DNA from: Myxococcota bacterium
GTDB lineage: Bacteria > Myxococcota_A > UBA9160 > UBA6930
DNA: 64,000 nucleotides
Reading direction: 5' to 3'
Assembly: GCA_028285625.1 (NCBI GenBank)
Contig: JANQOX010000003.1
Location: 62,001-126,000 of the forward strand
In this document: positions 1-64,000 of the stretch, in pieces
How the letters are laid out: each line of letters begins with the position of its first letter
Numbering within the stretch: position 1 is the first letter of the stretch
Translations under genes and position numbers: made by a program
Notes under the pieces: model-generated
What the model was told of the DNA's origin: nothing
Database searches by the model: none
The model's input: only the letters and a program-made list of their open reading frames with translations

Positions 1-1052
1 GCGATGCCCACTGCGAGCAGGTCGTCTACGGTGGACTTCATCAGGGCATTGCCCGCATCGCAGCTCGCCTCGCTCGTGAAGGCGCCTGCCGCGAGGCTCA
101 TGTTCACCACCGCAATGTCGTGCTCGAAGCGCATCACGTCGTAGACGTGCTCGAGCGCCGCGGCCTGATCCGACGACCACGACAGCGGGCACTCGATGCC
201 CGTGCCCCCGCAGGACGAGCCGCTGAACCGGGAGTAGATCTGGATCGAGAGCAGGTCGGCCTCGGGCGCGATCCCGGGCGGCGAGAGCGGCACCTGCACG
301 GCGGCTCCGGCTGCAATTCCCGCCACGGCGGTCCCGTGGGCACAGCCGCTGCCGTAGTCACAAGCCGCACCCGCCCCCGGACCCTCCTGGGAGGGCAGGC
401 CGTTGGGGCAGCTGCCACTGCCGATCGGCGAGCCCGATGCGAAGCAGGCCTCACCGACCACCTTGCCGGCCAACGCCGGATGGCCCTCGTCGATGCCCGT
501 GTCGAGGATGGCGATCACCTGACCGGCGCCGCGCAGACCCAGTTCGTGGCTCTCGTCGCCTTCGATCTGCGGAACGCTGTCGGCCAGCGAGGGGCTCGCC
601 AGGCGGTCGAGCACCACGTGAGCCACGTGCGGCGAACGCGCCAGCCGGGCCAGCGACCGGTTCGTGACTTCGAGGGCGACGAAGGGCCGGCTTCGCAGCC
701 GGCGGGCCACGCGCAGCTCGCGGAGGGGCAGGTCGGCCAGCTCCGACTCGAGCGCCATGCGCCGCGCACGGATGCGCGCCCGCTGGGTCTGGCGAGCCCG
801 GGTCGCCAGGGCGGCATCGCCCGCCACCGGCTCGGCCAGCTGCACCACGACCCGCACGGGACCGCGGGCGGCAGCCGCAGCAACCTCGGGGTCGATCCTC
901 CCCTGCGCAGCGCTCGGGCCCGCCAGCAGGACGAGTGCCAGGGCCATTCCCAGGAGCCGTGCGGCGCACGCCTGGGACACGCGCTGCTCGCGCGCGACCG
1001 GCGCGCAGGCGCGCCGTGCTCTCGGGCCGATCCGCATCTTCCGCTTCCGCAT
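1..1052 (-). CDS. Secreted subtilisin-like serine protease (peptidase S8), partial
   Basis: This frame is open from an ATG at 1052 to the left edge, so the C-terminus is missing. A basic N-terminus is followed by a hydrophobic stretch (GMALALVLLAG) ending in PSAAQG, which is a typical signal peptide. About 140 residues of propeptide-like sequence follow. The catalytic Asp motif AILDTGID lies near residue 182 and the His motif CAHGTAVAGIAAG near residue 239. The segment APEADLLSIQIYSR fits the strand after the His helix. The catalytic Ser lies beyond the window. A TAAACT hexamer at 1093-1098 (minus strand) could be its -10 box. The protein is expected to be an exported endopeptidase; its substrate is unknown. 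Confidence 0.88.
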   Translation of the reverse strand, partial: MRKRKMRIGPRARRACAPVAREQRVSQACAARLLGMALALVLLAGPSAAQGRIDPEVAAAAARGPVRVVVQLAEPVAGDAALATRARQTQRARIRARRMALESELADLPLRELRVARRLRSRPFVALEVTNRSLARLARSPHVAHVVLDRLASPSLADSVPQIEGDESHELGLRGAGQVIAILDTGIDEGHPALAGKVVGEACFASGSPIGSGSCPNGLPSQEGPGAGAACDYGSGCAHGTAVAGIAAGAAVQVPLSPPGIAPEADLLSIQIYSRFSGSSCGGTGIECPLSWSSDQAAALEHVYDVMRFEHDIAVVNMSLAAGAFTSEASCDAGNALMKSTVDDLLAVGI

Positions 1053-1159
1053 CCAGCTGGCCAGGGGGGGCCGGAACTCCCGGCTGCACGCGAGTTTAGG
1101 ACGCCGCGCCGGTTCCGCCGCCTCGCGGCGAGACGGGCTTCGACCGGCGGGCAGCCGCC

Positions 1160-1993
1160 TCACCCGTCCTCGGGCGGGTGCGCCGGGGCGCAGATCGACT
1201 CCTGCAGGACGCTCGCCAGGCGCACCCCCTCGCGCGACCAGAGGGTGCGCGTGGTGAGCGCACGGCCCTCGGCAGCCACGTCGCTGGTGCTCTCCATCAG
1301 CAGCCAGTCTTCGAAGCGGGCCGGCTGATGCAGCCAGAGGGCGTGGTCGAGGCTGGTGGACCGGTCCCACGCGAAGTCCGGGGCCAGACGTCGCTGGGGG
1401 ACGCCCAGCGACCCCCAGTCCGAGACGTAGGCCAGCGCCGCCGCGTGGAGCACCGGGTCGTCGGGCAGGGGCCGGCTCGGGCGCACCCACGTCCACCACG
1501 CACCGTCGCCACCCGGGTTCGGCTGCCACCAGGGCTCCTGCAGGCGCATCTGAAGGGGGTCGTCCTCGGCCTCGGCGCCCGGCTCGCCGCCGTCGAGTTC
1601 GCGCGGCGTCGGCAGACCCTCGGGCGGCGGGCGCGTGGCCACGGGGTTGGTGTCCTGGTAGGACGCACCGCGGATGCCCCGCTGGTGGCTGGTCAGGATC
1701 TCGGCCACGGTGCGCTCGCCCTGGGCGAGCGTGACGCGACGGTGGGCGATGCGACGCCCCTCGCGCAGTCGGTCCACGGTGATGGCGACCGGCACGTCGG
1801 GAGCCACCGCGCGCAAGAAGTAGCCGTGGAGCGAGTGCAGGTGGCCCTCGGCCGTGCGCCCGGCCGCTGTGGCGGCCTGCGCCAGCACCTCGCCCCCGAA
1901 GCTGCGCCCGTCGAAGCTCTGGGCACCGCCCTCGAAGCGATCGTCACCCCGCGCGACGACATCCAGGCAGGCCGCAAGGTCCGCACCGGACAC
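1160..1993 (-). CDS. Acyl-CoA thioesterase, TesB-like double hotdog
   Basis: A protein of about 277 residues that hydrolyses acyl-CoA to free acid and CoA. Family marks visible: GRSFGGEVLAQA and LHSLHGYFLRA in the first hotdog, and YVSDWGSLG, SLDHALWLHQP and LASVLQESI in the second. These supply the Asp and Gln expected of TesB-type catalysis. The frame is open further upstream, but that part is low-complexity Arg/Gly sequence antisense-like to the neighbour. A GTG at 1993, 15 bases after the stop of the ZapG-like gene, gives the usual family length. It probably shares a transcript with that upstream gene. Confidence 0.87.
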   Translation of the reverse strand: MSGADLAACLDVVARGDDRFEGGAQSFDGRSFGGEVLAQAATAAGRTAEGHLHSLHGYFLRAVAPDVPVAITVDRLREGRRIAHRRVTLAQGERTVAEILTSHQRGIRGASYQDTNPVATRPPPEGLPTPRELDGGEPGAEAEDDPLQMRLQEPWWQPNPGGDGAWWTWVRPSRPLPDDPVLHAAALAYVSDWGSLGVPQRRLAPDFAWDRSTSLDHALWLHQPARFEDWLLMESTSDVAAEGRALTTRTLWSREGVRLASVLQESICAPAHPPEDG

Positions 1994-2007
1994 CGATCGA
2001 CCGCGCG

Positions 2008-2598
2008 CTAGGCGCTGGCTGCCGGGCGGGGAATCTGAGCGGTCTTCTCGGGGTCCGCCTCGTCCGCCACGCCTTCGTCGGCCGCCGTCTCGGAGGTCGC
2101 GTCGGCGCCCCCCACGGCCCACGGCGCATCCTCGGCCGACTCCTCTGCGCTTTCGGCCTTGGGCGACTCCTCGGCTTGCTCGTCTGCGGCAGCAGCCGGC
2201 TCACCTGCGGCAGCGGCCTGCTCGTCCTCGGCTGCGGCCGCAGCCTCACCCGATTCTTCGGGGAGCGCATCGAGACCGAGCCCGCCCTCGAGCTTCTCGA
2301 AGCCCTCGGGGCACAGTTCGCTCGCGCCCTGGGCCAGGTGGTCGTAGACGGCCCGGTACTGGAGCGTGAGGTCGTGGAGCTGATGCGAGGTCTGCTCGAA
2401 GTGCGAGGCGACCCGCGCGCGGTAGTCGTCGGCATCGCGGCGGGCTTCTTCGCGCTGGGCGAGCGCGTCGTCCAGGGTGGACTGCAGCTCGGTGAGCCGC
2501 TTGCCGCCGGCCGACGTGGCGCGGCCGAGCAGGAAGGCCAGCACCGCGAGGAGCAGGCCCCCGGTCAGTGCGATCTCGAGGTTCAGCGTTTCCGGCAT
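2008..2598 (-). CDS. ZapG/YhcB-like (DUF1043) inner-membrane coiled-coil protein
   Basis: 196 residues. One N-terminal membrane span (ALTGGLLLAVLAFLLG) is followed by a coiled-coil rich in Glu/Arg/Gln. Then comes the segment YRAVYDHLAQGASELC, which resembles the conserved block of DUF1043. The last ~80 residues are a low-complexity Ala/Glu/Asp tail, probably disordered. ZapG (YhcB) proteins act in cell envelope growth and division in Gammaproteobacteria; a similar role here is inferred only from architecture. A TAAGGT hexamer at 2655-2660 (minus) is a possible -10 box. Confidence 0.72.
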   Translation of the reverse strand: MPETLNLEIALTGGLLLAVLAFLLGRATSAGGKRLTELQSTLDDALAQREEARRDADDYRARVASHFEQTSHQLHDLTLQYRAVYDHLAQGASELCPEGFEKLEGGLGLDALPEESGEAAAAAEDEQAAAAGEPAAAADEQAEESPKAESAEESAEDAPWAVGGADATSETAADEGVADEADPEKTAQIPRPAASA

Positions 2599-2686
2599 CT
2601 CGTCCTCCTGCCGCGCGCGAGACCGAAAGGGTCACGCCTTCGGGTGGAGGGGCCACCTTAGCAGTCCACCGTCGGTGGGGCGCGCG

Positions 2687-3775
2687 TTACGGGGCTTCGG
2701 AGACGAATGCGGGCGCGAACGCGTCGGCGTGCTCGGCCAGCCAGAGTGCGGGGCGCAGCCCCTCCCCGGGGAGCTCGTGGGCGATCACGTCGGGCGGCGG
2801 ATCGGGCGCGTCGAGGACGAGCGCGAAGGGGACGAGCTTGCCCGGACGCAGACCCAGGTGGTCGCGCGCCTCGCCGAGCATGCGCTTGGCGGCCACCACC
2901 GCGATGGTGCCCAGGGTGAAGCGCGCGTTCAGCTCGGTTGCGGGCCGCAGTAGCGGCTCGCCCTCGGGCCCTTCGAACACGAACGCGTCGACCCCGGCGG
3001 GCCCGCGGTAGCCCGCGTCGCGCGCGGCGAGCACCAGGGCGAGCGCGGCCTCGCGCTGCGCCTCTTCGTGCGTGCTGGCCGACGCCACGCGACCCCGCGC
3101 ATCGAGCGTGCCGGTGTGTCCGAGCACGCCGCCGGCGGGGGTGGTCCGCTGGGTGAGCCCCCCGAGCAGGGTCACGCCCTCGTCGCCCACGTAGAACTGC
3201 ACCGATAGGTCTTCGCGCCGGCGGAGCCACGGCTCGAGCAGCGCGCCACCGCGCTCGCGCAAGCGCGGCAACCCGCCGCGAAGCGCATCGAGGTCCACGC
3301 CGGGTACGCGCCCCCCTACCCGGCCCCGCGCGCTGGTGCCGAAACGCGGCTTCAGCGTGAAGCGGCCTTCGAGCCACTCGGGCCAGGCCTCCACGCGCTC
3401 GACCACACGGCGCTCGGCGCCGGGCCCGAGGTCGTCGGGGTCGAACACCGCGAGGTACTCGCGCAGGCACGCCGGCACCATGCGCTCCTCGCGGGCGACC
3501 CGTGCTGCGAACGCCTTGTCGTGCACCGTGTGCACCACGCCGGGCAGCGCACCGCCGAGCCGCCGGCCCGCCTGAGCGGCCTCGGCTGCGGCCGCTTCGG
3601 TGTTGAGCCACGCCCAGGCCAGGCCCTCCGTCTCCGGAAGCCAGGCCGGCCGGGGCCCGTCGAGCAGCCAGGTCAACAGGCCGGCCACCGTGGCGACGCG
3701 GGGTTCGGCGCTGGCCGCGAGGGGACCCTCGCCCTCTTCGGCGCCGACGTTGGCGATGACGTGGGGCGTGCTCAT
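2687..3775 (-). CDS. Uncharacterised ATP-grasp-like protein paired with DUF455
   Basis: 362 residues, cytosolic. The C-terminal half reads like an ATP-grasp ligase: FTLKPRFGTSARGRVGG (Lys and Gly-rich loop), LLEPWLRRREDLSVQFYV, and near the end LLRPATELNARFTLGT, which matches the metal-binding E-x-N-x-R-F strand of the fold. Substrate unknown. The start codon overlaps the stop of the upstream DUF455 gene (ATGA, 3772-3775), which implies translational coupling and a shared task. The ATP-grasp assignment rests on motif reading alone. Confidence 0.62.
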   Translation of the reverse strand: MSTPHVIANVGAEEGEGPLAASAEPRVATVAGLLTWLLDGPRPAWLPETEGLAWAWLNTEAAAAEAAQAGRRLGGALPGVVHTVHDKAFAARVAREERMVPACLREYLAVFDPDDLGPGAERRVVERVEAWPEWLEGRFTLKPRFGTSARGRVGGRVPGVDLDALRGGLPRLRERGGALLEPWLRRREDLSVQFYVGDEGVTLLGGLTQRTTPAGGVLGHTGTLDARGRVASASTHEEAQREAALALVLAARDAGYRGPAGVDAFVFEGPEGEPLLRPATELNARFTLGTIAVVAAKRMLGEARDHLGLRPGKLVPFALVLDAPDPPPDVIAHELPGEGLRPALWLAEHADAFAPAFVSEAP

Positions 3776-4629
3776 CGGCGCCCGCGTTCGGCGGACGAGC
3801 GCGCGGTCCGAACGTGCTCGATGAACGCGGGCTCGAGGCCCGCGCTGCGGCGCGCCGCAGCGTCGAAGGCGCGCCCCTTGGCGCGGGCCGCCGAGAGCGG
3901 AAACGGAACGCTCGCCTCGTAGCGCGCGACGTCGTCCAGCTCCGGATGAAGCGCGCGCAGCCCCTCCGCCGCGAGCCGCACGTGGCGCACCTCGTCGGCG
4001 TGCACGACCTCACAGACCCGGGCGCTGGCTTCGTCGCCGGCGGCACGGAACGCGTCCCGGTAGACGGGCGCGAAGTCGAGGTTCGCCTGCTCGAGCGTGA
4101 GGCCCATGCCCGCCAGGAACGATGCGGGGCCTCCCGCCGCCATGGCCTGGGCGTGCTTCCAGAAGTACCCCGAGTGCGGCGCGTGGTCGGCGAGTCGGCT
4201 GCCGTGGGCCTCGAGCCGCTCGAGGTAGAGGCGCGCGTGGCGCTGCTCGTCTCCGAGCGCGCGGAGCAGCCCCTGGCGCAGCCCGCGCTCCATCGTCGGC
4301 CAGCAGAGCAGCGCGAACGCGAAGAGCTCGGCCGCCATGAGCTCGTGATGGGCGAACCGCGCGAGACACCGCGCGCGCTTGCGGGGATCGCCCAGCTCAC
4401 CGGGCCGGGGTAGCGGTGCGGCACCGGCCGCCATCTCGAGGCCGGGCCCGCGACGCGGTGCCGCCACGATCTCGGGCGCCGCCCCCTCCGGGTCGGGCAG
4501 CTCGGGCGGGGCCGGTGCGAGCTTCTGCTCGAGGGTCTCCGAAGCGAGCAGCCGCCGACAGAACGCCGCGACGTCCGTCTCGGCGAGCGGCGACGCGTTC
4601 CCCGGTTGCTGCTGCGTGCCGCGCGCCAT
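3772..4629 (-). CDS. DUF455 ferritin-like protein
   Basis: 285 residues from the ATG at 4629; the longer open frame upstream has no family-like sequence. The helical segments FAHHELMAAELFAFAL, LGDEQRHARLYLERL and VVHADEVRHVRLAAEG carry the E...ExxH pattern of a ferritin-like di-metal four-helix bundle, as in DUF455 proteins. Such proteins are often described as possible oxygenases or tRNA-hydroxylase-like enzymes, but the reaction is unknown. It overlaps the next gene by an ATGA. The first ~90 residues (Pro/Ala-rich) look flexible. Confidence 0.8.
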   Translation of the reverse strand: MARGTQQQPGNASPLAETDVAAFCRRLLASETLEQKLAPAPPELPDPEGAAPEIVAAPRRGPGLEMAAGAAPLPRPGELGDPRKRARCLARFAHHELMAAELFAFALLCWPTMERGLRQGLLRALGDEQRHARLYLERLEAHGSRLADHAPHSGYFWKHAQAMAAGGPASFLAGMGLTLEQANLDFAPVYRDAFRAAGDEASARVCEVVHADEVRHVRLAAEGLRALHPELDDVARYEASVPFPLSAARAKGRAFDAAARRSAGLEPAFIEHVRTARSSAERGRR

Positions 4630-4695
4630 GGCGGGAGCATCGCAGGCTCGACGGGAAGACGCTGGGGCGCCGCGCGGCCCTGGCGCGCCGCCCCC

Positions 4696-4714
4696 CGTTC
4701 GCAGGCCGCGAACG
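4696..4714. promoter_or_regulatory. Perfect 7-bp inverted repeat in the gap before vapB
   Basis: CGTTCGC and GCGAACG arms separated by 5 bases. It sits in the 257-bp gap (4630-4886) between the divergent DUF455 and VapB genes, next to a run of CGG/CCG palindromes. It could be an operator or merely a GC-rich fold. The rest of this gap holds nothing I can support except an AT-rich patch (4875-4886) just before the vapB start. Confidence 0.25.
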
Positions 4715-4886
4715 GCCGCGGCCGGCCGGCGGCCGCGCGATGCACACGCGCGCGACCTGGGCCGGGCACGTGCGTTGCACTGCCCTGGCATCACACGCGT
4801 GGGGCTCTGGACGAAGATGAAGCGACTGGGGGTCGCGTGAGCCCGCTGGCCTGGCGGCGGGCTCCTTGGACCTGCACAATATACAC

Positions 4887-5111
4887 ATGAAACGTACGAA
4901 TCTTGTGCTTGATGCAGATACCCTCGAAGAGGCCACACGCCTCTCGGGCGAGAAGACGTACTCGGCTGCGGTGATGCGCGCGCTCGAAGACTTCATTCGC
5001 CGGGCCAAGGCGCGTCAGATCCTCGAACTTCGCGGCTCGGGTCTCTGGGAGGGAGACCTGAAGGAGATGCGCCGCGATCGCCGCGGCAAGAGCAGGCAGA
5101 AGGTCTCGTGA
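4887..5111 (+). CDS. VapB-like antitoxin
   Basis: 74 residues from the ATG at 4887 (MKRTNLVLDADTLEEATRL). This is the usual beginning of VapB-type ribbon-helix-helix antitoxins. An earlier in-frame ATG at 4866 would add seven residues. The N-terminal part should bind the operator; the C-terminal part (ELRGSGLWEGDLKEMRRD) should wrap the toxin active site. The stop overlaps the toxin start (GTGA). An AT-rich patch immediately upstream (4875-4886) is unusual in this genome and is the likely promoter/operator. Base composition looks lower in GC than the neighbours, as expected of a mobile TA pair. Confidence 0.85.
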   Translation: MKRTNLVLDADTLEEATRLSGEKTYSAAVMRALEDFIRRAKARQILELRGSGLWEGDLKEMRRDRRGKSRQKVS

Positions 5112-5503
5112 TCCTGGTGGACACCTCGATCTGGATCGAGGTCTTTCGCGCGCGCCGCCCCCTCGACCTCGCCGGCCTCGTGGACCTGGACGATGTCGCG
5201 ACGTGCCTGCCGATCGTGCAGGAGATCCTCCAGGGCTTTCGCGACGAGAACGCCTTCCGACGGGCACGCGACGCGATGCTCGCGTTCCCGATCGTCGAGT
5301 CTCCCATGCCCGCCGAGGTCTTCCTGGAGGCCGCCGGCCTCTACCGGGCCGCCCGCCGAGCCGGCCGAACCGTCCGGTCGTCGACGGACTGCCTCATCGC
5401 GGCCTGCGCGATTCGCCACGATCTCGAGGTCCTCCACCGCGACCGCGACTTCGCGGCCCTCTCCGAGATCTCACCGCTCCGCCAGCGTACTCCCGGGCAC
5501 TGA
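5108..5503 (+). CDS. VapC-like PIN-domain ribonuclease toxin
   Basis: 131 residues, GTG start inside the antitoxin stop (GTGA). PIN-domain acidic residues are present: MILVDTSIWIEVF (Asp at 5), PIVQEILQGF (Glu), SSTDCLIAACAIRHD (Asp) and HRDRDFAALS (Asp). They would bind Mg for RNA cleavage. Together with the upstream VapB gene this is a complete type II toxin-antitoxin module. The target RNA (initiator tRNA or 23S in known VapC toxins) cannot be told from sequence. The following 157 bp (5504-5660) hold nothing I can support. Confidence 0.9.
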   Translation: MILVDTSIWIEVFRARRPLDLAGLVDLDDVATCLPIVQEILQGFRDENAFRRARDAMLAFPIVESPMPAEVFLEAAGLYRAARRAGRTVRSSTDCLIAACAIRHDLEVLHRDRDFAALSEISPLRQRTPGH

Positions 5504-5660
5504 CACCTCGAGCAACGCGGCCCGGGACCAGCGAAGTCGGATCACGACCGACCGTGACTACGCACGCTTCCCCGGGCTGCGGTGGCCCCATCCACTGCGG
5601 GATCACGAGGCACGGGCCCTACAAGGAGAGGCCGCGCATCTGGTTCTGGACGACGGGAGG

Positions 5661-6272
5661 TCACGGCGCGACTCCGAACGAGCCCGGGACGCTGAAGACG
5701 AGTGCCGTGATCGTGAACGCCCCGGCGAACGCGACGATGATGGCCTCGTGTACCCGGGGCCTGTCAGATGCCATACCCGTCGCGAACAGTGCGATCAGGG
5801 ACACTGGCAGGATCCGTCGAGGGTGAACGAGCGGGTGGTCGAGAAGAACGACCGTGCAAAGGACCATCGTCACCACCGTGGCGAGCGCCATCGCACAGAC
5901 GCGAAACCGCACCTCGTAGAAGTGGGTTCGCCAGCACTCGATCCGACCAGGCTCCGCGGGGACCAGGAATGAACTCAGCACGTACACGAGACCGAGAGGG
6001 GTGAGTGCCAGGACGAACCGTCCGTAGTTCCAGTCCGCTTCGCGGTACGCCCAGAAGAGCCACCACTGGACCGACAGCATCGCGAGCGTGAAGACGGTCC
6101 ACGCGATGTGCACCCAGTATCGAGCATCGCGTCGCAGGATCGGCCCTACGGCACCGAGCAGACGGACCGCAATGAAGGAACAGATCAGGGATGCCGCGAC
6201 GGAGATGTACTCGAAGAGGGTCAATTCACCGCCCCCCGTCCACGGCTCGAAGGGCGCCGGGGGATGGATCAC
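5661..6272 (-). CDS. Small integral membrane protein of unknown function
   Basis: About 187-203 residues with five or six hydrophobic segments (SVAASLICSFIAVRLLGA, HIAWTVFTLAMLSVQ, FVLALTPLGLVYVLSSF, ALATVVTMVLCTVVLL, LIALFATGMA, IIVAFAGAFTITALVF). No family recognised. The GTG at 6272 overlaps the upstream gene by 47 bases. A TTG at 6224, directly behind that gene's stop (TGAATTG), would give 187 residues and may be the true start. It probably forms an operon with the upstream gene 6226-6699. Confidence 0.6.
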   Translation of the reverse strand: MIHPPAPFEPWTGGGELTLFEYISVAASLICSFIAVRLLGAVGPILRRDARYWVHIAWTVFTLAMLSVQWWLFWAYREADWNYGRFVLALTPLGLVYVLSSFLVPAEPGRIECWRTHFYEVRFRVCAMALATVVTMVLCTVVLLDHPLVHPRRILPVSLIALFATGMASDRPRVHEAIIVAFAGAFTITALVFSVPGSFGVAP

Positions 6273-6699
6273 GAGGGTCCAGGCGGACAGGCTTCATGTC
6301 CGCGAAGAGCAGGATCGTTCGAATGAGATGGAAGCGAAACGCCCCCGAGTTCCGCTTCATCGAGTCCTTGATGAGTGCTTCGGTCTCGGGCGTGTCGATG
6401 GGAACCGCGAGATAGGGAAGAGCCTGGCCTCGGTAGAGCAATTCGACCTCTGGGGTCCGGACGGCGCGGTGGTACCAGCCTCGAAAGTAGTGGCCTGAGT
6501 GGATCCACAACGTGCCGTCGTCCTCGAAGACGACGAGGCGGCTTTCGTGGATGTCGCCGTCCTCATCGACCGTGCGAAGGACGCCTTCTGTCTCCTCCGT
6601 CGCGACCACCGGCTGGAATACGCCGACGAAGGCATCGATCAGCAGGGCGAGGACAACGAAGCCGACGACAGCGAGCACGAGACCGCGAACCGCTCGCAT
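6226..6699 (-). CDS. Membrane-anchored small protein, possible split-barrel (nitroreductase-like) fold
   Basis: 157 residues from the ATG at 6699. One N-terminal hydrophobic anchor (GLVLAVVGFVVLALLID) is followed by a compact domain. The segments LVVFEDDGTLWIHSG, WYHRAVRTPEVELLY and ALPYLAVPIDTPE recall the flavin-binding split beta-barrel of deazaflavin-dependent nitroreductases (F420/FMN). The resemblance is only at pattern level and no catalytic residue can be confirmed. The next gene starts at its stop codon. Confidence 0.6.
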   Translation of the reverse strand: MRAVRGLVLAVVGFVVLALLIDAFVGVFQPVVATEETEGVLRTVDEDGDIHESRLVVFEDDGTLWIHSGHYFRGWYHRAVRTPEVELLYRGQALPYLAVPIDTPETEALIKDSMKRNSGAFRFHLIRTILLFADMKPVRLDPRDPSPGALRAVDGGR

Positions 6700-6740
6700 C
6701 AGGCGCCCCCGGACGAGTTGGGATCCTCGCACCACGGGGT

Positions 6741-7895
6741 TCAGTCGGTGACCGAGCCGAGGGCGAGGTCGGCGAGCCGCGCGAGGCGCTCGAAGTTGTT
6801 CGAGTCTTCGAGGATGCCCGCGCATAGGCAGACGAAGACGAGCTCGCGTTCGGGGTCGACGAAGTACATGGTCGACCCCGCGCCGAGCCCGCCGAAGCTC
6901 GAAGGCGAGGCGGTCGCGCCGAAGGGCATCGGAAAGAACCGCGCACCGCGCAGGAAGAAGCCCAGACCGAGGCAGGCGGGAAACGGCTCCCAGCCCCGTG
7001 CCTCGCACATCCCGTCGAAGATGTGATTCACCTCGTCGCCGGTGTGGTTCTGCAAGGCGAGCTCGAGCAGCGGGCGAGACAAGATGCGGACGCCGTCGAG
7101 TTCGCCGCCCCGACGCAGCGCCTCCCCGAAACGGAAGAGGTCGGCCGCCGTTCCGAGCGCGCCTCCGCCAGGCATCTCGAACGCGTCGTTCTGCATGACG
7201 TTGATGCTCTCGATGGCCGCGGGCGGGATGATGCCCGGACGCTCGTCTCGCCAGCGCGCGGGGACGCGCCGGGCCTGCTGGTCGGAGCGGAGCGAGAGAC
7301 TGGTGGACTTCATCCCCAGTGGGGCGAAGAGGTCCTCGGCCAGGATCGTCCGCACCGGGCGCCGCTTCGGGTCTGCTCGGTGGAGCACTTCGCCGAGAAC
7401 CGCGAATGCGCCGATGGGGCTGTAGCTGACGATCCGTCCGGGCGTCGTGACGAGCGCCTGGTCGGCGACCGCGAGCGCGACCTTCGTGTTGTCGCCGAAG
7501 TCCGCAGGGTTCATGGGCGGGAGGTCGACGGGCATGCCTCCCTGATGGGTGAGGAGGTTGGCGAGGGTCACCCGCTGCTTGCCCTTCACGCCGAACTCGG
7601 GGATCCACTCGCGGACGGGCTGGTGCAGCTGCAGGTGGCCGCGGTCGGCCGCCTGCAACACCGCGGCCGCGGTGAGGGTCTTCGTGATGGAGAAGAGGTG
7701 GTAGACGTCGTCTACCTGTGCCGGCCGGCCCGTATCCCGGTCGGCAAAGCCGACGGCCTCGTGGAAGGCGATCTCGCCGCGGCGCGCCACGAGCACCTCG
7801 GCGCCGTCCGAGCGCCCCGATGCGACGTCCGCCTCGATCGCCCGCGTGATCCGTGAGAGTCGCTCGGCGTCCATGCCGTGTTCGCTTGCACCCAT
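6741..7895 (-). CDS. Serine hydrolase of the beta-lactamase / class C fold
   Basis: 384 residues, no clear signal peptide. The nucleophile motif is YHLFSITKTLTAAAV (S-x-x-K), followed by IVSYSPIGAFAVLGE (Tyr-Ser-x motif) and a late FGGLGAGSTMYFVDPE stretch in the position of the KTG/HTG loop. These are features of the beta-lactamase-related esterases, D-aminopeptidases and EstB-like enzymes. The substrate is unknown; resistance is not implied. A TAGACT hexamer lies at 7921-7926 (minus) with a GGGGAGG ribosome site downstream. Confidence 0.88.
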   Translation of the reverse strand: MGASEHGMDAERLSRITRAIEADVASGRSDGAEVLVARRGEIAFHEAVGFADRDTGRPAQVDDVYHLFSITKTLTAAAVLQAADRGHLQLHQPVREWIPEFGVKGKQRVTLANLLTHQGGMPVDLPPMNPADFGDNTKVALAVADQALVTTPGRIVSYSPIGAFAVLGEVLHRADPKRRPVRTILAEDLFAPLGMKSTSLSLRSDQQARRVPARWRDERPGIIPPAAIESINVMQNDAFEMPGGGALGTAADLFRFGEALRRGGELDGVRILSRPLLELALQNHTGDEVNHIFDGMCEARGWEPFPACLGLGFFLRGARFFPMPFGATASPSSFGGLGAGSTMYFVDPERELVFVCLCAGILEDSNNFERLARLADLALGSVTD

Positions 7896-7920
7896 CGCCG
7901 CGCCTCCCCTGATGAGGTGG

Positions 7921-7926
7921 AGTCTA
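7921..7926 (-). promoter_or_regulatory. Putative -10 box TAGACT for the serine hydrolase gene
   Basis: TAGACT on the minus strand, 25 bases before the ATG at 7895. It leaves a short leader containing a GGGGAGG ribosome site. It fits the GCTAnnCT / TAnnnT pattern seen before many starts in this window. No good -35 box. Confidence 0.45.
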
Positions 7927-8028
7927 GATCAGGGGCAGTGCGGTCGAGGATGTCGGGCCACGACTCGCGCTGCATGACCGCGCCAACCGCGAGTCAGGGC
8001 AAGGGAGAGCTGGGCATTGGGACCTCAC

Positions 8029-9468
8029 CTAGGCCGCGAGCGATCTCCAGAGCAGCATCGCCGCGTACCCCCGCCACGGCCGACATGCCTCGGCGCGGTC
8101 GCGCAGCGCCGCTGCGGAAGCCGCCGGCGCACCCGGCGCGATGGCCTTTCGCAGGCCGAGATCGCCGTCCGGAAACGCATCGGGTTCGCCCAGCCCGCGC
8201 AGCGCTACGTAGTGGGCCGTCCAGGGCCCGACGCCGGGAAGCGCGCAGAGCCCCTCGACGATGGCGTCGAGCTCTCTGCCAGGGCGCAACACGTCCGACC
8301 CGTCCGCCACGACCTGGGCCAGGCCCGAGATGGCCCCGGCCCGTGCTCGCGGCAGGCCGAGCGTCGTGAGATCGGCCCGGGCCAGCCGCTCGGGCAGGGG
8401 GAACAGGTGCGTGAGACCCTCGTCGGGCTCGGACAACGGGTCGCCGAACTTCTCGACCAGCCGCGCCGCCAACGTGGTCGCCCCACGCACCGTGACCTGC
8501 TGGCCCAGGATGGCGCGCACGGCCAGCTCGAACGGGTCCCATGCGCCGGGGACGCGCACGCCCGGATGGCGGTCGAGTTCGCGCGACAGCAGGGCATCGC
8601 CGCGTAGTACCTGGGCGATGGAGGCGGGATCGGCGCCCAGGTCGAAGACCCGGCGCGCGCGGCTGGCGACGTCGGCCAGGATCGCGCCCCCGGCGCCAGA
8701 CACCCGCACTTCGATCTCGTGGTGTCCTTCGAGGGCGCGCACCTCGACCCGCGCTGGCTGGGTCGGGCCTCGCACCGCGCGCCGCCAGACGCCGCCGCGA
8801 ACGCACTCGACACCCGGGATCGCGCGCGAACCCAGGAACGCGAGCAAGCCGGGCAGGTCGAGCGGCGGGCGATAGGCCAGACGCATCCGGATCCCGTCGC
8901 TCGCGACGGCACTGCGGCGGCGGCGGCGTAGCTCGCGCGGCGGCTTTCCGTAGGTCGCGCGCAGACTCTCGTTGAAGCGGCGGATGCTGCCGAAGCCCGC
9001 CGCCAGCGCGACTTCGGTCATGGGCAGGTCGGTCTCGTCCAGCAGCTTCTTGGCGAACAGCAGCCGCCGGGTCTGCGCCACCGCGACGGGCGTGGCCCCG
9101 ACGTGGCGAAGGAACAGCCGCCGCAGGTGCCTTCCCCCGACGCCCACGCGGGCCGCCAGCACCTCCACGCCGCCTTCGTCGAGGGCTCCCTCCCCGATCA
9201 GGCGCAGCGCGCGACCCACCGCGGCCTCGGACCCGCACCAGGCCGGGGTGCCCGGAGCGGCTTCGGGTCGGCAGCGCAGACAGGGCCGATAACCGGCATC
9301 GCGCGCCGCGGCCGCCGACGCGAAGAACCGGCAGTTCTCGCGCAGCGGCGTACGGGCGGGACAGATGGGCCGGCAGAAGACCCCGGTGCTCGCGACCCCG
9401 GTGAAGAAGCGGCCGTCGAAGCGCGCATCGCGAGCGCGCAAGGCGCGGTAGCAGAGGTCAGGCTCCAT
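8029..9468 (-). CDS. Ada-AlkA fusion: AdaA methyl-acceptor/AraC regulator joined to DNA-3-methyladenine glycosylase II
   Basis: 479 residues from the ATG at 9468. Residues ~1-75 are the Ada zinc domain: GVFCRPICPARTP, then NCRFFASAAAARDAGY and PCLRCRPE give four Cys plus an acceptor Cys. Residues ~85-190 are an AraC-type helix-turn-helix (FGSIRRFNESLRATYGKPP). Residues ~195-479 are AlkA: helix-hairpin-helix LCALPGVGPWTAHYVALR and catalytic Asp in FPDGDLGLRKA. It should sense methylphosphotriesters, activate transcription and excise alkylated bases. No separate Ada C-terminal O6-methyltransferase domain is present. Confidence 0.93.
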   Translation of the reverse strand: MEPDLCYRALRARDARFDGRFFTGVASTGVFCRPICPARTPLRENCRFFASAAAARDAGYRPCLRCRPEAAPGTPAWCGSEAAVGRALRLIGEGALDEGGVEVLAARVGVGGRHLRRLFLRHVGATPVAVAQTRRLLFAKKLLDETDLPMTEVALAAGFGSIRRFNESLRATYGKPPRELRRRRRSAVASDGIRMRLAYRPPLDLPGLLAFLGSRAIPGVECVRGGVWRRAVRGPTQPARVEVRALEGHHEIEVRVSGAGGAILADVASRARRVFDLGADPASIAQVLRGDALLSRELDRHPGVRVPGAWDPFELAVRAILGQQVTVRGATTLAARLVEKFGDPLSEPDEGLTHLFPLPERLARADLTTLGLPRARAGAISGLAQVVADGSDVLRPGRELDAIVEGLCALPGVGPWTAHYVALRGLGEPDAFPDGDLGLRKAIAPGAPAASAAALRDRAEACRPWRGYAAMLLWRSLAA

Positions 9469-9728
9469 GGTCTCCAGGGTGGCGCGACGGACCCGCTCGA
9501 CTGGCGATTTTCGGACATCGCCGTCACCGGCACCAGGCCGACCGGGCCCGGCGCAATCGAGCCGGCCGGATCGCGGGGCGATGTCCAGGGCTCCGGCACC
9601 CCTGTCCAGGGGTTGGGCAGCCGAGACCGGACCGCGCCGGCGAAAGCGGTGGCGCCCACGCAGAACCGCTCCGAGGGCATCGACGACCGGGCACGCGGGT
9701 TGCAGAACCCCCCGGTGAGGGAGGCCCC

Positions 9729-10391
9729 GTGTTCGTCCGCGTCCACGACTCCGCGCCGGCAGAGATCGGCCGCACCCGTGCGCGAGCGTCGGCACAGCGC
9801 AGCTACGAGGTCCACGACACCCCGTCGGGGACGGTTCACCTGCGGCTCTGGGGCAGCCTGCCACTCGGATGGGCCGGCTCGCTCACGCGAGGGCTCGCCG
9901 ACGCGGGGCTCTCGGTTCGACGCGCGGTGGCACGCCGGGGCGCCGGCACCGCCTGGATCGCGGCATTCGAGATCGAGCGAACGTCAGAATGCGCCGATCC
10001 GATGCTCGTCGACTATCTCGCCCTGACCACCGCGGCCGCCGCCGCCCGGGACGTCGACCTGCACGTGACGCGGCATCGGGTCGAACCCGACGCCAGCGGC
10101 TGCGTGCACATCGAGGTCGAAGCGCCCGACCAGCCGGGCTTTCTGGCCGGCTTGCTCGAGCGGCTCCGCTTCCTTCGGCTCGAGCCCATCGCCCTCGAAA
10201 TCGACACCGGCCCCGACGGCGCGCGAGACCGGATCAGCGTGAGGCCTTGCGAAGGCGACCGGGTGAGCCCTGGCACTTTGCGCGTACTCGACGAGGTCCT
10301 CGCCGGGACGCTCCTCTGCGCCCCGAAGGGCGAGCCGCCCGAAGAAACCGGGGGCTCGGGATCGAATCGATCGACATCTGCCATGCTCTAA
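9729..10391 (+). CDS. ACT-domain protein of unknown function
   Basis: 220 residues, GTG start, cytosolic. The C-terminal half contains an ACT-like domain (VHIEVEAPDQPGFLAGLLE then RLEPIALEIDT). The N-terminal half (VHLRLWGSLPLGWAGSLTR then WIAAFEIER) resembles a second, more divergent ACT repeat. Such tandem ACT proteins bind amino acids or act as regulatory subunits. There is no enzyme domain attached. It diverges from the Ada-AlkA gene across a 260-bp gap (9469-9728) in which I see no clear promoter. Confidence 0.62.
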   Translation: MFVRVHDSAPAEIGRTRARASAQRSYEVHDTPSGTVHLRLWGSLPLGWAGSLTRGLADAGLSVRRAVARRGAGTAWIAAFEIERTSECADPMLVDYLALTTAAAAARDVDLHVTRHRVEPDASGCVHIEVEAPDQPGFLAGLLERLRFLRLEPIALEIDTGPDGARDRISVRPCEGDRVSPGTLRVLDEVLAGTLLCAPKGEPPEETGGSGSNRSTSAML

Positions 10392-10397
10392 GGGGTC

Positions 10398-11528
10398 ATG
10401 TGCCGATCCCGTGCCCGTCCGAAGCCCGTCGCGCGTGCCGTCCAGCTCGCCGTCCGCCGGATCGGGCTCGCCGCGCTCGTGGTGGGCCTCGCCGCGGCCC
10501 CGGCCGCCGCGCTGCCGCCCGAGCTCGAGGGCCGGCTCGACGTCGAGGTGCTCTCGTGTGCGCCGCACCCGACCGGCCCAGGCCTGCTTCGCGCCGAAGT
10601 GGAGCTGCGCACGGGGGCCACCGAGGTGCGCCTGCCGGGACTGCGCTGTGGCGCCTTCGTACCAGGCACCGACGACGTCCTGTTCCTCTCTCGCGTGCCC
10701 TCTCCCGAGCGCCTGCCGCCGCAGACCTCGCGAAGCTTCCTCTCGGTGTTTCCGGGCGACGCGCGACACGACGAGTGCCGTTGCGTGGTGGACGACCTGT
10801 CGCGCCTGCGCGAGGTGCCGCGCTTCGAGCCGGAAGCGCCGCCCGAAGACCCGCGCGCGCCGGACCCGCCGCGGGGCGGCGAGACGCCGGATCTGGACCC
10901 CCAGGACCCGTCGCTGATCCCGCTACTCGAAGCGTGGCTGGGCGTCGAGCTGCCGGGCGATCGGCCCAGGGCCTCGCTTCCGACCGCCGAGCCGACGCCG
11001 CCGCCCCCGCCCGATCCGCCCGCCGCCGACGTCTTGCGACGCGAACGGGTCCTGGTGCCGCGGGCCGCCATGCGGCGGGGGCCTGGGCGGGGCCCCGAGA
11101 CGGGGAGCGTGGCCGCCGGCGACGCCGTCGACGTGATCGCACTCGAAGCCGGCTGGAAGTGGATCCGCGTGCCCGACACCCGCCAGGAAGGCTGGATCCC
11201 CGACGACGCATCGACCTCCGACCTCGATGCGCCGGACCGCCTGGCCGCGGCCCTGGCCGAGTTCGACCCGTACCTGTCTCCCGACCGCCGTGCGGCGCTC
11301 GACGTCTCCGGCCTGTGCGACGCCGGCAGCGCTGCGCCGCTCGACTCCCTGGTCTTTGCGCTGCTGCCCGAGCTCCACGCGGTGTTCGTGACCAGCCTCT
11401 GGCATGCGCTGGGACGCGATCAGCGCGATGCATTCGAGACCTACGTGGGCGAGTGCTTCGACGTGCGCCGCATCGTCGACGTGTCCACCGGCGACGAACT
11501 GCGCAACCGGGCGTGGGACCGAGGGTGA
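10398..11528 (+). CDS. Secreted SH3-like domain protein
   Basis: 376 residues. A signal peptide (GLAALVVGLAAAPAAALP) is followed by a ~90-residue domain with several Cys, a Pro/Asp-rich linker (residues ~130-210), and a bacterial SH3-like domain near 215-270 (TGSVAAGDAVDVIALEAGWKW... EGWIPDD). The last ~100 residues are helical, with Cys in SGLCDAG and GECFD. SH3b domains of this kind usually bind cell-wall or periplasmic partners. The stop overlaps the GTG of the next gene (GTGA), so the two are coupled. Confidence 0.68.
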   Translation: MCRSRARPKPVARAVQLAVRRIGLAALVVGLAAAPAAALPPELEGRLDVEVLSCAPHPTGPGLLRAEVELRTGATEVRLPGLRCGAFVPGTDDVLFLSRVPSPERLPPQTSRSFLSVFPGDARHDECRCVVDDLSRLREVPRFEPEAPPEDPRAPDPPRGGETPDLDPQDPSLIPLLEAWLGVELPGDRPRASLPTAEPTPPPPPDPPAADVLRRERVLVPRAAMRRGPGRGPETGSVAAGDAVDVIALEAGWKWIRVPDTRQEGWIPDDASTSDLDAPDRLAAALAEFDPYLSPDRRAALDVSGLCDAGSAAPLDSLVFALLPELHAVFVTSLWHALGRDQRDAFETYVGECFDVRRIVDVSTGDELRNRAWDRG

Positions 11529-12499
11529 GCCGGCCGCCTGGGCTACGCTCGGGCGCCTTCGAAGGACGGTGCGCCCTGCCCTGCCAGCGACTCGAACGGT
11601 TCCGGCGACGATGCGGTCTGGCCGCAGGCCTCTACGCGCTCACCATCGCGGGTGCGAGCGCGCTCTGCGCCGCGACGAGCTTCCTGCTGGCGGGGTCGAG
11701 CTTCCTGCTGGCGGGTGCCAGTCTCGCGCAGGACGCCTCCCCCGCAACGGCGGCGCCCGCAGGCCTGCCCGAGGGTGCCGCGGTCGTCGCCCGGGTGAAC
11801 GAACGCGACGAAGGCGAGTCGTCCACGCGCCAGGTGCGCATGACCCTGGAGGACAAGCGCGGCCACCAGCGCGTGCGCGAGACCGTCTTCGTGCGGCGCT
11901 TCTTCGACGAGGAGAAGCGCATGGCGATCTTCTACGAGTCGCCTTCCAACGTGAAGGGGACGGCCTTCCTCACCTACGACTACGGCCAGGTCGACCGCGA
12001 GGACGACCAGTGGTTGTACCTGCCGGCGCTGCGTCGCGCCCGGCGCATCTCGGCCTCCGATCGGGGCGACTACTTTCTCGGCACCGACCTCACCTACGAG
12101 GACATCAAGAACGAGACGCGCATCTCGATCGGCGACTACGACTGGCGAACGGTCGAAGAGGTCGAGGTCGACGGCCACCGCTGCCTCCGTGTCGAAGGCG
12201 TGCCCCGCACGGAGCAGATCTCGCGCGAGCTCGGCTATGGGCGGGTGCAGGTCGACGTGGACGCCGAGATCTGGATCGTGCGCGCGAGCGAGTACTGGGA
12301 CCGCGCCGATCGGCACCTGAAGACGTCGCAGGTCGGCGACATCCGGCAGGTGGACGGCATCTGGACCCCGCACCGCATCGAGGTGCGCAACCACCGCAGC
12401 GGTCACCAGACCACCTTCGAGGTGTCCGGGGTGGACTACGCGACGCCCATCGACGAGGGCGTCTTCCAGGTGGGCTCGCTACGCCGCGGACCGCCCTAG
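11525..12499 (+). CDS. Outer-membrane lipoprotein-sorting (LolA-like) family protein
   Basis: 324 residues from a GTG that overlaps the previous stop. The body matches the LolA-like periplasmic family often found with RND/MMPL exporters: VFVRRFFDEEKRMAIFYES, KGTAFLTYDYG, DQWLYLPALRRARRISAS, YFLGTDLTYEDIK, and the C-terminal VEVRNHRSGHQTTFEVSGV. It probably binds a lipid or lipoprotein in the periplasm. No MMPL transporter is adjacent here. The hydrophobic core of the signal peptide contains a duplicated seven-residue unit (SFLLAGS/SFLLAGA). Confidence 0.85.
   Translation: MSRPPGLRSGAFEGRCALPCQRLERFRRRCGLAAGLYALTIAGASALCAATSFLLAGSSFLLAGASLAQDASPATAAPAGLPEGAAVVARVNERDEGESSTRQVRMTLEDKRGHQRVRETVFVRRFFDEEKRMAIFYESPSNVKGTAFLTYDYGQVDREDDQWLYLPALRRARRISASDRGDYFLGTDLTYEDIKNETRISIGDYDWRTVEEVEVDGHRCLRVEGVPRTEQISRELGYGRVQVDVDAEIWIVRASEYWDRADRHLKTSQVGDIRQVDGIWTPHRIEVRNHRSGHQTTFEVSGVDYATPIDEGVFQVGSLRRGPP
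11677..11718 (+). repeat. 21-bp tandem duplication inside a signal peptide
   Basis: Two near-identical 21-bp units, 11677-11697 and 11698-11718, differing only in the last bases. Each encodes SFLLAG plus one small residue in the h-region of the LolA-like protein. Because the unit is a multiple of three it keeps the frame and lengthens the hydrophobic core. Confidence 0.85.
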
Positions 12500-12583
12500 C
12501 GAGCCGCCACGCTCGCGCACCGAACCCAACCCATGGGCCGCACGGCCAGAATCGGCGACCCGTGCGACCCGGAGATCGCAGAC

Positions 12584-13366
12584 ATGACGGCAAGACTGGA
12601 CGGACGCATCGCCCTCATCACGGGCGCCTCCTCGGGCATCGGCGCGGCCTGCGCCGAGCGCTTCGAGCGCGAGGGCGCGCGCATCGCGGGCCTCGACATC
12701 GCGCCCCAGCCCGAGGGCTCGCCCTGTGAGGCCTGGCGCGAGGTCGACGTGCGCGACGAGCAGGCGGTGAGCCAGGCGATCACATCCCTCGCCGAGTCCC
12801 TCGGCCGCATCGACATCCTGGTCAACGCCGCCGGCGTCGCGGGCGGGGGCCCCGCCCACGAACTCGATCAGGACGAGTGGGACCGGGTCGTCGACATCAA
12901 CCTGAAGGGCACGTTCCTGGTCTCGAAGCACGTGCTGGCGCGCATGGTCGCCCAGGGCAGCGGCAACCTCGTGCATCTGGCCAGCGTCGAGGGCCTGATG
13001 GGCCTCGAAGGCGCCCTGCCCTACAACGCCTCGAAGGGCGGTGTGGTGCTGATGACCCGCAACATGGCCATCGACTACGGGCGCCTGGGCATCCGCGTCA
13101 ACTGCATCTGCCCCGGCTTCATCGAGACGCCCATGACCGGCTTGCTGCGCGAGCCGGGCCTCGAGCCGATCCAGAAGGCGATCACCGAAGCGCACATGCT
13201 CGGGCGCATGGGCCAACCGCAAGAAGTGGCGGCGGCCGCGGCGTTCCTCGCGAGCGACGACGCCTCGTTCGTGTCGGGACACGCGCTGGTCGTCGACGGC
13301 GGCTTCACGGCGGGGCATCGCTTCGGCACCAGCGAGGTGCTCGCGAGCCTCGCACCCGAGGGCTGA
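12584..13366 (+). CDS. SDR-family NAD(P)-dependent oxidoreductase
   Basis: 260 residues from the ATG at 12584, which has GGAG upstream; the frame is open 17 codons earlier but without SDR sequence. Cofactor loop ITGASSGIGAACAE (TGxxxGIG), NAAGVAGGG (NNAG-like), catalytic Ser in HLASVEGLMG, and YNASKGGV (YxxxK). The C-terminus ends SGHALVVDGGFTAGHRF, typical of classical SDRs. It oxidises or reduces a hydroxyl/keto group. The many acyl-CoA genes nearby suggest a lipid or steroid substrate, but that is inference. Confidence 0.93.
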   Translation: MTARLDGRIALITGASSGIGAACAERFEREGARIAGLDIAPQPEGSPCEAWREVDVRDEQAVSQAITSLAESLGRIDILVNAAGVAGGGPAHELDQDEWDRVVDINLKGTFLVSKHVLARMVAQGSGNLVHLASVEGLMGLEGALPYNASKGGVVLMTRNMAIDYGRLGIRVNCICPGFIETPMTGLLREPGLEPIQKAITEAHMLGRMGQPQEVAAAAAFLASDDASFVSGHALVVDGGFTAGHRFGTSEVLASLAPEG

Positions 13367-13395
13367 GCCGCCGGGCCGCGCGTGGCGCGCCGGAC

Positions 13396-13905
13396 CTAGG
13401 GCCTCTCGAACAGGCGCACGGTGTAGCCGTGCTCCAGCGCGGTTCCGAGCTCGCGAAAGCCGAGCGAGCGGTAGTAGCCGCGCAACGAGGCGTTGCCGTC
13501 CCAGCAGTCGAGCCGCAACACGGGAAAGCCCTGCTCGCGCGCCCAGTCCTCGGCCCGGGCGACCACGCGCGCGCCGAGCCCCGTGCCCGCGGCGGCACGC
13601 CGCACCGCGAGCTTGTGGAGGTAGACCGCGTCCCCCGCGACGCCCTCCCAGGCCTCATAGCGTTCGGGGCTGAGGATGCAGCCCGCGAGCGTGTCGTCGC
13701 CCTGCGTCGCGCGGAGCAGGCAGCCCGACCGCACGAGTTCGCGAAGCCGGGCCTGCTGGGCGCGATTCGAACCCGGCTCCCACTGCGGAATGCCCCGATC
13801 CCAGAGCCACTGGCCGGCTTCTTCGAGGACGTCCACGAAGTCGGCGAGCGCCAGCTCGCCGTCGGGCGCAGCGGCGATCTCGATGGCCTCGCCGGGCTCG
13901 GGCAT
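13396..13905 (-). CDS. GNAT-family N-acetyltransferase
   Basis: 169 residues. The acetyl-CoA loop is VYLHKLAVRRAAAGTGLG (beta4 and the R-x-x-G-x-G/A-like turn). The C-terminal motif B is LDCWDGNASLRGYYRSLGF. The acceptor is unknown. It starts just behind the stop of the AlkP-superfamily gene at 13910 (4-bp gap), so the two are co-transcribed on the minus strand. Confidence 0.87.
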   Translation of the reverse strand: MPEPGEAIEIAAAPDGELALADFVDVLEEAGQWLWDRGIPQWEPGSNRAQQARLRELVRSGCLLRATQGDDTLAGCILSPERYEAWEGVAGDAVYLHKLAVRRAAAGTGLGARVVARAEDWAREQGFPVLRLDCWDGNASLRGYYRSLGFRELGTALEHGYTVRLFERP

Positions 13906-13909
13906 GCCG

Positions 13910-15214
13910 CTAGGGAGCGGCTGGCGCCGCGCCGAGACCGGGGATGGCCCGGCCCTCGGACTGCGCTGGAGGCCCGATGCCCAGCAGCGCCGCCACGGTG
14001 GGCGCCACGTCGATGACGTTCACGCGCGGGAGCTTCGTCCCGGCGGGCACCCCCCGACCCAGCGCGAACAGCGACGCGCCCATGTCGGGCAGCGTCGGGT
14101 CGTAGCCGTGCGTGCCCACCACGCCGCCCCAAAGGGACGAGGCCTGGCGCCAGCGGTTCAGGCTGCTCCCGCTGCGGGTGAGCATCACGGGCGGGCGCGT
14201 GGTCGCCACCACGTGCCCCACGCGCGTGGGGTGGCGGAAACGAAGCGCCTCGGGAATCCGAGCGGTCGTCCATGCGTCGACCCCGTCCATTGCGTCGAGG
14301 GTGGTTGCGGCCTCCGCAGCGGCCGTCGGATCGTCGAGATAGACCATCGCGTAGCCACCACCCTGCATCACGCGTCCGCGAATCCCGGCCGCTTCGAGTC
14401 CGGCCGCCGCGTCGATGGCTTCGGTCACGGCGGCCATGCCGTGGTCGCTGACCACGAGCAGCGTCGTGTGCGACCACGCCTCGCGCGCGTCGAGCGCCTC
14501 GAGCAGGCGAAGCAGCTCGCGATCCTGGCCAGCGAGCTGCGCACGCGTGTTCTCGTGATCCGGGCCGTGGCGGTGGCCCATCTTGTCCGCGCCGTGCCAC
14601 CACGACATCACCAGGCGCGGGCGCTCGGGCTCGGGCAGGTCGAGCCAGGCGAGGATCTGGTCGGCCTTCTCGCGCTCGCCGACGGTACCGTCGAAGGGCG
14701 CCACGCGGTGGGTGGCGCCCACGCCCCGCCAGTCGGTTTCCGAACCCACCCAGAAGTAGACGGCCGCGCGAACGCCCTGGCGCTCGGCTGCGGCCCAGAG
14801 GGGTTCGGCGTCCAGGAAGCGTGCGTCGTTGCCGTAGTCGAACTCCCCGAGCTCCGGGTCGTGGAAGCGATTGGCCACGATGCCGTGACGATCGGCATGC
14901 GCACCCGTGGCGAGCGACACGTGGTTCGGAAACGTGCTGGACGGAAACACCGGCACGAGCGACTCGGCCCGCGCGCCCTCGCGTGCCATCCGGCCGAGCG
15001 CGGCCAGGCCCGGGTCGCGATCGAGGTAGTCGTGGCGCAGCCCATCGAACGACAGCACGATCACGGTGGGCTCGGCGCCGCCCGCCTCCGCCGCCGACGG
15101 CGGCGACACGAGCAGGGCGATCAGCAGGACCCACCCGCACGGCGCGATCGCTGCGAGCAGGCAGGACACACGCGGAATGAAGATCCGCACAAGGTGGCGG
15201 GCGGCTTCGGTCAC
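13910..15214 (-). CDS. Type I phosphodiesterase / nucleotide pyrophosphatase family (AlkP superfamily)
   Basis: 434 residues, GTG start, with a signal or anchor segment (WVLLIALLVSPPSAAEA). Metal and nucleophile motifs of the NPP group are visible: VIVLSFDGLRHDYL (Asp), VFPSSTFPNHVSLATG (Thr nucleophile), WWHGADKMGHRHGPD, VVSDHGMA (Asp-His) and VGTHGYDP (His). It is a periplasmic or surface phosphohydrolase cleaving a phosphodiester or pyrophosphate. It diverges from another AlkP-superfamily gene across 50 bp. TACGCT ends six bases before its GTG, so the mRNA may be leaderless. Confidence 0.9.
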   Translation of the reverse strand: MTEAARHLVRIFIPRVSCLLAAIAPCGWVLLIALLVSPPSAAEAGGAEPTVIVLSFDGLRHDYLDRDPGLAALGRMAREGARAESLVPVFPSSTFPNHVSLATGAHADRHGIVANRFHDPELGEFDYGNDARFLDAEPLWAAAERQGVRAAVYFWVGSETDWRGVGATHRVAPFDGTVGEREKADQILAWLDLPEPERPRLVMSWWHGADKMGHRHGPDHENTRAQLAGQDRELLRLLEALDAREAWSHTTLLVVSDHGMAAVTEAIDAAAGLEAAGIRGRVMQGGGYAMVYLDDPTAAAEAATTLDAMDGVDAWTTARIPEALRFRHPTRVGHVVATTRPPVMLTRSGSSLNRWRQASSLWGGVVGTHGYDPTLPDMGASLFALGRGVPAGTKLPRVNVIDVAPTVAALLGIGPPAQSEGRAIPGLGAAPAAP

Positions 15215-15220
15215 GGGGGC

Positions 15221-15226
15221 AGCGTA
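15221..15226 (-). promoter_or_regulatory. Putative -10 box TACGCT, leaderless start
   Basis: TACGCT (minus strand) is separated from the GTG at 15214 by exactly six bases (GCCCCC). Transcription would begin at the start codon itself. No ribosome site is present between. The opposite-strand gene has its own hexamer (TAGCCT, 15234-15239) eight bases away. Confidence 0.5.
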
Positions 15227-15233
15227 GCCAAGC

Positions 15234-15239
15234 TAGCCT
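15234..15239 (+). promoter_or_regulatory. Putative -10 box TAGCCT for the 15265 gene
   Basis: TAGCCT lies 25 bases before the ATG at 15265. It leaves a ~19-nt leader that contains GGAGG. With the minus-strand hexamer at 15221-15226 it makes a compact bidirectional promoter of about 50 bp. Confidence 0.45.
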
Positions 15240-15264
15240 CGCAGCCCTGGCTGGAGGGCCGAGG

Positions 15265-16857
15265 ATGGCTGCCCGAGTCCGATTCGCCGCCCTGGTCTGC
15301 TGCGCGTTCGCGTCGTGGGCTGCGACGGCCGACGCCCGCGTCGTGCTGGTCGGCATCGACGGGGCCACCTGGAACGTGATCGACCCCATGATGCGCGCCG
15401 GCGAGCTGCCGAACCTGGCTGCACTCGCCGAGCGTGGCGTGCACGCCGACCTCGCAACCGTCGAGCCGGTGACGTCGCCGGTGGTCTGGACGTCGATCGC
15501 CACGGGGCGCTCCCCGGACGTCCACGGCGTCACCGACTTCATGAAGGACTCGCTGGACGTGGGCGCACCCACCATGTTCGAACGGCTGGCGGCCCAGGGC
15601 ACCCGCGTCGGCGTGTACGACTGGCTCGTGGCCTGGCCGCCCCAACGACTGCCGCAGGGGTTCGTCGTACCGGGGTGGATGCGGCGCGACGACGCCACCG
15701 AGCCCACGGACGCGCTCGCGCGTGGGGGCCCGGGCTACCGCTACCGCCTGCGCGGGGTCAACGGCCGGGCGACCTACGCCGCGAACGTACGGCGCGAGAT
15801 CGCCGAGAAGCCGGACCAGTGGCTGGCGCTCTTCGAGGCCTTCGACGTGGAGGCGGGCGCCCTCACCTTCTACGCCGTCGACGCCACTTCGCACCGATTC
15901 TGGCACGACGCCTATCCCGAGCAGTTCGAGGAAGGCGTGGTGCCGGCCCCCGAGGATGCGTACCGCACGCTGCTGCCGGAGGTGATGCAGGGCATCGATC
16001 GCGGCGTCGGCCGCATCGCCGCGTCGCTCGGGCCCCACGACACGCTGCTCCTCGCCAGCGACCATGGCTTCGAAGCGGGCGACGAAATGCGGCGCGTCTG
16101 GTCGTTCCACACCGAGGCCGCGCTGGCCCGCTCGGGGCTCGTGTCAGGACGCGACGCCTTCGTGATGGAGAGCCAGTTCGGATACCCCTTCATCCGGGTG
16201 CGTGCCGGCGACTTCGAAGCACGAGACGCCCTGCTCGACCGGCTCGTCGCCTTCTACGAATCGGCCGAGACCCTCTCCGGCGAGTCACTCTTCACCGTCG
16301 AGGTGATCGACATCGCCGAACGGCCCGAGGGCCGCGAGCGCGCGTGGCTCGTGCAGCTTCGGCAGTGGGCCGTGGGCATGCTGCTGCGCCACTTCTTCTC
16401 CGTGAACCTCTCGGACGAAGACGCCCACGCCTACGTGTTGGTGCGCTCCCACGACGAGCCGATCGAGGCCGCCTGGCCCGACGGCCGGGTCCGCGTGGCG
16501 GGCAACGAGCTGCCGCTGCGCGACCTGCTCTCGGGCGACGGGTTCAGCGGCCAGCACCACCCGACGGCCATCTTCCTGGCGGCGGGGGGACCGATCCGCC
16601 GGTTGCCGGATCGGCAGCAGCTCTCGGTCCTCGACGTGGCGCCGCTCTACCTCTGGCTCGCCGGCTCGGCGATCCCGGACGACCTCGAGGGCACGCTTCC
16701 CAGGGCGTTCCTCGACCCGGCCGCGCTCGCCGCGCGACCCCCGAAGGTCGTCGATGCGGGCGACCTGCCACGCCTCGATCCGCCGGCGGCACGCCATCCC
16801 GTCGGGGGCGATGCGGCGCTCGTCGAGCGGCTGCGATCGATGGGCTACGTCGAGTGA
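15265..16857 (+). CDS. Secreted AlkP-superfamily phosphohydrolase (COG3379-like)
   Basis: 530 residues with a signal peptide (ALVCCAFASWAATADA). Motifs: VVLVGIDGATWNVIDPM (Asp), VTSPVVWTSIATGRSPDVHG (nucleophile region), YAVDATSHRFWHDAYP (Asp/His), LLLASDHGFEAG (Asp-His) and GQHHPTAIFLAAGG (His). These are features of the predicted AlkP-superfamily phosphohydrolases/phosphomutases. It differs clearly from the NPP-like gene divergent to it. The substrate may be a nucleotide, sugar phosphate or lipid head group; nothing in the sequence decides. Confidence 0.88.
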   Translation: MAARVRFAALVCCAFASWAATADARVVLVGIDGATWNVIDPMMRAGELPNLAALAERGVHADLATVEPVTSPVVWTSIATGRSPDVHGVTDFMKDSLDVGAPTMFERLAAQGTRVGVYDWLVAWPPQRLPQGFVVPGWMRRDDATEPTDALARGGPGYRYRLRGVNGRATYAANVRREIAEKPDQWLALFEAFDVEAGALTFYAVDATSHRFWHDAYPEQFEEGVVPAPEDAYRTLLPEVMQGIDRGVGRIAASLGPHDTLLLASDHGFEAGDEMRRVWSFHTEAALARSGLVSGRDAFVMESQFGYPFIRVRAGDFEARDALLDRLVAFYESAETLSGESLFTVEVIDIAERPEGRERAWLVQLRQWAVGMLLRHFFSVNLSDEDAHAYVLVRSHDEPIEAAWPDGRVRVAGNELPLRDLLSGDGFSGQHHPTAIFLAAGGPIRRLPDRQQLSVLDVAPLYLWLAGSAIPDDLEGTLPRAFLDPAALAARPPKVVDAGDLPRLDPPAARHPVGGDAALVERLRSMGYVE

Positions 16858-16863
16858 GCGGCC

Positions 16864-17283
16864 CTAGGCCACCTCGGCGTGGCCCGCCGCACGCAGTGCG
16901 GCGCGGATCTTCTCGGCCGCATCGTCCATCATCTCGTCCGACGGGTTGGCGTCGGCCCGTGCGAAGTTCATGTCCTGCAGGCCCCAGATCGGCACCAGGT
17001 GCAGGTGCACGTGGGGAACCTCGAGTCCCGCGATCATCAGCCCCACCTTCTCGGGCTGCCAGACCTGCTGGATCGCACCACCGACCTTGTGCGCCACGTC
17101 GGTCAGGTGCGCCACCAGGTCGGGCTCGAGGTCGAGCCAGTGATCGACCTCTTCGATGGGCACCACCAGCGTGTGGCCCGGTTTGAGCGGGGCGATGGTC
17201 AAGAAGGCCACGGCGCGCTCGTCGCGCCACACGAAGCGGCCCGGCAGTTCGCCCGCGATGATCCGCGTGAAGATGGACGGCAC
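16864..17283 (-). CDS. HIT-family nucleotide hydrolase/transferase
   Basis: 139 residues from a GTG at 17283, two bases after the amidohydrolase stop. N-terminal FTRIIAGELPGRFVW and FLTIAPLKPGHTLVVP are typical of HINT-branch proteins. The histidine triad PHVHLHLVP is intact. It likely hydrolyses adenosine 5'-monophosphoramidate-type substrates. It is co-transcribed with the upstream amidohydrolase. Confidence 0.93.
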   Translation of the reverse strand: MPSIFTRIIAGELPGRFVWRDERAVAFLTIAPLKPGHTLVVPIEEVDHWLDLEPDLVAHLTDVAHKVGGAIQQVWQPEKVGLMIAGLEVPHVHLHLVPIWGLQDMNFARADANPSDEMMDDAAEKIRAALRAAGHAEVA

Positions 17284-17285
17284 GT

Positions 17286-18530
17286 CTACTCCTCGGTTCG
17301 GTCCACGAAGATCTCGCCACCACGCGTGACGAGCGCCAGGTGCTTGCCCTGGTCCATGAGGCACGAGAGGTCGTCGAGGGGGTTGCCGTCCACGAGCAGC
17401 AGGTCGGCATGGGCGCCGGGCGCGATCACGCCGAGCTCTCCCTCGCACTGCAGGATGCGGGCGTTGACGAGGGTCGCCGACCGCAGCACCTCGAGCGGGC
17501 TCAGCACCTCGGCGCGAATCCGCAGCTCTTCGCTCTGACGGTCGTGGGTCTCGCCGAGCAGGTCGGTGCCGTAGCCCATGGGCACCCCGGCATCGCGGGC
17601 GATCTCGAGCGAGCGCAGACCGCCGTCGAGCACGTCCTTGACCTTCGCCTGGCTCGCGGCCGGAAACCCGAGGGCGCGGCCGAGCTCGTCGATGGCGAAG
17701 TAGGTCACCAGCGTCGGCACCAGGAAGGCAGAGCATTCCACCATGCGCGCCGCGGTCTCGGCATCGAGCCAGTTGCCGTGCTCGATGGTGCGCACGCCGG
17801 CGTCCACGGCGCGCAGGATCGCCTCGGGCGTGTAGGCGTGGGCCATCACGTAGGTGCGCCAGCCGGCCGCCTCTTCGACGGCGGCGCGCATCTCGCCGGG
17901 GGAGTACTGGAGGTTCCAGATGGGGTCGGTGGGCGAAGCGACCCCGCCCGACGCCATGATCTTGATCTGGTTCGCGCCCCGGCGCAGTTCTTCGCGCGCG
18001 GCCTTGCGCACGGCGTCGACCCCATCGGCCACGTGCGAGAAGCCCGACGTGTGCACGCGACAGGCGCAGAGCGGCACCTCTTCTTCGCCGCGGCTGCGCA
18101 GGTCGCCGTGGCCCCCGGTCTGCGAGAGCACGCGCCCGGCGATGAACATGCGCGGCCCGGCGATGAACCCTCGGTTCACCGCTTCGGCCAGCCCCCAGTC
18201 GGCGCCGCCTGCGTCGCGCACCGTGGTGAAGCCGCGGCGCAGCATCCCCTCGAGGATGCGTCCGGCCTCGTGCGCCACCAGCGTGACGGGCTTGCTCGCC
18301 ATGCCGCCGAGATTCATCGACGTGATCACGGCATGGACGTGCGCGTCGATCAGGCCCGGCATCAGCACCCGGCCACGCGCGTCGATGTGGCGGAGGCCCT
18401 CGTGGCGCAGCGCGCCCTCGGCCACCTCGACGATGCGGTCGTCCTCCACCCGCACGCTGGTGTCGGGGCGCAGCTCGCCTCGCTCGAGATCGAGCAGCTT
18501 CGCGCCGGTGACCACGAACCCGGAAGCCAT
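17286..18530 (-). CDS. Metal-dependent amidohydrolase (prolidase-like subgroup)
   Basis: 414 residues. Amidohydrolase TIM-barrel ligands are present: PGLIDAHVHA (HxH), NQIKIMASGGV (Lys expected to be carbamylated), YVMAHAY (His), TIEHGN (His) and GYGTDLLG (Asp). The N- and C-terminal strands (VVTGAKLLDLERGELRP, HADLLLVDGNPLDDL) form the usual beta-sandwich. This subgroup includes Xaa-Pro/Xaa-Arg dipeptidases and organophosphate-acting enzymes; the true substrate is unknown. TATGGA lies six bases before the ATG, so the start is probably leaderless. It diverges from the SCP-x thiolase across 131 bp. Confidence 0.92.
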   Translation of the reverse strand: MASGFVVTGAKLLDLERGELRPDTSVRVEDDRIVEVAEGALRHEGLRHIDARGRVLMPGLIDAHVHAVITSMNLGGMASKPVTLVAHEAGRILEGMLRRGFTTVRDAGGADWGLAEAVNRGFIAGPRMFIAGRVLSQTGGHGDLRSRGEEEVPLCACRVHTSGFSHVADGVDAVRKAAREELRRGANQIKIMASGGVASPTDPIWNLQYSPGEMRAAVEEAAGWRTYVMAHAYTPEAILRAVDAGVRTIEHGNWLDAETAARMVECSAFLVPTLVTYFAIDELGRALGFPAASQAKVKDVLDGGLRSLEIARDAGVPMGYGTDLLGETHDRQSEELRIRAEVLSPLEVLRSATLVNARILQCEGELGVIAPGAHADLLLVDGNPLDDLSCLMDQGKHLALVTRGGEIFVDRTEE

Positions 18531-18536
18531 GCCCGA

Positions 18537-18542
18537 TCCATA
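18537..18542 (-). promoter_or_regulatory. Putative extended -10 box (TGgTATGGA), leaderless start
   Basis: TATGGA preceded by TGG on the minus strand, six bases before the ATG at 18530. The spacing places transcription start at the ATG, and no ribosome site lies between. Confidence 0.45.
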
Positions 18543-18620
18543 CCACGCCCCAACCCACGCCCCAACGGCCCAGGGCCGGCCCGAACACCGCCCCGGGTCG
18601 CCGGGGCGCGGGCCGCCCGC

Positions 18621-18626
18621 TAGATT
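18621..18626 (+). promoter_or_regulatory. Putative -10 box TAGATT for the SCP-x thiolase
   Basis: GCTAGATT fits the window's GCTAnnnT pattern. It overlaps the left arm of the palindrome 18625-18640, so a repressor bound there would cover the -10 and the start of transcription. Confidence 0.45.
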
Positions 18627-18640
18627 GACTCGCCAGTCAA
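18625..18640. promoter_or_regulatory. Palindromic operator TTGACT-CGCC-AGTCAA
   Basis: Perfect 6-bp inverted repeat with a 4-bp spacer between the divergent amidohydrolase and SCP-x thiolase genes, 22 bases before the thiolase ATG. The shape is that of a TetR-family operator, common on lipid-degradation promoters. No regulator gene is adjacent, so the repressor would act in trans. Confidence 0.6.
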
Positions 18641-18661
18641 CCCTCCGAGGAGAGCAGAGCG

Positions 18662-19858
18662 ATGGGTCGCAAGGTGTTCGTGGTCGGCGTCGGCATGACC
18701 AAGTTCGAGAAGCCCGGCAGCAAGGATTGGGACTACCCCGACATGGGCCGCGAGGCGGGCGAGAAGGCCCTGGCCGACGCAGGCATCTCCATCGAGGACG
18801 TGGACCAGGCCGCGGTCGGCTACTGCAACGGCGACTCCACGGCGGGCCAGCGCGCCTTCTACGAGCTCGGCCACCCGGGCATCCCCGTCTACAACGTGAA
18901 CAACAACTGCTCCACGGGGTCGACGGCGCTCTTCATGGCCAAGCAGTTCGTCGAGGGCGGGCTCGCCGAGTGCGCCATGGCGCTCGGCTTCGAGAAGATG
19001 GAGAAGGGCTCGCTCGGCGTGAAGTACACCGACCGCACCCTGCCCCTCGACAAGCACTTCAAGGTGATGATCGAGGCACGTGGCTTCGAGGCCAAGGCGC
19101 CCGGCGCCCCGCAGATGTTCGGCAACGCCGGCATCGAGCACATGGAGCGCTACGGCACCACCGCCGAACAGTTCGCCAAGATCGGCTGGAAGAACCACAA
19201 GCACTCGGTGAACAACCCGTACTCGCAGTTCCGCGACGAGTACACGCTCGAGCAGATCCTCGACGCGCCGACGGTGTTCGGCCCGCTCACCAAGCTGCAG
19301 TGCTGCCCGACTTCGGACGGCGGCGGCGCGGCGATCCTGGCCAGCGAGGACTTCGTGCGCAAGCACGGCCTCGAGGCCAAGGCGGTCGAGGTGCTGGGTC
19401 AGGCGATGACCACCGACTATCCGAGCTCGTTCGAGAAGAGCATGATCAAGATGGTCGGCTCGGACATGTCGAAGAACGCCGCGCAGAAGGTCTACGAGCA
19501 GTCGGGCGTCGGGCCCGAGCAGGTGGACGTGGTCGAGCTGCACGACTGCTTCAGCTGCAACGAGCTGATCACCTACGAGGCGCTCGGCCTCTGCCCCGAG
19601 GGCAAGGGCGGCGAGTTCGTCGACTCGGGCGCCCAGACCTACGGCGGCCAGGTGGTGGTGAATCCGTCGGGCGGCCTCATCAGCAAGGGCCACCCGCTGG
19701 GCGCCACGGGCCTGGCCCAGTGCGCCGAGCTCAACTGGCAGCTCCGCGGCGAAGCCGACGCCCGTCAGGTCGAGGGCGCCGAGATCGCGCTCCAGCACAA
19801 CCTGGGGCTCGGCGGCGCGGCCGTGGTCACCATGTACCGCAAGGCCGACCTCGCCTAG
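18662..19858 (+). CDS. SCP-x type thiolase / lipid-transfer protein
   Basis: 398 residues with a strong GGAGAG ribosome site. Thiolase-fold marks: N-terminal [12 protein letters not shown], nucleophile Cys in [32 protein letters not shown], and the active-site loop [18 protein letters not shown]. The lack of the standard C-terminal Cys-Gly-Gly motif and the HDCFS box place it with SCP-x thiolases and actinobacterial sterol side-chain lipid-transfer proteins. It would carry out thiolytic or aldol-type cleavage of branched acyl-CoA. Expression is probably controlled through the palindrome at 18625-18640 and ended by the hairpin at 19884. Confidence 0.93.
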
Positions 19859-19883
19859 AACCGGCCCGCGACACCCATCCGAG

Positions 19884-19909
19884 CGGCCCGGGGAGCGATC
19901 CCCGGGCCG
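19884..19909 (+). terminator. Hairpin terminator after the SCP-x thiolase
   Basis: Perfect 10-bp GC stem (CGGCCCGGGG / CCCCGGGCCG) with a six-base loop, followed by TTCCCGTTTCT. It lies 26 bases after the thiolase stop. The U-tract is broken by C, so termination may be partial. Confidence 0.6.
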
Positions 19910-20008
19910 TTCCCGTTTCTGGGACACGGGCGCATGGACCGCACGCGATGGGGCGGAACTCGGAGCCGATGGCGACGGTCGATGGGGTGCATTCCGACCC
20001 GGGCGCGG

Positions 20009-20014
20009 TAGATT
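20009..20014 (+). promoter_or_regulatory. Putative -10 box TAGATT, leaderless start
   Basis: TAGATT followed by six bases (GCGGCC) and then the ATG at 20021. Transcription would start at the ATG; no ribosome site is possible. Confidence 0.5.
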
Positions 20015-20020
20015 GCGGCC

Positions 20021-20590
20021 ATGCCCTTCCTAGAGCGAACCCCTGATGGTGGACTGAACGAAGAGCATCGCTCGATGCTCATCGTGGCGGTGGTCGGTGG
20101 CCTGGCCGTTCTCGCGAGCTACGTGTGGGGCTTCGCCGCCCACGGCGACCAGATGTCCGCCATGTGGGGCGGGGTACCGGGCTGGCTGCGACCCGTCTAC
20201 ACGGCCTGGATGTTCGTGGCCGCGGCGGGCTGGCTCGCCATGCTCTACCACTTGTTCTCGCTGGACCCCGAGATGGTGCGGGTGGAGAGCGACGTCGCCT
20301 TCCGGGTCTGCACGGGCCTGTTCGTCTTCGTGCTCGTCCCGTCGGCGCTGTGGCTGCCGCTCACCAAGGCGATGCTCGATGCGCCGAGCGAGGGCCTGTG
20401 GCTCGCGATCCGCCTGTGCTTGTGGACGGTGGCGCTCGCATCGCTCTCGGTGCTGTTCATGGTGTGGGTGATGCGGCCGCGCAAGCCCGAAGGCCGCCGT
20501 CGGCTGGCCGTCTACGGCATGATCGCCTTCTGCATCCAGACGGTGCTGCTCGACGCCATCCTCTGGCCGATCTTCTTCGACGCGCCGTAG
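20021..20590 (+). CDS. Four-helix membrane protein of unknown function
   Basis: 189 residues with four predicted membrane spans (LIVAVVGGLAVLASYVWGF, TAWMFVAAAGWLAMLYH, VCTGLFVFVLVPSALWLPL, LWTVALASLSVLFMVWVM) and a short fifth hydrophobic stretch near the C-terminus (IAFCIQTVLLDAILWPIFF). No family recognised and no conserved charged motif in the membrane. The start is chosen at the first ATG, which sits six bases behind a TAGATT hexamer. Confidence 0.72.
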   Translation: MPFLERTPDGGLNEEHRSMLIVAVVGGLAVLASYVWGFAAHGDQMSAMWGGVPGWLRPVYTAWMFVAAAGWLAMLYHLFSLDPEMVRVESDVAFRVCTGLFVFVLVPSALWLPLTKAMLDAPSEGLWLAIRLCLWTVALASLSVLFMVWVMRPRKPEGRRRLAVYGMIAFCIQTVLLDAILWPIFFDAP

Positions 20591-20770
20591 CCGGAGGCCG
20601 CAACCCCCGGACTGCAGCTGCAGCCCCAGGCGTCGCGGGTTCACTGCATCTGGGGGACGGCGAGGGCCCGAGACGCGCGCTCCGGCCGTCTCACGGCCGG
20701 GGCCGGCTGGCACGCCTCCTGCACTGCAATCGGCCAGGAGGGCGACGCCCGCGCCCCAGGAGGAGATGCC

Positions 20771-21982
20771 ATGCCGGATCTGACCGACCTGTTCACGCCC
20801 GAGTTCCACCGCAATCCCTACGAGATCTACCGCGCGTTTCGCGAGCAGGGCGCGCTGCTCGATCTCGGCGTCGGCAGCTACGTCGCCACCAGCCACGAGC
20901 TGGTGCGCGAGGCGTTTCGCCGCCCCGACCTGCGGGCGGGCATGGGCCCCGACTACCTGGCCAGCGGCGGCGGTGACGACCGCTGGGCCGAGCGCTCGCC
21001 GTCGACCTGGCGGTTCGCCACCCAGGCCATGCTGTTCCGCAACGGGGCGGACCACACCCGCCTGCGCAAGCTCGTGAGCAAGGCCTTCACACCGCGCCGG
21101 GTGCTCGGGCTGCGCGACCGGGTCGAGCGCCTGGTGGACGAGCTGCTCGACGGGCTGGTCGAGCGCGGCGAGATGGACCTGGTCCAGGACTTCGCGTACC
21201 CGCTCCCGCTGGTCGTGATCGCCGAGCTGCTCGGCATCCCTTCGGAGGACCGCGAGCAGCTGAAGCGCTGGTCCCAGCCGCTCACGATGATCCTCGACGG
21301 CATGACCCGCGAGCACGCCCTCGAGGAGGCGGAGGTCGCGGCCCGTCAGCTCGATGCGTACCTGCTCGACCAGTTCGAGGCCCATCGCCAGAACCCGGGC
21401 GACGGGCTCATCGACGGGCTGCTCGCCGCGCACGATGAGGGCGACCGGCTCTCGGACGACGAGCTGGCCGCCACCTGCACGCTCATCCTGGTGGCGGGTC
21501 ACGAGACCACCACCAACCTGCTCGGCAACGGTGTGCTCGCCCTGATGCAGCAACGCGAAGCCTGGCTCCAGCTGCGGGCCGAGCCGGATCTGGTTCCCTC
21601 GGCCGTCGAAGAGCTGCTGCGCTTCGATTCGCCGGTGCAGTTCACGGCGCGCCGCACCATCGGCGAGCTCGAGTTCGGCGGCGAGACGATCGCAGACGAT
21701 CAGGAGATCGTGCTGGTGCTCGGCGCCGCCAATCGCGACCCGGCGCGCTTCGACGAGCCGGATCGTCTGATCCTCGACCGCGGCGACAACGACCACGTGG
21801 CCTTCGGACTCGGTCAGCACTTCTGCCTGGGGGCGAGCCTGGCCCGCACCGAGGCGCAGGCGGCCTTTGCCGGCCTCGCGCGCCGGCTACCGGGGCTCGA
21901 GCTCGCGGCCGACCCCGAGACGCTCGGCTACCGGCCGGGCTTTGCGATCCGCGCGCTGGAGAAGCTTCCGGTTCGCTGGTGA
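20771..21982 (+). CDS. Cytochrome P450 monooxygenase
   Basis: 403 residues, soluble, with AGGAGGAG just before the ATG. I-helix LVAGHETTTNLLG (A/G-G-x-E-T-T), K-helix AVEELLRFDSPVQ (ExxR), and haem loop FGLGQHFCLGASLAR (Cys ligand). Length and motifs are those of class I bacterial P450s needing a ferredoxin and reductase; none is encoded nearby. Lipid, fatty-acid or steroid hydroxylation is plausible from the acyl-CoA neighbours. The 180-bp gap before it (20591-20770) holds nothing else I can support. Confidence 0.96.
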   Translation: MPDLTDLFTPEFHRNPYEIYRAFREQGALLDLGVGSYVATSHELVREAFRRPDLRAGMGPDYLASGGGDDRWAERSPSTWRFATQAMLFRNGADHTRLRKLVSKAFTPRRVLGLRDRVERLVDELLDGLVERGEMDLVQDFAYPLPLVVIAELLGIPSEDREQLKRWSQPLTMILDGMTREHALEEAEVAARQLDAYLLDQFEAHRQNPGDGLIDGLLAAHDEGDRLSDDELAATCTLILVAGHETTTNLLGNGVLALMQQREAWLQLRAEPDLVPSAVEELLRFDSPVQFTARRTIGELEFGGETIADDQEIVLVLGAANRDPARFDEPDRLILDRGDNDHVAFGLGQHFCLGASLARTEAQAAFAGLARRLPGLELAADPETLGYRPGFAIRALEKLPVRW

Positions 21983-22035
21983 GGCCGTGAAGACCCCGCG
22001 TCGGTGAACGCGACCCCCGCGCGGGTGTACGTGCC

Positions 22036-22061
22036 CCCCTTGCGGCCTCGCCCGCAAGGGG
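22036..22061 (+). terminator. GC hairpin after the P450 gene
   Basis: Perfect 10-bp stem (CCCCTTGCGG / CCGCAAGGGG) with a six-base loop, 53 bases after the P450 stop. No U-tract follows, so it may be a fold that supports Rho-type termination rather than an intrinsic terminator. Confidence 0.4.
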
Positions 22062-22070
22062 CGCGCGCCA

Positions 22071-22076
22071 TACCCT
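22071..22076 (+). promoter_or_regulatory. Putative -10 box TACCCT before the EamA transporter
   Basis: TACCCT ends nine bases before the ATG at 22086, allowing a leader of at most about three bases. Confidence 0.35.
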
Positions 22077-22085
22077 ACGCCCGCC

Positions 22086-22958
22086 ATGGTGTCGTCGGCG
22101 TTGATCGTGGGGTTCTTGCTGGCCGTCGCCTCCGGCGCGGGGTGGACCGGTCTCGACGCGATCCGCAAACGGCTGGCCGGCAACCTCTCCCCGCTCGCCA
22201 TCCTTCTGGGCCTGGTGCTGGCGCAGATCCCGGTACACACCGCGCTGCTCTTGGGTTCGGGACTGCCCGAGGTGGCCCCGCCGTTCTGGCTCTGGATGGG
22301 CGCCGCCGCCGCGATCGCCATCGCCGCGAACGTGATGCTCACCGTGGCGGTGCGCAGCTCGCCACTGGGGCTGGTGGTTCCCTTCTTGAGCTTCACGCCG
22401 GTGGCGACCCTGCTCACCGCCTGGCTGCTGCTGGGCCAACGGCCCGGCGCATCCGGCGCCGCAGGCGTGGTGCTCGTGGTCTTCGGAGCGCTCAGCCTCG
22501 ACGCGAGCCCGCGCGAGCTGCTGGGCGACCCGCTTCGCAGCCTGCGCGAGCCGGGCACCCGCCTGGCGCTGGCGGTGGCCCTGCTCTTTGCGCTCGCCAA
22601 CGCCATCGATCGCCAGGCCGTGCTGCACGCGAGCGAGCCGTTCTACGCCCTCGCGGTTGCCAGCACCATGGCGATCGTGCTGCTCGGCGTGGGCCGCGTG
22701 CGCCGCGAACTGCTCGCGGCACGCAGCAGCTGGTCCACCCTGGCGGCCGCCGGCGTCGTCATGGCTGCGGCGCTGCTCCTGCACCTGTTCGCCTACCGCT
22801 ACCTGCTGGTCGCCTATGTCGATGCCGTCAAGCGCGCGGCGGCCAACGTCTTTGCCATCGGCTTCGGGCGCGCCTTCTTCGGCGAGGCGCACGTGACGCG
22901 ACGCCTGGTCGGCGCGCTGGTGATGAGCGCGGGCGTGGCCCTGATCCTGCTCGGCTAG
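22086..22958 (+). CDS. EamA/DMT-family permease
   Basis: 290 residues with ten hydrophobic segments in two five-helix halves. The usual PFLSFTPVATLLTAWLLLGQRPG and, late in the protein, MSAGVALILLG are recognisable. Members export amino acids or small metabolites; the substrate is unknown. Its last bases overlap the stop of the convergent HAD gene (22955-22958). Confidence 0.82.
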   Translation: MVSSALIVGFLLAVASGAGWTGLDAIRKRLAGNLSPLAILLGLVLAQIPVHTALLLGSGLPEVAPPFWLWMGAAAAIAIAANVMLTVAVRSSPLGLVVPFLSFTPVATLLTAWLLLGQRPGASGAAGVVLVVFGALSLDASPRELLGDPLRSLREPGTRLALAVALLFALANAIDRQAVLHASEPFYALAVASTMAIVLLGVGRVRRELLAARSSWSTLAAAGVVMAAALLLHLFAYRYLLVAYVDAVKRAAANVFAIGFGRAFFGEAHVTRRLVGALVMSAGVALILLG

Positions 22959-23590
22959 GCCGAGCGTCGCGCCGGCAGCAACGGGATCAGCTCGGGCAAC
23001 GCCTCGATACGGAAGTCCCCGTCGATCCCGAGGCCGACGAAGGCCGTCCCCGCCGCGCGCGCGGCATCGCGATCGAAGCGCGAGTCGCCTACGACGACGG
23101 CCTCGGCCTCGCGGAACCCCAGCTTCTCGCATGCATGGTGCACCATGTCGGGGGCGGGCTTCGCCTCCGGCACGTCGGTGCCACCGACCACGAGATCCGG
23201 AGTCGCACCGGCCCGCGCCACGACGTCGCGTGCCAGCGGGTTCGGCGTGTTGGTGATCACCGCCGAGGCCAACCCGCGCTCCACCAGAGCGGCGAACACG
23301 TCACCCACGCCCGACGCGACGGTGAGGTGCTCCAGGTGATCCCCGAAGTGCGCATCGTAGTGGGCGGAGAGCTCCTCCACGGTGTGGCCCGGATAGAAGC
23401 GCTCGCGATCCGCCTCGACACCCTGCCCCCAGGCCTCGTGAAAGCGATCCTTGGAGATCGAGGGGTAGCCGAGGTCCTTGGCCGTCGCGTTCATCAGGTG
23501 GAACCAGACCTGGTAGCTGTCCACCAGGACGCCATCGAGATCGAACAGCACCGCGCCAACGGTCGACGCGATCGATTCCCCGTTCGCCAT
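22955..23590 (-). CDS. HAD-superfamily phosphatase (phosphoglycolate-phosphatase-like)
   Basis: 211 residues. Motif I FDLDGVLVDSYQVW, motif II AVITNTPN, and motif IV VVVGDSRFDRDAARAAG. The small helical cap between motifs I and II is typical of PGP/beta-phosphoglucomutase-like enzymes. KPAPDMVHHACEKLG supplies the motif III Lys. The substrate is unknown. Confidence 0.9.
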   Translation of the reverse strand: MANGESIASTVGAVLFDLDGVLVDSYQVWFHLMNATAKDLGYPSISKDRFHEAWGQGVEADRERFYPGHTVEELSAHYDAHFGDHLEHLTVASGVGDVFAALVERGLASAVITNTPNPLARDVVARAGATPDLVVGGTDVPEAKPAPDMVHHACEKLGFREAEAVVVGDSRFDRDAARAAGTAFVGLGIDGDFRIEALPELIPLLPARRSA

Positions 23591-23697
23591 GCAGACTCCC
23601 TCGGGCCAGGGGCGGCCAGGCCCGGATGCTGGGGGACCCGGAGGCGTCGCGCCATGGGGCCTGCGGGGGCACTGGCGCGGACCTGTCGCACCGGGGC

Positions 23698-23703
23698 TAG
23701 ACT
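23698..23703 (+). promoter_or_regulatory. Putative -10 box GCTAGACT before the MFS symporter
   Basis: TAGACT 18 bases before the ATG at 23722, with GGAGG between. This gives a ~12-nt leader and shows the same GCTAnnCT form as other starts in the window. Confidence 0.45.
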
Positions 23704-23721
23704 GCGCGGTCCGGAGGCACG

Positions 23722-25107
23722 ATGGCAGCCGCCCAGGTGCCGGCGGCGCGCGACGACGAGCGCCTCCCCTGGCACACCAAGCTCATCTACGGCCTGGGCG
23801 ACCACACGGTCAACCTGGCGCTGTCGTCGGCGCAGTTCTTCTTCGCGTTCTACCTGACTTCGGTGGTGGGCCTGCGCCCGGCGCTCGCCGGCCTGGTGCC
23901 GCTGATCGGCCGCGCGGTGGACGCCTTCACCGACCCCGCCATGGGCCGCTGGTCGGACTCGGTCGAATGGCGCGGCGGGCGGCGCCGGCCGTTCTTCTTG
24001 ATCGGCATGCTTCCGTTCGGGCTCGCCTTCGCCGCGCTGTGGACCGAGCCCGCCACCGACGACGAGACCCTGCGATTTCTCTGGTACACGACCGTCTACG
24101 TGGCGTTCAGCCTGGCCATGACGGTGCTTGCGGTGCCCTATCAGGCGCTGGTCCCGGAGATGGCTCGCAGCTACGACGAGCGCACGTCGATGAACGCGTT
24201 TCGCGCGGCGCTCGCCATCACGGGAACGCTGGTCGCCGTCACCACCATGCGCCCGCTGGTGGAGGCGTTCGGTGGGGGCAGTGAGGGGTGGTCGGGCGCG
24301 ACCCGCGTATTCGCCCTCTGGCTCGCCGTCCCGTGGCTGCTGGTCTGGCTGGTGAGTTTCGAGCGGCGCGAGAGCCGTCGCGAGGCCACCCAGGGGTTCA
24401 TCGAAGGGCTGGCCTCGCTGTTCCGGCACCCGGCCTACCAGTGGCTCACCGGCCTCTACATGCTCTCGCGCGTCGCACTCGACCTCACCAGCGCGATGTT
24501 CATCTTCTATTTCACGCACTGGCTCGAGCGCCCGGGCGATTTCGAGATCACCATGGGGCTGTTCCTGGTCTCGGTGGTGATCGCGCTGCCCATCTGGCTG
24601 CGCGTGGCCCAGCGCAGCGACAAGCGCACCATCTTCATGGCCGGGGCGGGATGGTGGGCGGCCGCCTGTGGCTTCATGCTGCTCGCCCCGTCGGACTGGC
24701 CGCGCGTGGTGATCTTCGCCGTGGCGGCGGTGGCGGGCGCGGGCTACGCGGCCGCCGACATGATCCCGTGGTCGATGCTCGGCGAGGTCGTCGACGAGGA
24801 CGAGCTGCGCACGGGGCAGCGCCGCGAGGGCATCTACTTCGGCCTGTTCACGTTCTTGCGCAAGCTCGCGGGGGCGGGGGGCGTGGCGCTCGCGTTCGTC
24901 GTGCTGGACGTGGTGGGCTTCCAGCAGGAGGGGCCCCAGAACGAAGAGACGCTCGCGGCCATCCGTTGGCTCACCGGCGGCGTGCCGGGGCTGCTGGGCG
25001 TGTTCGCCGGGCTGATCGCACTCGGCTACCCGCTCACCCGGAAGCGGCACCAGCGCGTGCTCGAGGAGCTCGCCCAGCGAGCCGAGAGCCAGGACGAACC
25101 GGGGTGA
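23722..25107 (+). CDS. MFS_2-type symporter (GPH-like)
   Basis: 461 residues with about 12 membrane segments. Start KLIYGLGDHTVNLALSS, DAFTDPAMGRWSDSVEWRGGRRRPFF (the D-P-x-x-G-x-x-S-D box with RxGRRRP), and DMIPWSMLGEVVDEDELRTGQRREGIYFG late in the protein are hallmarks of the GPH sugar/cation symporters and related MFS_2 lipid transporters. The substrate is unknown. The next transporter overlaps its stop (GTGA). Confidence 0.88.
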   Translation: MAAAQVPAARDDERLPWHTKLIYGLGDHTVNLALSSAQFFFAFYLTSVVGLRPALAGLVPLIGRAVDAFTDPAMGRWSDSVEWRGGRRRPFFLIGMLPFGLAFAALWTEPATDDETLRFLWYTTVYVAFSLAMTVLAVPYQALVPEMARSYDERTSMNAFRAALAITGTLVAVTTMRPLVEAFGGGSEGWSGATRVFALWLAVPWLLVWLVSFERRESRREATQGFIEGLASLFRHPAYQWLTGLYMLSRVALDLTSAMFIFYFTHWLERPGDFEITMGLFLVSVVIALPIWLRVAQRSDKRTIFMAGAGWWAAACGFMLLAPSDWPRVVIFAVAAVAGAGYAAADMIPWSMLGEVVDEDELRTGQRREGIYFGLFTFLRKLAGAGGVALAFVVLDVVGFQQEGPQNEETLAAIRWLTGGVPGLLGVFAGLIALGYPLTRKRHQRVLEELAQRAESQDEPG

Positions 25108-26348
25108 AGTTCCAGGGTTGGCGCATGGTCGGTGTCGCGTTTCTGGCCGACTTCATCGCCGTAGGCTTCCTCTTCTACAGCTTCGGCGTGTTCATCAACG
25201 CGATCGAAGCCGACATGGGCTGGACGCGCTCGGAGATCTCGTGGGCGCTCGCGGTGTCGAACCTGGCGACCGCCGCCGCGGCGCCGGTGATCGGGCGCTT
25301 GCTCGATCGTGTCTCGGTGCGGCGCATGATGTCGGTGGGCGCCCTGGTGATGGCGGCGGGATTCCTGCTGCTGTCCCAGGCGCGAACGCTCTGGCAGTTC
25401 CTGCTCGTGTTCGGAACGGTGCTGGCGGTGGGCTCGCAGTCCATGGGCCACCTCTCGTCGGCCAAGCTCGTGGCCAACTGGTTCGACGCCCGGCGCGGCA
25501 CGGCGCTCGGCATCGCCACCATGGGCATCTCGCTCTCGGGCCTGGTGATGCCGCCGGTGGCCACATGGCTCGTGCTCCAGACGGGCTGGCGAACCAGCTT
25601 TGCCGTGTACGCGGCGGGCACCCTGTTGATCGTGCTGCCAGCGGTCTGGTGGGGCGTCGTCGACCGTCCCGAAGACGTGGGCCAGCAACCCGACGGGGCT
25701 GTGCGACCCGCCGAAGACGCACCGCCCGTGACCGAGCGCACCTGGAGTTCGGGCGCGATGCTGCGCGAGCCGGCCTTCTGGGCGATCGCCCTGCCCTTTT
25801 CCATCGGCTTCTTCGCGAACTCGGCGATCCTCACCCACCTGGTGCCCCACGCGCGCGCGCTCGGGCTCGACGCCTACCGCGCGGCCCTGCTGCTGTCGTT
25901 CGTGGCCGGTGCCGGCGTGGCGGGCAAGGTCGCCTTCGGCTGGATTGCCGACCGGCTGGGAGCCCGCCTGGCGGTCACGCTGTCCATGGGCCTGCAGCTG
26001 GCCGGCACCCTGCTGCTGCTCCAGCTCACGAGCTTCGCGCCACTCGCCGCGACCGGAGTCGTCTTCGGCTTCGGCATGGGCGGCATGGTGCCGCTGCATG
26101 GCACCATGGTGGGCGAGGTCTTCGGGCGCGCGTCGTTCGGCAAGGCGCTGGGGCTGATGCGGCCCTTCCAGGTGCCGATCCACGCTGCGGGCATCCCGTT
26201 CGCGGGGATCGTGTTCGAACGAACCGGCCACTACACGTTCGCCTTCCAGACGTTCGTCGGGGCCTATGCCCTGGCCATCACCGTGCTCGGCGTCCAGGGG
26301 TGGCGGGCGCGAAGGCGCGCTCCCGGCCCAGGGCGCGCTGCGCGCTAG
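25104..26348 (+). CDS. MFS transporter, monocarboxylate/oxalate-like
   Basis: 414 residues from a GTG overlapping the previous stop (GTGA). Twelve membrane segments. FGVFINAIEADMGWTRSEIS in the first loop, RRGTALGIATMGISLSG and GMVPLHGTMVGEVFGR are typical of the MFS_1 monocarboxylate/oxalate-formate group. It likely carries an organic acid. The stop codon falls inside the first of two 28-bp direct repeats (26331-26392). Confidence 0.88.
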   Translation: MKFQGWRMVGVAFLADFIAVGFLFYSFGVFINAIEADMGWTRSEISWALAVSNLATAAAAPVIGRLLDRVSVRRMMSVGALVMAAGFLLLSQARTLWQFLLVFGTVLAVGSQSMGHLSSAKLVANWFDARRGTALGIATMGISLSGLVMPPVATWLVLQTGWRTSFAVYAAGTLLIVLPAVWWGVVDRPEDVGQQPDGAVRPAEDAPPVTERTWSSGAMLREPAFWAIALPFSIGFFANSAILTHLVPHARALGLDAYRAALLLSFVAGAGVAGKVAFGWIADRLGARLAVTLSMGLQLAGTLLLLQLTSFAPLAATGVVFGFGMGGMVPLHGTMVGEVFGRASFGKALGLMRPFQVPIHAAGIPFAGIVFERTGHYTFAFQTFVGAYALAITVLGVQGWRARRRAPGPGRAAR

Positions 26349-26392
26349 GCTCGCCCCCGGCTCGGGGCGCGCTGCGCGCTAGGCTCGCCCCC
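26331..26392 (+). repeat. Perfect 28-bp tandem repeat spanning a stop codon and a putative -10 box
   Basis: Two identical 28-bp copies, 26331-26358 and 26365-26392, separated by six bases. Copy 1 holds the TAG stop of the MFS gene. Copy 2 holds GCTAGGCT, which lies seven bases before the GTG of the HTH gene. Confidence 0.9.
26380..26385 (+). promoter_or_regulatory. Putative -10 box TAGGCT, leaderless start of the HTH gene
   Basis: TAGGCT in repeat copy 2, seven bases before the GTG at 26393. In copy 1 the same TAG serves as the stop codon of the preceding gene. Confidence 0.45.
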
Positions 26393-26668
26393 GTGGCCTA
26401 CGAAGACACTTCAGCGGTCGTCCCCGACGGCCAGCGCATCCGCCGCCTGCGCCGCGATCGCGGCTGGTCGCGTCGTGTGCTCGTGCGCGAGATCGGCCGC
26501 GCGCACGAACGCGAGACGGGACTGCTCGAGACCATCTCGATCAACCAGCTCGAGTGGATCGAAGAACGCGACGAACAGGTCCCCTACGACACCGTCTGCC
26601 GCATCGCCTCGGGTCTCGACTGCAACCCGGTGGAGCTTCTGCTCCGGGGCCGCGCCGCCCAGGGATAG
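26393..26668 (+). CDS. Small XRE-type helix-turn-helix protein
   Basis: 91 residues from a GTG at 26393. The sequence GQRIRRLRRDRGWSRRVLV, then SINQLEWIEERDEQVPYDTV and RIASGLDCNPVELLL follows the five-helix Cro/CI layout. The loop between helices 2 and 3 is longer than usual (GRAHERETGLLETI). A DNA-binding role is likely; no target is evident. Probable leaderless mRNA. Confidence 0.72.
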   Translation: MAYEDTSAVVPDGQRIRRLRRDRGWSRRVLVREIGRAHERETGLLETISINQLEWIEERDEQVPYDTVCRIASGLDCNPVELLLRGRAAQG

Positions 26669-26695
26669 GCGGGCCGGCCCGATCCGACGCCGGGT

Positions 26696-28111
26696 CTAGG
26701 CGCGCGCGTTGGCGAGCCCGGACTCGACGAAGGCATCTTCGAGCAGGTCGCGCACGGGCTCGTGGAAGCGGAAGGTGATGTGGCCGCCCTGGTACCAGAC
26801 GATGCGCGGGCGGTCCCAGTGCTCCCACAGGTCGCGCACCTGGTCGGCGGGCACCAGCGCGTCGGAGACCGCGCCGAACAGGTAGCGGTGGGCGTGGTCG
26901 ACCTTGGGCTCGAGCGAGAGCGGGGAGACCACCTGGAGGACCTCGGCCGCCTCGTCGTGCACCAGCCCACGATGCTCGGCCCAGCGCAGCTGCAGGTCGG
27001 GGCCGTGGCGCCAGGTGAGCCGGCCGAAGTCGGCGGCCGGAATGCCTGGAATCGCGCAGGCGAGGTCGGTGTCCAACGACGCCACCAGCGCGGTGTTGTA
27101 GCCGCCGAGCGAGAGCCCGTGCACGCCCACGCGCGTCGCGCCCTGGGCGCGGATCCACGAGAACACCCGGCGAATGTCCCACATGGCGTTGGCTTCGGCG
27201 TGGACCGTGTCGAGGAAGTCGGCGGCCAGGAAGCCGTCGCCACTCATGCGCCCGATCTTCCGCGGGCCGTGCAGCGGCAGGATCGGCAGCGCCACGTTCA
27301 TGCCCAGCTTGTGGTGCAGGTGCGCCACCCGGAAGGCCTGGAAGTCGATGGCGGGCGTCCCCATCTGGAAGCCGTGGACGCAGACCAGCCACGGCCGGTC
27401 GGCCTCGGCGTGGCGCAGCACCCAGGCATGGCCCATGCGATTGGGCCCGTAGCCCAGCCAGCGGTCGCGCCCCGGCTCGTCGGGGTGCGGCTCGTAGGCG
27501 CTCTCGAACGACAGGTGCTCGTAGTCGATGCCGCGCACGCTGCGGCGGGTGAGCCGCGCAGATTCGAGCGGCGGTGGCTCGCGGTGATACGACTCGGGCT
27601 TCTCGAGCCAACCCCGGTCGGCGAAGAGCGAACGCGCCTCGTGCACCTCGCGCCGCAGCCGGTCGGTGTCGCCGAATCCGGGCATGGGCAGCGTGAGGCC
27701 CATCCAGCCCAGCAACGTGTCGTCGATGGCCACCTGGGCGGCCAGCGCGAGCGAGGGCTCGGGCTCGGGCACCCCGGCGACCGGCGGCTCCTGGGCCACC
27801 GAGAGCAGACCCGCCGTCACGAAGGAGGCGGCGGAGGCGGCAATCAGCAGCAGACCCGTGGCCGGCCCGGCCACGAAGAGCGCGGGAACCGCCAAGGGGA
27901 CGCCCAGGAACCCGCCCAGGGCCACGTACTGGCGGATACGGCGATCGCCCGGGAACAGCAGCGCGCCCATGCCCGAGCCGAGCAGCATGGCGCCCGGGAT
28001 CACCGAGAACAGGAAGCCCACCAGGCCGAAGCTCGCAGCGCACCAGAGCCAGGCGAGCCCAGACAGGATCGGAACCCAGGATTGGATCGGTCGGCGGGAC
28101 GGTTCGAACAC
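26696..28111 (-). CDS. Membrane-anchored alpha/beta hydrolase
   Basis: 471 residues from a GTG at 28111. Three or four hydrophobic segments in the first ~110 residues (ILSGLAWLWCAASFGLVGFL, YVALGGFLGVPLAVPALFV, GLLLIAASAASFVTAGLL) precede a cytosolic or periplasmic hydrolase domain. That domain has WLVCVHGFQMGTP (oxyanion strand), GVHGLSLGGYNTAL (G-x-S-x-G nucleophile), VSDALVPADQ (acid) and YQGGHITF (His). Fusion of a membrane bundle to the hydrolase is uncommon. Acyl ester or lipid substrates are plausible. Confidence 0.8.
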   Translation of the reverse strand: MFEPSRRPIQSWVPILSGLAWLWCAASFGLVGFLFSVIPGAMLLGSGMGALLFPGDRRIRQYVALGGFLGVPLAVPALFVAGPATGLLLIAASAASFVTAGLLSVAQEPPVAGVPEPEPSLALAAQVAIDDTLLGWMGLTLPMPGFGDTDRLRREVHEARSLFADRGWLEKPESYHREPPPLESARLTRRSVRGIDYEHLSFESAYEPHPDEPGRDRWLGYGPNRMGHAWVLRHAEADRPWLVCVHGFQMGTPAIDFQAFRVAHLHHKLGMNVALPILPLHGPRKIGRMSGDGFLAADFLDTVHAEANAMWDIRRVFSWIRAQGATRVGVHGLSLGGYNTALVASLDTDLACAIPGIPAADFGRLTWRHGPDLQLRWAEHRGLVHDEAAEVLQVVSPLSLEPKVDHAHRYLFGAVSDALVPADQVRDLWEHWDRPRIVWYQGGHITFRFHEPVRDLLEDAFVESGLANARA

Positions 28112-28156
28112 GGGGCCCCCTTCGCGTGGACGACCATGGAAGGTACCGTCCGCCGC

Positions 28157-28222
28157 GGAACCCTGCGATGCACGGGCCGCGCGCCGTGTGGAGCCCTGCG
28201 ATGCGCAGGGCACCGGCACGCC
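28157..28222 (+). repeat. Degenerate 33-bp tandem repeat before the M20 gene
   Basis: Two 33-bp units, 28157-28189 and 28190-28222, sharing GGAnCCCTGCGATGC and diverging toward their ends. They lie in the 152-bp gap between divergent genes, in the likely leader of the M20 peptidase gene. Confidence 0.55.
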
Positions 28223-28263
28223 GCGGGTCGGCGCGTGCGGCCGCTGGGTCGGAGGAGCCCGCC

Positions 28264-29628
28264 TTGAAGCACCGCCTCGCGATGGCCAGCCGGATCGGCC
28301 TCACCCTCGCCCTCTGGGCAGTCGCCTGGCCGACAAGCGCCGTCGATCCCACCGAGGCCGCGTCGGCCGCCGCGGGTCCGGGGTCCGGGGCCGCCCTGCA
28401 CGCCCGCCTCGACGCCGCTGCGGCCGCCACCGAGGCCCGCGTCGTCGCCTGGCGGCGCGACATCCACCAGCACCCGGAGCTCTCGAACCGCGAGTTCCGA
28501 ACCGCCGAATTGGTCGCCACCCACCTCGAAGGCCTCGGGCTCGATGTGCGGCGAGGCGTGGCGCATACCGGCGTACTCGGCGTCCTCGAAGGCGGCCTTC
28601 CGGGGGCCACCGTCGCGCTGCGGGCCGACATGGACGCCCTGCCCGTCGAAGAACGTACGGGGTTGCCGTTCGCCTCGACGGTGCGCACCGAGTACGAGGG
28701 CCGCGAGGTAGGCGTGATGCACGCGTGCGGCCACGACGCTCACACCGCCATGCTGATGGGTGCGGCCGAGGCCCTGGTCGCCGTGCGCGATGCGCTGCCC
28801 GGCCGCGTCTTGTTCGTGTTCCAGCCCGCCGAGGAAGGTGCACCGAAGGGCGAACGCGGTGGCGCGCGCTTGATGCTCGAAGAAGGGGCGTTCGCCGACC
28901 CCTCGCCCGATGCCGTGTTCGGTCTGCACGTGGTGCCGCAGCATGAGGTCGGGCAGATCGGCGTGCGGCCCGGCGGCGCCATGGCGGGATCGAACCGGCT
29001 CGAGATCAAGGTCGTGGGCCGGCAGACCCACGCGGCCTATCCGTGGCTGGGCATCGACCCGATCACCGCAGCGTCGCGGGTGGTGCTGGCTCTGCAGGCG
29101 ATTCCGGCGCGGCGCATGGACGCGCGCGTGGCCTCGGTCGTCTCGATCGGCACGATCCACGGCGGCGTCCGGTACAACATCATCCCCGACGAGGTGGAGC
29201 TTCGCGGAACGATTCGGCACCTGGACCCGAAGATGCGCGACCGCCTCTTCGAGACCGTGCGCGAGACGGCGACCAAGGCCGCCGAGAGCGCCGGGGCGCG
29301 CGCCGAGATCACCATCCCGGACGGCTACCCGGTCACCTACAACGATCCGGCCCTGGTGACGCGCATGCGACCGACCCTGGCGCGGGTCGCGGGCGAGGGC
29401 GTGGTCGAGGCGCTGCCCCGCACGGGCGCCGAGGACTTCGCCTTCCTCGCCCAGGCCGCGCCGGGGCTCTACCTCTGGCTGGGGGTCCGCAGCCCCGGCA
29501 CCGCCCCGGAGGATGCGGCCCCGAACCACTCGCCCGAATTCCTCGTCGACGAGCGCGCCCTGCCCCTGGGCGTTCGCACCCTGGTGCACCTGGCAGCGGA
29601 CTTCCTCGGAGGCGCCCGCCCGCGATAG
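28264..29628 (+). CDS. Secreted M20-family aminoacylase/amidohydrolase
   Basis: 454 residues from a TTG at 28264, chosen because GGAGGAG lies six bases upstream and the frame then begins with a signal peptide (IGLTLALWAVAWPTSA). M20D motifs: RRDIHQHPELSNREF, LRADMDALPVEE, VMHACGHDAHTAML (metal Cys/His/Asp), FQPAEEGAPKG (Glu pair) and VVGRQTHAAYPWLG. Expected to cleave N-acyl amino acids or similar amides in the periplasm. Its stop overlaps a TAGTAT hexamer that may serve the next gene. Confidence 0.93.
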   Translation: MKHRLAMASRIGLTLALWAVAWPTSAVDPTEAASAAAGPGSGAALHARLDAAAAATEARVVAWRRDIHQHPELSNREFRTAELVATHLEGLGLDVRRGVAHTGVLGVLEGGLPGATVALRADMDALPVEERTGLPFASTVRTEYEGREVGVMHACGHDAHTAMLMGAAEALVAVRDALPGRVLFVFQPAEEGAPKGERGGARLMLEEGAFADPSPDAVFGLHVVPQHEVGQIGVRPGGAMAGSNRLEIKVVGRQTHAAYPWLGIDPITAASRVVLALQAIPARRMDARVASVVSIGTIHGGVRYNIIPDEVELRGTIRHLDPKMRDRLFETVRETATKAAESAGARAEITIPDGYPVTYNDPALVTRMRPTLARVAGEGVVEALPRTGAEDFAFLAQAAPGLYLWLGVRSPGTAPEDAAPNHSPEFLVDERALPLGVRTLVHLAADFLGGARPR

Positions 29629-29631
29629 TAT
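29626..29631 (+). promoter_or_regulatory. Putative -10 box TAGTAT overlapping a stop codon
   Basis: TAGTAT begins with the TAG stop of the M20 gene and ends eight bases before the ATG at 29640. A near-leaderless start of the acyltransferase is possible. Confidence 0.35.
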
Positions 29632-29639
29632 GGGCTCCC

Positions 29640-32081
29640 ATGCCCTCGCCGGTCGACCGACCCTTCGAAGAAGAGCCTGACTGGCCCGCGGCCTCGCCCG
29701 GGCAGCGGGTGCTCTTCCTGCTCGACGCCTCGACCGGCCTCGAAGAGCGGGTCCTTCGCGCGTGGATCGAACGCAACCGGCCCGAGGGCGAAGCGGATGC
29801 CTTCGACGTCCTCTGCATCCCCGGCACGCGCCGGCCCGGCCGACGCAAGACGCTGGACCCGCGCCTCGAAGACGACCTGGCCACGGGAGACGACCTGCTG
29901 GTCGCACCGCTGCGCGTGATCTGGCGCGCCAAGGAGCGCGACGGGCGCTACCGGGTGCAGCCGCTCGACGTGCTCAAGTGGGGCGACCCACGCGACCCCG
30001 ACGCCATGCGCGAACGCTGGGTGCTCTGGCGCCGGCGCGAGCGCCTGCGCATCGTGGCCGCCGAGCCCGCCACCGCCAGCGAGCTGCGCACGCGCTGGCG
30101 CGACTCGACCAGCAGCGACGCCGGCACGCTGCTGGGTCTTCCGCAGTTCGTCTCGCGGCAGGCACACCTCGCGCTCGACCGTGCCGAGCGGCGCCTGCGA
30201 GGCAACCGCTACAAGGTGCCGCGCTTCGTCCACGAGGACATCCTCACGCGCCCGGCCTTCCGTGGGCACATGGCCAAGCTCGCCCGCGAGCTCGGCGAGT
30301 CCGAGGCGCGCGTGTCGCGCCGGGCCGCCAAGTGCCTGCGCGAGATCGCGGCCAGCCATCGCCCGGTGGTGATCGACCTCGTGGTGCAGCTGTGGAACTT
30401 CATGATCCGGCGCAGCTACGACGTGGTGTACGACGAGCGCGAGATCGAGGGGCTGCGACGGCTCGCCGCGCAACACCCCGTGGTGTACCTGCCGTCCCAC
30501 AAGTCGAACCTCGACCATCCGTCGCTCCAGTGGGTGCTGCACGAGAACGGCTTCCCGCCCAACCACACCGCGGGCGGCATCAACATGAACTTCTTCCCCA
30601 TGGGCCCGCTGATGCGGCGAAGCGGCGTCTTCTTCATCCGCCGCACCTTCAAGGACGACACCGTCTACAAGGCCGTCCTCCAGCACTACCTGGACTACCT
30701 GATCGAGAAGCGCTTCCCGCTCGAGTGGTACATCGAGGGCGGGCGCTCGCGCTCGGGCAAGCTCTTGCCGCCGCGCTTCGGCCTGCTGGCCTACGTGGTG
30801 GATGCCTACCGCCGCGGCAAGAGCGACGACGTGCAGCTCGTACCGGTCTCGATCGCCTACGACCAGATCTCGGACGTGGGCGACTACGCCGCTGAGCAGC
30901 GCGGCGGCGACAAGGAGCGCGAGAGCTTCGGCTGGTTCTTGCGCGTGCTGCGCCGGTTGCGCCAGCGCTACGGCTCGGTGCAGGTCTGCTTCGGCGAACC
31001 CGTCTCGCTCGCGAAGCAGCTCGGCCCGCCCGACCCCCAGGCCGAGCCCGACCCGGACACGACCAACCTGGCACTCCAGAAGATCGCCTTCGAGGTCTGC
31101 GTACGGATCAACCACGCCACGCCGGTGACGGCGATCTCGCTCGTATGCCTGGTGCTCCTGGGCCGGGGCGACCGCGCGATGTCGGTGGGCGAGATGGTGC
31201 AGTCGCTGCACAACCTGGTGACCTACGCGGTGCGAAGGCGGCTGCCCGGTAGCGAGGAACTCGACCTGACCGACCCGGACGGCGTGAAGCGCACCCTCGA
31301 CCTGCTGACCTCGAGCGACCTGCTCACCCGCTACGACGAAGGGCCGGAGCCGGTGTATGCCATCGGCCCGGACCAGCACCTCTCGGCCGCCTACTACCGC
31401 AACAGCGTGATCCACTACTTCGTGAACGGGGCGATCTCGGAGCTGGCGCTCCTGCACGCCCACGAGACGGACGAGCCCGACCGCAAGCACGCGTTCTACG
31501 AAGAGGCCTTCCGCCTGCGCGATCTGCTGAAGTTCGACTTCTTCTTCGAGGAGAAGGACGCCTTTCGTGCCCAGATCGACCGCGAGCTCTCGCTGCACGC
31601 ACCCGACTGGCAGGCGCGCGTGGCGCGCGGGCCCGACGGCATCCTGTCGCTGTTTCCGCGCATCCGCCCGCTCTCGGCGCACCGCATCGTGCGCCCGTTC
31701 CTCGAGGCCTACCGCGTGGTGGCCGAGGTACTCGAGCGCCTGGAACCCGAAGCGCCCTTCGACAACGCACTCGTACTGAAGCAGTCGCTGGCCATGGGTC
31801 ACCAGTACCTCTTGCAGCGGCACATCCAGCGCGCCGAGTCGGTATCGCAGGCCCTGTTCTCGACCGCGCTCAAGCTGGCGGCCAACCGCGACCTGCTGGG
31901 CCCGGGCGGCGACGAGCTGCGCCAACAGCGCCAGGCCTTCGCCGAAGAGATCCGCGACGCCATCCGCCACACCGACGCGGTGGAAGCGATGGTGCGCGCA
32001 CGCCACGCGGGCCTGCTCGACATGCGCGGGTCGAGCGACGAGCCCAGCGGCGAGACCCCGCAGGCGGCGGCCGGGTTCTAG
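29640..32081 (+). CDS. plsB: Glycerol-3-phosphate 1-O-acyltransferase (PlsB type)
   Basis: 813 residues from the ATG at 29640, the usual PlsB length. Acyltransferase block I is YLPSHKSNLDHPS (the H-x4-D; PlsB usually has HRSHxD), block II RRSGVFFIRRTF, block III WYIEGGRSRSGKLLPP, and block IV LVPVSIAYDQIS. A large C-terminal domain follows without membrane spans. It makes lysophosphatidic acid for phospholipid synthesis using acyl-CoA or acyl-ACP at the inner membrane. The open frame extends upstream into the M20 gene, but without related sequence. Confidence 0.93.
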   Translation: MPSPVDRPFEEEPDWPAASPGQRVLFLLDASTGLEERVLRAWIERNRPEGEADAFDVLCIPGTRRPGRRKTLDPRLEDDLATGDDLLVAPLRVIWRAKERDGRYRVQPLDVLKWGDPRDPDAMRERWVLWRRRERLRIVAAEPATASELRTRWRDSTSSDAGTLLGLPQFVSRQAHLALDRAERRLRGNRYKVPRFVHEDILTRPAFRGHMAKLARELGESEARVSRRAAKCLREIAASHRPVVIDLVVQLWNFMIRRSYDVVYDEREIEGLRRLAAQHPVVYLPSHKSNLDHPSLQWVLHENGFPPNHTAGGINMNFFPMGPLMRRSGVFFIRRTFKDDTVYKAVLQHYLDYLIEKRFPLEWYIEGGRSRSGKLLPPRFGLLAYVVDAYRRGKSDDVQLVPVSIAYDQISDVGDYAAEQRGGDKERESFGWFLRVLRRLRQRYGSVQVCFGEPVSLAKQLGPPDPQAEPDPDTTNLALQKIAFEVCVRINHATPVTAISLVCLVLLGRGDRAMSVGEMVQSLHNLVTYAVRRRLPGSEELDLTDPDGVKRTLDLLTSSDLLTRYDEGPEPVYAIGPDQHLSAAYYRNSVIHYFVNGAISELALLHAHETDEPDRKHAFYEEAFRLRDLLKFDFFFEEKDAFRAQIDRELSLHAPDWQARVARGPDGILSLFPRIRPLSAHRIVRPFLEAYRVVAEVLERLEPEAPFDNALVLKQSLAMGHQYLLQRHIQRAESVSQALFSTALKLAANRDLLGPGGDELRQQRQAFAEEIRDAIRHTDAVEAMVRARHAGLLDMRGSSDEPSGETPQAAAGF

Positions 32082-32150
32082 CCCGCGCCATCCCGCGACC
32101 AGCACGGCTGCCGGGTCCTCGCCGGGGCTACCCCGCCACCAGCGCGGCCA
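32071..32150. repeat. Diverged 40-bp tandem repeat joining two convergent stop codons
   Basis: Units 32071-32110 and 32111-32150 match at about 30 of 40 positions. Unit 1 contains the PlsB stop (TAG, plus strand). Unit 2 contains the stop of the NSS transporter (TAG, minus strand). Confidence 0.6.
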
Positions 32151-33459
32151 GCGCGTTCCAGGTGTCGATCAGCGTGTAGACCGAGACCACGGCCAGGATC
32201 GGCACCACCACGAAGCGCAGCAGGGCGCGCCAGGCGAACAACAGCGCGCCGAAGCGCGATCCCTCGCTGGCCTCCCCCGTCGGGTCGGGCATGAAGAAAC
32301 CGACGAAGATCGCGAGAGCGAGGCCGCCGAGGATCAGCAGCAGCTGGCCTCCGACCTGATCCACCAGGCCGAGGACGTCGAGCGAGAGCGCCGAGGGAAC
32401 GCCGAGCAGCGCAATCGCCCCGCCACAGACCAGCGCGGCCGTGCGCCGCTCCATGCCGGTCTGGTCGATCAGGGTGGAGACCACCACCTCGAGCAGCGAC
32501 ACCGCCGAGGTGAGGGCCCCCACGACGAGCGCGGCGAAGAAGGCGACCCCGATCACCGTGCCCGCGGTGCCCATGCTTGCGAAGGCCTTGGGCAGGGTGA
32601 TGAAGAGCGCACCGAGCGTGCTCCCGCCGACCTCGTCCTGGAGGCCGAGGGCGAAGATCAGGGGGAACACCACGAGGCCCGCGATGAAGGCCACCGCGAA
32701 GTCCGACAGCGCGATGGTCACCGACTCGGCCGGCAGGTCCTGGTCGCGCGAGAGGTAGCTTGCATAGGTGAGGATCGCCCCCATTCCCAGACTCAGGCTG
32801 AAGAACGCCTGCCCCGCCGCGTCCTTGAGCACGTCCATGTCGGCGAGGGCACCGAAGTCCGTCTGGAAGTAGAACGCGTAGCCGGCGGATGCGCCCTCCA
32901 GCGTGGCCGCGTAGAGGGCGAGCCCCACGACCAGCACCCCCAGGGCGGGCATCAGCCAGAGCGCCGCACGCTCGATCCCGCCGCGCACACCGCCGGACAC
33001 CACCAGGGTCGTGACGGCGAGAAACCCGAGATGCCAGGCGACGGCCGCGCCACCGGTGGCGATCGCCCCGAACTTGTCGCCGGCATCGGCGGGGAACCCC
33101 TGGGTGAGCGCTTCGATGCCGTAGCGCACGGTCCAGCCGGCGATCACGCCGTAATAGGAGAGGATCGCGACCCCGGCGAGCACGAAGACGATGCCCAGGG
33201 CACCCCAGGGCCGTCCGCCGTAGTGGATCAGGGCCTGCACGGGGCTGCGCGCAGCCCCCCGGCCCAGGGTGAGCTCGGCGAGCATCACCGGCAGGCCCAC
33301 CAGGGCGGTCATGAGCACATAGAGCATCACGAACGCCGCGCCGCCGTTCTCGGCCGTCATGTACGAGAAGCGCCACATGTTGCCGAGGCCCACCGCCGAC
33401 CCCACGGCCGCCAGCGTGAACCCGAGTCGGCTCGACCAACTCTCGCGTCCGCTCGCCAT
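32128..33459 (-). CDS. Sodium-dependent transporter, NSS (SNF) family
   Basis: 443 residues from the ATG at 33459, with GGGGGG upstream. About 11-12 membrane segments. The first helix GFTLAAVGSAVGLGNMWRF is the NSS signature with its Na-binding unwound Gly, followed by YMTAENGGAAFVMLYV. Helix 6 FFSLSLGMGAILTYASYL matches the substrate-site helix. It imports an amino acid or similar amine with Na+. In-frame ATGs upstream lie in a tandem repeat and probably are not used. Confidence 0.93.
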   Translation of the reverse strand: MASGRESWSSRLGFTLAAVGSAVGLGNMWRFSYMTAENGGAAFVMLYVLMTALVGLPVMLAELTLGRGAARSPVQALIHYGGRPWGALGIVFVLAGVAILSYYGVIAGWTVRYGIEALTQGFPADAGDKFGAIATGGAAVAWHLGFLAVTTLVVSGGVRGGIERAALWLMPALGVLVVGLALYAATLEGASAGYAFYFQTDFGALADMDVLKDAAGQAFFSLSLGMGAILTYASYLSRDQDLPAESVTIALSDFAVAFIAGLVVFPLIFALGLQDEVGGSTLGALFITLPKAFASMGTAGTVIGVAFFAALVVGALTSAVSLLEVVVSTLIDQTGMERRTAALVCGGAIALLGVPSALSLDVLGLVDQVGGQLLLILGGLALAIFVGFFMPDPTGEASEGSRFGALLFAWRALLRFVVVPILAVVSVYTLIDTWNALAALVAG

Positions 33460-33468
33460 CGATCCCCC

Positions 33469-33537
33469 CATGCCGACCCCGAACGGTCCCGCATGCCGAC
33501 CCCGGAGGGTCCCCCATGCCGACCCCGAAGGGTCGGG
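33469..33537. repeat. Three 23-bp tandem repeats in the putative 5' leader of the NSS transporter
   Basis: Units start at 33469, 33492 and 33515 with period 23 and few mismatches. On the minus strand each unit ends GGGGTCGGCATG, so the leader holds three AUGs behind a G-rich stretch. Only the one nearest the gene (33471) is in frame with it. Confidence 0.85.
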
Positions 33538-33541
33538 CCGC

Positions 33542-33547
33542 AGCATA
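33542..33547 (-). promoter_or_regulatory. Putative -10 box TATGCT for the NSS transporter
   Basis: TATGCT on the minus strand directly outside the 23-bp repeats. Transcription from it would make a leader of about 75 nt consisting almost wholly of those repeats. Confidence 0.35.
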
Positions 33548-33637
33548 CATCGGCGGACCGGCGCACGACCCGGATCCGATCGACGGCAGGGCCCGCGGGC
33601 TGGGCCCGTGTGCCTGGGCAGGCCAGCCTACGGCCGG

Positions 33638-33784
33638 CTAGCGCTCTCCGGGCAGGCGGACCCGCGGCTCGGTGGCCACCGGTTCCGGGAGGCGGACGCT
33701 GTCGTCATCGTGGTAGGCGACCCACAGCCAGGCGGCACCCACCAACGCCACCACGCCCCCGATCACGATCAGCTTCTCGCGCAT
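33638..33784 (-). CDS. Small single-span membrane protein (48 aa)
   Basis: Starts at the ATG at 33784, with GGAG upstream. KLIVIGGVVALVGAAWLWVAY is one membrane span, followed by an acidic then Pro/Arg-rich tail (HDDDSVRLPEPV). No family recognised. It may be a small subunit or a bitopic regulator. The gaps either side (33538-33637 and 33785-34016) hold no further gene I can support. Confidence 0.5.
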   Translation of the reverse strand: MREKLIVIGGVVALVGAAWLWVAYHDDDSVRLPEPVATEPRVRLPGER

Positions 33785-34016
33785 CCACGGCTCCGATCCC
33801 GCACGAGGGCGGCCGGCCATTGAAGCACAGGCGCTCAGATGGGAGGAGCGGGTTTTCGGCGACGTTGCCGCGAAGCGGGTTTTGCGACCGGCGGGCAAGG
33901 GTCGTCCGGTGAGCGGTCGCGGGTTTCCTTGCGGCCACCCCGGCCGCAGCGGGCGAGACTCCGCCGGACCGCGCGGCCGCTACCCTAGCCGGCCATCGCG
34001 GCAGGAGGGGGTGCAG

Positions 34017-36668
34017 GTGGCAGCGCGAAACAAGCCGAAGCAGACGAAGACGAAGAAGCGGGCGCGCAAAGCCAGCAGCCGAAGCGCCGCGGCTGGGTCG
34101 GCGCCGATCCGGCTCCGGCCCTGGCGGCTGCCCGACGGCGTACGCCCCACCGACGTCGACGTCGAGGTCGAGGTCGACCCCGCCCGCGACGACCGATTCG
34201 AGGGCGAGGTCCGGCACACCCTGCAGCTCGCGCGACGGCGCTCGCGCATCTCGCTTCACGCCGCCGACCTGCGGCTCTCGCGTGCGCGCGTGATCGTGGG
34301 CGACCGGACCCTGCGCGGCCGCATCGTGCCCCGCCCCGAACGCGAGGCCATCGACGTCGAACTGCCCGAGTCGGTCCCGGCCGGCGAAGTGACGCTGGAG
34401 ATCGCGTTCCGGGGCCGGCTCCGCGGCGACCTCCGCGGCCTGTACGCGGCCAAGGACGGGAACCGACCGTACGCGTTCACCCAGCTCGAGGCCGCCGACG
34501 CGCGCCGCTTCTTCCCATGCTTCGACGAACCGTCGATGAAGGCACGCTTCCAGATCTCGGTCACCACCGCGCGCAAGCACACCGTGCTCTCGAACCAACC
34601 CGTCGCCAAGGTCGAGCCCATCTCGGGCCGCCGCAAGATCGTGCACTTCGAGCGCACGCCCCCGCTGTCCACCTACCTGCTGGCGCTGGCCGTGGGCGAA
34701 CTCGAGGCGTCGAAGCCGACCCGCTGCGGTCCCACCGAGATCCGCGTCTGGCACGCGCCGGGCAAGGGGGCCCTCACGGCGTTCGCGCTGGAGACCGCGC
34801 GCGAGACCCTGGCGCGCCTCGAACAGTACTTCGACCTGCCGTACCCCTACGCCAAGCTCGACCTGGTGGCGGCGCCCGATTTCGAGGCGGGTGCCATGGA
34901 GAATGCCGGTGCGGTGTTCTTTCGCGAGACGCTGCTGCTTCTCGACCCCGAGACCGCCACCCTCGCCGAGAAGAAGCGCGTGGCCGAGGTGGTCTGCCAC
35001 GAGCTCGCGCACATGTGGTACGGCGATCTCGTCACCATGGCCTGGTGGGACGACCTGTGGCTGAACGAGGCCTTCGCCACCTGGATGGCCTTTCACGTGG
35101 TCGACGCGTGGAAGCCCGAATGGAACATGTGGAACGACTTCCAGCACTATCGCTCGGCGGCGCTGGGGCTCGACGCCCTCGACAACACGCATCCCATCTA
35201 CACCACCGTGCGCACGCCCCAGGAGGCCACGGAGAACTTCGACCTGATCACGTACGAGAAGGGCGCGTCGGTCGTGCGCATGATCGAGCGCTACCTCGGC
35301 GCCGGCAGCTTCCGAGAGGGCGTGCGCCGCTACATCCGCGCGCACCGCGAGTCGAACGCGGTGGCCAGCGACCTGTGGCGCGCACTCGAAGAGGCGTCGG
35401 GACAGGACGTCGAGGGCATCGTGCGGCCGTGGATCGAGCAGTCGGGCTTCCCGTTGGTGCGGCTGCGGCGCGGCACGCGCAAGGGCGAACCCGTGCTGCG
35501 CTACCGCCAGGAGCGGTTCGGGCTGCGGCCCGACCGCGACGCCGGGCCCGAGCGCTGGCCGATCCCGTTCGTGGCGCGCACGTCGCGCGGTGGCCAGCGC
35601 ACGGCCACCACCAAGGCGCTGCTGCGTGCCGCGCGGGGCGAGATCGCCCTCGGCAGCCGCGAGCCTCGCTTCGTCTACGGCAACGCGGACGAGGGCGGCT
35701 TCTTCCGGCCGCTCCACGACGAGGCCGAGCTGCGCAACCTCGCCAACGGGCTGGCGTCGCTCGGCGCCGTCGAGCGCATGGGGCTCGTGGGTCACCAGTG
35801 GGCGGCGACCCGTGCCGGCAAGGCGAAGCTCGGGAGCTTTCTCGACCTGGCCCTGGCCTTCGGCGACGAGACCGATCCCGACGTGCTGCTCACCCTGCGC
35901 GCTCCCTTGGCCGCCGCCGCCGAACTCGCGGCGCGCCGGCTCGGCGACGAAGAGGCCGCAGTGGTCCGCGAGCGGGTGGGCGAAGTCTTCGGACCGGCCT
36001 TCCACGAGATGGGCTTCGACGCCGGGCGCCACGAGTCGGACGACCAGCGCATGCGGCGCTCGGCTCTGCTCGCGCTGGCCGGGGGCGTGGCCGAACTCCC
36101 CGAAGTCGTCGCCGAGGCGCGCGAGCGCGCGGCGGCCTACCTGCGCGACCGCAGGGCGCTGGAGCCGAACCTCGCAGACACGGCCGTCTCGCTGGCCGCG
36201 AGCGCCGGAGACGCCAAGCTCTTCGATGCCTTCCTCGCCGCCTCCGAAGGCTCGGCGACGCCCCAGGAGCGACGCCGCTTCCTGATGTCGCTGGCCGACT
36301 TCCGCGAACCCGAGCTGGCCGCCCGCACCCAGGCGCTGCTGCTCGACGAGCGGGTGGGCACCCAGGACGTGGCGCTGCTGCTGACGCGCCTGCTGGCCAA
36401 CCGGGATGCACGGGTCTCGACCTGGTCGCTCATGAAGCGGCGCTGGCCCGCGCTGCGCCGGCGCATGCCGCCCATGCTGGTGACACGTCCGATCGAGGCG
36501 CTGCCCGGGCTCGGCACCCGGGCCTACCGACGCGAGGTGGCCGCGTTCTTCCGAGCCCACCCGGTGGCCACGGGCGCCCGGGCGGTCAAGCAGTCGCTCG
36601 AACGCTTCGACCTGAACCTGGCCTTCGACGAGCGCGCCGCCCCCGATCTACGCCGCTGGCTGGGCTAG
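34017..36668 (+). CDS. pepN: M1-family aminopeptidase (aminopeptidase N-like)
   Basis: 883 residues from the GTG at 34017, eight bases after AGGAGG; a GTG at 34011 is too close to it. A Lys-rich N-terminal tail (~25 residues) precedes the M1 beta domain. Exopeptidase motif GAMENAGAVFF. Zinc site HELAHMWYGDLVTMAWWDD with the third ligand Glu in LNEAFATWM. The C-terminal helical domain is complete. It removes N-terminal amino acids from peptides in the cytosol; no signal peptide is seen. Confidence 0.95.
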   Translation: MAARNKPKQTKTKKRARKASSRSAAAGSAPIRLRPWRLPDGVRPTDVDVEVEVDPARDDRFEGEVRHTLQLARRRSRISLHAADLRLSRARVIVGDRTLRGRIVPRPEREAIDVELPESVPAGEVTLEIAFRGRLRGDLRGLYAAKDGNRPYAFTQLEAADARRFFPCFDEPSMKARFQISVTTARKHTVLSNQPVAKVEPISGRRKIVHFERTPPLSTYLLALAVGELEASKPTRCGPTEIRVWHAPGKGALTAFALETARETLARLEQYFDLPYPYAKLDLVAAPDFEAGAMENAGAVFFRETLLLLDPETATLAEKKRVAEVVCHELAHMWYGDLVTMAWWDDLWLNEAFATWMAFHVVDAWKPEWNMWNDFQHYRSAALGLDALDNTHPIYTTVRTPQEATENFDLITYEKGASVVRMIERYLGAGSFREGVRRYIRAHRESNAVASDLWRALEEASGQDVEGIVRPWIEQSGFPLVRLRRGTRKGEPVLRYRQERFGLRPDRDAGPERWPIPFVARTSRGGQRTATTKALLRAARGEIALGSREPRFVYGNADEGGFFRPLHDEAELRNLANGLASLGAVERMGLVGHQWAATRAGKAKLGSFLDLALAFGDETDPDVLLTLRAPLAAAAELAARRLGDEEAAVVRERVGEVFGPAFHEMGFDAGRHESDDQRMRRSALLALAGGVAELPEVVAEARERAAAYLRDRRALEPNLADTAVSLAASAGDAKLFDAFLAASEGSATPQERRRFLMSLADFREPELAARTQALLLDERVGTQDVALLLTRLLANRDARVSTWSLMKRRWPALRRRMPPMLVTRPIEALPGLGTRAYRREVAAFFRAHPVATGARAVKQSLERFDLNLAFDERAAPDLRRWLG

Positions 36669-36737
36669 GCGCAGGGGTTGGCAGCAGTCCCGCGACCCAG
36701 CCTTGAATGAGGCCGACTTTCGCTTTAATTTCGCCCC

Positions 36738-37805
36738 ATGCGATTTCGCGGGGCCCCCCAGAACCCGCCGAACCGCTTCGAGCGGCTGCGCTACGAGCCG
36801 GACCCCGAAGCGGCGGAGGCCGACGGACTCGACGAGGAGGCGCGTCCCCTCGCCCCGAGCGTGGAGCTGCTTCGCGATCCATCGCGCACCATCGTCGCCA
36901 CCAACAGCAGCCCCGACATCGGCTTCGACGCCAGCCTCAATCCCTACCGCGGCTGTGAGCATGCGTGTTTCTACTGCTACGCGAGGCCCACGCACGAGTA
37001 TCTGGGGCTGTCGGCGGGGCTCGACTTCGAGACGAAGATCCTGGTGAAGGAGCGGGCACCGGAACTGCTGCGGCAGAAGCTGCGCGCGCGCTCCTGGCGG
37101 CCGCAGGTGATCGCGTTCTCGGGCGTGACCGACTGCTACCAGCCAGCGGAACACAAGCTTCGCATCACGCGCCGCTGCCTCGAGGTGCTGGCCGAGTTCC
37201 GGAACCCCGCATCGGTGATCACGAAGAGCCGCCTGGTCTCGCGCGACGCCGACGTGCTCGCAGAACTCGCCGGCCACGACGCAGCGTCGGTCTTGATGAG
37301 CATCACCACACTCGACCGCGAGCTGCAGCGGCGGATGGAGCCGGGCGCATCGGTCCCCGGCAAGCGGCTCGCGACGATCCGGGCGCTGCGAGACGCCGGG
37401 GTGCCCGTGGGTGTGATGGTGGCGCCCGTGATTCCGGGCCTCAACGACCACGAGATTCCGGCCATCCTCGAAGCGGCCAAGGAGGCGGGAGCAGGCCACG
37501 CCAGCATGGTGCTGCTGAGGCTCCCACATGGGGTGGGCCCGATCTTCGAGTCCTGGCTCGAGGCCCACTTTCCCGAGCGGCGCTCCAAGATCCTGAACCG
37601 CGTTCGCGCCACGAGAGGAGGCCGGCTCTATGACCCGCGCTTTCGCGTGCGGCAGCGCGGGACGGGCTTCTTCGCAGACCAGGTGCAGTCGCTCTTCGAT
37701 CTCGCGCGACGGCGCGCCGGGCTCGCGGCGGAGGGGCCCACGCTCTCGACCAAGGCGTTTCGGCGGCCGGGTACGTCGGACGATCAGCTCGCCCTGTTTC
37801 GCTGA
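36738..37805 (+). CDS. PA0069-family radical SAM protein
   Basis: 355 residues. The N-terminal segment RTIVATNSSPDIGFDASLN precedes YRGCEHACFYCYARPTHE, the CxxxCxxC [4Fe-4S] site with the spore-photoproduct-lyase-like spacing. SGVTDCYQPAEHKL and VMVAPVIPGLNDHEI are conserved in this family (SplB-related). The substrate is unknown; a role in nucleic-acid repair is often supposed. The following ATPase starts 14 bases after the stop. Confidence 0.92.
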   Translation: MRFRGAPQNPPNRFERLRYEPDPEAAEADGLDEEARPLAPSVELLRDPSRTIVATNSSPDIGFDASLNPYRGCEHACFYCYARPTHEYLGLSAGLDFETKILVKERAPELLRQKLRARSWRPQVIAFSGVTDCYQPAEHKLRITRRCLEVLAEFRNPASVITKSRLVSRDADVLAELAGHDAASVLMSITTLDRELQRRMEPGASVPGKRLATIRALRDAGVPVGVMVAPVIPGLNDHEIPAILEAAKEAGAGHASMVLLRLPHGVGPIFESWLEAHFPERRSKILNRVRATRGGRLYDPRFRVRQRGTGFFADQVQSLFDLARRRAGLAAEGPTLSTKAFRRPGTSDDQLALFR

Positions 37806-37807
37806 CC

Positions 37808-37813
37808 TACCCT
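37808..37813 (+). promoter_or_regulatory. Putative -10 box TACCCT, leaderless start of the ATPase
   Basis: TACCCT two bases after the preceding stop and six bases before the GTG at 37820. Spacing puts transcription start on the start codon. The two genes may therefore be independently transcribed despite the tiny gap. Confidence 0.4.
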
Positions 37814-37819
37814 CTCACC

Positions 37820-39550
37820 GTGCGTACCGAGGCCGAGCTGCGGCGTACCCTGCGCCGCATCGATGGGCGGGGCTACAAGGCCTACCAGGACCTCCGGGGA
37901 GGCTACGACCTCGGCCCGCTCGAGCTGCATGTCGACCACGTGCAGGGCGACCCCTTTGCAGCGCCTTCGCGCATGCGGCTGCGCGTCGCGTGGGACACGG
38001 CCGGCTGGCCCACCGAGTTGCTGGCGAACCGGGTACGGCGCACCGCCTTCGAGGACCTGCTGGCTCGCAGGGTCGCCGAACGCGTCTCGGGCGGTCGCCA
38101 CGCGCGGGGCAGCGGGCGAAGTGGCGTGGTGCGCATCGACGCGGGCGGCCAGGAGGTGCTCGAGCGGACCGCCGCGCGCGCCACGCCCGACTACGTCGAG
38201 GCGCGCATCGACGTGGGCCTTCCCGCGGCCGGGCGCCGCGTGCTGGGGGAAGAGGCCGAGTCCCTGCTGCTGGAAGAGCTGCCGCGCGTCGCCGCGCGCG
38301 CGTTGGCCGCGGGCCGGCGCGCCGAGCACGAAGCCCAGGCGTTCGCCGCATGCGTCGAGAACCACGCCGCGATCCAGGCCGCGCTGACCGAGCGGGGGCT
38401 GGTGTCCTTCCTGGCCGAGGGCGCGTGCTTGCCCCGAGCCAGTGGCGCCAGCGAACTCCCGCTTCGCCAGGGCGCCGCGCTGCTCGTGGCGCCGGACGTC
38501 CTGCGCGTGCGCATGCAGGTGCCGCACCCGGTCGAGGATGCCGATGGCGAACCCACCCACGAAGTGAGCGGCCTCGCCATCCCGACCGGCGTGGTGTTGA
38601 TCGTGGGCGGCGGCTACCACGGCAAGTCGACGCTGTTGCGAGCGATCGAGCGGGGCATCTACCCGCACGTACCCGGCGACGGGCGCGAACTGGTGGCGAC
38701 GGTTCCCTCGGCGGTGAAGGTGCGCGCCGAGGACGGTCGCCGCGTGGTCGGGTGCGACATCCACCCCTTCGTCTCCGAACTCCCGATGGGGCGCAGCACG
38801 CGTGCCTTCACCAGTGACGACGCCAGCGGCAGCACCAGCCAGGCCGCCAACATCGTCGAGGCGCTCGAGGCCGGCGCGACGGCACTGCTGCTCGACGAGG
38901 ACACGTCGGCCACCAACTTCATGGTGCGGGACGCCCGCATGCAGGCGCTGGTCGGACGCGAGCGCGAGCCGATCACGCCGTTCATCGACCGGGTGCGCGA
39001 GCTCTACGAAGACCTGGGCGTCTCGACCGTACTTGTCATGGGCGGCTGCGGGGACTACTTCGAGGTGGCGGACCGCGTACTCGAGATGCACGACTTCCTC
39101 CCGCGCGACGTGACCGGAGAGGCCCAGGCCATCGCCATGGCGAGCCGGACCGGGCGCGCATCGGACGCGCGGGCGCCCATTACGGCCGCGGCCCCCCGCG
39201 TGCCGGTCGCCGCCAGCATCGATCCCAGCAAGGGGCGAGCAAACGTGCGCGTGGACGCCCGCGGCCGCGACACCCTGGGGCTGGGCGAAGAGGTCATCGA
39301 CCTGCGCGCGGTCGAGCAACTGGTCGATCCGAGCCAGCTCCGCGCCATCGGCCACCTGCTGGCCCACGCCAGGGAGCACGCCCTGCGACCGGGGACGACG
39401 TTGCCCGAGATGTTGGACGAGCTCGAGACCCTGCTCGACGAGCAGGGTCTCGACGCACTGTCGCGGCGCGCGGACCTGGCGCGCCCGCGTCGCTTCGAGA
39501 TCGCCGCCGCGCTGGGCCGGCTGCGCACGCTGCAGGTCGAGGCGCCCTAG
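37820..39550 (+). CDS. ABC-class predicted ATPase
   Basis: 576 residues, GTG start. The N-terminal segment RIDGRGYKAYQDLRGGYDL and GDPFAAPSRMRL is characteristic of the 'predicted ATPase of the ABC class'. P-loop VGGGYHGKSTLLRAIERG, signature-like region FTSDDASGSTSQAANIVEA, Walker B ATALLLDEDTSATNFM. There is no membrane domain, so it is not a transporter; the family function is unknown. Confidence 0.93.
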   Translation: MRTEAELRRTLRRIDGRGYKAYQDLRGGYDLGPLELHVDHVQGDPFAAPSRMRLRVAWDTAGWPTELLANRVRRTAFEDLLARRVAERVSGGRHARGSGRSGVVRIDAGGQEVLERTAARATPDYVEARIDVGLPAAGRRVLGEEAESLLLEELPRVAARALAAGRRAEHEAQAFAACVENHAAIQAALTERGLVSFLAEGACLPRASGASELPLRQGAALLVAPDVLRVRMQVPHPVEDADGEPTHEVSGLAIPTGVVLIVGGGYHGKSTLLRAIERGIYPHVPGDGRELVATVPSAVKVRAEDGRRVVGCDIHPFVSELPMGRSTRAFTSDDASGSTSQAANIVEALEAGATALLLDEDTSATNFMVRDARMQALVGREREPITPFIDRVRELYEDLGVSTVLVMGGCGDYFEVADRVLEMHDFLPRDVTGEAQAIAMASRTGRASDARAPITAAAPRVPVAASIDPSKGRANVRVDARGRDTLGLGEEVIDLRAVEQLVDPSQLRAIGHLLAHAREHALRPGTTLPEMLDELETLLDEQGLDALSRRADLARPRRFEIAAALGRLRTLQVEAP

Positions 39551-39751
39551 AACCCGCAGCCGACGTCGCGCCCGGCCGATGCGGGGCGACGACGCTCTTG
39601 CCAGGGATCTGCGCCGCGCATGCGCGACGCCCGCGGCTGGGTCGCCACCCCCACGGCGCGGGGTTCCCCCCTGTGTGCCTCGTCACGTGCGTGCTCTCAC
39701 GGAGTTCGCGGGGCGGTTCGCCGCAAGGTAGAGGACGAGGGGGAACGGCCC

Positions 39752-41569
39752 ATGAAGTCCCTGATCCTGATCGCGGCCCTGATCGCTGGCGTCATCTCGA
39801 TGACCACCGCGGTCACGCTTCGCTGCGCAGGGCCACACCCGCTGGGCGTGCAGGCAGCGAGTCCTGCCGGGGCTCCGGTCGCACAGGCCGTGTGGGCCGC
39901 TTCGCGTCCCGATGCAGAAGCAGGCCCGGCCACGAAGTCCACGGGCGAACGCGAGTCCTCGGCCGCGCCCGTCCCGGCGCTCCTCGTCTCCAGCGATGAC
40001 GTAGCGCCCGGCGCTCTGCCGGTTCGCGAGCCGGGCGCCACCGCCGTGGGCTGGCTGCGCCTCGACGCCGACCTGGCCAGGTCGCTGCGCGGCGCACGCG
40101 AGCCGCGCGCCTTCTCGGTCGACCTGGGCACGGGCGCGCCCTCGATCCTGCATCTGTCACCGCGCGAAGGCGCCACACCCGAGAGCGTGCCCTTCGACGG
40201 CACCGTGGCCGGCGTGCCGGGCGGCACGGTTCGCGGAGCCGTTCGCGGTGACGCCGTCTACGCCCTGGTCGACCTCGGCAAGGACGGCATGGTCGAGATT
40301 CGCTCTGCGGGCTCGGGCCTCCACCGTGTCGTAGCCATCGATCCGACGCAGCTTCCCGAAGAAGCGAAGCCGCGCGTGGCCAGTGCCCCGCCCGTCGCGG
40401 CGAGCCCGGACGGCGGCCCCTCCGCCCCGCCCGCCGCCGCGCCGGGCGCGGCCGGCCCGGTGATCGACCTGATGGTGCTCTACTCGCCGGCGTCCCGGGC
40501 GGCCGCGGGCGGCGATGCCGCGATCCGAGCGCGCATCGACGCCGCCATCGCGGATGCCAACTCCGCCTACGCCAATACCGGCCTCGCCAAGCGGCTCCGC
40601 CTGATCCACGCCGACCCGATCCCCTACGCAGAAGCCTCGAGCGACGCCTTCGGGACGGCCCTCGACGAGATGACGTTCTCGTTCGGCGGCCTCGCCGGGG
40701 TGGCCGACCTTCGCGATCAGCACCACGCCGACCTCGTCGCGTTGCTGATCGACGACCGCAACTACTGTGGGTTGGGATGGATCGGCAACCCGCTGGTGTC
40801 CTGGGGCCATCGCTACGGCTACAGCGTGAGCTACTGGGCGTGCCTCGGACCGACCTACACGCTGCCCCACGAACTCGGCCACAACGAAGGCCTGGCCCAC
40901 GACGTGGACAACGCGCGCGTGCTGGGCCTCTTCGACGACTCGCACGGGTACCAGGACGACGGCCACTTCCACACGGTGATGGCCTACGACTACCGGTTCG
41001 GGTGCGACCTGCCCTGCCCGGAGATCCCGTGGTTCTCGAGCCCCGACGCCTTCTACCAGGGGCGGCCCACAGGCGTCCGCAACGAAGCCGACGCTGCGCG
41101 CACGCTCGACGCCGTGGGAGCGGCCGTCGCCGCCTACCGCGACGCGCCTTCGGGGTGCAACGACGGCCGGGACGACGACGGGGACGGCCTGGTCGACTTC
41201 GGCGCCGACCCGGGCTGCGCGTCCCCCAACGACACCAGTGAACGAGATGCGGCGCTGGTCTGTGACGATGGCGTCGACAACGACGGCGACGGCTTGATCG
41301 ACGGGGACGATCCCGCCTGCATCGACCCGCTCTTCCCGGTCGAAGTCACGACGTGCGACGACGGGCTCGACAACGACGGCGACGGCCTCTTCGACCACCC
41401 GGACGACCCAGGGTGCACGAGCCCGGCCGACGCGAGCGAACGGGTGCCCGCGTGCGGCCTGCTCGGCATCGAGCTCGCCCTGCTGCTTGGCGCTACCAGG
41501 TGGCGGCGGCGCGCTCGCGGTGGAACGACGGCGCCCCGAACATCGCCCGGTCGAACATCGCCCGCTTGA
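39752..41569 (+). CDS. Secreted reprolysin-like metzincin with Cys/DNDGDG repeats and a C-terminal anchor
   Basis: 605 residues from the ATG at 39752. Signal peptide (LILIAALIAGVISMTTAV), a ~200-residue prodomain, then the M12/M43-like catalytic domain with zinc site HELGHNEGLAHD and the Met-turn in VMAYDYRFG. After it come three Cys-containing acidic repeats (DDDGDGLVD, DNDGDGLID, DNDGDGLFD), each closed by a later Cys. The tail is CGLLGIELALLLG plus RWRRRARG: a short span and Arg cluster resembling MYXO-CTERM-type sorting signals. It is probably exported and surface-held. The 3' end overlaps the convergent acyl-CoA dehydrogenase by 77 bp. Confidence 0.88.
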   Translation: MKSLILIAALIAGVISMTTAVTLRCAGPHPLGVQAASPAGAPVAQAVWAASRPDAEAGPATKSTGERESSAAPVPALLVSSDDVAPGALPVREPGATAVGWLRLDADLARSLRGAREPRAFSVDLGTGAPSILHLSPREGATPESVPFDGTVAGVPGGTVRGAVRGDAVYALVDLGKDGMVEIRSAGSGLHRVVAIDPTQLPEEAKPRVASAPPVAASPDGGPSAPPAAAPGAAGPVIDLMVLYSPASRAAAGGDAAIRARIDAAIADANSAYANTGLAKRLRLIHADPIPYAEASSDAFGTALDEMTFSFGGLAGVADLRDQHHADLVALLIDDRNYCGLGWIGNPLVSWGHRYGYSVSYWACLGPTYTLPHELGHNEGLAHDVDNARVLGLFDDSHGYQDDGHFHTVMAYDYRFGCDLPCPEIPWFSSPDAFYQGRPTGVRNEADAARTLDAVGAAVAAYRDAPSGCNDGRDDDGDGLVDFGADPGCASPNDTSERDAALVCDDGVDNDGDGLIDGDDPACIDPLFPVEVTTCDDGLDNDGDGLFDHPDDPGCTSPADASERVPACGLLGIELALLLGATRWRRRARGGTTAPRTSPGRTSPA

Positions 41570-42557
41570 ACCAGATCTGGACGTCGCACTCCCAGGTGAA
41601 GCCGATGCCGCCGTGGGCTTCGACCGCGTCGCGCGCCACCTGCATGAAGCGGTCGGTGACGTGGGCCTTGGCGACGGCGGCCGCGTGGGAGGCGTCGTCG
41701 GGCACGTGATCCTGCGCGTGTGCGGCGTACCACACCAGCGCGCGCGCCGGCTCGACGCTCACGGCCATGTCCACGAGCTGGTGCTTCAGCGCCTGGAAGT
41801 GCCCGATGGTCACGCCGAACTGCTCGCGGGTCTTGGCATAGTCCACCGACATGGCCACACAGCGCGAGGCGCCCCCGAGGGCGTCGGCTGCCAGGAGCAC
41901 CAGGGCCGTGTCGCGCAGGCGCTCGGCCTGGTCGGTCCCGGGCAACGCCTCGCAGGGCGTGGCCTCGAACCGGACGTCGCCCAGGCGGCGCGTGCGGTCG
42001 ACGCCCGGATAGGGCTCGATCGCGAGCCCGCTGGCACCGCGCTCCACCAGCGCGAAGCCGCCGCCCGCGGTCCCCACCACCAGCAGGTCGGCCTGCCCGG
42101 CGTACGGGACGAATCGTTTGGCACCCGTCAGCGTGTCGCCGCCGAGCGTCCAGGCCTCGGGCTGCCAGGCCCCTTCGCCCTCGGCCAGCGCGATGCTCGC
42201 GAGCACGTCCCCCGTGGCGAGCTTCGGCAACCACTTCTGCTTCTGCGCATCGCTGCCCGCCCAGGCGATGGCGAGACCCGCCAACGCGTGACCCAGAAAA
42301 GGACCCGGTGCCGCGCCCTCGCCCAGCGTCTCGGCCGCCAGGGCGAGGTCGAGGATCTCGAGACCCGCGCCGCCGTAGGCATCGGGGATGGCGAGGCCGG
42401 CCAGGCCCATCTCGACCATGCCCTTCCAGAGCGTCTCGTCGAAGCCCGTGTCGCTCTCGAAGATCTCGCGTACGCGGACCGGGGGGCACTCGCCCTCCAC
42501 CAGGCCCTTGATCGTCTGCTGGAGCAGGTCCTGCTCCTCGGAGAGTCCGAAGTCCAC
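41493..42557 (-). CDS. Acyl-CoA dehydrogenase, small subunit of a likely heteromeric pair
   Basis: 354 residues, GTG start at 42557, one base after the stop of the other dehydrogenase. MDFGLSEEQDLLQQTIKG start, AIPDAYGGAGLEILDLALA, DYAKTREQFGVTIGHFQALKHQLVDM (FAD/CoA region), and HGGIGFTWECDVQIWFKRA near the end. It is shorter than a standard homotetrameric enzyme. It resembles the FadE27/29 side of mycobacterial alpha2beta2 enzymes that oxidise sterol side-chain acyl-CoAs. Convergent overlap with the metzincin 3' end. Confidence 0.9.
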   Translation of the reverse strand: MDFGLSEEQDLLQQTIKGLVEGECPPVRVREIFESDTGFDETLWKGMVEMGLAGLAIPDAYGGAGLEILDLALAAETLGEGAAPGPFLGHALAGLAIAWAGSDAQKQKWLPKLATGDVLASIALAEGEGAWQPEAWTLGGDTLTGAKRFVPYAGQADLLVVGTAGGGFALVERGASGLAIEPYPGVDRTRRLGDVRFEATPCEALPGTDQAERLRDTALVLLAADALGGASRCVAMSVDYAKTREQFGVTIGHFQALKHQLVDMAVSVEPARALVWYAAHAQDHVPDDASHAAAVAKAHVTDRFMQVARDAVEAHGGIGFTWECDVQIWFKRAMFDRAMFGAPSFHRERAAATW

Positions 42558-42558
42558 G

Positions 42559-43770
42559 CTAGCGGTCCTTCCGAACGGCCATGTCGCGCGGCAGCCCGAG
42601 GCCGCGCTCGCCGATCACGTTCTTCTGGATGTTGGCGGTGCCGCCGGCCACGGCGATGCCGAGGGAGTACATGTACTGGGTCAGCCAGCCCTCTGCGCCG
42701 CGCGGGCCGAAGCCCATGTTGCGGCCCTTGCCCTGGGGGTCGAGCAGGCCGTCGTCGCCCAGCAGGTCGAGCGCGAGCTTCGCCACCATGTGACCGATGT
42801 TCGTGGAGGAGAGCTTGTTCATCATCGAGATGATGCCCGGGTTCTCCCCGCGCAGGCCGCTGGTGAGCTGCCGGTAGCCCGAGTACTTGTGGGCCATCAC
42901 GTAGCCCTCGATCTCGGCCAGGCGTTCGCGGATCTCCGGGCGCTCGAGCGCCGGCTTTCCGTCGACCTTCGAGTCCCCCGCGAGCCGCAGCAGGCCGCGG
43001 AAGGTCGCCTCGGCCGTCGCGGCGTCGCCGATCGAGTTGCGCTCGTGCTTGAGGGTCGTACGCGATACCTGCCAGCCCTCGCCGCGCTTGCCCACGATCC
43101 AGTCCTTGGGCGTGCGCACGTCGGTCAGGAAGACCTCGTTGAAGTCCGCCCCGCCGGCCATCTGCTTGAGCGGTCGCACGTCGATCCCGGGCTGCTTCAT
43201 GTCGATCAGCAGGTAGGAGATGCCGGCGTGCTTGTCGGCCTCGGGCTCGGTCCGCACCAGACAGAACATGTAGTCGGCGTGCTGGGCGCCACTGGTCCAG
43301 ATCTTCTGGCCGTTGATCACCCACTCGTCGCCGTCGAGTTCGCCGCGCGTCTTGAGCGATGCGAGGTCGCTGCCGGAGCCCGGCTCGCTGTAGCCCTGGC
43401 ACCAGATCGTCTGGCCCAGCGTCGTGGACTCGACCCACTTCTCCTTCTGCCACGGCTCGCCGCGCTCGAGGAGGGTGGGCACCAGCATCATGGTGCCGAT
43501 GCCGCGGGCCTCGCCGGGTGCCTTGGCCCGGCCGAGCTCTTCCCGGATGATCGACGCCTTGAGCGAATCCGCCGGCTGCTCCGAGCCGCCGTACGCCTTC
43601 GGAATCGCGCGCGCCATGTAGCCGGCAGCGATCGCGCGACGCCGGAACGCCACGGCCTGCTCCTCGAAGCCGAGCTTCGCCTCGTCCCCCGAAAGGGGCC
43701 AGTTGGCATCGAGGAACGTGCGAACTTCGCCGCGGAACTCCTCGTACTCCGCGCCATAACGGAGATCCAT
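42559..43770 (-). CDS. Acyl-CoA dehydrogenase, large subunit of a likely heteromeric pair
   Basis: 403 residues from the ATG at 43770, with GGAGG upstream. MDLRYGAEYEEFRGEVR start, IWCQGYSEPGSGSDLASLKT (flavin loop), GDEWVINGQKIWTSGAQHADYM, and GLPRDMAVRKD end. The sequence is FadE26/28-like. Next to the 354-residue partner with a one-base gap, it suggests an alpha2beta2 acyl-CoA dehydrogenase for bulky acyl chains (family knowledge from mycobacterial ChsE complexes). Substrate not determined. TACGCT at 43802-43807 (minus) may be its -10 box. Confidence 0.92.
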   Translation of the reverse strand: MDLRYGAEYEEFRGEVRTFLDANWPLSGDEAKLGFEEQAVAFRRRAIAAGYMARAIPKAYGGSEQPADSLKASIIREELGRAKAPGEARGIGTMMLVPTLLERGEPWQKEKWVESTTLGQTIWCQGYSEPGSGSDLASLKTRGELDGDEWVINGQKIWTSGAQHADYMFCLVRTEPEADKHAGISYLLIDMKQPGIDVRPLKQMAGGADFNEVFLTDVRTPKDWIVGKRGEGWQVSRTTLKHERNSIGDAATAEATFRGLLRLAGDSKVDGKPALERPEIRERLAEIEGYVMAHKYSGYRQLTSGLRGENPGIISMMNKLSSTNIGHMVAKLALDLLGDDGLLDPQGKGRNMGFGPRGAEGWLTQYMYSLGIAVAGGTANIQKNVIGERGLGLPRDMAVRKDR

Positions 43771-43878
43771 CTCTCGACCTCCGACCCACCGCCGACGGCC
43801 GAGCGTAGCAGGAAGGCCCGCACAGACCATCGGCGGTTCGCGGCGCCCACTGCGGGGCAACCCCCGAGCCGTCGGGGA

Positions 43879-45444
43879 TCAGATCTTGCGGTCGGTCCAG
43901 TAGCGATCGCGCACCTTGCGGCGCTGGATCTTGCCACTGTCGAGCCTCGGCAGATCCTGGTCGAAGTCGATGCTACGCGGGCACTTGAAGTGCGCGAGGC
44001 GCTCACGGCAGTGGGCCAGCAGCGCTTCGGCCAGGACCTCTCCCGCCTCCTGCCCCGGTGCGAGCTGCACCACGGCCTTCACCTCTTCTCCCCACTCCTC
44101 GTTGGGCACGCCCACGGTGCACGCGTCTGACACGGCGTCGTGCATGAGCAGCGCGGCGTCGACCTCGGCCGGGTAGACGTTCACGCCGCCGGAGATGATC
44201 ACCTCGGCGCTCCGACCCGAGAGGAACAAGAAGCCGTCCTCGTCGAAGTAGCCCATGTCGCCCATGGTGAAGTAGTCGCCCTGGTAGGCGGACCGGGTCT
44301 TGTCCGGGGCCTTGAAGTACTCGAAGCGGCCCACCTCGGGCGCCTTGAAGTAGACCGTGCCCACGGTTCCTTGTGCGACTTGCTTGGCGTCGTCGTCGAG
44401 CACGCGAACGTCCTGCTCGGGGTGCTTCTGGCCCACGCTGCCGGGCTTGCGGAGCCACGCGTGCGAATCGATGAAGAACGAGCCGCCTTCGGTCGCGGCG
44501 TAGTACTCGTAGAGCACCGGCCCGAGCCAGTCGATCATCGACTGCTTCACGTGGACCGGACACGGGGCTGCGCCGTGCAACACCCAACGCACCGAGCCGG
44601 TGTCGTAGCGCACGCGTACGTCGTCGGGCAGCTGCAGCAGACGGTGGAACATCGTCGGGACCATGTGCGTGTGGGTCACGCGATGGGCGTCCATCAAACG
44701 CAGCGTCTCTTCCGGACTCCACCGATCCATCAGCACCACACCCACGCCGGCGGCGAGGGGAAGCTGCAGGTTGAGCGCGAGCGGGGCCGCGTGGTAGAGC
44801 GGGCCGGTGCAGAGCGCCACGTCGCGGTCCGGCTGGAACGCCGCGCTCTTGATCAGCGGCGCCGTGAGCGCGGAACGCGGCGGCGTCTTCTTGCGGTAGA
44901 CGCCCTTCGGGCGGCCGGTCGTGCCCGACGTGTAGAGCATCGACCCTCCGAGCTGCGGGTCTTCGAGGTCGTGCCCCGGCTCGGCGGACAAGAAGGCGTC
45001 GTAGTCCTCGAAGCCGGGTAGCTCGCCCCCCACCGCCAGCCGGGTGCGAGCAGCCGGCGCGCGCTGCGCAGCCTCTTCGGCGGCCTCGGCGAAGCGCGCA
45101 TCGGCGATGAACACGCGCGCTTCGCAGTCGTCGACGATGTAGCCGACCTCCTCACCGGTCAGGTGCCAGTTGATCGGCGTGATGCGCAGGCCCGCGCGCT
45201 GGCACGCGCCCAGCACCTCCACGAACTCCGGGCGGTTCGAGCACAGGAGCGCCACGGCGTCCCCCCGCTCGAGCCCGGCGCCGCGCAGTGCCCGGGCCAG
45301 CTGGTTGCAGCGCGCGTTCAGCGCGTCGAAGCTGCGGTCTCCGCTGGGCGAAGCCAGGGCGAGCCGGTCGGGTGCCTCCCGCGCGTAGACGGCCAGGGTC
45401 ATGCCCCGGGCCGTCGCCTCGGCCAGATCCAGCGTGGTGCGCAT
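43879..45444 (-). CDS. Acyl-CoA synthetase (AMP-forming, FadD-like)
   Basis: 521 residues with GAGGGAGC before the ATG. AMP-binding loop MLYTSGTTGRPKGVYRKK, YEYYAATEGG, hinge YFTMGDMGYFDEDGF and SGRSAEVIISGGVNVYP, and catalytic Lys in LDSGKIQRRKVRD. It activates a carboxylic acid to acyl-CoA, which the two dehydrogenases downstream would oxidise. All four genes from 41493 to 46418 read on the minus strand with short gaps and look like one catabolic unit. Confidence 0.95.
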   Translation of the reverse strand: MRTTLDLAEATARGMTLAVYAREAPDRLALASPSGDRSFDALNARCNQLARALRGAGLERGDAVALLCSNRPEFVEVLGACQRAGLRITPINWHLTGEEVGYIVDDCEARVFIADARFAEAAEEAAQRAPAARTRLAVGGELPGFEDYDAFLSAEPGHDLEDPQLGGSMLYTSGTTGRPKGVYRKKTPPRSALTAPLIKSAAFQPDRDVALCTGPLYHAAPLALNLQLPLAAGVGVVLMDRWSPEETLRLMDAHRVTHTHMVPTMFHRLLQLPDDVRVRYDTGSVRWVLHGAAPCPVHVKQSMIDWLGPVLYEYYAATEGGSFFIDSHAWLRKPGSVGQKHPEQDVRVLDDDAKQVAQGTVGTVYFKAPEVGRFEYFKAPDKTRSAYQGDYFTMGDMGYFDEDGFLFLSGRSAEVIISGGVNVYPAEVDAALLMHDAVSDACTVGVPNEEWGEEVKAVVQLAPGQEAGEVLAEALLAHCRERLAHFKCPRSIDFDQDLPRLDSGKIQRRKVRDRYWTDRKI

Positions 45445-45539
45445 ACGGGCTCCCTCGTTCCACGAACTCGGGGCCAGGCCCAGGCGCGGACCCGGCCATG
45501 GAAGCCCAGCCGCAATCGGCGCGTCAAGGCGCCGCGTCG

Positions 45540-46418
45540 CTAGGTGGCACCGCGGGTGGCGCGGCCGATGGCATCGTGGACGGCCGGCCAGACCCCCTCG
45601 GGCAGGTCGTGCCCCATGCCGGGCACGACCACGAGGTCGGCTTGGGGGATGGCCCGCGCCGTGTCCTCGCCGCAGCCCAGCGGAATCAGGGGATCGTCCG
45701 CCCCGTGAACCACCACCGCGGGCATGGCGAGCGCGCCCAGCGCCACGCGCCGCCCGGGCGAAGCGAGGACCGCCGCACTCTGGCGCGCGACACCCTCGGG
45801 GTGGAAGGCGCGATCGTAGGCGCGGCCGCCCAGGTCGCGCAGGGCCGCCTCGGTCTCCGGGTAGCCGGGGCTGCCGAATACGCGGCTGGTGCGCACGAAG
45901 TAGTCGAGGTACGCGTCGCGCTCGCGGGGTGCGGCCTCCATCAATGCGGCCGTCGCTTCGGGGGTGGCCCGCGGCAGATCGGGTTCGCCGGTGGACGACA
46001 TCACCGACACGAGACTCGCGACGCGCGCGGCGTGCTCGATCGCCAGGGTCTGCGCGATCATGCCGCCCATCGAGATTCCCATCACGTGGGCACGCGCGAG
46101 ATCGAGCGCGTCGAGCAGGCCCACCACGTCGCGTGCCATGTCGGAGACCGTGTAGGGCACGGCGGGCGTCTCGCCGCGCAACCGGGCCCCCAGCACCTCC
46201 CCGAGATCGGGCGGGGCCGCGTGGTCGAACCAGGTCGATCGCCCGACGTCACGGTTGTCGAAGCAGATCACCCGGTACCCACGCGCCACCAGACCCTCGA
46301 GAAAGCCCCGGTGCCAGTGGATGAGCTGGGTCCCGAGCCCGCGGATCAGCACCAGCGGCTCGCCCGCATCGCCGTGGACTTCGACCTCGAGCTGGATGCC
46401 GTTGGCTTCGACCTGCAT
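45540..46418 (-). CDS. Alpha/beta hydrolase
   Basis: 292 residues from the ATG at 46418; the longer frame upstream is low-complexity. LVLIRGLGTQLIHWHRG (oxyanion strand), VICFDNRDVGRSTW, GISMGGMIAQTLA (nucleophile Ser), HGADDPLIPL (Asp), VVPGMGHDLPEGV (His). It is close to the esterase/lactonase-like group found with acyl-CoA operons. It probably hydrolyses an ester or ring-cleavage product. Confidence 0.9.
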   Translation of the reverse strand: MQVEANGIQLEVEVHGDAGEPLVLIRGLGTQLIHWHRGFLEGLVARGYRVICFDNRDVGRSTWFDHAAPPDLGEVLGARLRGETPAVPYTVSDMARDVVGLLDALDLARAHVMGISMGGMIAQTLAIEHAARVASLVSVMSSTGEPDLPRATPEATAALMEAAPRERDAYLDYFVRTSRVFGSPGYPETEAALRDLGGRAYDRAFHPEGVARQSAAVLASPGRRVALGALAMPAVVVHGADDPLIPLGCGEDTARAIPQADLVVVPGMGHDLPEGVWPAVHDAIGRATRGAT

Positions 46419-46475
46419 GGGCGGGCTCCTCGGATCGGCGCGGCCCGCAGTGCACGGGGCGCTCCGGCCGTGGTG

Positions 46476-46481
46476 TAGACT
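46476..46481 (+). promoter_or_regulatory. Putative -10 box TAGACT for the Leu-type dehydrogenase
   Basis: TGTAGACT in the 200-bp gap before the dehydrogenase. Transcription from here would give a leader of about 130 nt that contains the 24-bp repeats 46497-46579. Confidence 0.35.
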
Positions 46482-46496
46482 GCGCCGCGCCCGCGA

Positions 46497-46579
46497 GCAA
46501 CCGGAACGCCCGCGGGTGGGGCGACCGCGGCGTCCGCGGGTGGGCAACCGCGACGCCCGCGGGCAGGGCGACCGCGGCC
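46497..46579. repeat. 24-bp tandem repeat, about 3.5 copies, in an intergenic gap
   Basis: Units begin at 46497, 46521, 46545 (23 bp) and 46568 (partial), each built on GCnACCGnnnCGnCCGCGGG. Each unit carries a CCGCGG palindrome. They lie between the divergent hydrolase and dehydrogenase genes. Confidence 0.8.
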
Positions 46580-46618
46580 CGACTTGCCTGGGAGGGGCGT
46601 CGTTCCGATGAGGCAGGC

Positions 46619-47929
46619 ATGATCAAGCCGCTCCAGCAGCAACCCGAGGCGTTCGCCGAAGAGCTGGTCGCCCGGGGCCGCGGGCGCGCCGCGTTCGTGC
46701 GCGGCGAGGACGGTCGCCTGCGCGCCTCGGCACCGTGGCTCGCGCCCATGGCCGAGGCGCTCGACGCCGCGCCGGATGGCGACGGTCACGAAGGCATCTT
46801 TCTCGCGCGTGCGCCCACGAGCGGCGCGCTCCTCGGCGCCTTCCTCCATCGTCTCGCCCGAGGCCAGGGCCAGGGTGGCCTGCGGCACGTGCCCTACCCC
46901 ACCCTCGATGCCTTCTGCCGCGACGGGCTACGCCTGGCTGCGGGCATGGGACGCAAGAACGCGCTCGCGGGCCTCTGGTGGAGTGGCGGCAAGGGCCTGA
47001 TCGCGCGCCTGCCCGACGGGACGGCCCGCGACCCGCGAGCCCGCGCCACCCTCTATCGCGAGTACGGCGCCTTCGTGAGTTCGCTGCGCGGTTGCTACGT
47101 CACCGCCGAAGACTCGGGAACCGGCCCGGACGACATGGCGCGCGTCTTCGAACGGACGCGCTTCGTCACGTGCATTCCGCCCGAGGCGGGCGGGTCGGGC
47201 AACCCGTCGGCGTCGACCGCTGCGGGGGTGGTGTGCGGCATCGAAGCCGCGCTCGAAGCCGGGGGCACACCGTCGCTGGCGGGACGCACCGTCGCCATGC
47301 AGGGCGTGGGACACGTCGGCGAGCCGATGATCGACCTGCTCCTCGAGCGGGGGGTTTCGCGCATCGTCGCCAGCGAGATCGACGGCGATCGCGCGCGGGC
47401 GGTGGCCGCGCGTCACGCCGATGCACCGGTCGAGATCCGCACCTGTGCGCCGGACGACACCTCGATCCTGTTCGAAGCGGTCGACGTCCTCTCGCCGAAC
47501 GCGCTCGGTGGCGTACTCGGCCCGGAGACGCTCCCCAAGGTCCGAGCGGGGATCGTCTGCGGCGGGGCGAACAACCCGTTGGTGGACGAGGACCGCGACG
47601 CCGAGACGTTGCGGCGCGCGGGAGTCGTCTACGTGCCCGACTACGTGGTCAATCGCATGGGCATCGTCCGCTGCGCGGACGAGCAGTTCGGCTCGCCGGT
47701 GCCCGACCCGGAGGTGCTGCGCCACCTCGACGCCGAGCACCCGCACGGCATCCGTCAGGTCGTACTGCGCCTGCTCCACGATGCGCGCGAGCGCGGAGTG
47801 TCCACCACCCGGGCCGCGCGCGACCTCGCAGACCGGGCCCTCGCGGAGCCGCACCCGCTGTTCCCTGGACGTGCGCGGGCGATCGTCGACACGCTCGACG
47901 CCGAAGGGTGGGCCCAGAGCGGCCCGTGA
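46619..47929 (+). CDS. Glu/Leu/Phe/Val-family amino acid dehydrogenase
   Basis: 436 residues. Catalytic and binding residues of the leucine dehydrogenase branch: AAGMGRKNALAGLWWSGGKGLIA (two Lys) and YVTAEDSGTGPDDM (Asp). The NAD-binding fold is TVAMQGVGHVGEPMIDLL. CGGANNPLVDEDRD and YVPDYVVNRMGIV follow as in this branch. It is longer than typical LeuDH (~365) by an N-terminal extension. Reaction: reversible NAD-dependent deamination of a branched-chain or related amino acid; exact substrate unknown. Confidence 0.86.
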   Translation: MIKPLQQQPEAFAEELVARGRGRAAFVRGEDGRLRASAPWLAPMAEALDAAPDGDGHEGIFLARAPTSGALLGAFLHRLARGQGQGGLRHVPYPTLDAFCRDGLRLAAGMGRKNALAGLWWSGGKGLIARLPDGTARDPRARATLYREYGAFVSSLRGCYVTAEDSGTGPDDMARVFERTRFVTCIPPEAGGSGNPSASTAAGVVCGIEAALEAGGTPSLAGRTVAMQGVGHVGEPMIDLLLERGVSRIVASEIDGDRARAVAARHADAPVEIRTCAPDDTSILFEAVDVLSPNALGGVLGPETLPKVRAGIVCGGANNPLVDEDRDAETLRRAGVVYVPDYVVNRMGIVRCADEQFGSPVPDPEVLRHLDAEHPHGIRQVVLRLLHDARERGVSTTRAARDLADRALAEPHPLFPGRARAIVDTLDAEGWAQSGP

Positions 47930-48053
47930 AGAAGCATGCGCCTGAGCCGGGGACCCCAACCCGGCCCAGTCAGAACCATGAGGCGCTCACGACTCGGCAT
48001 CGGCGGAGCGACCCGGAGGCGCTCCCGAGTGGCGTCCCGAGTCCGAACGAAAA

Positions 48054-48093
48054 GCCCCGGCGCAGGTTGGCGGTTGCCGTCCTGCGCCGGGGC
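48054..48093 (-). terminator. Intrinsic terminator of the 48125-48406 gene
   Basis: 13-bp perfect stem (GCCCCGGCGCAGG and its complement) with a 14-base loop. On the minus strand the stem is followed by TTTTCG. It lies 32 bases past that gene's stop. On the plus strand there is no U-run, so it acts mainly on minus-strand transcripts. Confidence 0.75.
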
Positions 48094-48124
48094 CCTCCCT
48101 GGCAGGGGAGCGAGCAGGTGGGGG

Positions 48125-48406
48125 CTAGGAGGGGGAAGCCTCCACCCAGACGCTCTCGTGCAGGTCGAGGTTGGCGGGGAGCGGGGCGGCCTCGGCGAAG
48201 GCGTCGGTGTCGTGGCCACCTGCGCAGTCGGCCCAGCTCCACTGGTCCCCGTCGTGGCGGGCCACGGCCGAGCCGCCCGCGCCGAGCACCACGGCGCCCA
48301 GTCGCCCGGCGGTACCGAGCACGATGCCGCCGCCGGCATCGACCACCGCGGGATCTTCGGAGATCGAGGTGTGGAGGCTCTGGGGTGCACGTGCGAATCG
48401 GATCAT
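48125..48406 (-). CDS. Small hypothetical protein (93 aa)
   Basis: Starts at the ATG at 48406 with GAGGAG upstream and a TAGGAT hexamer at 48436-48441. Gly/Ala-rich strands (VVDAGGGIVLGTAGRLGAVV, LGAGGSAVARHDGDQW) suggest a small beta fold. It has one Cys and no membrane span. No family recognised. A good ribosome site, a promoter-like hexamer and a strong terminator support it as a real monocistronic gene. It diverges from the Crp/Fnr regulator. Confidence 0.7.
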   Translation of the reverse strand: MIRFARAPQSLHTSISEDPAVVDAGGGIVLGTAGRLGAVVLGAGGSAVARHDGDQWSWADCAGGHDTDAFAEAAPLPANLDLHESVWVEASPS

Positions 48407-48435
48407 GGCCTGGCTCCTCTTTGGGGAACGACCCG

Positions 48436-48441
48436 ATCCTA
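48436..48441 (-). promoter_or_regulatory. Putative -10 box TAGGAT for the 93-aa gene
   Basis: TAGGAT on the minus strand, 29 bases before the ATG at 48406, leaving a ~23-nt leader with GAGGAG. Confidence 0.4.
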
Positions 48442-48571
48442 GGCCCCGAGTCGCGCCAACCGGTGTGAGGCTCCTCACCCCTGGCCCGAGAAATCTCGAT
48501 TCCCCCGGGGGCTCGCGCCGATGGCGGCGACGGGCTGGTGCTCGGGCGGCCTGTCCGGGCCCGCCAGCGGC

Positions 48572-48577
48572 TACACT
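48572..48577 (+). promoter_or_regulatory. Putative -10 box GCTACACT for the Crp/Fnr gene
   Basis: TACACT 12 bases before the ATG at 48590. The leader would be about six bases and has no ribosome site. Confidence 0.4.
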
Positions 48578-48589
48578 GACGTTGGGCCG

Positions 48590-49249
48590 ATGGATTTCTT
48601 CGAACGCTTCTCGCCGGACGACGTGAAGGCGATCCGCGAGATCGCCACACCGGTCTCGCTCAAGCGGGGCGAGGAGCTCTTCCACCGCGGCGACCGCGCC
48701 GCACGCTTCTTCTGGATCGAGAAGGGCGCCCTGCACGTGCTGGTGACCTCGGCCCAGGGGCGGGACCTGGTGCTCCGGCGGCTCCGGGTGGGGGACGTCG
48801 TGGGCGAGATCGCGCTGTTCACCGACGCCCATCGCTCGGCCACGGTGGTGGCCATCGAGCCCTGCGAGCTCGCAGCCGTGGACGCCCGCGACTTTCGCCA
48901 TCTGATCCAGCGGCGGCCGACCGTTGCGCTGGCGCTGCTCGAGCTGCTCTCCGAACGCACCCGGGCGCTCACCGAGCAGCTCGAGGACAGCTTCTTCCTC
49001 ACCATGCGTGCGCGCCTGGCCAAGCTCCTGCTCGGCCTCGGCGAAGAGATTGGCCGCGAGACCGAAACCGGTACGCTGCTCTCGGAACCTCTCTCCCAGG
49101 CGCTGATGGCGCGCCTGGTCTGCGCCACTCGCGAAGAAGTCAATCGCGAGCTCGGGCGCTGGACCCGGGAGGGGTGGATCCACCGTCACGACGGACTCAT
49201 CGAGCTCGTCGACACGGATGCACTCGACGACCTGGCATGGAGCGGATGA
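48590..49249 (+). CDS. Crp/Fnr-family transcriptional regulator
   Basis: 219 residues from the ATG at 48590 (MDFFERFSPDDVKAI). Cyclic-nucleotide-type beta-roll at ~10-115 (LKRGEELFHRGDRAARFFWI, VGDVVGEIALFTDAHRSATV). Dimer helix, then helix-turn-helix at ~165-205 (LMARLVCATREEVNRELGRW). There is no Cys cluster for an Fe-S centre, so it is not Fnr proper; the phosphate-cassette-like GEIALF ... RSATV hints at a nucleotide ligand. The stop overlaps the next ATG (ATGA), tying it to the peroxidase. Confidence 0.9.
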   Translation: MDFFERFSPDDVKAIREIATPVSLKRGEELFHRGDRAARFFWIEKGALHVLVTSAQGRDLVLRRLRVGDVVGEIALFTDAHRSATVVAIEPCELAAVDARDFRHLIQRRPTVALALLELLSERTRALTEQLEDSFFLTMRARLAKLLLGLGEEIGRETETGTLLSEPLSQALMARLVCATREEVNRELGRWTREGWIHRHDGLIELVDTDALDDLAWSG

Positions 49250-50271
49250 TCAAACGACCCCTTTTCGGTTTCCTGGTAGTTCTCCTTCTCACCCTTCCCG
49301 CCGCCGCGTTCGCCGCGCCCGAGGCCGAGGCACTGCGTGAGCAGGCTCAGCGGGCGTTCGGAACGCTGCCCGAGGTGGCCACGAGCGATACGCAACCCGA
49401 GGCCGAGCCCTCGGTGCAACAGGCCCGCATCGATCTCGGTCGAGCGCTCTACTTCGACCCGCGGCTCTCGCAGGCGAACGACATCTCGTGCAACTCGTGC
49501 CACGGGCTCGACACCTTCGGCGTCGACGGCGAGCCCACGTCACCCGGGCACGCCGGCCAGCGCGGCGATCGCAACTCGCCGACGGTGTACAACGCCGCCC
49601 TGCACTACGCGCAGTTCTGGGACGGTCGCGAGCCGGACGTCGAAGCCCAGGCGAAGGGACCGATCCTGAACCCGATCGAGATGGCCATGCCGTCGGCCGA
49701 AGCGGTCATCGCCAAGCTGCGCGGCATCCCGGGCTATGTCGAGATGTTCGCCGCGGCGTTCCCGGGCGACGAAGACCCGCTCACCTACGACAACCTGGGC
49801 CGCGCCATCGGCGCCTTCGAACGCGGGCTGATGACACCGGGCCCCCTCGACCGCTTCCTCGCCGGCGACCTCGCCGCGCTCGATGCCGAACAGCGCGCGG
49901 GTCTGTCGCGGTTTCTCGAGGTGGGCTGCACCACGTGCCACGTGGGCCCGGCCCTCGGTGGCGGCATGCTCCAGAAGCTCGGGCTGGTCCACCCCTACGA
50001 GACCGAGGACGGCGGCCGCGAGCGCGTGACGGGCAACCCCGCCGACCGGCACTTCTTCAAGGTGCCTTCGCTGCGGAACGTGGCCGAGACCGGGCCCTGG
50101 TTCCACGACGGCAGCCTCACCGACCTCGACGACGCGGTGCGCAAGATGGGCTGGCATCAGCTGGGCCGGGAGCTCTCGGATGCGCAGGTAGCCGAGATCG
50201 TGAGCTTCCTGGGCGCGCTGACCGGCGAGGTCGACGCGGCGTACGTGGCGAAGCCGACGCTGCCCGAATAG
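49246..50271 (+). CDS. Di-haem cytochrome c peroxidase / MauG-like protein
   Basis: 341 residues from the ATG at 49246 (GGAG upstream). Signal peptide (FLVVLLLTLPAAAFA). Two haem sites: ISCNSCHG and VGCTTCHVG. FDPRLSQANDISCN, QFWDGREPDVEAQA, NPIEMAMPS and FKVPSLRNVAETGPWFHDG are conserved in bacterial CCPs. It reduces periplasmic hydrogen peroxide using a c-type cytochrome or other donor. Coupled translation with the Crp/Fnr gene suggests autoregulated oxidative or redox control. Confidence 0.94.
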   Translation: MIKRPLFGFLVVLLLTLPAAAFAAPEAEALREQAQRAFGTLPEVATSDTQPEAEPSVQQARIDLGRALYFDPRLSQANDISCNSCHGLDTFGVDGEPTSPGHAGQRGDRNSPTVYNAALHYAQFWDGREPDVEAQAKGPILNPIEMAMPSAEAVIAKLRGIPGYVEMFAAAFPGDEDPLTYDNLGRAIGAFERGLMTPGPLDRFLAGDLAALDAEQRAGLSRFLEVGCTTCHVGPALGGGMLQKLGLVHPYETEDGGRERVTGNPADRHFFKVPSLRNVAETGPWFHDGSLTDLDDAVRKMGWHQLGRELSDAQVAEIVSFLGALTGEVDAAYVAKPTLPE

Positions 50272-50283
50272 CAGGGCGCGCGC

Positions 50284-50772
50284 CTAGAAGGCGCGGCTGG
50301 CCAGGAAGATCCCGCACATCGTTCCCACGATGGCGAGCTTGCTCACGGTACCGAGCACGAAGCCGACCCACGCGCCGAAGCCGGCCCGCCCCGCCTGCTC
50401 GACGTCTCGGTGCAGCGTGAGTTCGCCGATCACCGCCCCGACGAACGGGCCGAGGATCAGGCCGATCGGCCCGAAGAAGAGCCCGGCCAACGTCCCGAGC
50501 GCGGCGCCCAATGCAGCGCGCGGGCTCGCGCCGAGCTTCTTGGCGCCGAGCGCCGTGGCCGCGAAGTCGACCCCGAAGGTGAGCGCGGTGAGCCCGACGA
50601 GCAGGCCGATGCCCCAGCCCGACAGGTACACCCAGCCCTCGGCCCAGGCCGCCAGCAGCAGGCCCCCGAGCACGAACACGGGGCCGGGCATGGCGGGCAG
50701 CACGGTGCCCACGATGCCGATCAGCACCATCGCCGCCGCCAGCGCCAGGAACAGCAGCGTGGACCAGTCCAT
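50284..50772 (-). CDS. DUF456 membrane protein
   Basis: 162 residues from the ATG at 50772, with four or five hydrophobic, Gly-rich helices. TVLPAMPGPVFVLGGLLLA and GLFFGPIGLILGPFVGAVIGEL are the DUF456 hallmarks. Function unknown. TAGTTT ends eight bases before the ATG. Confidence 0.9.
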   Translation of the reverse strand: MDWSTLLFLALAAAMVLIGIVGTVLPAMPGPVFVLGGLLLAAWAEGWVYLSGWGIGLLVGLTALTFGVDFAATALGAKKLGASPRAALGAALGTLAGLFFGPIGLILGPFVGAVIGELTLHRDVEQAGRAGFGAWVGFVLGTVSKLAIVGTMCGIFLASRAF

Positions 50773-50780
50773 GGCCGGAG

Positions 50781-50786
50781 AAACTA
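50781..50786 (-). promoter_or_regulatory. Putative -10 box TAGTTT, near-leaderless DUF456 start
   Basis: TAGTTT on the minus strand, eight bases before the ATG at 50772; no ribosome site between. Confidence 0.35.
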
Positions 50787-50920
50787 GCGCTCGCAGAGGC
50801 GCCCCGGCCGTCGCCGGCCCCCCGGGAAGATCGGCCGCACCGCGGCGTGATATCGTGAAGGGCCGCCTTTGCGGTGCGGGCGACTGCGCCCGCCAGGACC
50901 CCGGCTCGGAGGACATCCCC

Positions 50921-52108
50921 ATGCAGCGACTCAAGCGGCGCGACTTTCTGAGACTCACCCAGGTTTTCGGGGCGAGCGCCCTGGTCGGGTCGGGCATCTG
51001 GCAGGACGCCATTGCGGCCGTGGCCACGGCCACCAGCGGGCCCGGCCCCTACGGCCCGCTTCAGCCGCCGGATGCCAACGGGATCATGCTTCCTGGGGGC
51101 TTCTCTTCCACGGTGCTCGCCCAGGCCTTCGAGGTCGTGCCCGGAACGAGCCTCGAGTGGCACCTGTTCCCCGACGGCGGCGACGTCTTCAGCCTGCCCG
51201 GCGGTTGGGCCTACGTCTCGAACTCCGAGGACTTCTCCGGGGTCGGGCGCGGCGTCAACGCGCTGCGCTTCGACCACAGCGGCGCCATCATCGACGCGTA
51301 CAACATCTGCAGCGGTACCAACGTGAACTGCGCGGGTGGCCGCACTCCCTGGGGCACCTGGCTCACCTGCGAGGAGACTGCGACCGGGCTCGTCCACGAG
51401 TGCGACCCCGCCGGCATCTCACCGCAGCAGGCGCTGCCCGCCATGGGGCGCTTCCAGCACGAAGCCGCCGCGGCCGATCCCGAGAACCGCCGCTTCTACC
51501 TCACCGAAGATCAGGGCGACGGGCTCTTCTACCGCTTCACGCCCAACACCTGGGGCGACCTCACGTCGGGCGTCCTCGAGGCGGCCAAGGTCGACGGCGA
51601 CGACGTCACCTGGCTGACGGTGCCCGAACCCGACTGGCTCGGCGGCTCCGGCACCCCCACCCGACAGCAGGTGCCGGGCGCCACGACGTTCGATGGGGGC
51701 GAGGGCATCGTCTACACGGGTCGGCATCTCTACTTCACCACCAAGGGCGACGATCGCGTCTGGGACTACGACCCCAACGCCGAGAAGATCTGCGTGCTCT
51801 ACGACAAGGCGCTCGACCCCGCGCAGCAGCTGAATGGCGTGGACAACATCACGGCCGACCGGTGGGGCGATCTGGTGGTGGCCGAGGACCACGGCGGGGG
51901 CGACCAGGAGCTGGTGTGGATCGGCACCAACGGCGTGGTGAGCCCGTTCTTGCGCCTGACGGGCCAGTTCGGGTCGGAGCTCACCGGGCCCGCCTTCTCG
52001 CCCGACGGGCGCACGCTCTACGTGAGTTCGCAGCGGGGTGGCAGCCTGAGCCTGGGCATCACCTACGCCATCACCGGCCCCTTCCGGATCCGGGGCCTGC
52101 ACTGCTGA
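50921..52108 (+). CDS. Tat-exported PhoX/DUF839-like protein
   Basis: 395 residues from the ATG at 50921, with GGAGGA upstream. Twin-arginine signal KRRDFLRLTQVFG, then a beta-propeller-like body: YVSNSEDF, GTWLTCEETATGLVHE (E-E-T metal-binding strand of PhoX), GRFQHEAAAADPE, YLTEDQGDGLFYRF (E-D-x-x) and FSPDGRTLYVSSQRGG. PhoX proteins are Ca/Fe alkaline phosphatases. Several ligand motifs are visible here, but activity is not proven. Folded export fits a cofactor-containing enzyme. Confidence 0.85.
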   Translation: MQRLKRRDFLRLTQVFGASALVGSGIWQDAIAAVATATSGPGPYGPLQPPDANGIMLPGGFSSTVLAQAFEVVPGTSLEWHLFPDGGDVFSLPGGWAYVSNSEDFSGVGRGVNALRFDHSGAIIDAYNICSGTNVNCAGGRTPWGTWLTCEETATGLVHECDPAGISPQQALPAMGRFQHEAAAADPENRRFYLTEDQGDGLFYRFTPNTWGDLTSGVLEAAKVDGDDVTWLTVPEPDWLGGSGTPTRQQVPGATTFDGGEGIVYTGRHLYFTTKGDDRVWDYDPNAEKICVLYDKALDPAQQLNGVDNITADRWGDLVVAEDHGGGDQELVWIGTNGVVSPFLRLTGQFGSELTGPAFSPDGRTLYVSSQRGGSLSLGITYAITGPFRIRGLHC

Positions 52109-52153
52109 CGCGAGCGGGGCGCGGCGCGCTGCCAGCGCCGAGCGCGATCGCGC

Positions 52154-54985
<2,832 letters not shown>

Positions 54986-55108
54986 GCCACTTCCGTTTCG
55001 GCGGCCTGGACGGCCCGCTTTCGGCGATCTTCGGGTCGCCGCGTTCCGTCGGGGCACCCAAGGCTAGGAAGCCCGCAGTTCGTTGGCCACATGGCGGGCC
55101 GGGTCGCG

Positions 55109-55114
55109 TAGACT
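55109..55114 (+). promoter_or_regulatory. Putative -10 box TAGACT before the 190-aa secreted protein
   Basis: GCGTAGACTG 25 bases before the ATG at 55140, leaving a ~19-nt leader with GGAGGA. Confidence 0.45.
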
Positions 55115-55139
55115 GAGGGGGTTGGGGCGGAGGATCTGA

Positions 55140-55712
55140 ATGCTCGTCAGGATCGCGCTTTCCATCCTCATGGCCGCCCTCTGCCTGCAGGGCTCCCTGG
55201 CAGCTCGGGCCGGCGACCTGCCGGGCAACCTCGAGGGCTACTACCGGGCGACCGGCGTGACGACCGAGGAGGCCAGTGGCATCAAGCGCGACCTCTCCGG
55301 GACGATGCTCGTCGCCCGCGACGAGTCCGGCGAGTACTCCCTGCGTTTCACCTTCCGGACCCAGCTGGCAACGCCCCAGGGCGAGGTCAAGGCCGACCTG
55401 ATCGGCACCGGGAACGCGCGACCCGAGGGCGACCGCCTGGTCGGGCGCTCGGAAACCCAGGCGATCTGGGCCGCCATCCCGGGGATCGACCCGCGCTTCG
55501 CCTTCATTCCGGGCAAGCTCGGGCCGCGCATCCAGAGCACGTTCGAGATGTGGGCGGGCGACGGGGCGGACTCGTTCCGTAGCGAGGTCCGGACCGTCGC
55601 GGTCCCAGGCTACGAGTACGCGGCGACGAGTTCGCAGATCGAACTGATCCGGATCTCCCAGGATGTCCCCCAGGACGACCGGCTGCCGATCCCCCAGCCA
55701 CACGACGACTAG
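55140..55712 (+). CDS. Secreted hypothetical protein (190 aa)
   Basis: Signal peptide (ALSILMAALCLQGSLAARA) and a beta-rich body: LEGYYRATGVTTEEASG, SLRFTFRTQLATPQGEV, and RTVAVPGYEYAATSSQIELIR. No Cys in the mature part and no family recognised. It may be a small periplasmic lipocalin-like protein, but that is a guess. Strong ribosome site and a TAGACT hexamer upstream. It converges on the kinase gene; the 37-bp repeats lie between. Confidence 0.75.
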   Translation: MLVRIALSILMAALCLQGSLAARAGDLPGNLEGYYRATGVTTEEASGIKRDLSGTMLVARDESGEYSLRFTFRTQLATPQGEVKADLIGTGNARPEGDRLVGRSETQAIWAAIPGIDPRFAFIPGKLGPRIQSTFEMWAGDGADSFRSEVRTVAVPGYEYAATSSQIELIRISQDVPQDDRLPIPQPHDD

Positions 55713-55716
55713 GGAC

Positions 55717-55827
55717 GCGCCTTCGATCCAGGCGGAAGCCGCGAGCCGGCGGAGCGCCTTCGGTCCAGGCGGAAGCCGCGAGCCGGCAGAGCGCCTTCGG
55801 TCTAGGCGGAAGCCGCGAGCCGGCGGA
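55717..55827. repeat. Three 37-bp tandem repeats duplicating the 3' end of the kinase gene
   Basis: Units 55717-55753, 55754-55790 and 55791-55827, nearly identical. Unit 3 encodes the last residues of the kinase (minus strand) and its TAG stop. Units 1 and 2 carry TGG at the same place. The kinase stop therefore sits in the innermost unit and two copies trail it. Confidence 0.92.
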
Positions 55828-58800
55828 GCGCCTCGGTCACCTCGGAGGTCTCGGCGAAGCGATCATCCGGCGACTTCTGCATGAGTCGCAGGATCAGCTC
55901 GGCGACGGCGTCGGGAATGTCCTTGGCCAGTTCGCGCGGATCGGGCGGCGGGGTGTGCCGGTGGTGGTAGGTGACGTCGCCCTCGGTGAAGGGCACGCGC
56001 CCCGTGAGCAGTTCGAACAGCGTGACCCCGAATGCGTACAGGTCGGCACGATGGTCGACGCCCGTGCCCTCGGACTGCTCGGGCGCCATGTAGTACGGCG
56101 TGCCGCCGATCACCGTGGCGGCGCGGCGGACCTCCTCGGTCATCTTGGCGAGACCGAAGTCCATGATCTTCACCACCTTGTCCTTGGTGAAGAACAGGTT
56201 CGACGTCTTGATGTCGCGGTGGATCACCCCGTGTTCGTGGGCAAACTGCAGGCCCGTGGAGATCTGGACGGCCAGGCGCAGGGCGTCCCGGGCGCCGAGC
56301 CGTCCGCGCTTGGCGAGGATCGCGTCGAGGGGCAACCCCTCGAGCATCTCCATGGTGAGGTAGTAGTGACCGCCTGACTGATCCGCGTCGAAGAGGGTCA
56401 CGATGTTCGTGTGGTTGAGGGCCGCTGCGGCACGCGCCTCGCGCAGGAACAGCTGCACCGCGGTCGGGTGGTCTCGCAGGTTCTCGGGCAGGCGCTTGAG
56501 CGCGACCACGCGGCCCAGGCGCGTGTCGCGGGCCTTGTAGACGACGCCCATGCCGCCGCGTCCCAGCTCACCCAGCAGCTCGTAGCGCTCGGGCTCCGCT
56601 TCGGATTCGCCATCGTCGAGCGTGAGCGCCCCGGCCAGCTCGGCGTCGTCGATGTCCGGATCGGGGTCGAAGCTGCCCGGTGCCGCGCGGGTGCCTGTGG
56701 CCCCGAGCCGGCTGCGCAGCGTGTCGATCTCGTCGGCCACGCCCGGGTAGTCGGGCTCGCGCTTCTGGATCGACTCGAAGCAGGTGACCGCTTCGTCCAG
56801 CCGACCGGCATGGGCGAGCAGCCGGCCGAGCTGCTCGTGCAGCTCGAGCGGAGCGGACTCCTCGCCGGCGACCTGCACGGCCTCCTCGGCCTTGTGTACC
56901 GCAAGGTCCCACTCTTCGCGGTCGGTGAAGATCTGCGCCAGCAGCCGGCACGCCTCGAGGTAGTCGGGGTCGCGCAGATCCACCATCTGCAGGTTGCGTA
57001 CCGCACGGTCGACGTCGTCGTCCTGGAAGGCGAGCGTTCCCGCGTCGAAGTAGCAGTCGGTCTTCTCGAGCAGCTCGAGCACCTTGCTGGACATCCCGGC
57101 GCGCTTGTAGGCCTCGATGGCGCTCTCGTAGTCGTACGAGGCCTCGAACGCCTCGGCTTCGGCGAGCGCGCCGCCATCGGCCGCCGGCGCCGGCGGGGGT
57201 TCGGGTCCGGGCGCGTCACCGGCGTCTTCGAGCTCGGGCGAGACAGCGACCTGGGCGGCCTCGGTCATGTGACCCGCGGCTTCGTAGAAGCGGGCAGCCT
57301 TGTCCGACTCACCGCGTGCCTCGTGGAAGCGGGCCCGCATGAGGTTGGCGACCTCGACCTGACCGGCGCGATCCAGCGCCGCGCTGGCCGCCATCATGTC
57401 GCCCTGCAGGTACGGATCGACGGCCTCCGGACAGTCGGTGAAGGCTGCGGTCTCTTCGCTGCCCAGTGTGATCGTGACCAGCGCCGCGCGGTGGTCGGTC
57501 ACCAGGACGTCCACGTCGTGGACCCGGTCCTGCTCGGCGACGAGCACGCCGTGCTGCCCGTTCGTCACATGGAAGACGGTGGACCCCTCGCGGACGTAGC
57601 GGATCGAGTCGGGATTGCCGCGCAGCGCGATCGGCACCTGCGGCATCGCCTGGCCTTCGGCCACGGCGAGACGCACCTCGAGGGGCGCGTCGATGCGCTG
57701 GAAGTCGAAGCGGATCTCGGTGGTCTTGCCCCGCGCCACCTTCACCTTGCGCTCTTCGAGAAAGCTCCCGATCACGTCGCGCGTCTGCTCGTCCTGGAGC
57801 AGGCCGTGCACCATCACGTAGCGTTGGCCCGCGGGAATCCAGCCGAACATCGTCTCCCGACCGACCATCGACTTCGAGAACCGGGCCCAGGCGCGCACCT
57901 TCTTCTGGTACTGCAGCGCCTTGCTCTTGCCCTTGTTCTTCTCCTTCTTGACCTTGCCGGGCTTGCGCGAGATCTGGATGGCGAAGAACCCCTTGGTCTG
58001 CGGACCGTTCTCCCAGTCGAGCTCGACCTTGACCTTGCCCCAGCCGCGGATCACGGGGAGCGAAAGCAGGATCAAGAAGAGCGTGAGCGGCACGGCGGCC
58101 CGCGGATTCAGCACGCGGAACGGCGGCGCGGCGGGCATGGCCAGCTGATTGGCGCGGATGAAGACCCGGTCGGCTTCGCGTCCACCCACCATGCGCACCT
58201 TGAGCACGTAGCGCTCGATGAGTGGGTTGTCCTTCTCGCCCACGCGCTCGAGCTGGGCCACGAAGCTCGCGTCCACGCCGAGCACGTCGTTCACCAGGGA
58301 GATGTCTTCGCGAGCGGTCCCGAACGCGAACAGCCGGTTCGCGGCGCCGAGGGCGACCTCGGGCAGCGCCTCGGGCGGCGGCACCACCTCGAATCGTTCG
58401 ATCAGGCCCTGGAGCAGCGCCGAGTCGATCGCCTGAAGATCGGGCTGGGTGGGGGCGAACCACTCGCGCGCCAGCAGCTCCCAGCCGCCGGTGGTGGCGA
58501 CGCCGAGGTAGTGAACCTTGGCGACGGGCTTGCGCGTCTCGGGACTGCGCGGCGGAAAGCTCGCGAACAGCCGCGCGAAGTCCTTGGCGTCGCCGCCGCG
58601 CACCTCTTCCTCGCCGATGGCCGCCGTCTTGGCGCCACCGGACGTCGGTGCCACCGACTGGCCCTGTAGGCTCGACACCTGGGTGCGGGCGCGCTCGGCG
58701 GCCGCGGTGTCGCCCTGGGCCTCGTAGACCTTGGCCAGCCCTTCGTAGATGGGCGGGTCGTGAGGCTCGATGGAACTCGCCTCTTCGAGGGTGATGCGCG

Positions 58801-60442
58801 CTTCGTCGAGCCGGCCTTCGTCCTGCTGGATCCGGGCGGCTTCCACCAGCAGCTCGGCCCGCTCGTGGTCGGGGAGTTCGGCGTTGCCGGTGGTGAGCGC
58901 CAGCAGGGCCGCGTCGGGGTTGCCCGTGGACTCGTACGCAAGTGCGAGCATCTGCTGCTGCTGGGCGATCTTGTCGCGCGCGACCTTGGCCTGGGAGATC
59001 AGGTCCACAGCCTCCTGGGGCCGACCGGTCTGCTGCATCACGCCGCCCATGCCGAGCATGGCGTCGCCGTGTTCGCCATCGACCTCGAGCGCGCTCCCGA
59101 AGGCCTCCTCGGCCCCTTCGAGATCGCCCATGCGCGAGCGGTTCCGGCCGAGACCGGCCAGCGTGTCGGGGTCCATCGGGTCGAGCGCCGCGCCTTCTTC
59201 GTAGGCGAGCAGGGCGTTCTCGTACATCCCCATGCGCTCGTTCACTTTGGCGACGCTCTGGGTGGCCCGCGCCATCATGCCCGCAGCGCCTCCGGCCATC
59301 ACGTCCTCTTCGCCCGCCGACCGGAAGTTGCGAACCGCCTCTTCGGACTCGAGCCGCTCCGCCCGCAGGTCACCGGCCTGCATCAGGTGCTGGACCTGGA
59401 CCTCGGGTGCATCGCCTTCGAGTGCGCCGAGCGCCTCGTAGATCTCGGGGTCGCGGGGGTCGAGGCGCTTCGCATGCTGCAGGGACTCGCGCGCTTCTTC
59501 GACGCGCCCGATCTCCAAGGCCGTCGACGCGCGTGCCACGTGGGCCTCGCGTCGCTCGGGGTCGATCTCGACCACCTGCGTGTACAGGCGGTGGGCCACC
59601 TCGGGCTCGCCGCGTACGAGGGCCGAGTCGCCTCCGGCCATCAGCATCTCGGGGTCGCGGCCCTCGCGCATGGCCTTGCGCACGTGGAGCCACGCCTTGT
59701 CGGGGGCGCCACTCGCACTGGCCAGCCGCGAGCGCTCGGCCAGACTGGCGTCGCTCTTCTGGGCCGCCTGTTGGATCTCGTGGCGCAGTGCCATTGCCGT
59801 GGGGGTGTCGGACGAGCCGAGTTCGCGCCACGCTGCCGTGAGTCGCCCGCCTCCCAGCGCCGCGACGGCGCGCTCATAGCGGCCCAGCTCCGAGAGCCGC
59901 GGCTCTTGCGCGCCCACGATCGGCCCCGGGGCCACGCCCAGGGTGGTGAGCAGGCTGGCGAGCGCCTCTTCGAGCAGACTGCCCAGATCGGCCAGCCGGC
60001 CCTCCACGCGCGTGCCGGCCACCACGCCGCCGTCGTCGGTCGCGTGGATGCGCAGGCGCAGGTCGATCTGGCCCGCGTCGTAGCGGATCTCGCTGAACAG
60101 CAGGGTCGTCGCGCCAGCGGAGACGCCCAGCTCGGTGATCTGCTCGCCGCGCAGGACCGCGTCGCCGATCTCGGGGCGCGCGCGCAGATTCGCGACGGCG
60201 TCACGCGCGGTGCGGCGGCCGACGACCTGGAAACCCGCAGCGGTCACCCGCTCGCGGAGCCACTCGTCGACGCCGCCGTCGACGCTCGCGAGCACGTCTG
60301 CAGCCCGAGTGGGCACCACCAGCGTGTCGCCAGCCGGGAGCACGCCCGGCTGGGCGCCCCACGCCGGTGCCACGAGGCAGACGAGAACGAGCCACAAGAT
60401 TGCCGGGACGACGGAGCGCGGGATCCTCACGCCGGGGATCAT
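55802..60442 (-). CDS. Giant TPR receptor kinase: exported sensor, membrane span, cytoplasmic Hanks-type Ser/Thr kinase at the C-terminus
   Basis: 1546 residues. Signal peptide or first span (AILWLVLVCLVAPAWGA). Residues ~35-165 resemble a TolB/FlgO N-terminal-like domain. TPR repeats follow at ~195-600 (VAHRLYTQVVEIDPERREA, ALLAYEEGAALDPMDPD), then a second alpha/beta domain to ~775. The membrane span is ~783-803 (VPLTLFLILLSLPVI), followed by a Lys-rich stretch (positive inside). A beta-rich segment, a second TPR block (~1040-1230) and the kinase at ~1285-1540 complete it: LGRGGMGVVYKA, VALKRL, HRDIKTSNLFF, DFGLA, YMAPEQSEG. All catalytic residues are intact. Known PknB-type receptors have the kinase first; here it is last. 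Confidence 0.95.
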   Translation of the reverse strand: MIPGVRIPRSVVPAILWLVLVCLVAPAWGAQPGVLPAGDTLVVPTRAADVLASVDGGVDEWLRERVTAAGFQVVGRRTARDAVANLRARPEIGDAVLRGEQITELGVSAGATTLLFSEIRYDAGQIDLRLRIHATDDGGVVAGTRVEGRLADLGSLLEEALASLLTTLGVAPGPIVGAQEPRLSELGRYERAVAALGGGRLTAAWRELGSSDTPTAMALRHEIQQAAQKSDASLAERSRLASASGAPDKAWLHVRKAMREGRDPEMLMAGGDSALVRGEPEVAHRLYTQVVEIDPERREAHVARASTALEIGRVEEARESLQHAKRLDPRDPEIYEALGALEGDAPEVQVQHLMQAGDLRAERLESEEAVRNFRSAGEEDVMAGGAAGMMARATQSVAKVNERMGMYENALLAYEEGAALDPMDPDTLAGLGRNRSRMGDLEGAEEAFGSALEVDGEHGDAMLGMGGVMQQTGRPQEAVDLISQAKVARDKIAQQQQMLALAYESTGNPDAALLALTTGNAELPDHERAELLVEAARIQQDEGRLDEARITLEEASSIEPHDPPIYEGLAKVYEAQGDTAAAERARTQVSSLQGQSVAPTSGGAKTAAIGEEEVRGGDAKDFARLFASFPPRSPETRKPVAKVHYLGVATTGGWELLAREWFAPTQPDLQAIDSALLQGLIERFEVVPPPEALPEVALGAANRLFAFGTAREDISLVNDVLGVDASFVAQLERVGEKDNPLIERYVLKVRMVGGREADRVFIRANQLAMPAAPPFRVLNPRAAVPLTLFLILLSLPVIRGWGKVKVELDWENGPQTKGFFAIQISRKPGKVKKEKNKGKSKALQYQKKVRAWARFSKSMVGRETMFGWIPAGQRYVMVHGLLQDEQTRDVIGSFLEERKVKVARGKTTEIRFDFQRIDAPLEVRLAVAEGQAMPQVPIALRGNPDSIRYVREGSTVFHVTNGQHGVLVAEQDRVHDVDVLVTDHRAALVTITLGSEETAAFTDCPEAVDPYLQGDMMAASAALDRAGQVEVANLMRARFHEARGESDKAARFYEAAGHMTEAAQVAVSPELEDAGDAPGPEPPPAPAADGGALAEAEAFEASYDYESAIEAYKRAGMSSKVLELLEKTDCYFDAGTLAFQDDDVDRAVRNLQMVDLRDPDYLEACRLLAQIFTDREEWDLAVHKAEEAVQVAGEESAPLELHEQLGRLLAHAGRLDEAVTCFESIQKREPDYPGVADEIDTLRSRLGATGTRAAPGSFDPDPDIDDAELAGALTLDDGESEAEPERYELLGELGRGGMGVVYKARDTRLGRVVALKRLPENLRDHPTAVQLFLREARAAAALNHTNIVTLFDADQSGGHYYLTMEMLEGLPLDAILAKRGRLGARDALRLAVQISTGLQFAHEHGVIHRDIKTSNLFFTKDKVVKIMDFGLAKMTEEVRRAATVIGGTPYYMAPEQSEGTGVDHRADLYAFGVTLFELLTGRVPFTEGDVTYHHRHTPPPDPRELAKDIPDAVAELILRLMQKSPDDRFAETSEVTEALRRLAASA

Positions 60443-60452
60443 CGGCCCTTCG

Positions 60453-60528
60453 CGGCGGGGGGTTTACCGCTATCGGTGCAGGCCGGGTGGCGGGGTGTAC
60501 CGCGATCGGTGCAGGCCGGGCGGCGGGG
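60453..60528. repeat. 33-35-bp tandem repeat between the CaiB and kinase genes
   Basis: Units 60453-60487 and 60488-60520 plus a partial third (60521-60528). Each is CGGCGGGG, a TTTACC/TGTACC core, then ATCGGTGCAGGCCGGG. It ends against the stop codon of the CaiB-type gene and lies in the likely leader of the kinase. Confidence 0.85.
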
Positions 60529-60529
60529 C

Positions 60530-61759
60530 TCAGCGGCCTCGCAGGCGGGCGATCTCGGCGTCGTCGAGCCCGGCCTCCCGCAGGATCTCCTCGGCATCGG
60601 AGTCGACCGGCGCAATGGCAGGCCCGTGTCCGAGTTCGACGCCCTGCATCCGGAACGGCGGCCCGACCGTGGTGAAACCACCCGCATCGGGGTGCTCGAG
60701 CTCTCGGAAGTAGCCCATGGCCCGGGCCTGCGGGTCGTCGATGGCCTCGACCAGGGTCCGCACGGGCGACCAGATCAGCCCCTCGGCCTCCAGGCGGGGC
60801 GTCCACGCCTCGAGACTGCGGCCCGAGAAGGTCCGCTCCAGCTCCCGGACCAGTGCCCCGGCGTGGTCGGCCCGCGCCAGCGCGTCCTCGAACCGGGCGT
60901 CCGCGAGCAGGTCGGGCCGCTCGATCGCGCGGCAAAGCGGCGCCCAGTAGCGGTCGGACTCGATCATCACCAGCAGCAGCCAGCGGTCGCCTGCGACCGG
61001 ATAGCTGTTCCAGAGGGGGTTGGGCGCGCGGTCGCGGTCGTGTCGCTTGACGGGCTCGCGCGTCGCCAGGGCCAACGCCACGTCGTTTCCCAGCACGTGG
61101 AGGCCCGTCTGGAGCAGGCTCGTCTCCACGTAGCGACCCTCGCCGGTCGCATCTCGCAGACGCAGCGCCGCCAGGATCGCGCAGACCAGGTTCGAGGCCG
61201 CCGCGTGGTCGCCGATTCCCGGGCGCTGAAGCGAGGGACGCTGCCCCGCGTCACGCATCACGTCCATCATGCCGGTGCGGGCCCAGTAGGCGGCGTAGTC
61301 GAAGGCGGGGCGGTCGGCCTCGTCTCCCCCCAGGCCGTACCCGCTGATCGCACCCATCACCAGGCGCGGATGCCGCGCCAAGAGCGTGTCGTGATCGAGC
61401 CCGTACTTCTTGCGGCGCCCGGGCAGCAGGTTGGTCACGAATACGTCGGCGCGCGCGAGGATCCGAAGCAGTGCATCGCGTGCGCCGGCATCCGTCAGGT
61501 CCAGCGCGATCGAGCGCTTGCCCTGGTTGTCCATGTGGAAGGCCGGGTTCTCGGGGAACGAACTCTCGTAGCCGGCATATCGTGGACGCGACCGCCGGTA
61601 GACCTCACCGCGCGGCGGCACTTCGACCTTGACGACGTCGGCGCCGAGGTCGGCGAGCAGGCATCCCGCGGCGGGCACCGCCACGTAGTGGGCGACCTCG
61701 ACGACCCGGATGCCCGCGAGGGGCAGCGGGGTCGCGCCTTCCGGATTCGTCTCGGTCAC
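60530..61759 (-). CDS. CaiB/BaiF-family CoA transferase
   Basis: 409 residues, GTG start at 61759. RVVEVAHYVAVPAAGCLLADLGADVVKVE start (shown in part by family), MDNQGKRSIALDL, FVTNLLPGRRKKYGL, catalytic Asp in RPAFDYAAYWARTGMM, and LWNSYPVAGDRWLLLVM. A type III CoA transferase moves CoA between two carboxylic acids, or acts as an acyl-CoA racemase. The neighbours fit CoA-ester catabolism. The cupin 27 bp upstream is probably in the same operon. Confidence 0.92.
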   Translation of the reverse strand: MTETNPEGATPLPLAGIRVVEVAHYVAVPAAGCLLADLGADVVKVEVPPRGEVYRRSRPRYAGYESSFPENPAFHMDNQGKRSIALDLTDAGARDALLRILARADVFVTNLLPGRRKKYGLDHDTLLARHPRLVMGAISGYGLGGDEADRPAFDYAAYWARTGMMDVMRDAGQRPSLQRPGIGDHAAASNLVCAILAALRLRDATGEGRYVETSLLQTGLHVLGNDVALALATREPVKRHDRDRAPNPLWNSYPVAGDRWLLLVMIESDRYWAPLCRAIERPDLLADARFEDALARADHAGALVRELERTFSGRSLEAWTPRLEAEGLIWSPVRTLVEAIDDPQARAMGYFRELEHPDAGGFTTVGPPFRMQGVELGHGPAIAPVDSDAEEILREAGLDDAEIARLRGR

Positions 61760-61786
61760 GGGCGCCGTCGCTTCGGGGTCATCGGT

Positions 61787-62128
61787 TCAGGGACTCGGTG
61801 CCAGGATCGCCAGCACCACCAGGCGCCCGTCGCCCGTGTTGCGGATGCCATGGGGGACGCCTTCGGGCGCCACCAGCATGAGACCCGCCTCCATGTCGAT
61901 CTCGCGGCCCTCCAGCAGGAAGAGCCCCTTGCCGGAGACGACCTGGTAGACCTTGTCCATTCCGGCGTGCGCGTGCAGCGCGTGCTCCTGCCCCGGCTCG
62001 AAGCAGTTCAGGCCCACGAGAATGCGCTCCGACGAGAACAGCGTGGCCTTGCCCATCTTGTCGTCCCGGAAGACGGCGTGGGCTTCGGGACGGATGGCGG
62101 TGGGGTGGGTGAGGGTCGCGTCGGACAT
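61787..62128 (-). CDS. Cupin-domain protein
   Basis: 113 residues from the ATG at 62128, with AGGAG upstream. Cupin motif 1 HALHAHAGMDKVYQVVSGKG (two His plus Lys/Tyr where Glu is usual) and motif 2 APEGVPHGIRNTG (His). A small single-domain cupin, likely metal-binding, enzymatic or sensory. It sits 7 bp from the upstream hydrolase and 27 bp from the CoA transferase on the same strand. Confidence 0.88.
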   Translation of the reverse strand: MSDATLTHPTAIRPEAHAVFRDDKMGKATLFSSERILVGLNCFEPGQEHALHAHAGMDKVYQVVSGKGLFLLEGREIDMEAGLMLVAPEGVPHGIRNTGDGRLVVLAILAPSP

Positions 62129-62135
62129 GGCACTC

Positions 62136-63080
62136 CTAGGCGGATGAGGTCTCCGAGAGGAAGCGCAGCGTCGCATCCACGACCAGGGCCGGCGCCTCCA
62201 TGGGAATCAGATGGCCCGCGTCGAGGGTCTCGACACGGCCGCTGCGCATCGACGCCGCGAGCCGCTCGTAGACCGGGCGGGGAAAGTTGCCGCGCGCGGC
62301 CCACAGGTAGAGGGTGGGCACACGGCCGTCTCGCGCCAGGTCGAACACGTCGATCGCCCCCCCGCCCGAGAACACCGTGGCCTCCACCTCGGGCGGACAC
62401 TTGAGCACCACGCTGCCGTCTGCGCGCGTGCGCAGCCCGTGGTGCACGTAGAGGTCGAGCGCCTCGGGAAGCCAGTCCGCGAAGAGGTCCCGCTCGGCGA
62501 ACCAGGCACGGGCCTCGGAGTGCGAGGGCCAGTCCGCGCGCCGGCGCGACGCGCGATCGACGAGGCCCCGCGTGTGCTCGGCGCGCTCGGGCGGCGCCAG
62601 CGCCGCGGGCGGCGGGGTCACCGGGTCGACGAGCACGAGCCGCTCGAACAGATCGTGGCGGGCCGCCGCGGCGCCGAGCATCGACGTGCCGCCGAAAGAA
62701 TGACCCAGACCGAGACGCAAAGGCGCCCCGCCCTGCTCCGCCACCAGGCGCTGGGCCACGGCCACCACGTCGTCCGAGAAGTGGCGCCACGAATACGCAT
62801 CGGGGCCCTCGGGACGCGACGAGTCGCCATGGCCGCGGGCATCCATGGCGATCACGCGCCCGCCGGCGCGGAGCGGCTCCACCAGCAGCGCCAGGGTCTC
62901 CTTGCAGAAGCCATTGGCGTGGTGAAGCAGTGCGATGGGCCCTTCGCCCCCGAAGTCGCGCACGGCGATCTCGACCCCACGCGAATCGAGCGCAAGACGA
63001 CGCACTTCGCTTCCGCGCAGGGCGCGAAGATCACTGCCGCCAGAAGGCGGCGCATCGCCGGGGGAGTGGGGGGACGGCAT
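62136..63080 (-). CDS. Alpha/beta hydrolase
   Basis: 314 residues. IALLHHANGFCKETLAL (oxyanion region), VIAMDARGHGDS, LGHSFGGTSMLGA (nucleophile), LYLWAARGNFPRP, and TLDAGHLIPME (His). The family includes esterases, haloalkane-dehalogenase-like and lipase-like enzymes; the substrate is unknown. It heads a three-gene minus-strand operon with the cupin and CoA transferase. TAAGAT lies at 63096-63101. Confidence 0.9.
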   Translation of the reverse strand: MPSPHSPGDAPPSGGSDLRALRGSEVRRLALDSRGVEIAVRDFGGEGPIALLHHANGFCKETLALLVEPLRAGGRVIAMDARGHGDSSRPEGPDAYSWRHFSDDVVAVAQRLVAEQGGAPLRLGLGHSFGGTSMLGAAAARHDLFERLVLVDPVTPPPAALAPPERAEHTRGLVDRASRRRADWPSHSEARAWFAERDLFADWLPEALDLYVHHGLRTRADGSVVLKCPPEVEATVFSGGGAIDVFDLARDGRVPTLYLWAARGNFPRPVYERLAASMRSGRVETLDAGHLIPMEAPALVVDATLRFLSETSSA

Positions 63081-63095
63081 GAGGTCCGGCGCAGG

Positions 63096-63101
63096 ATCTT
63101 A
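63096..63101 (-). promoter_or_regulatory. Putative -10 box TAAGAT of the hydrolase-cupin-CoA transferase operon
   Basis: TAAGAT on the minus strand, 15 bases before the ATG at 63080; predicted leader about nine bases without a ribosome site. Confidence 0.4.
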
Positions 63102-63133
63102 GCGATGCGCCCGCTCCCGAGTCACGCCGCGGC

Positions 63134-63139
63134 TATGCT
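63134..63139 (+). promoter_or_regulatory. Putative -10 box GCTATGCT, leaderless Nudix start
   Basis: TATGCT followed by seven bases and the ATG at 63147. The ATG inside the hexamer region (63135) is the alternative start and would then not be transcribed. Confidence 0.5.
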
Positions 63140-63146
63140 GCTGCGG

Positions 63147-63803
63147 ATGGATCCCGCAGAGCCCTCCTTGCAGCCCCTGGAACCTGCCACGCGTTCGGGG
63201 CGCCTTCGGGAGCAACTCGAAGGCAACCTGCGGGGCCACGAGCGCCTGGAGATGCCGCTCGGCGAGCGGCGCCACGCTGCGGTGGTGCTCGCGATCGTCC
63301 TCGACGCGCACGAGCGCCCCTGTTTCGTCCTCACGCGCCGCGCGCCGGACCTGCGCCGGCACGCGGGCCAGTGGGCGCTACCCGGCGGGAGGCTCGATCC
63401 CGGGGAAACGCCCGAGGTCGCGGCCCTGCGCGAGATGGACGAGGAGGTCGGGCTGCGGCTCGGCCCCGACCGCATCCTCGGACGACTCGACGACTACGCC
63501 ACCCGCTCCGGCTACGTGATCACGCCCGTGGTCGCATGGGCCGGGGCCGAGGCCCGCCTGGTGGCCAACCCGGGAGAGGTCGCCGAGATCCACCGCGTCC
63601 CGCTCGCACTGCTCGATGCGCCCGAGGTGCCGCTGCTGCGCAGCATCCCCGAGAGCGACCAGCCCGTGATCTCGATTCCGCTCGTCGGCACGCACATCCA
63701 CGCGCCCACGGCGGCCATCTTGTTCCAGCTGCGTGAGGTCGCCGTGTGGGGGCGCGGAACCCGCGTCGACCACTACGAGCAGCCCGTCTTTGCCTGGAAG
63801 TAG
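63147..63803 (+). CDS. Nudix hydrolase, CoA-pyrophosphatase-like
   Basis: 218 residues from the ATG at 63147, preferred over 63135 because of the TATGCT seven bases upstream. The sequence CFVLTRRAPDLRRHAGQW then ALPGGRLDPGE matches the CoA pyrophosphatase box, and continues into a complete Nudix box (G-x5-E-x7-REMDEEVGL). THIHAPTAAILFQL is near the C-terminus. It would cleave CoA or acyl-CoA to phosphopantetheine and 3',5'-ADP, fitting the acyl-CoA setting. It diverges from the hydrolase operon. Confidence 0.9.
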   Translation: MDPAEPSLQPLEPATRSGRLREQLEGNLRGHERLEMPLGERRHAAVVLAIVLDAHERPCFVLTRRAPDLRRHAGQWALPGGRLDPGETPEVAALREMDEEVGLRLGPDRILGRLDDYATRSGYVITPVVAWAGAEARLVANPGEVAEIHRVPLALLDAPEVPLLRSIPESDQPVISIPLVGTHIHAPTAAILFQLREVAVWGRGTRVDHYEQPVFAWK

Positions 63804-63833
63804 GTGAACGCCGGGGCCCACGGAGCGGCCTGC

Positions 63834-63839
63834 TACCGT
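63834..63839 (+). promoter_or_regulatory. Putative extended -10 box TGCTACCGT, leaderless start
   Basis: TACCGT preceded by TGC, seven bases before the ATG at 63847; no ribosome site between. Confidence 0.45.
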
Positions 63840-63846
63840 CGGTCGA

Positions 63847-64000
63847 ATGCAGCCGCCGAGCCGCCAGGTCGTGGTCGTCGGGGTCGGGCAGGTCGTGCAA
63901 CGCGACGCGGAGCCCGCTCTGGCCCTGGAACCCGTTGCGCTCATGGCCGAGGCCGCGAAACGAGCCGAGCGCGACGCCGGCGCAATCCTGCTGGCCGGAC
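63847..64000 (+). CDS. Thiolase-like / acetyl-CoA acetyltransferase, N-terminal fragment
   Basis: Open from the ATG at 63847 to the right edge (51 residues). VVVVGVGQVVQRDAEPALA followed by PVALMAEAAKRAERDAG matches the N-terminus of the thiolase-fold 'acetyl-CoA acetyltransferase' proteins common in actinobacteria and lipid degraders. The catalytic Cys lies outside the window. Confidence 0.72.
   Translation, partial: MQPPSRQVVVVGVGQVVQRDAEPALALEPVALMAEAAKRAERDAGAILLAG

Follow-up and report, generated by a model that had tools for sequence, protein, structure and literature searches.

Within the 64,000-nucleotide stretch of Myxococcota DNA analyzed here, referred to as the window, a perfect palindrome, TTGACTCGCCAGTCAA, lies on the plus strand 21 bp 5′ of the start of an SCP-x-type thiolase gene. 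The locus letters around it read ...GCCCGCTAGATTGACTCGCCAGTCAACCCTCCGAGGAGAGCAGAGCGATGGGTCGC..., and the coordinates of the local features are collected in Table 1. The thiolase scores 663.6 bits against the NCBIfam lipid-transfer protein model PRK08256, above the membership cut-off of 436. A divergent amidohydrolase gene lies on the other side, so that the palindrome is placed between an amidohydrolase and the thiolase, as an earlier reading made from the sequence alone (the sequence-only reading) had proposed. Control of the amidohydrolase by the same element is possible, and nothing in the analysis favors it. The end of the amidohydrolase gene is overlapped by a HIT-family-like open reading frame (window positions 16864-17290, minus strand), recognized by eye from an HVHLHL motif; HIT-like reading frames, also seen by eye, adjoin the thiolase gene elsewhere (L063, L183, L187, L194).

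Beside the palindrome, at 18619-18626, the sequence reads GCTAGATT, and the −10 box here shares two bases with the palindrome, so the overlap with a −10-like box described in the sequence-only reading holds. The TTGACT-n4-AGTCAA palindrome itself is likewise present, while its assignment to 18621-18640 was too wide, since that interval includes the TAGA of the −10 box. Transcription from TAGATT would be expected to start about 7 nt downstream, within the palindrome. The complete dyad is 16 bp long, with arms of 7 and a center of 2. Operators of the TetR family are typically dyads of about 14-20 bp lying over or beside core promoter elements, and the element has both this length and this position.

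Table 1. Features at the thiolase promoter, in window coordinates.
Feature	Position	Strand	Description
Divergent amidohydrolase	17286..18530	−	PF01979, 149 bits; start 94 bp from putative operator
−10 box TAGATT	18621..18626	+	overlaps first two bases of putative operator
Putative operator TTGACTCGCCAGTCAA	18625..18640	+	consensus TTGACTCnnGAGTCAA; single departure, C for G at 18634
Shine-Dalgarno-like GAGGAG	18647..18652	+	read from sequence
SCP-x-type thiolase, presumed regulated gene	18662..19858	+	PF22691/PF00108; NCBIfam PRK08256

Taken by itself, a bare 6-n4-6 palindrome means little here, because the window, with a G + C content of 71%, contains 60 perfect examples. Arms with at least four A/T in six positions are found in 2 of these 60, and the exact word TTGACTCGCCAGTCAA appeared in none of 100 dinucleotide shuffles of the window. 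The proof that the palindrome is a site is a comparative one, drawn from counts of exact matches in genome sequences set against reversed controls. The exact 12-base motif TTGACTn4AGTCAA occurs three times in the genome from which the window comes (reversed pattern, 0) and 30 times across 60 genomes including this one (reversed pattern, 3). When up to two mismatches were allowed in the own genome, the control (23) exceeded the motif (17), so that loose matches are mostly noise and only near-exact ones are informative. A fuller consensus, TTGACTCnnGAGTCAA, was built from 31 aligned sites, oriented toward the gene where the gene was clear, and it replaces the bare TTGACT-n4-AGTCAA that had been suggested as the search word. 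Exact copies of this consensus number 22 and come from 15 of the 79 genomes in the order, with none for the reversed control; with at most one mismatch there are 84 sites in 36 of the 79 genomes, compared with 6 for the control. In a phylum-wide sample, exact copies were found at 16 sites in 10 of 52 genomes of the order versus one in 230 others (control, 0), which makes the site largely order-specific. Named records with orthologous thiolases are MAGs, mostly labeled Deltaproteobacteria or Myxococcota, with one labeled UBA9160. Searches of an open library for the motif as exact strings returned no paper containing it.

The genes that follow the sites are predominantly concerned with lipids. 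Gene context was collected for 78 of the 84 sites that lie within one mismatch of the consensus, and a recurrent gene family begins no more than 260 bp downstream for 59 of 71 sites in genomes that carry the FadR-like TetR gene described below, and for 1 of 7 in genomes that do not. By best match, these 60 family-linked sites precede a ChsH2-OB protein gene followed by a thiolase (15), SCP-x-type thiolases (12), acyl-CoA dehydrogenases (12), SCP2 domain genes (6), ribBA (4), amidohydrolase-3 deacylases (3), Zn alcohol dehydrogenases (3), AlkB-like oxygenases (3), and SDRs (2). The families were named after the sites had been inspected, and the evidential weight lies in their recurrence across different genomes. 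Some targets are paralogues (the L186 thiolase is 26% identical, and the L206 and L208 acyl-CoA dehydrogenases 38-39%). Representative targets carry the domains OB_ChsH2_C, SCP-2 sterol transfer, Thiolase_C_1, and Acyl-CoA_dh, along with PRK08256 lipid-transfer protein; the OB protein also has a match to BbsA, a subunit of benzoylsuccinyl-CoA thiolase, which at 51.5 bits stays under the cut-off of 250. In the own genome, six sites with at most one mismatch precede genes for SCP2, a deacylase, ChsH2, ribBA, an AlkB-like protein, and the window's thiolase. The sequence-only reading had suggested that the site could be used to find a regulon, by a genome search for the motif near lipid genes, and both points are borne out: sites matching TTGACTCnnGAGTCAA recur upstream of lipid genes in different genomes, and the motif is not absent from lipid genes other than the thiolase.

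Two of the families merit separate description. Upstream of ribBA, at 77-115 bp, the identical word TTGACACCCGAGTCAA or its reverse complement occurs in four genomes (L065, L199, L203, L216), including G006 of another genus; these sites could bring flavin supply into the regulon, or they could reflect a −35 region that has been conserved. Sites before AlkB-like 2OG-Fe(II) oxygenase genes were seen at L067:4001, L040:4001, and L044:4001 (PF09859 in L044), and in two of these three cases a divergent acyl-CoA dehydrogenase gene lies 26-31 bp away.

The window's own thiolase is a variable member of the regulon. Among 29 assessable orthologues the site is present at 11, in some cases carrying two mismatches; one more, with too short an upstream stretch, was left out. 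The orthologue in G001, a genome of the same genus, has no site; a different TetR gene (L073:2704-3504, minus) precedes it at a distance of about 10 bp, suggesting that one regulator has replaced another there. This TetR was considered as the regulator of the palindrome and rejected, the promoter beside it being without the site. Scoring of 79 of 80 named thiolase loci, partly from the same genomes, gave 16 with at least 11 of 13 and the rest with 10 or less; one of the 16, an Acidimicrobiia record, may be a chance match.

Alignment of 50 of the 60 family-linked sites, with the ribBA, AlkB-like, and distant-paralogue cases excluded, points to two arrangements on promoters. At SCP-x genes, 10 of 11 sites are accompanied by a TAnnnT box whose end falls between 2 nt inside the site and 3 nt ahead of it; in 16-base control windows located 120-450 bases away (1945 in all) such boxes have a frequency of 1.3%. 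At SCP2 genes (6 of 6 sites) and alcohol dehydrogenase genes (2 of 3) the TAnnnT box instead lies 18 nt after the first six bases, and the site therefore covers the −35 element. For acyl-CoA dehydrogenase and ChsH2 genes, inspection by eye often found the box, TATA-like or CATnnT, displaced upstream by a few more bases. By the rule of the script, 28 of the 50 aligned sites belong to neither promoter class. Positions 13-16 are unchanged in all 50, which had been preselected for no more than one mismatch. In either arrangement, a bound protein would be expected to block polymerase, as a repressor does. At two SCP2 genes (L033:3980 and L041:3980) a TAGACT box ends six bases before the start codon, and their mRNAs may be leaderless.

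These features make the palindrome look like a real, conserved repressor-binding site, common to a set of lipid-breakdown genes across many genomes that belong to a single order. The own genome has 75 TetR_N matches. One candidate, encoded at G000:C18:236276-236944 and away from the targets, was chosen from 67 HTH segments by its likeness to Bacillus FadR, before its distribution was examined. Its best sequence matches in the PDB are 1vi0, 3whb (FadR), 5gpa, and 5gp9, with E-values of 8e-23 to 1e-21. An AlphaFold2 model of the protein (pLDDT 84) gave, as its 12 best Foldseek matches in the PDB, chains of 3whb, 3whc, 5gp9, 5gpa, and 5gpc (Bacillus FadR) and of 1vi0; 3whc is a stearoyl-CoA complex. 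The TetR_N HTH domain scores 63.4 bits (cut-off 24), placing it in the TetR family, and a YsiA-like C-terminal domain, PF08359, passes at 29.6 bits (cut-off 21). Against the FadR model the candidate is the genome's best, at 110.8 bits with the next at 56, and it falls below the 200-bit cut-off of the NCBIfam equivalog NF053878 (110.7). We name it FadR-like rather than FadR because that cut-off is missed and because the operator is unlike those of Thermus and Bacillus. Orthologues were found in 42 of the 79 genomes of the order, and the recognition helix, IAYGLVYHY, is invariant in the best 30 of the 42. By eye, in L299-L328, the FadR-like gene often adjoins genes for a glycosyltransferase and for a GldA-like ABC transporter ATPase and permease, and it might serve these neighbors instead.

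The distribution of this gene follows that of the sites. Of the 42 genomes carrying the FadR-like gene, 30 have a site with at most one mismatch, versus 6 of the 37 that lack it (p 1.1e-6), and with a cut at two or more sites the association gives p 1.2e-5. Three control TetRs, L101, L122, and L102, gave p 0.04, 0.014, and 0.07 in the first test, and 0.048, 0.079, and 0.002 in the second. The profiling was confined to four of the 75 TetRs, the candidate and these three controls, and the Fisher tests ignore shared ancestry. A separate panel was assembled from all 29 genomes with a detected OB-thiolase, in which 150 bp upstream of the ChsH2 gene were scored using a matrix built from 27 sites that all lie outside ChsH2 promoters (training minimum 22.1), and a stretch was called a site when it beat all 200 mononucleotide shuffles. 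On this panel, again with shared ancestry uncorrected, all 22 genomes that have the FadR-like gene show a site, as does 1 of the 7 that lack it (p 1.5e-5); the control TetRs give p 0.17, 0.31, and 0.55. Ten of the 22 positives reach 22.1 and the other 12 have diverged, with scores from 1.6 to 21.3; in six of the 7 genomes without the gene the scores, −10.4 to −15.9, do not exceed those of shuffled sequence. The exception, G059 (score 19.4), is without the FadR-like gene and has diverged sites at both ChsH2 and SCP-x; it is a MAG of 77% completeness, and its genus mate G051 has the gene. Five further genomes with both the gene and a ChsH2 site (G032, G042, G046, G065, G068) were excluded from the count, since the site had picked them. 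In the order as a whole, sites within one mismatch are missing from 12 of the 42 genomes that carry the gene; 7 of them have orthologues 45-53% identical, 4 have a diverged ChsH2 site, and G049 has neither. In genomes that lack the gene, 8 sites occur, spread over 6 of 37; of the 7 sites inspected one precedes a lipid gene, in G035, a genome that is 85% complete.

The sequence-only reading had postulated an acyl-CoA-sensing TetR repressor encoded elsewhere. An unlinked FadR-like TetR that co-occurs with the sites agrees with this, and homology suggests its acyl-CoA ligand and its binding to the sites. A link between the motif and TetR genes was a further check that the reading had proposed. 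The candidate's own gene has no operator upstream in the best 30 of its 42 orthologues, where the top score was 9.5 of 13. Upstream regions of the TetR genes of the own genome (67 distinct segments from the 75 matches) gave nothing convincing when scored for the site. Among the site loci, a home-made TetR profile picked up only two TetR genes, one on contig C11 next to a two-mismatch site and the other toward the distal end of L197, over 4 kb away from the site. At the first of these, TAGACTGACCAGTCAG lies at G000:C11:47415-47430 (L013/L101), before the TetR gene C11:47434 and two mismatches from the 12-base motif, and it is perhaps the autoregulatory operator of that TetR, with related half-sites. 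As a regulator of the palindrome, the C11:47434 TetR was set aside by its distribution across genomes. An FNR-type reading of the palindrome, TTGATn4ATCAA, was rejected too, as its spacing is two bases shorter.

The palindrome is probably governed by a fatty-acid-sensing TetR encoded elsewhere in the genome. By analogy with the FadR family, we infer binding as a dimer, repression, and release by long-chain acyl-CoA. Stated in full, the account that we regard as likely is that of a lipid-catabolism operator, used in one order, which is bound by the FadR-like TetR and released by long-chain or sterol-like acyl-CoA. A dimer of the FadR-like TetR would bind TTGACTCnnGAGTCAA. At the SCP-x, acyl-CoA dehydrogenase, and ChsH2 promoters the site lies just downstream of a −10-like box, over the expected transcription start, and at SCP2 and alcohol dehydrogenase promoters over the −35 element; the repressor bound at either position would block RNA polymerase. 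Accumulating long-chain or sterol-like acyl-CoA would then occupy the C-terminal pocket and release the repressor, switching on the thiolases, acyl-CoA dehydrogenases, SCP2 carrier, and their companions. The list of targets leans toward SCP-x/ChsH2/SCP2 chemistry, and the ligand could be either a fatty or a sterol-type acyl-CoA. A bolder version, which we put forward tentatively and consider doubtful, is that of an order-wide global lipid repressor with the operator code TTGACTCnnGAGTCAA. It would have arisen from a FadR-type ancestor to govern a sterol/branched-chain-style set (SCP-x, ChsH2-OB, SCP2, acyl-CoA dehydrogenase, SDR), it may also adjust the supply of flavin through ribBA, and it would sense a bulky or sterol side-chain acyl-CoA rather than an ordinary fatty one.

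Different explanations can be proposed for parts of these observations. A chance palindrome with no function at the window locus would fit the abundance of 6-n4-6 palindromes in the window, the siteless orthologue in the same genus, and the SCP-x panel, which taken alone is not significant (p 0.11). We find this scarcely credible, given that the exact word is absent from 100 shuffles, that 10 other orthologous promoters carry the site, and that the same word, within one mismatch, stands before other lipid genes of the own genome; on these sequence comparisons, chance is refuted for the regulon as a whole. The palindrome could instead be a promoter element, a −35 box of the form TTGACN with a fortuitous inverted repeat, and no operator at all. 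The left arm does lie at −35 distance from TAnnnT at SCP2 and alcohol dehydrogenase genes, some departures there turn it into TTGACA or TTGACG, and the ribBA sites are one word in four genomes. Such an element is nonetheless very improbable. The SCP-x sites follow the −10 box, a place in which a −35 box could have no effect; conservation extends to the right arm (positions 13-16 in all of the preselected sites); and the ChsH2 promoter lacks the site in six of seven genomes without the regulator.

The identity of the regulator is the point at which an alternative has more substance. The operator may be real and recognized by another of the 75 TetRs, or by a MarR, CRP/FNR, or GntR protein, with the FadR-like gene merely co-distributed. 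Dyads of such length occur in several regulator families, and the profiling covered TetRs alone. The candidate has no autoregulatory site in the 30 orthologues examined among 42, the C11:47434 TetR is preceded by the related TAGACTGACCAGTCAG, and control TetRs are weakly associated with the sites too (0.014-0.07, and 0.002 for L102 at two or more sites). Against this, orthologues of C11:47434 fail on the ChsH2 panel, where sites are found in 13 of 14 genomes with them and 10 of 15 without (p 0.17), and the candidate, picked before any distribution was known, went on to split the same panel 22/22 to 1/7. The targets also fit the role of a FadR. We therefore judge a different regulator to be unlikely, and prefer the FadR-like TetR.

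Comparison with known systems places this candidate among TetR-type regulators of lipid metabolism. KstR and KstR2, which control sterol catabolism in mycobacteria, are TetR proteins too, and their target types include ChsH2, lipid-transfer thiolases, and acyl-CoA dehydrogenases. KstR2 appears among the fold matches of the candidate at rank 15, whereas KstR is less similar to it, with a model score of 30.9 bits for a cut-off of 280, and the operators differ. Bacillus FadR (YsiA) is likewise a TetR repressor and is the nearest solved relative by both sequence and fold. Its operator, TGAATGAnTAnTCATTCA, differs from the consensus found here, TTGACTCnnGAGTCAA, and the targets here include the SCP-x thiolase, ChsH2-OB/thiolase, and SCP2.

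In PMC6449355, Bacillus FadR is described as providing acyl-CoA-dependent control of beta-oxidation, and FadR of Sulfolobus acidocaldarius as a TetR protein with a 16-bp dyad, few genomic sites, and DNA binding that is disrupted by acyl-CoA. The Sulfolobus protein shares the 16-bp dyad with our system, although it is archaeal and its binding extends to its own gene's control region. For the TetR protein FadR of Thermus thermophilus (TTHA0101), PMC5597230 gives the consensus TTRNACYNRGTNYAA, tested as TTGGACTTAGTCCAA. This resembles the half-site here and is the nearest published motif encountered, while the Thermus site is 15 bp with a 1-nt center and that of the order 16 bp with a 2-nt center. 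Thermus FadR is absent from the candidate's four PDB matches below E 1e-15. In Proteobacteria, PsrA, FadP, and LiuR, regulators of fatty-acid or branched-chain acyl-CoA catabolism, have been studied by comparative genomics; PMC5343134 reports Deltaproteobacterial orthologues for only five of the regulators that it covers, and its excerpted text names no such motif. The system in this order appears FadR-like, working in the manner of the TetR-type FadR regulons of Bacillus, Thermus, and Sulfolobus, with a distinct operator of its own.

A single palindrome leads to a testable regulon, comprising a defined operator, a candidate repressor, and a list of genes, for bacteria represented here by metagenome assemblies. 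It offers a new operator for the TetR/FadR recognition code, together with an invariant recognition helix to match. The shared sites also provide evidence of co-regulation, which indicates that the SCP-x thiolase, ChsH2-like thiolase, SCP2, and particular acyl-CoA dehydrogenases act together in these organisms.

Follow-up and report, generated by a model that had tools for sequence, protein, structure and literature searches.

A predicted single-pass receptor kinase with an exported TPR sensor and a C-terminal kinase domain in Myxococcota-like bacteria

Introduction

Does one gene of a Myxococcota bacterium join a large exported sensor to a cytosolic Ser/Thr kinase in a single chain, and what might such a receptor sense and phosphorylate? 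The question is raised by a locus in a 64,000-nucleotide stretch of contig JANQOX010000003.1, here called the window. To our knowledge, most ligands of bacterial Ser/Thr receptor kinases are not known. An earlier note on this DNA had read the gene product as a series of signal peptide, exported domain, TPRs, second exported domain, membrane span, Lys-rich stretch, beta-rich segment, further TPRs and kinase, and this overall series is upheld by Pfam, hydropathy and AlphaFold2.

Gene and overall architecture

The receptor kinase gene is a single open reading frame on the minus strand that runs from an ATG at 60442 to a stop at 55802 and encodes 1,546 amino acids. GC by codon position (0.75/0.46/0.90) displays a protein-coding pattern across the frame. 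Nineteen sequences were aligned, including the window protein; the 18 others are 30-59% identical to it over residues 600-1240, and the architecture is therefore not a product of chance. The TPRs and the kinase were assigned with Pfam, the remaining domain borders with AlphaFold2, hydropathy and charge. AlphaFold2 models were computed for residues 28-785 (mean pLDDT 77.5) and 612-1010 (pLDDT 74.5). As the input was five sequences and the pTM is 0.37-0.46 (pLDDT 74-78), the packing of domains in these models is unreliable. The modelling and profile matches confirm 55802-60442 (minus strand) as one intact, very large predicted membrane receptor, with an outward sensor half and an inward kinase half.

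Membrane topology

Only two strong hydrophobic segments are present, at residues 11-29 (hydropathy 2.27) and from residue 782 (1.95); maxima elsewhere are 1.51 between the two segments and 1.05 after the second. The first belongs to a predicted signal peptide, residues 1-29 (60356..60442, minus strand). Of the 16 aligned sequences with a covered N-terminus, 15 have a hydrophobic segment there that reaches 1.6 or above, the exception being L014 with 1.28. The second corresponds to a transmembrane helix at residues ~780-800 (58043..58105, minus strand), which is also indicated by flanking charge and by an AlphaFold2 helix. Residues 803-862 contain 18 K/R versus 4 D/E, and K/R exceed D/E after the second hydrophobic segment in all 19 aligned sequences. 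Signal peptide and topology calls are from hydropathy and charge.

The two hydrophobic segments, the K/R-rich side that follows the second one and the ATP-dependent kinase at the C-terminus together place the first TPR array outside. Thus the predicted topology supports a single-pass, receptor-type protein with an exported TPR sensor and a cytosolic second TPR array. One span near residues 783-803 had been proposed, as had a signal peptide with an exported N-terminal half, and both proposals agree with these data, the latter as a prediction from the hydropathy at 11-29 and the positive-inside charge.

The exported half

The first exported domain, D1, is an alpha/beta domain at residues ~33-173 (59924..60346, minus strand), with the predicted topology b-a-a-a-a-b-b-b-a in the model of 28-785. 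It is followed by a periplasmic TPR array of about 11 repeats at ~183-593 (58664..59896, minus strand), in which the same model displays 23 TPR-type helices. Pfam TPR matches lie at ~250-600 and, in the inner half, at ~1130-1235, and the Pfam TPR families of the exported array are present in 16 of 16 aligned sequences. The second alpha/beta domain, D2, at ~620-778 (58109..58585, minus strand), has a predicted topology like that of D1, b-a-(b)-a-a-b-b-b. Three or four helices come after the first strand in the two domains; D1 closes with an extra helix and D2 continues into the membrane helix. Structure prediction of the sensor half had been suggested earlier as a check, and the model of 28-785 bears out two domains of like topology flanking a scaffold of TPR helices.

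A strand, then helices, then three strands is the order of the FlgO, TolB_N and CsgG domains. D1 and D2 share this predicted secondary-structure order and appear here as receptor ectodomains, but D1 has no significant sequence match to domains of this type. Four sub-threshold matches were obtained for D1 against PDB profiles, and two of these are FlgO-domain chains, with E ~0.7, aligned over the corresponding stretch. There is no Pfam FlgO or TolB match to the window protein or the aligned sequences, and the Pfam FlgO model, run on 21 genomes, gave a single borderline match, on another contig of G011. Of the TolB/FlgO-like label given in the earlier note, the topology stands and the sequence match does not. 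Foldseek results were uninformative for both domains, the list for the whole 28-785 model being filled by TPR proteins and that for the 612-1010 model mostly by pilin/adhesin-type beta proteins. Thus D1 and D2 may be FlgO-like, a suggestion that comes weakly, and by predicted topology only.

D2 had also been proposed to repeat the fold of D1. The predicted topologies agree with this, but the profile-profile comparison of D1 and D2 by hhalign was not significant (probability <1%), and the two were rejected as sequence-level repeats.

The inner half

The membrane helix is followed by a Lys-rich stretch and a first beta domain at residues ~801-915 (57698..58042, minus strand), defined by AlphaFold2 strands and by Foldseek matches of the 612-1010 model to pilin/adhesin-type beta folds. 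A second beta domain, ~916-1005 (57428..57697, minus strand), was delimited by AlphaFold2 and by a profile of its own that matches orthologues and a paralogue, B. Pfam TPR and SNAP models match the cytosolic TPR array, ~1006-1245 (56708..57427, minus strand), in most members of the 19-sequence alignment. This array is common to paralogues B and C; its borders follow the blocks chosen for domain profiles. Charge, AlphaFold2 and Pfam are thus in accord with the Lys-rich stretch, beta-rich segment and second TPR array described earlier.

A Hanks-type Ser/Thr kinase domain occupies residues 1285-1540 (55823..56590, minus strand), with a Pfam Pkinase match at 1287-1530 (E 2.4e-51). The glycine loop, Lys, Glu, HRD, DFG and APE motifs are all present, and the kinase is intact, as had been stated. 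Its catalytic residues are conserved in the alignment except in L017, which diverges from the APE motif onward.

Phylogenetic distribution and paralogues

A profile of the D2-to-beta region was searched against 379 genomes of the phylum, and 68 genomes have a match. Among the matches listed, those containing D2 come from 29 genomes in at least nine families of one class (f1, f2, f4, f6, f7, f8, f9, f11 and f12, in a coding of families as f1-f28). All 29 of the D2-containing matches listed lie in frames of 1,020-1,870 amino acids. The proposal of a single chain would be contradicted by homologues in which residues 1-780 form a gene of their own; a frame of ~800 amino acids was sought among these 29 and none was found, and a separate-gene origin of residues 1-780 was rejected. 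The same domain order appears wherever profiles were run, with TPRs before the D2-to-beta region and the kinase after it. The D1 profile falls below threshold in two f12 sequences, L123 and L124, and several orthologues are incomplete at MAG contig ends.

A search of genome contigs with a five-row alignment yielded four loci, in one Myxococcota bacterium MAG and three Deltaproteobacteria MAGs, and the checked stretches of these match four loci from the genome search. Diverged relatives with a C-terminal kinase are present elsewhere in the phylum (L121, L122). In L122 (414-9135) the relative is directly upstream, on the same strand, of genes reading as glmU and glmS. In G002 (L057, around 7580-8280) the gene is split into frames of 1,280 and 536 amino acids, apparently by one frameshift that falls within the cytosolic TPR array and away from residue 780. 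Judged from these sequences, an uncultured group of Myxococcota-like bacteria has kept this layout.

The mean majority-residue frequency per block is 22-39% in D1 and mostly 60-92% in the kinase. The pattern is that of a receptor, with a rapidly evolving sensor and a slowly evolving kinase. Two paralogues in the same genome show 45% identity over residues 790-1541 (B, L002/L104) and 42% over 1013-1541 (C, L003/L103). Paralogue B and its orthologues keep the span, both beta domains, the inner TPRs and the C-terminal kinase, but the exported part of B is short, some orthologues having a short TPR match there. Paralogue C and its orthologues have the inner TPRs and kinase only, without D1, exported TPRs, D2 or beta domains. 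The inner module is common to the window kinase (A) and B, and its TPR-kinase part also to C, under different outer halves. A variable sensor half thus stands over a constant inner half, with B and C as two natural reductions in the same genome, and domain roles can therefore be tested by swaps.

Proposed mechanism

Computation gives the order of the domains and its retention in a single polypeptide, the predicted membrane topology, the intact kinase motifs and an inner module shared with B, and in its TPR-kinase part with C. With these as a basis, it is highly probable that the protein is a single-pass inner-membrane receptor Ser/Thr kinase with an exported D1-TPR-D2 sensor. The exported half, two FlgO/TolB_N-like domains around a TPR scaffold, would bind a periplasmic protein or ligand, and binding may shift the position or oligomeric state of the receptor chain. 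Through the single helix and the beta domains next to the membrane, the change would reach the inner TPR array, which might set kinase activity and recruit or choose substrates. Upon activation, the RD-type C-terminal kinase would autophosphorylate in trans and then phosphorylate cytosolic targets. We infer every step, from ligand binding and oligomerisation to activation, TPR-mediated substrate choice and all targets.

Possible signals and targets

FlgO- and LpoB-type domains bind, or are thought to bind, outer-membrane or cell-wall machinery. This raises the question of whether D1 and D2 bind such machinery, with the kinase reporting its state. The FlgO/TolB_N-type predicted topology of both domains, the weak FlgO profile match and the long periplasmic TPR scaffold are consistent with such a sensor of envelope assembly, as is the position of the diverged relative L122 next to glmU/glmS-like cell-wall precursor genes. 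However, the latter is a single locus, envelope genes do not recur as neighbours from family to family, and by sequence the FlgO-like assignment does not reach significance. We regard this as a tentative possibility, on balance doubtful. The earlier claim that the kinase reads envelope assemblies thus finds no backing in the neighbours that recur across families, of which sucA is the most frequent.

The sucA gene, for 2-oxoglutarate dehydrogenase E1, is a separate gene of the window at 52154..54985 (minus strand). Eleven genomes, from the four families f1, f2, f6 and f8 (G000, G001, G002, G006, G010, G014, G025, G031, G033, G036 and G043), have sucA directly downstream of the kinase and on its strand. 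Eight of them have an estimated gap of 56-276 nt; in the other three, including the window, it is ~780-880 nt. In the window a 190-amino-acid, exported-looking gene with coding GC is found between the two on the opposite strand (55140-55712, plus strand); no similar gene turned up at those loci of relatives that were used for comparison. These neighbours were surveyed with a simple gene caller based on GC by codon position and by best-match comparison rather than from curated annotation. No neighbour is conserved in every family of this survey, and sucA, a cytosolic metabolic gene, recurs most often. Mapped on an inner-half tree, adjacency to sucA requires four changes, of which well-supported branches force two or more; as the backbone is unresolved, this tree does not decide the number of origins of the adjacency.

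Perhaps the receptor acts on 2-oxoglutarate dehydrogenase, with a nutrient or envelope signal from the periplasm setting the phosphorylation of E1 or of its regulator. This would add a target to the receptor mechanism proposed above and is compatible with it. In addition to the adjacency, there is the precedent of the TPR kinase PknG, which controls the same enzyme through the FHA protein OdhI/GarA (PMC8546545). By analogy, the window protein might do in one chain what the GlnH-GlnX-PknG-OdhI-OdhA route does in actinobacteria, where periplasmic amino-acid sensing via GlnH and GlnX is proposed (PMC8546545, PMC6069109, PMC9769921). However, cupin and alpha/beta hydrolase neighbours are also kept, and plain synteny could therefore explain the adjacency of sucA. 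No adjacency was seen in f4, f7, f9, f11 and f12, nor in the f1 genomes G011 and G012, and in the window ~800 nt and the opposite-strand gene intervene. Nine FHA matches are found in the window's own genome, none of them on the window's contig, and an OdhI-like FHA partner beside the kinase was accordingly rejected. Two small FHA proteins among the nine, L072 and L073, are without an OdhI-like N-terminal TT motif as read. Elsewhere, a kinase gene and four FHA matches occur within about 13 kb (G000 C22:294000-307500, the L106 region). Given the other synteny, the families without adjacency and the lack of the motif in L072 and L073, the link to sucA is circumstantial; a 2-oxoglutarate dehydrogenase output is improbable, and a counterpart of the PknG route equally so. 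If the link is true, TPR kinases would be connected with the 2-oxoglutarate branch point in two separate cases.

It is very improbable that the protein is mainly a scaffold whose two long TPR arrays assemble complexes to either side of the membrane, with kinase activity secondary, as conservation is highest in the kinase and its catalytic residues are retained.

Comparison with known kinases

The receptor kinase proposed here was described in the earlier note as having a reversed domain order. Compared with PknB, PknG and the TPR kinases of planctomycetes this is correct, but the protein is not alone in it, for about six of the 13 kinases in its own genome have a C-terminal catalytic domain. 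These are A, B, C, L105, L107 and L108, whose frames look coding throughout, L105 being the least clear. In L107 (G000 C21) and L108 (G000 C18) the kinase comes at the end, after several predicted membrane spans. Since C-terminal kinases are common in the same genome, order alone is not the novelty; from these sequences, reversed order is a trait of the lineage's kinases and not specific to the window gene.

PknB and the PASTA kinases have an N-terminal kinase and PASTA repeats outside at the C-terminus. They are likewise single-pass receptor Ser/Thr kinases, but their order is opposite to that of the window protein, with its kinase at 1285-1540 of 1546. No PASTA repeats are present among the 25 Pfam matches listed for it. 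The NCBIfam PASTA-kinase model scores 285.5 bits against a cut-off of 450, with the kinase part alone matched, and the combination of N-terminal kinase and C-terminal PASTA is absent from the window protein.

Actinobacterial PknG is likewise a Hanks kinase with a TPR array, through which the detected signal is coupled to the phosphorylation of substrates (PMC8546545). PknG has no membrane span. Its TPRs come after the kinase, and the periplasmic sensing proposed for its pathway lies with separate proteins (PMC8546545), whereas in the window protein TPRs precede the kinase and a span is predicted. The link of PknG to 2-oxoglutarate dehydrogenase has been shown; that of the window kinase is only suggested.

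Planctomycetota TPR kinases mostly have periplasmic TPRs, a cytosolic kinase and a single span (PMC11032199). As in the window protein, kinase and TPRs are joined, but many of the Planctomycetota and Sorangium TPR Ser/Thr kinases have the TPRs C-terminal, after the kinase (PMC11032199), an arrangement not found here. No bacterial kinase of this exact order was found among the results listed by searches of open-licence papers.

We consider it quite improbable that the protein is a one-chain receptor kinase tying a periplasmic signal directly to 2-oxoglutarate dehydrogenase, separate in origin from GlnH-GlnX-PknG-OdhI, its paired FlgO-like/TPR ectodomain making it a new bacterial receptor type. 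In animal and plant receptor kinases the sensor comes first, outside, and the kinase last, inside. The layout of the window protein is equal to theirs, and is found here in Myxococcota-like bacteria.
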